IMG/VR virus record: IMGVR_UViG_3300020596_000124
Coordinates: 1-20,004 of that record
From: a virus
Strand: one strand, 5' to 3'
Length of the DNA: 20,004 nt
Below are positions 1-20,004 of the stretch, in pieces. The position numbers and the translations under genes are program-made. Within the stretch, counting starts at the first letter, position 1, and each line of letters begins with the position of its first letter. Under the pieces are notes generated by a model. It worked only from the letters and a program-made list of their open reading frames with translations. It searched no databases and was not told where the DNA came from.

Positions 1-608
1 AAGGTGCCAGCGTTGCGATTGACCTCGCGGACGTACCCAATCGAGCCGGAGCCCAGCAGAGTGTGGCCGGTGGCTGTGCCGTCGCCGGCCGAAGCCACGA
101 GCAGCTGCCCGACCTCAAAATTCACGATGTCGTCCGGAACGACGAGCGTACAGACGCCCGTCGAAATAGTCCCGCTGCCGAGCGCGAAACCTGAGTTGGC
201 GTACATGTAGTACCCGAAAACGTCAGCGAAACTCTCGTACAGGGCATCGACCTCCGCTTTACGTGCGCGCAGGAACGAGCCGATGTCATTGGACGACGCC
301 TTGATGACCTTGTCGGTAATTTGGACATCGCCGGCATAGTCACCGTAGCTCACGGCCCACTTCTTGCCGCCGATTGCGCCAAGGTTGTTACCTGCCTGTG
401 CCGCGCCGGCTTGTGCGCCAGCAAGAGTTGCGCCCAGACCTTGCGGATTGGCGTAAATCACCGGATGGACGTAGAGGTCGCCGGAGTGGTCCTCTTCCTT
501 TTCGACCATCCCGTAGAGCGGGCGCTCTCGGTAGGTGAGTGATTCGATCTCGTCTCTGGTGTAGTTTTCTTTGAGAAATGCGTCGAATGTAGTGAGTGTT
601 GAGGCCAT
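1..608 (-). CDS. Major capsid protein, N-terminal part (3' end outside window)
   Basis: The minus-strand frame is open from an ATG at 608 to the window edge (202 codons) and begins MASTLTTFDAFLKENYTRDE. The N-terminal part resembles phage major capsid proteins: a helical start, then a Gly/Ala-rich stretch (about residues 58-80, GATLAGAQAGAAQAGNNLGA), then KKWAVSYGDYAGDVQITDKVIKAS. That last stretch has the look of the strands and helix seen in HK97-fold capsids of this type. Position supports the call: the order downstream of TerL is portal, scaffold, then this gene, which is the usual head-gene order. The 34-bp gap to the scaffold gene holds a weak AAGGG site. The family is inferred from pattern and context; the C-terminal half is not visible. 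Confidence 0.72.
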   Translation of the reverse strand, partial: MASTLTTFDAFLKENYTRDEIESLTYRERPLYGMVEKEEDHSGDLYVHPVIYANPQGLGATLAGAQAGAAQAGNNLGAIGGKKWAVSYGDYAGDVQITDKVIKASSNDIGSFLRARKAEVDALYESFADVFGYYMYANSGFALGSGTISTGVCTLVVPDDIVNFEVGQLLVASAGDGTATGHTLLGSGSIGYVREVNRNAGT

Positions 609-642
609 GGGAATACCCTTGGCCGCGTCGGCTTAACCGCGT

Positions 643-1680
643 TTATCCAAGCGAGCCGGAGTCGTGCAATCGCCTGTAATGGGCAATCAGAGCAGCTCCG
701 CGCAACGGTGGACCAGACGCGGCCGCAGAGGCGGCATTACGTTGGTTGAGCGGACGCGCCATGCGTCTACTCGATTGCGCGGGATTGTCGGCCCGGACCG
801 TGTTGCCGGAGATTTTGCGCTCTCCAGTGCGCATTGCTGCCCATTCGTCGCGAGACAATACAGATTCGATTGCCTCGCTGATTGGGATAGTGGTTCGGGT
901 GCGATGGTCGTACGAGCTGTCGAGCTCGGTCATCACATCGTGCAGGAAATACTTGTTTTTTGCGGCTTCAGGCGGTGCGCCCGGGACCTGAGAGATACTG
1001 TCGCGTACATGCTGGGCGTAGCGCTCAACCTGCGTGCGCTGCTCCTGCTCCTGCTGCGCTCCGCGGGCTTGGTTGTGTTGCTCCTCGACGCTGCGCTTGT
1101 AGTCGGTCAGCTCCTTCTGGAGCTTCGCCACCTGCGGGTCTTGCCCCTGCTTCTGCCGCAACGCCATGCGCTGGAACTCATTGATGTCGACGCCGAAAGC
1201 CTTGGCGAACGCCTCGACATAGTCGCCGGATTCAAACGCCTTGCGCGCCTCGATGAGTGGCGCGGCTTCGTTGTAAACCTCACGCGCGAGCTGTTGCGCC
1301 TCGGTCAAGCGAGCCTGCGCAGCCGTCTCGGCCTGCTCGGACCTGGCCTTGATTTGGTCCCGCTGGTGACGGAATGCTTTCCATGATTTCGAGTCGAGCT
1401 TCAGCGCCTTGACGCCCTCGTCGCCGAGTAGCTCCTTGATGGCCGCAACCTCATCGCCGGCCTTGAGCAGGCGCATCGCTTTGGCAGCATCGCCGCCCGG
1501 CTGTCCTTCGCTCTTCGCCTCAGGCTCGGGCTCATCAGCCTTGCGCGCTTCGGGCTCGGGCGCTTCGCCTTCCTTGGCCTCAGCCGCCGCGATGGCTCGC
1601 TGAATCTTCTCCTCGGTGGTGACGACAGGTGCGATGGTTTCAGCGGCCGGAGCCGGGACTATGATGGTCTCGATAGACAT
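643..1680 (-). CDS. Putative capsid scaffolding protein (345 aa)
   Basis: A 345-residue, highly charged protein between portal and capsid genes, the usual place for a scaffold that is built into the procapsid and then removed. The first 70 residues are Ala/Glu/Pro-rich and low-complexity. Residues about 95-215 are rich in Ala, Glu, Gln, Lys and Arg and look like long helices or coiled coil (KLQKELTDYKRSVEEQHNQ). The tail is basic and Ala/Ser-rich, as expected of a scaffold segment that binds the capsid. The ATG overlaps the portal stop (TAATG) and is preceded by AGGAGG seven bases upstream, so the two are translationally coupled. Scaffolds diverge too fast for a firm assignment; the call rests on composition and position. 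Confidence 0.6.
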   Translation of the reverse strand: MSIETIIVPAPAAETIAPVVTTEEKIQRAIAAAEAKEGEAPEPEARKADEPEPEAKSEGQPGGDAAKAMRLLKAGDEVAAIKELLGDEGVKALKLDSKSWKAFRHQRDQIKARSEQAETAAQARLTEAQQLAREVYNEAAPLIEARKAFESGDYVEAFAKAFGVDINEFQRMALRQKQGQDPQVAKLQKELTDYKRSVEEQHNQARGAQQEQEQRTQVERYAQHVRDSISQVPGAPPEAAKNKYFLHDVMTELDSSYDHRTRTTIPISEAIESVLSRDEWAAMRTGERKISGNTVRADNPAQSSRRMARPLNQRNAASAAASGPPLRGAALIAHYRRLHDSGSLG

Positions 1681-3542
1681 TACGCTGCCTCCTGAGTGGG
1701 CGGTGCCGGGGCAGGTCCGGCCGCCTGTTGTGCTGCTAGTGCTTGAGCTACGCGATCTTTAATCATGCGATCGCACATCTCCATAAATCTGGTGAACGGC
1801 TCGCGGTTAGCCTCTGGTGCCCCGTCAAGGAGCGCATCCGCGTAGGCTTCCGCTACCTGGAGCAGCGCTTGCTCGAGCGGCATGAACTTGATGGGTGGCT
1901 CAAATGGAGCCTCGTCGCCGTCTTCGGTGTCGAGCCAGCTCTCAACCTGCTTCTCCACCCACCTGCGCCAGCGGTCGTTCCGGTCCATCTCGCCCGGCGT
2001 GTCCAGCATGCCGGAGCCGATTATCGACTGGTAAGCCTGGGGACTAATCATGCCCTGCGAGAGCAGCTCCGAGGCCAACTGAGCGCGGTCTGCTGGAGTG
2101 TTTTTGGTGCTGCCAACTGACTCAATCCGGACCTGGTATTGGTCGTCGGCGAGGTTGCACTTCTCCCAGTCGATTGTGGCAAGGTATTGGCCGCCGGCCC
2201 ATTTGACCGCGAAATCCTTGTGCTCTTCGGCGAGCTTGCGCGTCTCGGCCACCATGCGACGGGCCATCGAAGTGAAAAACTGCTCATACTGCCTGAAGAC
2301 AACTGCGAAGCGCTCGGTCTCAAGGTCAGCGAGTGTGCGGAGCGCGACGCCTGCGGTAACGCCTGACTCCTTGCGAGAGGTGGCGCTCATCTCGCTGATG
2401 CCGCTTAGCTCGAACTGCCATTGCTTCATCAGGTTCAAGAAATTCATCGTCGAGTCGGCGTAGGCACTCGGCGCGAAATAGTTCGGCGCCATTTGCGCGC
2501 CTTTCGCTACGGCCACGAGGGTCCCGATATCGTTCGATTCCAGCGCTTCGGGAGCAATCGAGCCCTCTTCGAAGACGAAGACGCCGTTCGAACACTTGCG
2601 CTCAGCCTCTTGCATGCGCTGCAAGGTGTGGTTCATTTCCTCATTGAGGCCAGCGACCTCCTCGACAAGCGATGTGCCGTAGAAGCCGATCATTTCGTTC
2701 GTCCAGCGAATGAAGACGAAAGGGAAGTCTTGCTCGTCCCACTCCTCGTCCTCCAGGATGCAGCCATCGATGCAAATGACGTGACGTCCCGGGCTCTTCT
2801 TATTTCCCGGTAGAATCCACGCCTCGTAGACTGTGACCTGCTTGGAACCTGGGCTGGCGCGCCGATAGTCGGAGCTTTCCTCCCACTCTTTCGCGGTCTT
2901 GATTGCAGCGGTCGCCTTGCCGTCGTCAGCGTAACGCTCGAGCAGCTCGTCACGCGAGAACCCGTAGCGGTGAAACATGTTGCGCGGATTGCCGAAGCGC
3001 GCCTCTACCGGGTCAACCAGGATTTCCCACGGGAACACGCGGTCAATCGAGCACTGCTGCCCATCTAGGTCTGCCCACACCTTGCAGACCCCGAGGCCGA
3101 AGACACAGCCGTCCAGAAAGATTTGCTGGCCGATTTCCCAGGCGTCCTCGTAGCAGCCTTGCGTGTGATGCATCTGCGCTTCGACAAATCGGTCAAGGCG
3201 TTTGGCGCGACGCTTAACGTCCCAATCGCCGTCCGTGACCATGAACTGAGGCTTAGGCCGCTGCCGTGCCGCGAGCTTCGCCTGAGCGGTGAGGCACAAG
3301 GAGCGGGGCAGGTTGCAGGTCAGACGGTCATAGGTTTCGCCGGCGTACTTGCCCGATTGCATGTAAGCAGCCGCTGCGAGACCGGGGAGACGTCGACCCT
3401 CGAAGAGGCCCAGCGACTCCTTGCAGCGTCCTCGCCAGCCGAGCGAATCATTCCAGAGGCCTTCGGCAATTTTGACTACAGCACGCGATAGCTCTTCGCC
3501 CTCAAGGCGATGCCAAGGTTGCTCATAGGCGGACACATCCAC
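1680..3542 (-). CDS. Portal protein (620 aa)
   Basis: This large protein is encoded between TerL and the scaffold. It fits a tailed-phage portal subunit, which forms the dodecameric ring at the capsid vertex through which DNA is packaged. The N-terminal half has portal-like features: helical segments ending in RPKPQFMVTDGD, then WEIGQQIFLDGCVFGLGVCKVW and FPWEILVDPVEARFGNP. The middle has the long clip/stem-like region (EEVAGLNEEMNHTLQRMQEA) and a segment near FELSGISEMSATSRKESGVTAG. The tail is Ala/Pro/Gln-rich. At 620 residues it is long for a siphovirus portal and closer to podovirus-type portals. The start is a GTG; an in-frame stop lies just upstream and no good Shine-Dalgarno is visible, so a slightly later start is possible. 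Confidence 0.78.
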   Translation of the reverse strand: MDVSAYEQPWHRLEGEELSRAVVKIAEGLWNDSLGWRGRCKESLGLFEGRRLPGLAAAAYMQSGKYAGETYDRLTCNLPRSLCLTAQAKLAARQRPKPQFMVTDGDWDVKRRAKRLDRFVEAQMHHTQGCYEDAWEIGQQIFLDGCVFGLGVCKVWADLDGQQCSIDRVFPWEILVDPVEARFGNPRNMFHRYGFSRDELLERYADDGKATAAIKTAKEWEESSDYRRASPGSKQVTVYEAWILPGNKKSPGRHVICIDGCILEDEEWDEQDFPFVFIRWTNEMIGFYGTSLVEEVAGLNEEMNHTLQRMQEAERKCSNGVFVFEEGSIAPEALESNDIGTLVAVAKGAQMAPNYFAPSAYADSTMNFLNLMKQWQFELSGISEMSATSRKESGVTAGVALRTLADLETERFAVVFRQYEQFFTSMARRMVAETRKLAEEHKDFAVKWAGGQYLATIDWEKCNLADDQYQVRIESVGSTKNTPADRAQLASELLSQGMISPQAYQSIIGSGMLDTPGEMDRNDRWRRWVEKQVESWLDTEDGDEAPFEPPIKFMPLEQALLQVAEAYADALLDGAPEANREPFTRFMEMCDRMIKDRVAQALAAQQAAGPAPAPPTQEAA

Positions 3543-3561
3543 GCATGCAGTTTACCAGACC

Positions 3562-3575
3562 GGGCGATTTCGCCC
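3562..3575. other. Small GC-rich hairpin between TerL and portal genes
   Basis: The sequence gggcgatttcgccc forms a 5-bp GC stem with a 4-base loop in the 43-bp gap between the TerL stop and the portal GTG. It lacks a following T tract in either direction, so it is not a convincing terminator. It could affect mRNA stability or access to the portal start. Low confidence in function. Confidence 0.3.
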
Positions 3576-3585
3576 CGAACGGCCC

Positions 3586-5019
3586 TCAGCGGCCCGCGTA
3601 CTTCCGATGCAGTTCCTTGGATTTGCCGCGGTTTTGCCTCTGCATTTCAGCCCGCGCCTTGTCCTTGGCCGCTGCCATTTCGGCCCGTTGCTTGTCCGCC
3701 TCGGAGAGCTCGGGCAGGTCATTCCGGTGGTCATAGTGGGCACGCAGGTAGCGCTCCAAGTAGATAGCCGTGTCGGCACAGTGCCACTCGTAGCTCGGGT
3801 CTTCCTCGCTTCGGTCCTCTAGCCACTGACCCACTTCCCACTCATCGAGCAGGTCCTGGCATTCGGACTCGACCACTTTGACGATGCCCGCGCGCAGGTT
3901 ACCCCCGAAGAGTTCTTGGAAGGCGCGCTTCTTGGACTTCTCAGCCGCGACGACGGGCAGGTTGTACGAGATACGCATCTCCTGCGCGTAGCCCCGTCCC
4001 AGCGCGCCCTCGTCGACCACCAGCATCTTGGCGCCATGCTCACGCAGAAGCTGCTCAGCGAGGCCAGCGATGCTGCTCGGTATCATGCCGGCCACCTTGA
4101 AGCTCCGGAGTATCCACGTCTCGCGCCTGCCGCGCTGGATGCCGCCAACGGTGAACGCCGTCGTAGGTTTCGACTGGGTGGCGCCAAAGTCGATGGCCAC
4201 CGCGATGTAGTCAAGCCTGGGGACTTCGCCCGCTTTGTTCACTGCGCTCAGGTAGGGATATACGAGGGCTTCGATGTCCTTGTACCAGCAGCCCAGGTAC
4301 TCCCGCTGGTAAGTCGGGTTGTCCTCAGTCCAGTTGTTCTCCCGGAGCTTGCGCTTGAGGTAACGAGCGCCTCGCACATGCGGGTTATCCACGCAGGTCC
4401 AGGTGTGAGTCGGCCACATCGCGGCTTTCCCCTCACCCGTCGAGCGTTCAAAAAAGATGCCTGCGGGCACGATGCCAGGGCTGCCTATCAGCACGAGCTC
4501 GCCATCCAAGTCCATCAGGGCCGGGTCCAGGATGTCGTCAATCAGGTACTTCAGAAGCGCCGAAGGGATGGAGCCAGCTTCGTCGATGCCGACCTTCCAG
4601 TAGCGGTCACCGCGGAGCTTCTCAACTTCCGAAAAATCCTTCGCCCCCGTGAGCCAGATTCGGTAGCCGTCGGGGCTAACCGCTGTCGAAATGTCCTCGC
4701 GAAACCGGTAGCCGAGCTGGTAGCGGTCGTTGATCCGCCTGAGGGTTTGCCAAAGGATGCGGCGCGCATGACCGGTGGTCCTGGCGATGAAGACGCTCAG
4801 CTCTCCCGGCCGCGTGTCGAGCAGAAGCCAGACCGCCACGCCCCATGTTTTGCCAGCTCGGCGTCCCGCTAGCGCGCATTTGCGTCGGGCTGTGTCGAGC
4901 ACGAACGCCTGTTGCTTTGGATGCAGGCCCGCAATCAACGCCTCCCTGTTGGCGGCCTGAGAGGGCGCGGCGTCCCTTGTCGCCGCTTCTAGCTCCCTCC
5001 ACAGGCCGAGAAGGCTCAT
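3586..5019 (-). CDS. terL: Terminase large subunit (packaging ATPase/nuclease)
   Basis: Both enzymatic domains of a TerL motor are visible. The N-terminal ATPase has Walker A AGRRAGKT at residues 51-58 and Walker B KVGIDE at 142-147, followed by AGSIP. The C-terminal RNase H-like nuclease has three acidic motifs: AIDFG (near residue 270), MLVVDEGA (near 340) and WHCADTAIY (near 430). Family knowledge: TerL pumps DNA into the procapsid through the portal and cuts concatemers. The length of 477 is normal. The ATG directly abuts the stop of the upstream 56-codon gene, with GAGG seven bases upstream inside that gene. The C-terminal tail is charged and Lys/Arg/Glu-rich. Confidence 0.93.
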   Translation of the reverse strand: MSLLGLWRELEAATRDAAPSQAANREALIAGLHPKQQAFVLDTARRKCALAGRRAGKTWGVAVWLLLDTRPGELSVFIARTTGHARRILWQTLRRINDRYQLGYRFREDISTAVSPDGYRIWLTGAKDFSEVEKLRGDRYWKVGIDEAGSIPSALLKYLIDDILDPALMDLDGELVLIGSPGIVPAGIFFERSTGEGKAAMWPTHTWTCVDNPHVRGARYLKRKLRENNWTEDNPTYQREYLGCWYKDIEALVYPYLSAVNKAGEVPRLDYIAVAIDFGATQSKPTTAFTVGGIQRGRRETWILRSFKVAGMIPSSIAGLAEQLLREHGAKMLVVDEGALGRGYAQEMRISYNLPVVAAEKSKKRAFQELFGGNLRAGIVKVVESECQDLLDEWEVGQWLEDRSEEDPSYEWHCADTAIYLERYLRAHYDHRNDLPELSEADKQRAEMAAAKDKARAEMQRQNRGKSKELHRKYAGR

Positions 5020-5190
5020 CTAATCCTCACTAGGCCCATCTTCGCCGCACAAGCATCCGGGCTCGTCCGCGTCGACATCCGTCGTAAGACCGCAGCATGG
5101 GCACGTAAAGTACACTCGCGGGCTGGAGACCAGCGCGTCCACTTCCTCCGGCGCCATCCCGGTCAGCCTGCCAAGCTCCGCTTTGGTCAC
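5020..5190 (-). CDS. Small Cys-rich (Zn-ribbon-like) protein, 56 aa
   Basis: This gene is found by following stop/start overlaps: a GTG at 5190 overlaps the stop of the GroES-like gene (GTGA), and the frame runs to a TAG directly against the TerL ATG. The protein has an N-terminal helical part (KAELGRLTGMAPEEVDALV). A five-cysteine cluster follows, CPCC at residues 30-33 and CLC at 46-48, enough for one zinc site. No family was recognised. Lying between the co-chaperonin-like gene and TerL, it may act in packaging, but it is too short for a normal small terminase. Confidence 0.6.
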   Translation of the reverse strand: MTKAELGRLTGMAPEEVDALVSSPRVYFTCPCCGLTTDVDADEPGCLCGEDGPSED

Positions 5191-5492
5191 CCGTCCTCGT
5201 ACATGCCGAGAACCTGGTGCTCAGGCACAAAGTGCGAGTTGGCCACGGGTCCTCTTGGCCACGCGCCGATTGTGCCAATCTGGTCAAGTAGCACGCGCGC
5301 GCCTACGGCTAAGTCAGCGCATCGAGGCGAGACGGCGAGAACTATCCCGATTCGCACGCCTTGCACGTCAGCCGCCGCGTTGTCCGGCACGAGCAAGGGG
5401 CCGTCGTATTCGGCGTGAGCGCGCTCTAGGCGGACCAAGACCCTGCCTTTGCGCTTGCCCTTTTCGTCAATCGCGTCAGTCATTCTGAGCAT
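5187..5492 (-). CDS. GroES-like co-chaperonin (101 aa)
   Basis: The protein follows the layout of GroES/Hsp10. RVLVRLERA (residues 17-25) matches the first strand. GPLLVPDNAA (31-40) matches the mobile loop that carries the GroEL-binding hydrophobic tripeptide (IVL in GroES, LLV here). GIVLAVSP (49-56) matches the GEVLAVG strand, VGARVLLDQIG the VGDxVLF strand, and HFVPEHQVLGMYED the C-terminal strand (YLIMRESDILAI in GroES). The length of about 100 is right. T4 gp31 shows that a phage co-chaperonin can replace GroES so that host GroEL folds the capsid protein. Placement just upstream of TerL, portal and capsid genes fits that role. AAGGAG precedes the ATG; a second in-frame ATG lies three codons in. 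Confidence 0.72.
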   Translation of the reverse strand: MLRMTDAIDEKGKRKGRVLVRLERAHAEYDGPLLVPDNAAADVQGVRIGIVLAVSPRCADLAVGARVLLDQIGTIGAWPRGPVANSHFVPEHQVLGMYEDG

Positions 5493-5664
5493 TGTCTTGT
5501 TTCTCCTTCGCCAGTTGTGTCTCCACTCGTTCGAGCAAGCGCATCAGTGCGCTAGGCCCGTGTTTCTCCCGGTCGTATCTCGCTCGACAGTCGCTCAGAT
5601 AGCCCCAGAATCGCCGCGGGTCGCTCTCCTTCATCTCCTCCGCATGGTTCAGCATCTCGACCAT
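5476..5664 (-). CDS. Hypothetical protein, 62 aa, helical
   Basis: A short, highly charged, probably all-helical protein (SALMRLLERVETQLAKEKQ at the C-terminus). It overlaps the start of the GroES-like gene by 17 bp. No family was recognised. The start is uncertain: ATG at 5664 or the ATG three codons later, neither with a strong Shine-Dalgarno site. A competing frame from an ATG at 5695 (TGATG junction with the upstream gene) is Arg/Gly/Pro-rich and looks less protein-like, so this frame is preferred. Confidence 0.5.
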   Translation of the reverse strand: MVEMLNHAEEMKESDPRRFWGYLSDCRARYDREKHGPSALMRLLERVETQLAKEKQDNAQND

Positions 5665-5694
5665 GAGCCGCAGCCGGACGGGACGGTGCTCCCA

Positions 5695-5943
5695 TCACCT
5701 GCCCCCTGTCACGCGTTCGGCTATCACGCTGGGGCACAGGTCGCCGCAATCGCACGTCATAAATTTCCCGAGAGTGGCGAGGTACAGGGTTGCGCATTTG
5801 TCACAGTACGCGAACATTATCGGCCCGGTCGGCCAATCCCCGCCGAGCGGACCCGTCCTGTCGAGGCCGATGAACGGCGCGCTAGGCTGCTCCGTCTCCT
5901 CCAGCCAGGCCGCGAAACCTGCCGCTAGTTTATCCTTGTTCAT
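5695..5943 (-). CDS. Zn-ribbon-like protein, 82 aa
   Basis: The N-terminal 40 residues are helical then Pro/Gly-rich. The second half carries CDKC (about residues 48-51) and CDCGDLC (64-70), spaced as in a small zinc ribbon. The ATG overlaps the upstream stop as ATGA, with GGAGGAGACCAA just before it. The same GGAGACCAA-ATGA arrangement recurs at the next gene upstream (6104). No specific function is evident. Confidence 0.6.
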   Translation of the reverse strand: MNKDKLAAGFAAWLEETEQPSAPFIGLDRTGPLGGDWPTGPIMFAYCDKCATLYLATLGKFMTCDCGDLCPSVIAERVTGGR

Positions 5944-6104
5944 TTGGTCTCCTCCTTCTTCGGTTGCTTCTCGGGCGCGCCAATCGCTCGCCGCATCATG
6001 CGTTGGAATACCTCCTGGAGCGCCTCCGCTCTACGGTCCGCTATGTCACACATCGTGCGGATGGCGTTGTCGTAGTCCTCCTTCGTGCTCTTGTCTTCGC
6101 TCAT
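5940..6104 (-). CDS. Hypothetical protein, 54 aa, helical
   Basis: The reading frame is open further upstream, but the start is placed at ATG 6104 (MSEDKSTKEDYDNAIRTMCD). There AAGGAGA sits six bases upstream and the ATG overlaps the previous stop (ATGA). The product is charged and helical with a Lys/Glu/Pro-rich tail. No recognised family. Confidence 0.55.
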   Translation of the reverse strand: MSEDKSTKEDYDNAIRTMCDIADRRAEALQEVFQRMMRRAIGAPEKQPKKEETK

Positions 6105-6403
6105 TTGGTCTCCTTCATTCTCACTTGGTGCCGGTGCCACATATGGCTCGCCAGCTGTTTACCTCCCGGCAGCATCTCGCTGCACTTGGGGCACTCGTGC
6201 GACCACTGGAGCTGGCCCCAGCCCTGCGCGGTAATTAGCAGGTCATGCGCGTACGTCTGGTTATTGTGCGTCACTGGCCGAAACACGTAGTACGCCCCGC
6301 CCTCGTACTGGATGCTCTTACAGTTGCGCCCGGCCTCGAATTCATCGCTGAAGCCCTCAGGTGTCATCGTCGGCTTTAACTTGAGTTTGCGTAGGCTCTC
6401 CAC
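6101..6403 (-). CDS. Protein with C2H2-like zinc finger, 100 aa
   Basis: The C-terminal third reads CPKCSEMLPGGKQLASHMWHRH, which fits a C2H2 finger (CxxC, 12-residue spacing, HxxxH), a common nucleic-acid-binding unit. The N-terminal part contains YYVFRPVTHNNQTYAHDLLIT, probably beta. The start is a GTG at 6403 with AGGGAGA seven bases upstream, giving a 47-bp overlap with the preceding gene. An alternative is ATG at 6367 (MTPEGFS), with an 11-bp overlap but a weaker ribosome site. Function unknown; DNA binding is an inference. Confidence 0.6.
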   Translation of the reverse strand: MESLRKLKLKPTMTPEGFSDEFEAGRNCKSIQYEGGAYYVFRPVTHNNQTYAHDLLITAQGWGQLQWSHECPKCSEMLPGGKQLASHMWHRHQVRMKETK

Positions 6404-6899
6404 TCGTCGTTCTCCCTTCAGTGATTAAGGCCGTCTCGTACTTTTTGAGCTCGGCCATCAGCAAGCTCCTGACCCGTGGGTTGAGCAACGAAGCCCGCAC
6501 GGTATCACGTATCAGGTCCTCCTCGCTGCCGCCAGCTCGGGTTGCCCCCTTGCCGGTCAGCCCCTCGAGCTCGGCGCGTGTGCGCAGAATCTGATTGGCC
6601 GCTCCGAGGTCCTCCGTAGCCGCGGCGCGCTCAGACAGCATCTCGGCCTCGGTAACCAGTAGCCGTCGGCGCTCCTCGGGTGTCTGCACAAGCGCGATTC
6701 GGCGCGACGCCTCAGCCGCGTACCGGCTCACCATGTCGGCCCGGATGCCCCACTTCTCGGAGAGGACGTAGCAGGTCCCGCCTCTCACGTAGGCCCCGGC
6801 AATCATGATGCGCTCAAGGTAGTTGACGCGCTCGGCGATGCTGCCCGGGTCGTCGACATAGTCGTAGCCTTCGGCCATCTCAACCTTGCGAGCCGTCAT
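6357..6899 (-). CDS. Putative terminase small subunit / HTH protein (180 aa)
   Basis: The all-helical protein has a likely helix-turn-helix near residues 27-70 (MIAGAYVRGGTCYVLSEKWGI then ADMVSRYAAEASRRI). A long charged helical middle follows, then a C-terminal region (LIRDTVRASLLNPRVRSLLMAEL). Size, N-terminal HTH and helical oligomerisation-like centre fit small terminase subunits, which recognise the packaging site and load TerL. It is about 1.3 kb upstream of TerL in the same operon, not immediately adjacent as in most phages, so this remains a candidate. The alternative is an unrelated phage regulator. ATGA junction with the upstream gene. Confidence 0.45.
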   Translation of the reverse strand: MTARKVEMAEGYDYVDDPGSIAERVNYLERIMIAGAYVRGGTCYVLSEKWGIRADMVSRYAAEASRRIALVQTPEERRRLLVTEAEMLSERAAATEDLGAANQILRTRAELEGLTGKGATRAGGSEEDLIRDTVRASLLNPRVRSLLMAELKKYETALITEGRTTSGEPTQTQVKADDDT

Positions 6900-7072
6900 G
6901 GCAGCGCTCCCTTCGATTCCAGAAACGCCTTCACCTTGCGCAGCGCGTTGCGCTCGATTTGCCCCACGCGCTGATGCGTCACGCCCAGCATCTTGGCTAC
7001 CTCGCGCTGCGAGTAGCAGCGACCCACGCGACCGCCAAGGAACGTTGGCTCGACCTTGGGTGGCTTCTTCAA
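6896..7072 (-). CDS. Sigma-70 region-4-like HTH protein, 58 aa
   Basis: The core YSQREVAKMLGVTHQRVGQIERNALRKVKAFL has the typical pattern of sigma70 region 4 (T/S-EEVA-x-x-LGVTxxRVxQIExxALRKL), the part that contacts the -35 element. No other sigma region is present. The start is set at TTG 7072, where TTGA overlaps the upstream stop and GGAGGAG lies directly upstream. A longer frame upstream is open but would overlap the neighbouring gene by about 80 bp. A stand-alone region-4 protein could act as a transcription co-activator or specificity factor for late genes; that role is inference. Confidence 0.65.
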   Translation of the reverse strand: MKKPPKVEPTFLGGRVGRCYSQREVAKMLGVTHQRVGQIERNALRKVKAFLESKGALP

Positions 7073-7275
7073 GACTCCTCCTTCAGCACTGTCACCATCG
7101 TGACCATAGTGCGCAGCACGGCCCCGCTCGTCCCTGCTCGTTGGGCGGACCACGCCAGAACACAGCAGAGAGCTGTCACTGTATCCTGTGGCTCAAACTC
7201 AGGGTACGACGCTGCTATCTTGACGACAGCGGTCTCGATTATTTTTGCCATGTCGACAATGTCCTCGGCTCTCAC
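7069..7275 (-). CDS. Hypothetical protein, 68 aa
   Basis: Starts with a GTG overlapping the previous stop (GTGA) after AAGGTG. The protein is helical and mildly hydrophobic at its C-terminal half (TVTALCCVLAWSAQRAG then GAVLRTMVTMVTVL). No family, signal peptide or clear membrane segment was recognised. Confidence 0.5.
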   Translation of the reverse strand: MRAEDIVDMAKIIETAVVKIAASYPEFEPQDTVTALCCVLAWSAQRAGTSGAVLRTMVTMVTVLKEES

Positions 7276-7496
7276 GGCCGCACCTTAATTGTGCGGTAGC
7301 CTCGGAGCTTCGTTTGCTGGTTGTCGCTGTCACGGACGCCGTCCCAGAATTCACAGCTAACAACGACACAGCCGGCGGAGCGAAGCATACCGTGAGAGCA
7401 TCTGACGTTGGCGCGGTGCCGAGCTTCTTCTTTGGCGCTCACGGCGGGCACGCCTAGGCAAATGTCGCAGTCACAGCGGAGGCAGCAGTCAGACAT
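7272..7496 (-). CDS. Cys-rich hypothetical protein, 74 aa
   Basis: The start is placed at ATG 7496 (MSDCCLRCDCDICLG), eight bases inside the end of the HNH gene. A longer upstream frame is open but would sit inside the HNH gene. Cysteines at residues 4, 5, 8, 10 and 13, and further along at RCSHG, AGC and SCEFW, suggest metal binding. No family was recognised. Confidence 0.5.
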   Translation of the reverse strand: MSDCCLRCDCDICLGVPAVSAKEEARHRANVRCSHGMLRSAGCVVVSCEFWDGVRDSDNQQTKLRGYRTIKVRP

Positions 7497-7989
7497 GGGC
7501 CCAGTGTTTCCGCGAGAGAACGTCCGAGATGCTCGAGTATGCGACACCGAAGCGTTTGGCCAGCGCTCTCTGCGAAACGCCTCCCATCGCGTAGAGCGTC
7601 CGGATTTCGACGACCTTGGCGTCGGTGAGCTTGGCGAAGTGGTGTCCCTCGCCGGGAGGCGCCGGGTGTTGCACGCCTCGGCCCTTGATTGTCATATCGC
7701 GCATGTTGTCGGCCTGGGTGCCGAGAAAAAGGTGCGCCGGGTTCACGCACAGCTTCACATCACACCGATGCAGAACGCACATGCCCTCCGGTATCGGCCC
7801 GTTGTGAATAGCCCAACTGGCCCGATGAGCGAGAAGCTTCCGGTCGCCAACGCGCAGCTTGCCGTAGCCATCCTTATCCAGCGCCGCCGTCCAAAGCCAG
7901 CAGCAACCCAACCCCTTCACATGCGTGACTGTTGGCCCGTTCTTATCCACTTTGCTCATGAATCTCACAGTGATTTTTCCGTCAATCAT
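7489..7989 (-). CDS. HNH homing-type endonuclease with C-terminal HTH (166 aa)
   Basis: An HNH_3-type nuclease core is clear: LAHRASWAIHNGPIPEGMCV, then LHRCD, then CVNPAHLFLGT and DNMRDM. The catalytic/metal pattern is about H55, H74, N83 and H86. The C-terminus (126-160) reads AKVVEIRTLYAMGGVSQRAL then AKRFGVAYSSISDVLSRKHW, a helix-turn-helix for target recognition. Free-standing genes of this type are mobile in phages. The start is ATG 7989 with GGAAGGAAGGG upstream, overlapping the end of the RusA-like gene by 8 bp. It is paralogous to the HNH gene at 18154-18717, with near-identical core residues but a different C-terminal domain. Confidence 0.88.
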   Translation of the reverse strand: MIDGKITVRFMSKVDKNGPTVTHVKGLGCCWLWTAALDKDGYGKLRVGDRKLLAHRASWAIHNGPIPEGMCVLHRCDVKLCVNPAHLFLGTQADNMRDMTIKGRGVQHPAPPGEGHHFAKLTDAKVVEIRTLYAMGGVSQRALAKRFGVAYSSISDVLSRKHWAHV

Positions 7990-8500
7990 GCTGCCCTTCC
8001 TTCCCGCTGTAGACCCGCACGATAACACACTCATCAGCTCTTTTGCTGACGTTCCACCACAATTGGCTCACGTCCGCATGCTTTGGCGAGTCGTCGACCA
8101 AGAAGTTTAGTCCGGGGATAGCCCTGCCTGCACGCATGCGCGGCGGGCACAGTTTATCGACCGCGGTTTTCGCCCAATCCGCATACTTGTCGGGCTCGCG
8201 AATAGAGAACCGCACGCAGAGCACCTGAGGGCGCCCTGGCAGCGGCTCGCGTCGTGGTGCCGCTTGCATCCGCATCGCGTCCCAGACGGCCTTCTTATAT
8301 TTCGCCAGCTTCCAGTTCACGCCTGCCATGCCGGGGGCCAGCATCTGGTTTTGCGGCTTCGCCAGCGAAAGCGGTAGGATAAAACAAGCTTCCTCCTCTC
8401 CCCACAATCCGGGCCATTCGAAAAACGGCCGCGACCATCGCCTCGCCTCGCCCGCTTTCCACCCGCGTTCGGCCGCGTCGAAAAGAGCTTCCGTGGTCAT
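7982..8500 (-). CDS. rusA: RusA-like Holliday junction resolvase (172 aa)
   Basis: The C-terminal half matches RusA: an acidic run REPDKYADWAKTAVDKL (D104, D108, D115), then GLNFLVDDSPKHADVSQLWW (D136, D137), then a final strand ECVIVRVY. RusA dimers cut four-way junctions, allowing branched replication intermediates to be packaged. The N-terminal 60 residues are an extension beyond the usual ~120-residue RusA. The start is placed at ATG 8500 (MTTEALF), where ATGA overlaps the previous stop. It shares a near-identical start region with the upstream gene at 8802. Confidence 0.72.
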   Translation of the reverse strand: MTTEALFDAAERGWKAGEARRWSRPFFEWPGLWGEEEACFILPLSLAKPQNQMLAPGMAGVNWKLAKYKKAVWDAMRMQAAPRREPLPGRPQVLCVRFSIREPDKYADWAKTAVDKLCPPRMRAGRAIPGLNFLVDDSPKHADVSQLWWNVSKRADECVIVRVYSGKEGQHD

Positions 8501-8802
8501 TGGTACGCCTTTCGCCATTCGGTCAAACCAGCCTCCTGCAGAGCCTCCTGCACTACGCGCCTAGCAAACTCTCGCCGGTCCGGATGGTCGATGCTTTCGA
8601 TGCGCAGGCGCAGGTCGCGCCTGCGAAGCGTCCACCCTGCGCGCTGCATCCATTCCCAGTTAGCTCGCCAACGGCTCTGGAAGTATGCCTCCTCCTCTCG
8701 CTTGTCTGCAGCCGGGTTGATGTCGTCCCGGTGGGTGACGCCATCCAGTTGCTTAGCAAGCCAGCGCGCGGAATTGGCTGCAAATGAGGCCTCCGTGGTC
8801 AT
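8497..8802 (-). CDS. Hypothetical protein, 101 aa
   Basis: Charged helical protein rich in Arg, Glu and Trp (EEEAYFQSRWRANWEWMQRA). It starts at ATG 8802 (MTTEASF) with an ATGA junction. Its first codons and ribosome-site region nearly repeat those of the RusA-like gene downstream, but the rest of the protein does not. No family recognised. Confidence 0.6.
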   Translation of the reverse strand: MTTEASFAANSARWLAKQLDGVTHRDDINPAADKREEEAYFQSRWRANWEWMQRAGWTLRRRDLRLRIESIDHPDRREFARRVVQEALQEAGLTEWRKAYQ

Positions 8803-9005
8803 CGGTACACCTGAGGCCCCGTCTGCCAAAAAAAGTCGGTCCTGCCCTTGGCCGCTGCCTCGAGAGCGTGCCTAACCCGCCCGTCGCCGTAGGCCTGGAT
8901 AGCCGCCCGGAGCTTCGCCGCCGTCTCCCGCTCAGCCTTCGGATTCGCCAGGACGCAGGCCGCGGCGTAAGCGCCAATTAGTAGCATCAGGTCGGTGTCG
9001 GTCAT
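8799..9005 (-). CDS. Hypothetical protein, 68 aa; tandem paralogue A
   Basis: The protein begins MTDTDLMLLIGAYAAACV and contains AAIQAYGDGRVRHALEAAAK. It is clearly related to the next gene upstream (9002-9199): DLMLLI, YAAA, AAIQAYGD and the flanking Arg residues are shared, while the C-termini differ. It is probably a small helical protein. Starts at ATG 9005 by an ATGA overlap. Function unknown. Confidence 0.65.
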   Translation of the reverse strand: MTDTDLMLLIGAYAAACVLANPKAERETAAKLRAAIQAYGDGRVRHALEAAAKGRTDFFWQTGPQVYR

Positions 9006-9199
9006 CGGGGCATCCAAGCGCCATTCCAGCAACGGTCGCGATAATGTGCCTGAGCCTCCGCGCGCGCCATTCGCTCGTCACCGTAGGCTTGGATGGCCGC
9101 CAGAATCTCCCGGGCCGCTGCTCGGTCGATTTTCGAGTTTGTTCGATTGTAGGCCGCGGCGTAGTCATTGATTAGCAGCATCAGGTCGTCTTCGGTCAT
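9002..9199 (-). CDS. Hypothetical protein, 65 aa; tandem paralogue B
   Basis: Paralogue of the gene directly downstream, with the same DLMLLIxxYAAA start and AAIQAYGDER core, then a different tail (HYRDRCWNGAWMPR). ATGA junctions at both ends. The pair probably arose by tandem duplication followed by divergence. No known family. Confidence 0.65.
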   Translation of the reverse strand: MTEDDLMLLINDYAAAYNRTNSKIDRAAAREILAAIQAYGDERMARAEAQAHYRDRCWNGAWMPR

Positions 9200-9480
9200 C
9201 CGTCCTCCTGGTGCAGAATCTCGTGCTGAAGCTGCAGCTCGAGTGCGAACAGTTGCGTTATCACGTCACGAGACGCTCCGTCCGAGTGAGTCGGCGGTTC
9301 GTCGAGTGTGTCCAGGAGTAGCGCCGCCCATCCCTGCCAGGCGCGCAACGCGTCAGCGAGGCGCCGAGAGACCTCCAGCTGGTGGAGGCACGCGTCGCAA
9401 CTACAGTGACCTCGCGCTTCCGCCCGCGCTTTCGCGTCGCGTAGCACTTGGGTTTCTTCGTCTGTTAACATCTCGCTCAT
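9196..9480 (-). CDS. Hypothetical helical protein, 94 aa
   Basis: Starts at ATG 9480, overlapping the helicase stop (ATGA), with GGGAAGG upstream. Helical throughout (LTDEETQVLRDAKARAEARG; LRAWQGWAALLLDTLDE). CSCDAC plus a following His (CSCDACLHQ, residues 26-34) may bind metal. Function unknown; sitting directly after the helicase suggests, but does not show, a replication link. Confidence 0.6.
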   Translation of the reverse strand: MSEMLTDEETQVLRDAKARAEARGHCSCDACLHQLEVSRRLADALRAWQGWAALLLDTLDEPPTHSDGASRDVITQLFALELQLQHEILHQEDG

Positions 9481-10850
9481 TCATACCTTCCCGTCTGGTC
9501 GTACTCGTCGCCGAGGCTGTTCGCTTCGGTCTCCGCTTCGCTCCGAGGCCTCTCCGTCACGTCGAAGCACGCGCTGTCGTGGTCCCAATCCATCTCGACA
9601 TTGCGCTTCTGCCCGTCCTTCGCTTTGTCGACCTTGATGCACTTTCGCCCGGCTGCGACTAGCACCTTCTGGTCCGAGTCCTTGATGTCCGCCTCAGGAG
9701 TGAAGCCTAGGACGACCACCTCGGCCGCATTGCTGACGTCGCGGCACTCTCGGATGCTGTGTTTGTCGGGCGTCTTCTTCGTTTCGCTCACGGTTATCTG
9801 CGAGAGGATGAGCCCCGCGATGTGGGCGTTCTTGGTCACGTTGCGCATCTGCGCTGCAATCTCTCGGTACTTCACGCGCTCATCCTGGTGCCGCTCCTTG
9901 GTGCGGAATTCCTGCAGATAGTCCCACGCGACCAGGTCAACCCCGTGCTCGGTAATCATGGTCTCCACCTCGCGGCACACGGCCTCGATGTCCCGGCCTC
10001 GCGCGTCGATGAACACCGGTAGAGTCTCACCTTGCTGCGCCGTTAGCATCATGCGGTCGGTCTCGTCCTGGTGGAGGCATCGGTCACGCAAACGGGAAAA
10101 GTTCACCCGTGCGCGCCGCGCCATCAAGCGGTTACCATAGATGCTTTCTGAGTCTTCTGCACTCACAATCAGCACTTTCTTACCGCGCCTCAGGTTCTCG
10201 TCCGCGACTCCAACCAGATAGCTGCTCTTGCCCCAGTTGGTTTCAGCGCCGAAGACCCACACGTGGCCCGGTCGCATCCCGCCCGTGGCCTCATCGAGCC
10301 GCCAGTGGAGCGCCGTGCAGAACTCTTGCCTCCGACGCGTCAACGCTTCCTCGGCCGCAGCCGTGAGCAGCTCCCGGACCGTCTTGGCCGTCGGAGCTCG
10401 CTGAGCGCCAGCGCACGCCGCGGTCATCTGAAGCAGCGACTCGTGAGCCCAAGCATCGACGTCGCCCACCCCGGTCCGAGCCTGAGCCGCGATGAGCTGA
10501 CAGGCCCGCTCGACGCGCCTGACCCGAGAGTGTCCCGCGACAATCTGCGCGTGCTCGGCCACGTTCGCCACGGCCGGGACCTCGTTCAGGAGCTCGGCCA
10601 GGTAGGACGTCGCGACCCGCTCGGCCCCGTCGACCCGCATGCCTTGCGTCACGTTAACAACGTCCGGAATGCCCCCCGACATCGCGACCAGCCCAATGAC
10701 CGTCCAAATCAACCGGTGACGCGGGTCGATAAAGTCGGTGGCTATCAGGATGTCGGCAGCGGTTCGGAGGTGCTTGGCGTCGAGTAGGATGGCAGCGAGT
10801 ACCGCCCGCTCGGCGTCAAGGTTCATCGACTGGGGCTTGTCTGGAATCAT
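9477..10850 (-). CDS. dnaB: Replicative DNA helicase, DnaB family (457 aa)
   Basis: The N-terminal domain begins DAERAVLAAILLD, as in DnaB, and includes the primase-interaction/collar helices to about residue 145. The RecA-like motor has Walker A GAETNWGKSS (201-210), VLIVSAEDSE (227-235) equivalent to the catalytic-Glu strand, Walker B VDLVAWDYLQEF (304-315) and the motif-4 strand AGLILSQIT (345-352). DnaB hexamers unwind DNA at the fork. The last 30 residues are acidic and probably disordered. The start ATG 10850 has AAGGAG five bases upstream; a second ATG eight codons in (MNLDAERA) is less well supported. It follows the replication initiator gene, as in many phages. Confidence 0.92.
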   Translation of the reverse strand: MIPDKPQSMNLDAERAVLAAILLDAKHLRTAADILIATDFIDPRHRLIWTVIGLVAMSGGIPDVVNVTQGMRVDGAERVATSYLAELLNEVPAVANVAEHAQIVAGHSRVRRVERACQLIAAQARTGVGDVDAWAHESLLQMTAACAGAQRAPTAKTVRELLTAAAEEALTRRRQEFCTALHWRLDEATGGMRPGHVWVFGAETNWGKSSYLVGVADENLRRGKKVLIVSAEDSESIYGNRLMARRARVNFSRLRDRCLHQDETDRMMLTAQQGETLPVFIDARGRDIEAVCREVETMITEHGVDLVAWDYLQEFRTKERHQDERVKYREIAAQMRNVTKNAHIAGLILSQITVSETKKTPDKHSIRECRDVSNAAEVVVLGFTPEADIKDSDQKVLVAAGRKCIKVDKAKDGQKRNVEMDWDHDSACFDVTERPRSEAETEANSLGDEYDQTGRYE

Positions 10851-10941
10851 CGGTCTCCTTCAGGGGGCTCTTTGCTGAGCCGTGGCGGGGGCTAGGAATC
10901 GTTTTCATGTTGAGTTGGACCTCCGGGTCATCCGGGGTCAT
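10816..10941 (-). CDS. Possible 41-aa ORF between initiator and helicase genes
   Basis: An ATG at 10941 overlaps the initiator stop (ATGA) and opens a 41-codon frame ending 35 bp inside the helicase gene. The product (MTPDDPEVQLNMKTIPS at its start) is Pro/Ser/Lys-rich and looks disordered. The junction style is the only support. Without it the 87 bp between initiator and helicase would be non-coding, holding just the helicase ribosome site. Confidence 0.3.
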   Translation of the reverse strand: MTPDDPEVQLNMKTIPSPRHGSAKSPLKETDDSRQAPVDEP

Positions 10942-11918
10942 GCGAAGCCCTCTGCGAGCTTTTGAGACTCGGCGTCCGGAGCTTCCACCCGAACCCTGAC
11001 ATCCAATAATCTCCGAACAACCTCCGGCGACATCGAGGAAAGCCCGCGTTTAGCCGTCGAATTCTGGCACCAAGGGTCAGTCTTCGCCGCCTTCGCCGCC
11101 GTGGAAAGCTCGTCGGTAGTGAATCCAGCAGCGAAAAGCTCAAGTAATGCCCGAACACCAGCATCGCTCATCCCTCCCAGCCGGGGCATTCTTAGGCCTA
11201 AAGCCGCAGCAAAAGCATCAGCCGTAGTGACTAGCTCTGGCCAGGATGCCGGCCTGTCCCAATTCGCACTAGTCGGATCTCGCAGCTTTTCCGCTGCCCT
11301 GCTCTGGATCGAAGGCGTTTTCTCAGGGATTGGAGAGCCTTCCTGCCATTTTTCCGGGCTTTGCTGTGGCTGCGGCTCAGTCGCGCGCGCGATAGTGCTT
11401 GGAACTGGAGAAGCAGCAGCTTTTCTTGAAATAACCTGAAGCTCCTGTTCCTTTCCGTTCCCTTCTGTTCCCCTCTCCCTTCCCTTCCCCACGTGCATGC
11501 ACATGCTTTGTGTGTGATCCGCGTGACTGTCTTGCACGTGCGTGCATATGCTTTGTGCCTCGGTGCCCGTCTCAGCTTCGGCTGGTCCCGGAAGTGTCGA
11601 CTGCGCCTCCCGCTGGTTGACCACTTGGTGCTTCGCGAAAGTCCGCACTAGCCCGTACTCACGTCCGGCTACGGTGTAGCGAACCAGGAACCCACGCTCG
11701 GCCAACGCCTCCAGTACGCGCGCGAAGTCCCCTTCCCAGTAGGGGAGGATGCCGGCCTTGAGCGGGCGGGCTCGCCACTCGAACCGGCCGCTCCGGTCGG
11801 CGTGGCACCAGAGGCCGCAGAAGGCACGGAATAGCGGCAGACCGGTCTCCTGCTCGCCGTCCCAGAGCTTCTCATCAAGAAGCGACTCGGGTTTGATTGA
11901 TCTGATTCTCGCCTTCAT
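10938..11918 (-). CDS. Phage replication initiator / replisome organiser-like (326 aa)
   Basis: The N-terminal ~105 residues (ARIRSIKPESLLDEKLWD, LFRAFCGLWCHADRSGRFEW, GFLVRYTVAGREYGLVRTF, KHQVVNQRE) match the winged-helix domain common in phage replisome organisers and DnaD/DnaT-related proteins. A low-complexity linker (about 106-210) follows, rich in Gly, Glu, Gln and Pro. The C-terminal domain ends with KTDPWCQNSTAKRGLSSMSP, reminiscent of helicase-loading domains. Family role: bind the origin and load the DnaB-type helicase, which is the next large gene. Iteron-like repeats lie in the linker coding region, as the origin lies inside gene O in lambda. Start ATG 11918 follows GAGGAGG. Confidence 0.72.
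   Translation of the reverse strand: MKARIRSIKPESLLDEKLWDGEQETGLPLFRAFCGLWCHADRSGRFEWRARPLKAGILPYWEGDFARVLEALAERGFLVRYTVAGREYGLVRTFAKHQVVNQREAQSTLPGPAEAETGTEAQSICTHVQDSHADHTQSMCMHVGKGRERGTEGNGKEQELQVISRKAAASPVPSTIARATEPQPQQSPEKWQEGSPIPEKTPSIQSRAAEKLRDPTSANWDRPASWPELVTTADAFAAALGLRMPRLGGMSDAGVRALLELFAAGFTTDELSTAAKAAKTDPWCQNSTAKRGLSSMSPEVVRRLLDVRVRVEAPDAESQKLAEGFA
11442..11490. other. Polypyrimidine tract beside iteron-like repeats
   Basis: About 49 bases are almost all C and T on the plus strand, with recurring GTTCC units (purine-rich on the coding minus strand, encoding the Gly/Lys/Glu linker of the initiator). It directly adjoins the first iteron-like repeat. Such strand-asymmetric tracts occur at replication origins as binding or unwinding regions; here the role is inferred. 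Confidence 0.45.
11490..11512. repeat. Iteron-like direct repeat, copy 1
   Basis: A 23-bp unit (starting cacgtgcatgcacatg, ending ctttgtg) that recurs 45 bp further on with two mismatches. It contains the perfect 10-bp palindrome gtgcatgcac. It lies inside the replication initiator gene and encodes QSMCMHV. Confidence 0.6.
11535..11557. repeat. Iteron-like direct repeat, copy 2
   Basis: Second copy of the 23-bp unit (cacgtgcgtgcatatg then ctttgtg), encoding QSICTHV in the initiator. The two differences from copy 1 are both transitions. The 45-bp offset is a little over four helical turns, so the two sites lie on roughly the same DNA face. Confidence 0.6.
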
Positions 11919-12253
11919 TTGACCTCCTCAAGCTCCTCTAGCCAGCAAGGATGACACATCACCCCGCGCGTTTTGACCCACCACACCCGCTCCCCGATCT
12001 CCACCGCTTCGCCGCAGAAAAAGCAGTGACTTTTCCATTTGCAAATCAGCCACCTCCCGCTAGAAATGGGAACCCCTGGCTCAACGACCGGCAGCGGTGG
12101 AGCCTCCGGACAGCCGTTTGGCTCGTGAACAATCAGCCCATGCTTCGCGATAAGCTTCGCCAACAAGATGGCCGATGTCCGAGCCTCCTCCAGGGGAGTG
12201 GCGTCGTGGACCGCTCTGGAGAGTAGTCCCGCCACGCGCGCTGCGACACTCAC
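11915..12253 (-). CDS. DUF2786-like protein with C-terminal Zn-binding motif (112 aa)
   Basis: The N-terminal helical part (ARVAGLLSRAVHDATPLEEA, then ILLAKLIAKHGLIV) follows the DUF2786 pattern seen in many phage proteins (a leucine-rich helix, a T-x-x-EA turn, then a helix ending MAKHGL). The C-terminal part has HCFFCGEAVEIGERVWWV then CHPCW, a CxxC/CxxC zinc ribbon. GTG start overlapping the previous stop (GTGA). Location directly before the initiator gene suggests an early or replication role; its biochemical role is unknown. Confidence 0.6.
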   Translation of the reverse strand: MSVAARVAGLLSRAVHDATPLEEARTSAILLAKLIAKHGLIVHEPNGCPEAPPLPVVEPGVPISSGRWLICKWKSHCFFCGEAVEIGERVWWVKTRGVMCHPCWLEELEEVK

Positions 12254-12444
12254 TTCGCCTCACCAGTGCGCGCCCCCTCAGCCAACGAGGCGGCAAACTC
12301 AGGATGAAGCCGCCGAACCGCCCGCTCGATGCGGCTGCGACAGAGCGCGATGATAGGTTGTGATTTGAGGTAGCGGCGCACGGTTCGCGGATCACATTCG
12401 GCCGCCACGGCTAAGGCTCTAATGTCTGCGGTTGGTAGGTACAT
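12250..12444 (-). CDS. Small HTH DNA-binding protein (64 aa)
   Basis: The segment DIRALAVAAECDPRTVRRYL (residues 7-26) reads as a helix-turn-helix of the kind found in LacI-type and phage regulators; a basic helix follows (CRSRIERAVRRL). The start is set at ATG 12444 because a good promoter (12451-12479) ends six bases before it, implying a leaderless message. An upstream TTG at 12474 lies inside the promoter. It may control its own promoter, whose spacer contains a perfect palindrome. Confidence 0.6.
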   Translation of the reverse strand: MYLPTADIRALAVAAECDPRTVRRYLKSQPIIALCRSRIERAVRRLHPEFAASLAEGARTGEAK

Positions 12445-12450
12445 AATGCC

Positions 12451-12479
12451 ACCATACCGGGCCCGGCCTGACAATGCAA
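12451..12479 (-). promoter_or_regulatory. Leftward sigma70-like promoter, leaderless
   Basis: On the minus strand, TTGCAT and TATGGT are separated by exactly 17 bases, and only six bases (GGCATT) separate the -10 from the ATG at 12444. The start of transcription should fall at or next to the start codon. The -35 lies eight bases beyond the stop codon of the upstream gene. It would drive the replication block (HTH protein, DUF2786-like, initiator, helicase). Confidence 0.65.
12457..12466. promoter_or_regulatory. Perfect 10-bp palindrome in promoter spacer (operator candidate)
   Basis: ccgggcccgg abuts the -10 box of the leftward promoter at 12451-12479. A repressor bound here would block polymerase. 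The nearest candidate is the HTH protein of the first gene. Being GC-only, a chance palindrome is possible. Confidence 0.35.
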
Positions 12480-12486
12480 GGCGGTA

Positions 12487-12900
12487 TCAACTACAGCCAG
12501 CCGTAACCTTCAGAAACTCATGCGCCGAGCTCACCCATCGCACAGCCTGGTCCCCCGCCGAGACCGGCGTCGAGGTGACATCAGGCGAGACCCAGTAGAT
12601 CTCACCGCGGTCACAGCTCTCCTCCCCAAGCGCGATCGCGTAGCCCACCTCGATATACGCCGCCCGCGGATTGCCGAGCGCCGCCAGGAATACCAGGTGC
12701 GTCGCCTCCCGAATCTCGCTCTTGCACGTGTCCCACGCAGCGGCCTTGCCGTGCCTCGTGACAGGGTCCACCCACTGCTTCAGCAACCCAGGCTGATGCC
12801 AGGTCGAGACAACCTCGTGCCCTTGCTCGCGCAGCTTGGCGGCGACCAATTCCGCGCGCGCATGCTCGCCGAACGCGGACGCGACATACCAGCGGTTCAC
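12487..12900 (-). CDS. Nucleoside 2-deoxyribosyltransferase-like protein (137 aa)
   Basis: The protein has the Rossmann-like pattern of the NDT family: an opening strand WYVASAF (4-10), a helix, then GHEVVSTW (27-34), then ATHLVFLA (67-74), then NPRAAYIEVGYAIALGE (77-93), where E84 is in the place of the conserved Glu. The family cleaves or transfers the base of (deoxy)nucleosides and serves nucleotide salvage; some relatives act on nucleotides or NAD-like substrates. Length is normal. The start is a GTG with GAGG upstream, in a GTGA overlap. Substrate cannot be told from sequence. Confidence 0.7.
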   Translation of the reverse strand: MNRWYVASAFGEHARAELVAAKLREQGHEVVSTWHQPGLLKQWVDPVTRHGKAAAWDTCKSEIREATHLVFLAALGNPRAAYIEVGYAIALGEESCDRGEIYWVSPDVTSTPVSAGDQAVRWVSSAHEFLKVTAGCS

Positions 12901-13181
12901 TTGCTTTCCTCAGCCGAGTACCGATTCATCCGCACGAACCCAGACTGGAAACCGGCGCGCTCGGTAAGGTCAAACGGCGGCGCAAGCCAAGCTCTCGCCT
13001 CTCCTCGCAGCTCCAGCCAAGCGCTTTCGCCGTCGGCGTCAACGATTACATCGGCCCCGCACTGGCACGTCGCGTATTGACCACTCTCCCACCAGGGATG
13101 ATCGTACTGCGTGGTGGGCCGATTCGGCGGCAACGTCTGGCACGGTTCGCCGCATGCTGGGCAGGGCAGTAGCTCGCTCAT
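12897..13181 (-). CDS. Lar-like zinc-ribbon protein (94 aa)
   Basis: Begins SELLPCPACGEPC, with a second cluster ATCQCGADVIVDADGE, spaced like the small phage/prophage zinc proteins of the Lar (restriction alleviation) type. YDHPWWESGQYATCQCGA fits the xxYxVxCxxCG half of that family. Lar modulates host type I restriction in Rac prophage, but most relatives are uncharacterised. ATGA junction upstream, GTGA downstream. Confidence 0.55.
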   Translation of the reverse strand: MSELLPCPACGEPCQTLPPNRPTTQYDHPWWESGQYATCQCGADVIVDADGESAWLELRGEARAWLAPPFDLTERAGFQSGFVRMNRYSAEESK

Positions 13182-13208
13182 CGCGGCCCCTCCATCTGCT
13201 CAATCAGC
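13177..13208. repeat. 32-bp perfect direct repeat, copy 1
   Basis: Identical to 13556-13587 (begins ctcatcgcggcccctccatc). It covers the last codons (IEQMEGPR), the stop and the overlapping ATGA start of the next gene, so it duplicates a C-terminal tail plus a translation-coupling junction. Confidence 0.9.
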
Positions 13209-13456
13209 TCCCAGTCTTCGAGCGTGTCGCCGTACTCGCTGTTTGGATCCGGCTCGGACTTCGTGCAAACGGCACGCCCGTGGCAGATGACTTCGCCCCA
13301 TTCAAGCTCACCAATCTCCTCAATCCATTCTCCGCCATCGCTCGCCTCGCTTCGCCAAGACGCCATTGCCTCGTGCGCGTAAGTCTTCGCTGCATCCTCC
13401 GTGTCGAAAAACTCGATACCGTGTTCGGGTGTCACTACATACCAACGTCGCGCCAT
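13178..13456 (-). CDS. Hypothetical protein, 92 aa
   Basis: The start is placed at ATG 13456 (MARRWYVVTPEHGIEFFDTE), which overlaps the stop of the membrane microprotein (TGATG). The longer frame upstream runs antiphase through that gene and is not used. N-terminal strand-helix pattern, acidic C-terminal half, and a final LIEQMEGPR shared with the gene at 13557-13745. Function unknown. Confidence 0.6.
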   Translation of the reverse strand: MARRWYVVTPEHGIEFFDTEDAAKTYAHEAMASWRSEASDGGEWIEEIGELEWGEVICHGRAVCTKSEPDPNSEYGDTLEDWELIEQMEGPR

Positions 13457-13560
13457 CACAGCACCCCCAACCAAAACACACCAAACACAAACCAAACAAT
13501 GGCCACAACTAACGTTACAGCAAACAAATACCAAACCCAATCGTACGCATCTTCTCTCAT
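13456..13560 (-). CDS. Single-pass membrane microprotein, 34 aa
   Basis: ATG at 13560 overlaps the stop of the upstream gene (ATGA), and the TGA at 13456-13458 overlaps the next ATG (TGATG), so the frame exactly fills the space between two genes. The product begins MREDAYDWVWYLFAVTLV and continues VAIVWFVFGVFWLGVL: an acidic N-terminus of seven residues followed by about 26 hydrophobic, Trp/Phe/Val-rich residues, one transmembrane helix. No cleavable signal. Its DNA is unusual, nearly all A and C on the plus strand. Function unknown; small phage membrane proteins include holins, superinfection-exclusion and lysis-timing factors, none of which can be chosen here. Confidence 0.68.
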   Translation of the reverse strand: MREDAYDWVWYLFAVTLVVAIVWFVFGVFWLGVL

Positions 13561-13587
13561 CGCGGCCCCTCCATCTGCTCAATCAGC
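13556..13587. repeat. 32-bp perfect direct repeat, copy 2
   Basis: Second copy of the repeat at 13177-13208, offset 379 bp. It forms the 3' end of the gene at 13557-13745 and the start codon of the membrane microprotein. Confidence 0.9.
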
Positions 13588-13745
13588 GCCATTCGCTCAG
13601 CGGCGTTGTCGCGGCACAATCGTCGCCAGTTAACCTTCTTTATCACCGGTTTCGCCGTGGCGGCTGGCTCCGGATTCGCGTAGGCGGACTGTGACCAGAG
13701 CGCAACGTGGCGCGGCTCGGGCCTTAGGATGTTTTGCTCAGACAT
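13557..13745 (-). CDS. Hypothetical protein, 62 aa
   Basis: Start at ATG 13745 (MSEQNILRPEPRHVALW), eight bases inside the upstream gene, with AAGGCGAG before it. The upstream extension of the frame is a Lys/Arg run antiphase to the neighbouring gene and is rejected. Basic middle region (KKVNWRRLCRDN) and a C-terminal LIEQMEGPR identical to that of the gene at 13178-13456. No family recognised. Confidence 0.55.
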   Translation of the reverse strand: MSEQNILRPEPRHVALWSQSAYANPEPAATAKPVIKKVNWRRLCRDNAAERMALIEQMEGPR

Positions 13746-13962
13746 GACTCGCCTTCTTTTCCTTTTCCTTTTCCTTTTCTTCCCAGATCTCCGCCGCGAG
13801 CACCATCCAAGCCTTCCGCCCGACATGGTCGACTAGGACCTCAATCGCCAGTCGCAGAAATACCCCGGCGACCATCGCAGGGTAATGCTCGGCCGTGCCT
13901 AGTGCGCGCACAGCCGCTTCAAAACGGTCAGCCGCGAGTATTTCTTTAGGTGTTATCGACAT
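13738..13962 (-). CDS. Hypothetical helical protein, 74 aa
   Basis: Start ATG 13962 with AAGGGAGA at good spacing and a 17-bp overlap with the upstream gene. Helical, with a mildly hydrophobic centre (MVAGVFLRLAIEVLVDHVG) and a Glu/Lys-repeat tail encoded by a hexanucleotide tandem repeat. Function unknown. Confidence 0.58.
   Translation of the reverse strand: MSITPKEILAADRFEAAVRALGTAEHYPAMVAGVFLRLAIEVLVDHVGRKAWMVLAAEIWEEKEKEKEKKASHV
13757..13779. repeat. TTTTCC hexanucleotide tandem repeat
   Basis: Three exact TTTTCC units plus a fourth imperfect one on the plus strand. On the coding strand they encode the EKEKEKEK tail of the 74-aa protein. Gain or loss of a unit would keep the frame and change tail length by two residues. 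Confidence 0.7.
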
Positions 13963-14215
13963 TGTCGTCTCCCTTAAATCGAATTGTTGCTACTCGTGAT
14001 TTGTGCCCGTCGGCGGTGACCAGCCAGCCCTCGCTGTAGCTGAATTTGGCGCCAAGTTTCACCAGCTCGCGGTCGCGGTCTGACAGCTCTTCAAAGAAGA
14101 ATCGTTTGCCGGCTCCTAGGCGCCAGTTCTGCACTACAAAGGACTCCGCCTCCTCATCGACACTCACGACGACGGCGGCGAAACCCTTGGTTTCCGTGTA
14201 ACCAGGCTCGCTCAT
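13946..14215 (-). CDS. Hypothetical protein, 89 aa
   Basis: Start at ATG 14215 by an ATGA overlap; the longer open frame is antiphase to the upstream gene. Beta-rich first half (GFAAVVVSVDEEAESFVVQN) and a second half ending GWLVTADGHKSRVATIRFKG, which suggests a small beta-barrel or strand-helix fold. No family recognised. Confidence 0.58.
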   Translation of the reverse strand: MSEPGYTETKGFAAVVVSVDEEAESFVVQNWRLGAGKRFFFEELSDRDRELVKLGAKFSYSEGWLVTADGHKSRVATIRFKGDDNVDNT

Positions 14216-14409
14216 GGCTTCTCCGTTTGCTTGCGCGTGGTGTATGAAATGTCGACCGAGACGCACACGTCGTACGTAGCCCCGCACTTGCCGCAGTCGT
14301 GATCAGTGTCGCCCTCTTGGCCTTCGCCTATCTCCCAGGAGTCGCGCTCGGCATACCCACAGTATGGGCAAATGGCTTGGCCTGTGTATTCGGTGTCAAA
14401 CTCAGACAT
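14212..14409 (-). CDS. Zinc-ribbon protein, 65 aa
   Basis: Clear CPYCG (residues 14-18) and CGKCG (39-43) knuckles 20 residues apart, typical of a zinc ribbon, with an acidic linker between them and a beta strand after (YDVCVSVDISYTTRK). Starts at ATG 14409, eight bases inside the upstream gene. Function unknown. Confidence 0.65.
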   Translation of the reverse strand: MSEFDTEYTGQAICPYCGYAERDSWEIGEGQEGDTDHDCGKCGATYDVCVSVDISYTTRKQTEKP

Positions 14410-14680
14410 ACACGCCCATCTTTCTGGCCAGCGTCACAAGTTTCGTAACCGCCCCGCGCATCGTCTTAAACCCGCGCACGCTGAGCATTGTCTCGCGCGA
14501 GCCGTTCCGAATCGTGAGCCTCGCGATCCATATCGTCTCCTCGTGTGCCACGACCGGGATGTAGCGGCGCGCCGTAAACGCACAGCCAGCCATGCCTTTG
14601 TGGCTGGTTATCCAGTCCCCGGTGGGATATCCGCTTGGGACCCATTCGAAGCCTGCGATTGTTCGCTTTGTTTCGCTCAT
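14402..14680 (-). CDS. Hypothetical protein, 92 aa
   Basis: Starts at ATG 14680 by an ATGA overlap. Contains IAGFEWVPSGYPTGDWITSH near the N-terminus and a basic C-terminal helix (RGAVTKLVTLARKM). The N-terminal pattern (I-x-G-x-x-W then GDW) resembles that of the next gene upstream (VIGGIKWEADPDGDWLA), so the two may be distant paralogues. Function unknown. Confidence 0.58.
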   Translation of the reverse strand: MSETKRTIAGFEWVPSGYPTGDWITSHKGMAGCAFTARRYIPVVAHEETIWIARLTIRNGSRETMLSVRGFKTMRGAVTKLVTLARKMGVYV

Positions 14681-14904
14681 TTGGATAACTCCTCAATCAA
14701 TCGCTGTTCTGCGCAAAGGAGGCGCTCGACGGCGTCCTCGGCCGTTCGTCCCCAGGCCCTCAAGTACCCCTGCGCGTCCCCCAGCGGCACCAGCCGCTCG
14801 CAGACCCATCCAGCCAGGCGGCATTCGAGGAATCTCGCCGGCTCTCGCGCTAGCCAGTCACCGTCCGGGTCAGCCTCCCACTTGATGCCGCCTATGACTT
14901 TCAC
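14677..14904 (-). CDS. Hypothetical protein, 75 aa
   Basis: The GTG at 14904 overlaps the stop of the HTH regulator gene (GTGA) and is chosen on that pattern; an in-frame ATG at 14925 would add seven residues. Contains IGGIKWEADPDGDWLAREPA, then LGDAQGYLRAWGRTAEDAV and a terminal helix. Possibly a distant paralogue of the next gene downstream. Function unknown. Confidence 0.55.
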   Translation of the reverse strand: MKVIGGIKWEADPDGDWLAREPARFLECRLAGWVCERLVPLGDAQGYLRAWGRTAEDAVERLLCAEQRLIEELSK

Positions 14905-15125
14905 AGCTCGCCCGCTTCCGTCCATTCCCGCATCGTTATCCCCATCAGGTCCTCGATGCGCGCCATGAGCCTCGGTGATGGTCGAGCTCGCCCGTAGAGC
15001 CAGCTACAGACAGCCTGCCGACTCACCCCGAGCTCCCGGGCAAGCTGGGTCGCTGAGAGGTGCCCTGGAGGCGTAGGAGGAGGCTGGAGGCGTCTAGAGA
15101 GGAGGATTGAGGCCTTAGATATCAT
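14901..15125 (-). CDS. Cro/CI-like (XRE family) HTH regulator, 74 aa
   Basis: The HTH is clear: LSATQLARELGVSRQAVCSW (residues 23-42), followed by LYGRARPSPRLMARIEDLMG, the usual XRE layout. Only the DNA-binding domain is present, so it is Cro-sized, not a two-domain CI repressor. It is the first leftward gene, with its own promoter (15134-15162) eight bases upstream, facing the rightward promoter. Likely binds the inverted repeats around the two -35 boxes and sets the balance of the two arms. Regulatory target is inferred from position. Confidence 0.78.
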   Translation of the reverse strand: MISKASILLSRRLQPPPTPPGHLSATQLARELGVSRQAVCSWLYGRARPSPRLMARIEDLMGITMREWTEAGEL

Positions 15126-15133
15126 GATTTGAC

Positions 15134-15162
15134 AGACTACTGCCTTAAGCGCGGGCGGTCAA
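15134..15162 (-). promoter_or_regulatory. Leftward sigma70-like promoter of the HTH regulator operon
   Basis: Minus strand: TTGACC and TAGTCT with exactly 17 bases between, and eight bases from the -10 to the ATG at 15125. No Shine-Dalgarno can fit, so the first gene is probably read from a leaderless or near-leaderless mRNA. Confidence 0.68.
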
Positions 15163-15172
15163 CGCCCTTTTT
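15153..15172. promoter_or_regulatory. Inverted repeat with T tract over leftward -35 (operator or weak terminator)
   Basis: gggcg-gtcaa-cgccc followed by five Ts. On the plus strand it has the look of a short intrinsic terminator, but it sits over the leftward -35 box and upstream of, not after, any rightward gene. It shares the GTTGAC core with the palindrome at 15211-15225, so an operator is the better reading. Confidence 0.4.
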
Positions 15173-15210
15173 AGCGGTCGGGGAAAAGCGACACCGCGGC
15201 AAACATAATT

Positions 15211-15225
15211 GTTGACGGCGTCAAC
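15211..15225. promoter_or_regulatory. Perfect inverted repeat over rightward -35 (operator candidate)
   Basis: gttgacg-g-cgtcaac: two 7-base arms around a single central base, containing the rightward -35 (TTGACG, 15212-15217). A protein bound here would occlude the promoter. The XRE-family product of the divergent gene is the natural candidate. Confidence 0.6.
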
Positions 15226-15240
15226 CTGCGGGACTAGATT
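15212..15240 (+). promoter_or_regulatory. Rightward sigma70-like promoter, leaderless
   Basis: TTGACG and TAGATT separated by 17 bases; seven bases (gattccc) from the -10 to the ATG at 15248. Transcription should begin at or beside the ATG. The same arrangement, with a similar gene start, recurs at 19272-19307. Confidence 0.72.
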
Positions 15241-15247
15241 GATTCCC

Positions 15248-15460
15248 ATGAGCAACACCGCAAACCACGACGACGTAACCCCCACCGAGCACGGGCTAGC
15301 TCTCGACCTAGCACGGGACGATTACTACACCGGCGAGACCACGGCCCGCTGTGAGTGCTGCGATGCCCGCGTCGAGCTAGACACGATGGCTCCCGGCATC
15401 GGTGGATACGCTCACTGTCACGAGTGCACCGAGAGCCGCAAGGCGGAGGTGGCAGCGTGA
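15248..15460 (+). CDS. Zn-ribbon-like protein, 70 aa, first rightward gene
   Basis: The start ATG lies seven bases after the -10 box, so no ribosome site is possible. The protein has an acidic N-terminus (HDDVTPTEHGLALDLARDDY) and a metal-binding pair CECC (34-37) and CHEC (55-58). The first codons (MSNTAN) resemble those of the other leaderless gene at 19307 (MSNATN). TGATG junction with the next gene. Function unknown. Confidence 0.62.
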   Translation: MSNTANHDDVTPTEHGLALDLARDDYYTGETTARCECCDARVELDTMAPGIGGYAHCHECTESRKAEVAA

Positions 15461-15663
15461 TGAGCACGACGTACAATGTCGCGCTGGTAGCCAAAGACGG
15501 CACTCGCAGTGTGATTGCGGGTGGCTTTACGAGCCTCACGGTCGCAACGCTCTGGGCTTTTTCGCACCAACACTTGCTGTTTGAACAGCTCGTCGCAGAG
15601 CCCGCGCATCGCGCGCTGAGGCCACAAGGGCGGACCCGGGCGCAGAGAGCGGGGTTGACATGA
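15460..15663 (+). CDS. Hypothetical protein, 67 aa
   Basis: The ATG overlaps the previous stop (TGATG) after GGAGGTGGCAGC. A strand-rich start (TTYNVALVAKDGTRSVIAGG), then a helical and basic tail. The next gene starts by ATGA overlap with its stop. No family recognised. Confidence 0.5.
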   Translation: MSTTYNVALVAKDGTRSVIAGGFTSLTVATLWAFSHQHLLFEQLVAEPAHRALRPQGRTRAQRAGLT

Positions 15664-15857
15664 GGCACTACACGGTCGCATGGGGCCACGAGTATGAAAG
15701 CGTCGCGGATTACTACTTGTGGGACGAGGTTATCTCAGCCGTGAAGCTGTTGCTGACGCAAGGCACGCAGTGCAAAGTATTCAGCTCGGATTTCGATTAT
15801 GATCACGACGGGTTAACAGAGGAACAGTTGGACCAATTGGAGGAAATAAGATCATGA
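15660..15857 (+). CDS. Hypothetical acidic protein, 65 aa
   Basis: Begins MRHYTVAWGHEYESVADYYL and ends in an acidic helix (LTEEQLDQLEEIRS). The opening HYTVAWGHEYESV resembles a short strand pattern seen in the neighbouring 67-aa product. ATGA junctions at both ends. Function unknown. Confidence 0.52.
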   Translation: MRHYTVAWGHEYESVADYYLWDEVISAVKLLLTQGTQCKVFSSDFDYDHDGLTEEQLDQLEEIRS

Positions 15858-16411
15858 ACAAACAGGAATTAGAGAACTGGTCGGGCGCGCTCAGTGTCGT
15901 ACTGAGCGGGTTTTTCCAGGCGTGCCAGCACGACCTGGAGGACCAGATGCTGATTATCGCCCTCGCGACAGGCGATCACGGCACCCCCCTACGCGACGCT
16001 GCGCAGGACGCCATCGCGGAGTCGACGGACACGGGCGAAATCGTCACGCTGCGCTACTCCGATGAGGCGTACGGTGTGCTGAGAGGCAGCTGCGAGGATT
16101 GGCGCGCTACGCCGGCATTTGAGGACCTGCACTATTACGGAGGGAACCTGGAGAGGCCCTGGCACGTCGTGCTCAAGCACGAGTTCCGCGAAATGAGCAG
16201 CCTTGAAGGCGAACCGCCGTTTGACCAGGCTCCGCTCTCGCGGGAAGCGAAGCTCGGCGCTGCTCGCGAAACGCTTCAGCTGGCGGCGAGCACGCTGCGC
16301 AAGCTGGGCACGACCGGTGGACACTGCCCTGAGCTCGTGAATGCCGCTGCGGAGGTCGAGTCGATTTTCGACTGGCTGTATTTGCCTAAGCAAGGAGGTC
16401 AGTATGAGTGA
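15854..16411 (+). CDS. Hypothetical protein, 185 aa
   Basis: Starts by ATGA overlap after GAGGAAATAAG. Two parts can be seen: residues 1-110 of mixed structure (LSVVLSGFFQACQHDLEDQM, then EIVTLRYSDEAYGVLRG), and a helical C-terminal half (EAKLGAARETLQLAASTLRK, then ELVNAAAEVESIFDWLYLP). No family or catalytic motif recognised. As part of the early rightward operon that carries the recombination gene it is likely expressed early. Confidence 0.55.
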   Translation: MNKQELENWSGALSVVLSGFFQACQHDLEDQMLIIALATGDHGTPLRDAAQDAIAESTDTGEIVTLRYSDEAYGVLRGSCEDWRATPAFEDLHYYGGNLERPWHVVLKHEFREMSSLEGEPPFDQAPLSREAKLGAARETLQLAASTLRKLGTTGGHCPELVNAAAEVESIFDWLYLPKQGGQYE

Positions 16412-16601
16412 AGAGCTTTTGGGGACGCGCCGGTACACTGTCAGCTACACAGGGGGGGAGTGGGCCCTAATCGTCCGCGCCGCCTCCCTTCAGGGCAAAG
16501 ACCCCTTTAGTTGGCTCCGGCAAGCTAGCGTCCGCGCGGCCAAGGCTAATCTCACGAAGGCTGGGCGTCACTCAGCGCCACTTACACGGAGGTCAGCATG
16601 A
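16404..16601 (+). CDS. Ribbon-helix-helix-like small protein, 65 aa
   Basis: Start ATG 16404 is fixed by AAGGAGG six bases upstream, inside the end of the preceding gene. The sequence RRYTVSYTGGEW could form the ribbon strand, ALIVRAASLQGK helix A and PFSWLRQASVRAAKANL helix B, similar to RHH/DUF1778-type DNA-binding proteins. The tail is basic. The assignment is by pattern only. The gene overlaps the exonuclease-annealase start by ATGA. Confidence 0.5.
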   Translation: MSEELLGTRRYTVSYTGGEWALIVRAASLQGKDPFSWLRQASVRAAKANLTKAGRHSAPLTRRSA

Positions 16602-18157
16602 CGAATTTATCATCAGAGCTTTTGCAGGGCGTAGGGGCTTGTGAGGCCGGGTTGGAATCGCTGCTTCAGGCATCCGTAGACATCAACGAGCGGAAAGCGC
16701 TCCCGGTCAAGCTCGTCGACCTAGCGTCAATCTACTGGAGCGCCTGGCATGCGTCAGCCGACACTGACGTTGGTGCTGCGTTTGAAACCACCATTGCGGC
16801 CGTCTCTCGCATCAGCGGAGGCAGCTCGGTCAACGTCGCTGTCTGTGTTGACTCGCCGCCCTACAAACGCAACGCGATTGCCAAAACATACAAGGCGCAG
16901 CGCGAGGCCTCGCCGCCTATGGCTGTGGAGCAATACCGGCGCACCCAAGAGAGGCTCCGGAAAGATGGCTATCTTGTTTGGAGCTGCAAAGGCTTCGAAG
17001 CAGACGACCTCATAGCCACGGCGGCCGCTCAGCTACGCGCCAAGCACGAAGTGCGCGTCTACAGCGCGGACAAAGACTTGTTGCAGCTCGTCGGCTTTAA
17101 CGTCGTGGTTGTGCGACGCGAGCGAACCGAGGATGGCAGCAGGCTCGTCGATTTCGATGCCGAGGCCGTGAAGGCCAAGATGGGCGTCTACCCGAACATG
17201 CTGCGCGATTTGCTCGCAATGGCCGGAGACAAAAGCGACAACGTTCCAGGAATCCCCGGCGTAGGCCCCGCGAAGGCAGCGGCCCTGCTCATCAAGTACG
17301 GGACGCTGGCCGAGGTCCTGCTTTGTGCCGACGAAATCCCAGGCAAGCTGGGGGAGGCCATCTGCCAAAACGTTGAGCAGGCTTTGCTGAGCCGGCAGCT
17401 CGTAACGCTCTACACCGACGCACCCATCGATGCGCAAGAGGTATTCGCAGAACGAAAAACCGAACCACTCACGGAGAACTACGAAGCCATGGAAGAGACA
17501 CACGAAGCAGAGCCCAAATCCGACACGCAGAACGAGAGACCGAGCGAGCCGCCGCCTGCGCCACACGTGGAGGGCGAGCCGGTGGGCGAACGCCGCACAC
17601 CAACGGCGCCCACTCAAGCGCCGGCTCAAGCGATTGAGTTAGCCCACGCGGCCCCTTGGCAACTTCAGCTTGAGCCTCGGGATTCTAACGGGGCGTGGAA
17701 GCTAGCAAACATGCTTTATAATTCGCGCCTTTATTCGGCATTCTCCTCCCCTGAGGCCATTCTGGCCGTGCTGCTTCGAGGCCGCGCGCTCGGCATTGAT
17801 GCCACGACAGCGCTCTCGTCGTTCCATGTCATCGAGGGTCGGCCGTCGATGTCCGCTGCGCTCATCGTTGGGCTTGTGCTCCGCTCCGGCCTGGCCGAAT
17901 ACTTTGATTGTGTGGAAACAACGGCGGAGGGAGCAGTCTGGACGACCAAGCGTAAAGGCGCGAAGCATGAGGCAAGAAACAGCTTCACGATTCAGAACGC
18001 GCAAGCGGCCGGCCTGGCGGGAAAAGGGAATTGGCTGAAATACACAGCAACGATGTTAAGATGGCGCGCAGGCGTTGAGCTGGCACGGTTCGTTTATCCC
18101 GACGTTGTCTCGGGGATTTTAAGCGTGGATGAGGCTTCAGAAGGAGAGTTAATGTGA
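16598..18157 (+). CDS. Fused FEN-family 5'-3' exonuclease and RecT-like annealing protein (519 aa)
   Basis: One uninterrupted frame with two domains. Residues about 37-285 match the 5'-3' exonuclease of PolA/T5 FEN type: D41 (VDLAS), D85 (CVDSPPYKR), E134/D136/D137 (FEADDLIA), D158/D160 (SADKD), and D211/D214 in GDKSDNVPGIPGVGPAKA, the helix-3-turn-helix region. Residues 286-351 are an acidic, Pro-rich linker. Residues 352-510 resemble RecT-type annealases: LLRGRALGIDATTALSSFHV, IEGRPSMSAALIVGLVL, SFTIQNAQAAGLAGKGNWLK, then ARFVYPDVVSGIL. The exonuclease would make single strands and the second domain anneal them, a job split between two proteins in Exo/Bet and RecE/RecT. GGAGG precedes the ATGA-coupled start. 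Both domain calls come from motifs; the fusion is seen directly. Confidence 0.82.
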   Translation: MTNLSSELLQGVGACEAGLESLLQASVDINERKALPVKLVDLASIYWSAWHASADTDVGAAFETTIAAVSRISGGSSVNVAVCVDSPPYKRNAIAKTYKAQREASPPMAVEQYRRTQERLRKDGYLVWSCKGFEADDLIATAAAQLRAKHEVRVYSADKDLLQLVGFNVVVVRRERTEDGSRLVDFDAEAVKAKMGVYPNMLRDLLAMAGDKSDNVPGIPGVGPAKAAALLIKYGTLAEVLLCADEIPGKLGEAICQNVEQALLSRQLVTLYTDAPIDAQEVFAERKTEPLTENYEAMEETHEAEPKSDTQNERPSEPPPAPHVEGEPVGERRTPTAPTQAPAQAIELAHAAPWQLQLEPRDSNGAWKLANMLYNSRLYSAFSSPEAILAVLLRGRALGIDATTALSSFHVIEGRPSMSAALIVGLVLRSGLAEYFDCVETTAEGAVWTTKRKGAKHEARNSFTIQNAQAAGLAGKGNWLKYTATMLRWRAGVELARFVYPDVVSGILSVDEASEGELM

Positions 18158-18717
18158 GCACGATTCACACCAGGTTCTTTGGCAAATTCAAGGAATCGCC
18201 GTCGTGTTGGGAGTGGTTGGCCTATCGTGACCGCAAGGGGTACGGGAGGTTTATGGTGCCCGGAAGCAAGACGTCGCTAGCTCATCGATTTTCATGGGAG
18301 TTGCATCGCGGGCCAATTCCGACCGGAATGTGCGTCCTTCACAGGTGCGACAACCCGCCATGCGTCAACCCTGCCCATTTATTCCTGGGCACCCTTCAGG
18401 ACAACGTGCGCGATATGATTCAAAAGGGTCGAGGGTCGAACGGAAATAGAGCGATTACTCATTGCCCATCGGGGCATGCGTATAACAGTGAGAACACTTA
18501 TCAGCACAACGGGCGGCGGTCGTGCAAGGAATGCAGTAGGAGCGCCGTGCGTAAGCGGCGCTCTCTCGGCGCTGAACAGGAAAGAGCCCGCGCGCGTGAG
18601 CTCTATCACGCCAATCTAGAAGAGGCGCGCAGGAAGGGGCGAGAGAAGGCGAGGGCGCGATGTGTAAAGAAGCGCTCCACGAAAGGGCCAGACGAGCTCA
18701 CGGATGGTGAAGAGTGA
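18154..18717 (+). CDS. HNH homing-type endonuclease with second Zn site (187 aa)
   Basis: The HNH_3 core LAHRFSWELHRGPIPTGMCV, LHRCDNPPCVNPAHLFLGT and DNVRDMIQKGRG carries H44, H63, N72 and H75. An additional cluster HCPSGHAYNSENTYQHNG then CKECSR (C104, H108, C124, C127) is common in phage HNH proteins. The C-terminus is a long basic helix. Starts with GTG overlapping the exonuclease-annealase stop (GTGA) after GAAGGAG. Paralogue of the gene at 7489-7989. It is probably a mobile free-standing endonuclease. Confidence 0.88.
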   Translation: MSTIHTRFFGKFKESPSCWEWLAYRDRKGYGRFMVPGSKTSLAHRFSWELHRGPIPTGMCVLHRCDNPPCVNPAHLFLGTLQDNVRDMIQKGRGSNGNRAITHCPSGHAYNSENTYQHNGRRSCKECSRSAVRKRRSLGAEQERARARELYHANLEEARRKGREKARARCVKKRSTKGPDELTDGEE

Positions 18718-19235
18718 GCAGCGACATCACTTGCCTGATTCCGGCCCTGTGCGAGGCTCACCGTATCGGCCGCCAGGCTGTGGATAAATGGGGGGACCGC
18801 GAACAGGTGAGGGTCGCCATCGGCGAGCTCGCCGAGCTAATTGCCGAACTCGCTCAGGCCGGGCGCGGCAGACACACCGAGGAGGCCCTAACCGAGGAGG
18901 TGGCGGACGCTCTCATCGTGTTGATGCAGCTCGTCGACATGCAGGGGCCTGCCAATGTGGCCCACGTCATGCTCGGCAAGCTGGCCCGGCTTCAGGGGCG
19001 CATCGATGCGGAGCCGACAATAGCGGCGGAGATTGACGCCCTCGAGGAGCGGCTAATCGCGCGGCACGGCCTCAATTATGGCCAGCTTCGCCATCTGGAG
19101 GGCAAGCCCGACAATCAGAGGCAGCTACTGGCTCTCCTCCACGCCTGGGCCGACAATCCGGACGAGGTGGACCGCGTAATCAGCGGCGTTCCGTACGGTG
19201 CGCGGGCGGTAGCGAAAACCCGTGAATCTGGCTGA
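18714..19235 (+). CDS. MazG-like NTP pyrophosphohydrolase (173 aa)
   Basis: Residues about 25-75 have the all-alpha NTP pyrophosphatase signature: IGELAELIAELAQAG (E38, E41, E45), then LTEEVADALIVLMQLV (E62, D65), the ExxE and ExxD metal sites. Family members hydrolyse (d)NTPs to monophosphates, and phage versions may also lower alarmone or aberrant nucleotide levels. A helical C-terminal extension of about 90 residues (LARLQGRIDAEPTIAAEIDA; RQLLALLHAWADNPDEVDRV) is of unknown role. GTG start, GTGA overlap with the HNH gene. Last gene before a new promoter. Confidence 0.72.
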   Translation: MSSDITCLIPALCEAHRIGRQAVDKWGDREQVRVAIGELAELIAELAQAGRGRHTEEALTEEVADALIVLMQLVDMQGPANVAHVMLGKLARLQGRIDAEPTIAAEIDALEERLIARHGLNYGQLRHLEGKPDNQRQLLALLHAWADNPDEVDRVISGVPYGARAVAKTRESG

Positions 19236-19254
19236 ATCGCGAGAATCGACCGAC

Positions 19255-19270
19255 CCCCTGAAAATAGGGG
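19255..19270. other. Short hairpin upstream of promoter
   Basis: cccct-gaaaat-agggg forms a 5-bp stem with a 6-base loop, 19 bases after the MazG-like stop and directly before the next -35 box. No T tract follows, so it may be a weak terminator, a 3'-end stabiliser or an operator. Confidence 0.35.
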
Positions 19271-19271
19271 C

Positions 19272-19299
19272 TTGACTCGTACGGCAAAGGGAGTACAAC
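19272..19299 (+). promoter_or_regulatory. Rightward sigma70-like promoter, leaderless
   Basis: TTGACT and TACAAC separated by 16 bases, then seven bases (taagccc) to the ATG at 19307. Layout and first codons match the promoter at 15212-15240, including the ccc directly before ATGAGCAAC. It would give a second rightward transcript starting with the 77-aa protein and the DHH enzyme. Confidence 0.6.
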
Positions 19300-19306
19300 T
19301 AAGCCC

Positions 19307-19540
19307 ATGAGCAACGCGACAAACACGAAAAAGGAAGGTTCAACGATCATGACCAAATCAGAAAAGAAGCAGGTCGACATTTGGAGTGGCACGCTCCAAG
19401 GCCTAGGAAATGACGCCCGATACTGGGACATGCGTCGCACACACGGGGACTATTCCCCGCAGGTCTATTTGCACCTGAAAGGCTGCGCACGCTACCAAGC
19501 GTCGGGCTCTCAGCCCACCACTAAGGAGCAACATAAATGA
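19307..19540 (+). CDS. Hypothetical protein, 77 aa
   Basis: The first ATG is seven bases after the -10 box (leaderless). A second in-frame ATG 14 codons on (MTKSEKKQVDIWSGTLQGLG) is preceded by GGAAGG some nine bases upstream and could be used from a leadered message. Hydrophilic protein with no recognised domain. ATGA overlap with the DHH gene. Confidence 0.58.
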   Translation: MSNATNTKKEGSTIMTKSEKKQVDIWSGTLQGLGNDARYWDMRRTHGDYSPQVYLHLKGCARYQASGSQPTTKEQHK

Positions 19541-20004
19541 CCAAAATCGATATAGCCAAGTTGCAACAAATCCGACACATCATCACACACGAAAATTGTC
19601 CAGACGGGATCGCGAGCGCCATGATCCTGCGGGACTGCCTGCCGGATGCGGAAGTGACGTTCTGTCAGTACGGTACGGCGCTACATCGCTCGATACAGGC
19701 GCTCCCCGGACAGCTCTGGTGTGACTTCAGTCCCCCCCTGGATCGCGTCCAGGAGTTCCTTGACGTGGGGGCCATTGTGTTGGATCATCACGCCGGACCA
19801 GCGAAGACAGCCACGTTAGAGTTTGAATCACGGGGCCTTGGCGCGTGGGGGCACGAGCCTGGCGTCAGCGGGGCAATGCTAGCGTTCGGCGAAGTCTGGG
19901 TACCATTGAAGCGCAGTGATGATAATCAGGCTGTGGAAGCATGCCTGCTGTCTCACGCCACCCTGGCCGGCATCCGGGACACTTGGCAAATCGATCACCC
20001 GGAC
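19537..20004 (+). CDS. DHH-family phosphoesterase, N-terminal part (3' end outside window)
   Basis: The 156 visible codons carry DHH superfamily motifs: ITHENCPDGIASAMIL (motif I, D23), WCDFSPP (D63) and VLDHHAGP (D83, H84, H85), the metal-binding DHH signature. Later, GIRDTWQIDHPD resembles a conserved GD-x-W segment. Members include RecJ, nanoRNase/pAp phosphatase and cyclic-dinucleotide phosphodiesterases; without the C-terminal DHHA1 region the substrate cannot be chosen. ATGA start after AAGGAG. Confidence 0.8.
   Translation, partial: MTKIDIAKLQQIRHIITHENCPDGIASAMILRDCLPDAEVTFCQYGTALHRSIQALPGQLWCDFSPPLDRVQEFLDVGAIVLDHHAGPAKTATLEFESRGLGAWGHEPGVSGAMLAFGEVWVPLKRSDDNQAVEACLLSHATLAGIRDTWQIDHPD

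Follow-up and report, generated by a model that had tools for sequence, protein, structure and literature searches.

Exonuclease–annealase pairs underlie recombineering, and the way in which the strand is handed over from the nuclease to the annealase is still unsettled. λ Exo, the nuclease that accompanies Redβ, is a PD-(D/E)XK toroid, not a FEN-type enzyme. The λ exonuclease:Redβ stoichiometry has been reported as 1:1; Redβ residues 178–261 bind the exonuclease, W143 and R161 contact the template strand, and mutation of R161 lowers in vivo annealing about 1000-fold (PMC9512822). Redβ that has lost its C-terminus retains annealing but no longer mediates recombination, binding of the exonuclease being one function of this C-terminal domain (PMC5052646).

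The gene described here is a candidate single-chain counterpart of such pairs. It lies in a 20,004-nucleotide stretch of viral DNA (the window; positions 1 to 20,004 of record IMGVR_UViG_3300020596_000124), for which the initial annotation proposed that one 519-residue frame joins a FEN-type nuclease to a RecT-like domain. Translation of the window bears out the frame, which is open on the plus strand from the ATG at 16598 to a stop ending at 18157 and is preceded by a Shine-Dalgarno-like GGAGG (16588–16592, plus strand). A stop or frameshift in the linker, looked for as a sign of two separate genes, was found neither in the window nor in the other 62 distinct fused ORFs described below. According to the ORF list and Pfam and PHROGs searches, the fusion gene overlaps by 4 bases both the stop of a small upstream ORF with no assigned function (16341–16601, plus strand) and the start of a downstream HNH endonuclease gene (18154–18717, plus strand), a layout that resembles an operon. 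Also 3′ of the fusion are a relative of MazG-like pyrophosphohydrolases (18714–19235, plus strand) and the 5′ part of a DHH phosphoesterase gene (19537–20004, plus strand). A second HNH endonuclease gene is present at 7489–8034 on the minus strand, and relatives of the two HNH genes occur in approximately eight other fused loci.

The protein begins with an extension (residues 1–36; 16598–16705, plus strand) that is predicted to be mostly helical, with pLDDT values of 53–65 in residues 1–30; two complete relatives aligned with it begin much nearer the nuclease domain. Two Pfam domains follow, both above cut-off: 5_3_exonuc_N (PF02739, E = 5.8e-25), the resolvase-like N-terminal domain of FEN/PolA-type 5′–3′ exonucleases, at residues 39–196 (16712–17185, plus strand), and 5_3_exonuc (PF01367, E = 1.4e-23), the C-terminal SAM-fold (H3TH) domain, at residues 197–280 (17186–17437, plus strand). 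PHROGs adds a match to the exonuclease family phrog_107, and the related sequences in the PDB are those of PolI, ExoIX/Xni, the Mycobacterium smegmatis FEN and a plant plastid exonuclease. Foldseek comparison of the full-length AlphaFold2 model gave E values of 1e-16 to 1e-18 with ExoIX and PEX1 and 3e-12 with T5 FEN, the nearest folds to the nuclease half being T5 D15, T4 RNase H, Xni and the PolA 5′ nuclease. The acidic set named at the outset (D41, D85, E134, D136, D137, D158, D160, D211 and D214) is complete at exactly these positions, with zero substitutions among the 61–63 family members that cover each of them. The predicted fold and the two-metal acidic set thus place the N-terminal half within the FEN/PolA-type nucleases.

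In the full-length model, two confidently predicted domains are separated by a disordered linker. The acidic, Pro-rich linker that had been proposed is present and predicted to be disordered; its low-confidence core (pLDDT below 50), rich in Pro, Ala and Glu, spans about 50 residues (301–350; 17498–17647, plus strand), slightly fewer than the ~65 first given. Across the family the linker has a median length of 51 aa (range 24–192) and contains 15.7% Ala, 14.4% Pro and 8.9% Glu.

Beyond the linker, residues 353–515 (17654–18142, plus strand) form a predicted RecT/Redβ-type annealase core with no C-terminal tail. PHROGs matches the window protein to two RecT-like families, phrog_4171 (residues 343–515, E = 1.2e-14) and phrog_561 (E = 1.3e-12), and a profile built from 98 C-terminal domains and compared with the whole PDB, at E values up to 1, has λ Redβ177 (7ujl) as its sole match (E = 5.2e-7). 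The AlphaFold2 model of the isolated domain (pLDDT 92) likewise finds 7ujl as its only PDB match below 0.001 in Foldseek (E = 5.8e-5, probability 1.00), with TM-scores of only 0.58–0.61 against Redβ, and a fold search with the full-length model returns FEN nucleases and 7ujl together. The structural comparison suggested for residues 350–519 therefore points to Redβ by two routes, profile and fold. Pfam RecT (PF03837) individually matches 81 of the 98 family C-terminal domains and 35 of the 56 fused proteins scanned but not the C-terminal domain of the window protein itself, whose membership rests on the profile and PHROG matches and on the fold. The residues that contact DNA are also retained: R497, which aligns with Redβ R161, is conserved in 62/62 fused and 47/47 standalone proteins, and W479, which aligns with W143, in 59/62 and 47/47, respectively. 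The equivalent of Redβ K154 is not strictly conserved (R in 44/63, T in 17/63). Homology, fold and contact residues together support the assignment of the C-terminal half as a RecT/Redβ-type annealase core. Among annotated genes the closest relatives, found in Arthrobacter phage Kukla and on plasmids of Acinetobacter, Bealeia and Prescottella, are RecT-like and neighbour a RecE, YqaJ or λ-exo-family nuclease.

The company kept by fused and free-standing annealases differs sharply. The YqaJ exonuclease (PF09588) is encoded in 32 of the 44 records that contain free-standing relatives and in 0 of the 43 fused records (Fisher p = 4e-14). A FEN domain is found in 43/43 fused and 0/44 free-standing records, the second figure being the informative one because the first is true by selection. 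These counts agree with the earlier statement that a FEN nuclease is not the usual partner fold of RecT. DUF3799 (PF12684), another common partner of RecT (PMC8093625), was found in none of the 43 fused records; the partner scan covered YqaJ and DUF3799, so exonucleases of other types could escape it. PolA was likewise found in 0/43, leaving the FEN half without a phage Pol I as companion, and SSB was found in 2/43. As the records are viral fragments without completeness estimates, the absence of a partner is statistical and does not hold phage by phage. Three standalone RecT relatives (L016, L017 and L018) have neither YqaJ nor FEN in their records. A tyrosine integrase is present in 17 of the 43 fused records, and at least some phages that carry the fused gene are thus probably temperate.

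The two groups also differ in what follows the annealase core: a median of 3 residues in 60 fused proteins and of 120 in 79 standalone proteins, with ranges that do not overlap. Because the Redβ core alone carries annealing, the missing tail bears on the recruitment of a partner and not on the kinship of the core. The tail is lacking in just those proteins to which a nuclease is joined covalently, and we infer that the attachment would have taken over the docking role. The architecture looks like a partner replacement, with a FEN nuclease in place of the separate YqaJ-type enzyme.

The same domain pair, which the initial annotation had proposed seeking in other phages, proved to be widespread. 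A search with the C-terminal domain only returned three further fusions, two on viral contigs and one on a Deltaproteobacteria MAG contig, and an alignment of the four recovered approximately 60 more from a scan of viral contigs; an alignment of seven diverse RecT domains was too divergent for scanning. After removal of duplicates there are at least 63 distinct fused proteins, the window's included, a total that is a lower bound. A manual count of contig names puts the number of source metagenomes at about 55. The proteins have a median pairwise identity of 37% and form 40 clusters at 60% identity, and PF02739 and PF01367 were both matched in 56/56 of the members scanned (E ≤ 0.01). In a tree of RecT domains, obtained like the nuclease tree from a short search, the fused proteins are separated from the rest by a single branch (SH-aLRT 89) and the fused label requires one change, as expected of annealases with a single origin, although this branch is without strong support. 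The nuclease tree requires three changes, or two without the odd locus L162. Relatives covering 80% of the query were found neither for any of four fused queries in the annotated phage collection nor for one fused query in the annotated plasmid collection. A0A6J5MUB0, a 462-aa "PIN_53EXO domain containing protein" from an uncultured Caudovirales phage, shares 33% identity over 494 columns with the full-length model and is apparently a deposited member of the family, named only for its nuclease half.

The apparent long N-terminal extensions of the standalone RecT loci L056 and L061 were judged by eye to be GC-rich open stretches ahead of the normal start and not fusions. In locus L162 (IMGVR_UViG_3300009177_000051, 5989–7627), a FEN nuclease that the nuclease tree places close to the fused lineage is followed not by RecT but by a phrog_10048 protein, with an apparent frame change near 7010–7020; standalone relatives begin with the same stretch that straddles this frame change. 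The arrangement may reflect a domain swap and may point to an annealase-like function of phrog_10048, whose homology to RecT is unsupported (hhalign probability 0.2%).

Taken together, the sequence comparisons and models make it likely that the fusion is a single-chain phage exonuclease–annealase recombinase, with both activities assigned to it by inference. Starting from a 5′ end, nick or flap, the N-terminal FEN-type nuclease would remove the 5′ strand. The exposed 3′ strand would then be taken over by the RecT/Redβ-type core at the C-terminus, which would oligomerize on this strand and anneal a complementary one to it. Nuclease and annealase would be held at 1:1 by the flexible linker, as a covalent counterpart of the docking of the Redβ C-terminal domain on λ exonuclease. 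Flaps and RNA primers are the usual substrates of FEN enzymes, for which reason processive end resection by this half is not assured. The FEN half could additionally trim 5′ flaps left after annealing, an activity for which, to our knowledge, λ Exo is not known. In this reading resection would be coupled to annealing within one molecule, and the protein would act in phage replication or repair. The broader proposal, that a widespread class of one-component recombinases combines a flap-type nuclease with an annealase such that one polypeptide resects, anneals and then trims 5′ flaps, seems to us evenly balanced between right and wrong. If true, single-strand annealing would be carried through as far as ligatable nicks, with no need for the separate exonuclease or the docking domain of λ Red and RecET.

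The strongest rival holds that the FEN half is mainly replicative, serving primer and flap removal and Okazaki maturation, and is anchored on the single-stranded DNA of the fork by the RecT half, with recombination secondary. The 5′ nucleases that provide the nearest folds (the T5 D15, T4 RNase H, Xni and PolA types) do serve replication, and PHROGs identifies replication genes, for a DnaB-like helicase and an initiation protein, in the same window. We nevertheless regard this reading as unlikely: no phage DNA polymerase A accompanies the fusion in the 43 records, the nuclease is exchanged with YqaJ beside RecT, in the position of a recombination partner, and is not joined to a polymerase, and the DNA-contact residues of the annealase are conserved.

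Less probable still is that the gene yields two working proteins, an internal start or cleavage in the linker freeing the RecT core beside the full-length chain. Disordered linkers are protease-sensitive, and a weak Shine-Dalgarno-like 4-mer accompanies 33% of the in-frame ATGs in the linkers but 15% of the other linker codons. An ATG with such a motif occurs in the linkers of 31/67 fused loci and, in the window, at about 17489 (residue 298), about 59 residues before the core. With stricter 5-mers there is no clear excess (7.6% against 5.0%), related members are not independent in the motif counts, and Shine-Dalgarno-like motifs are expected in the linker because it is Glu-rich; the case for an internal start that would separate the two halves is thus unconvincing. 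That a chimeric assembly or a missed stop has joined two normal genes had to be considered as the finding began with a single contig, but an artefact is ruled out, for practical purposes, by the at least 63 distinct homologous fusions from about 55 metagenomes, one of which lies on a contig from a bacterial MAG, and by the grouping of the fused C-terminal domains in one tree group (SH-aLRT 89). The single-chain recombinase is thus the reading that we retain.

A natural single-chain version that has a different nuclease fold, lacks the partner-binding tail and is widely distributed would offer a direct test of coupling, since within one protein the length of the linker can be changed, a tail added and the domains separated. 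It may also provide a one-gene recombineering tool in which two proteins need not be matched, and the deposited member that was found calls for a corrected annotation, as its label covers the nuclease half only. The claim that no system of this form has been described holds within the open-licence papers, where no natural exonuclease–annealase fusion was found: the parts are known, and a description of their combination was not found in that literature or in the annotated phage and plasmid collections.

Compared with two-component recombinases (EATR/SynExo), the fusion is one polypeptide instead of two interacting chains, and the PD-(D/E)XK partner of those systems, YqaJ/λ-exo or DUF3799, was not found in the 43 fused records, where the FEN half appears to take its place. 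The RecE/RecT and YqaJ/RecT prophage pairs, which include the nearest standalone relatives, share the RecT-like annealase but have separate genes, a YqaJ-type nuclease and a long C-terminal tail on RecT. T5 D15, T4 RNase H and Escherichia coli ExoIX share the FEN-type fold but stand alone, with no fused annealase. λ Exo/Redβ similarly combines a 5′–3′ exonuclease with an annealase of the RecT/Redβ fold, the annealase core being the homologous part, but distributes them over two polypeptides and retains in Redβ the C-terminal Exo-binding domain that the fusion lacks. A functional parallel may be provided by phage T7, in which gp6, a stand-alone FEN-type 5′ nuclease, works with gp2.5 as a FEN-like exonuclease and an annealing protein.
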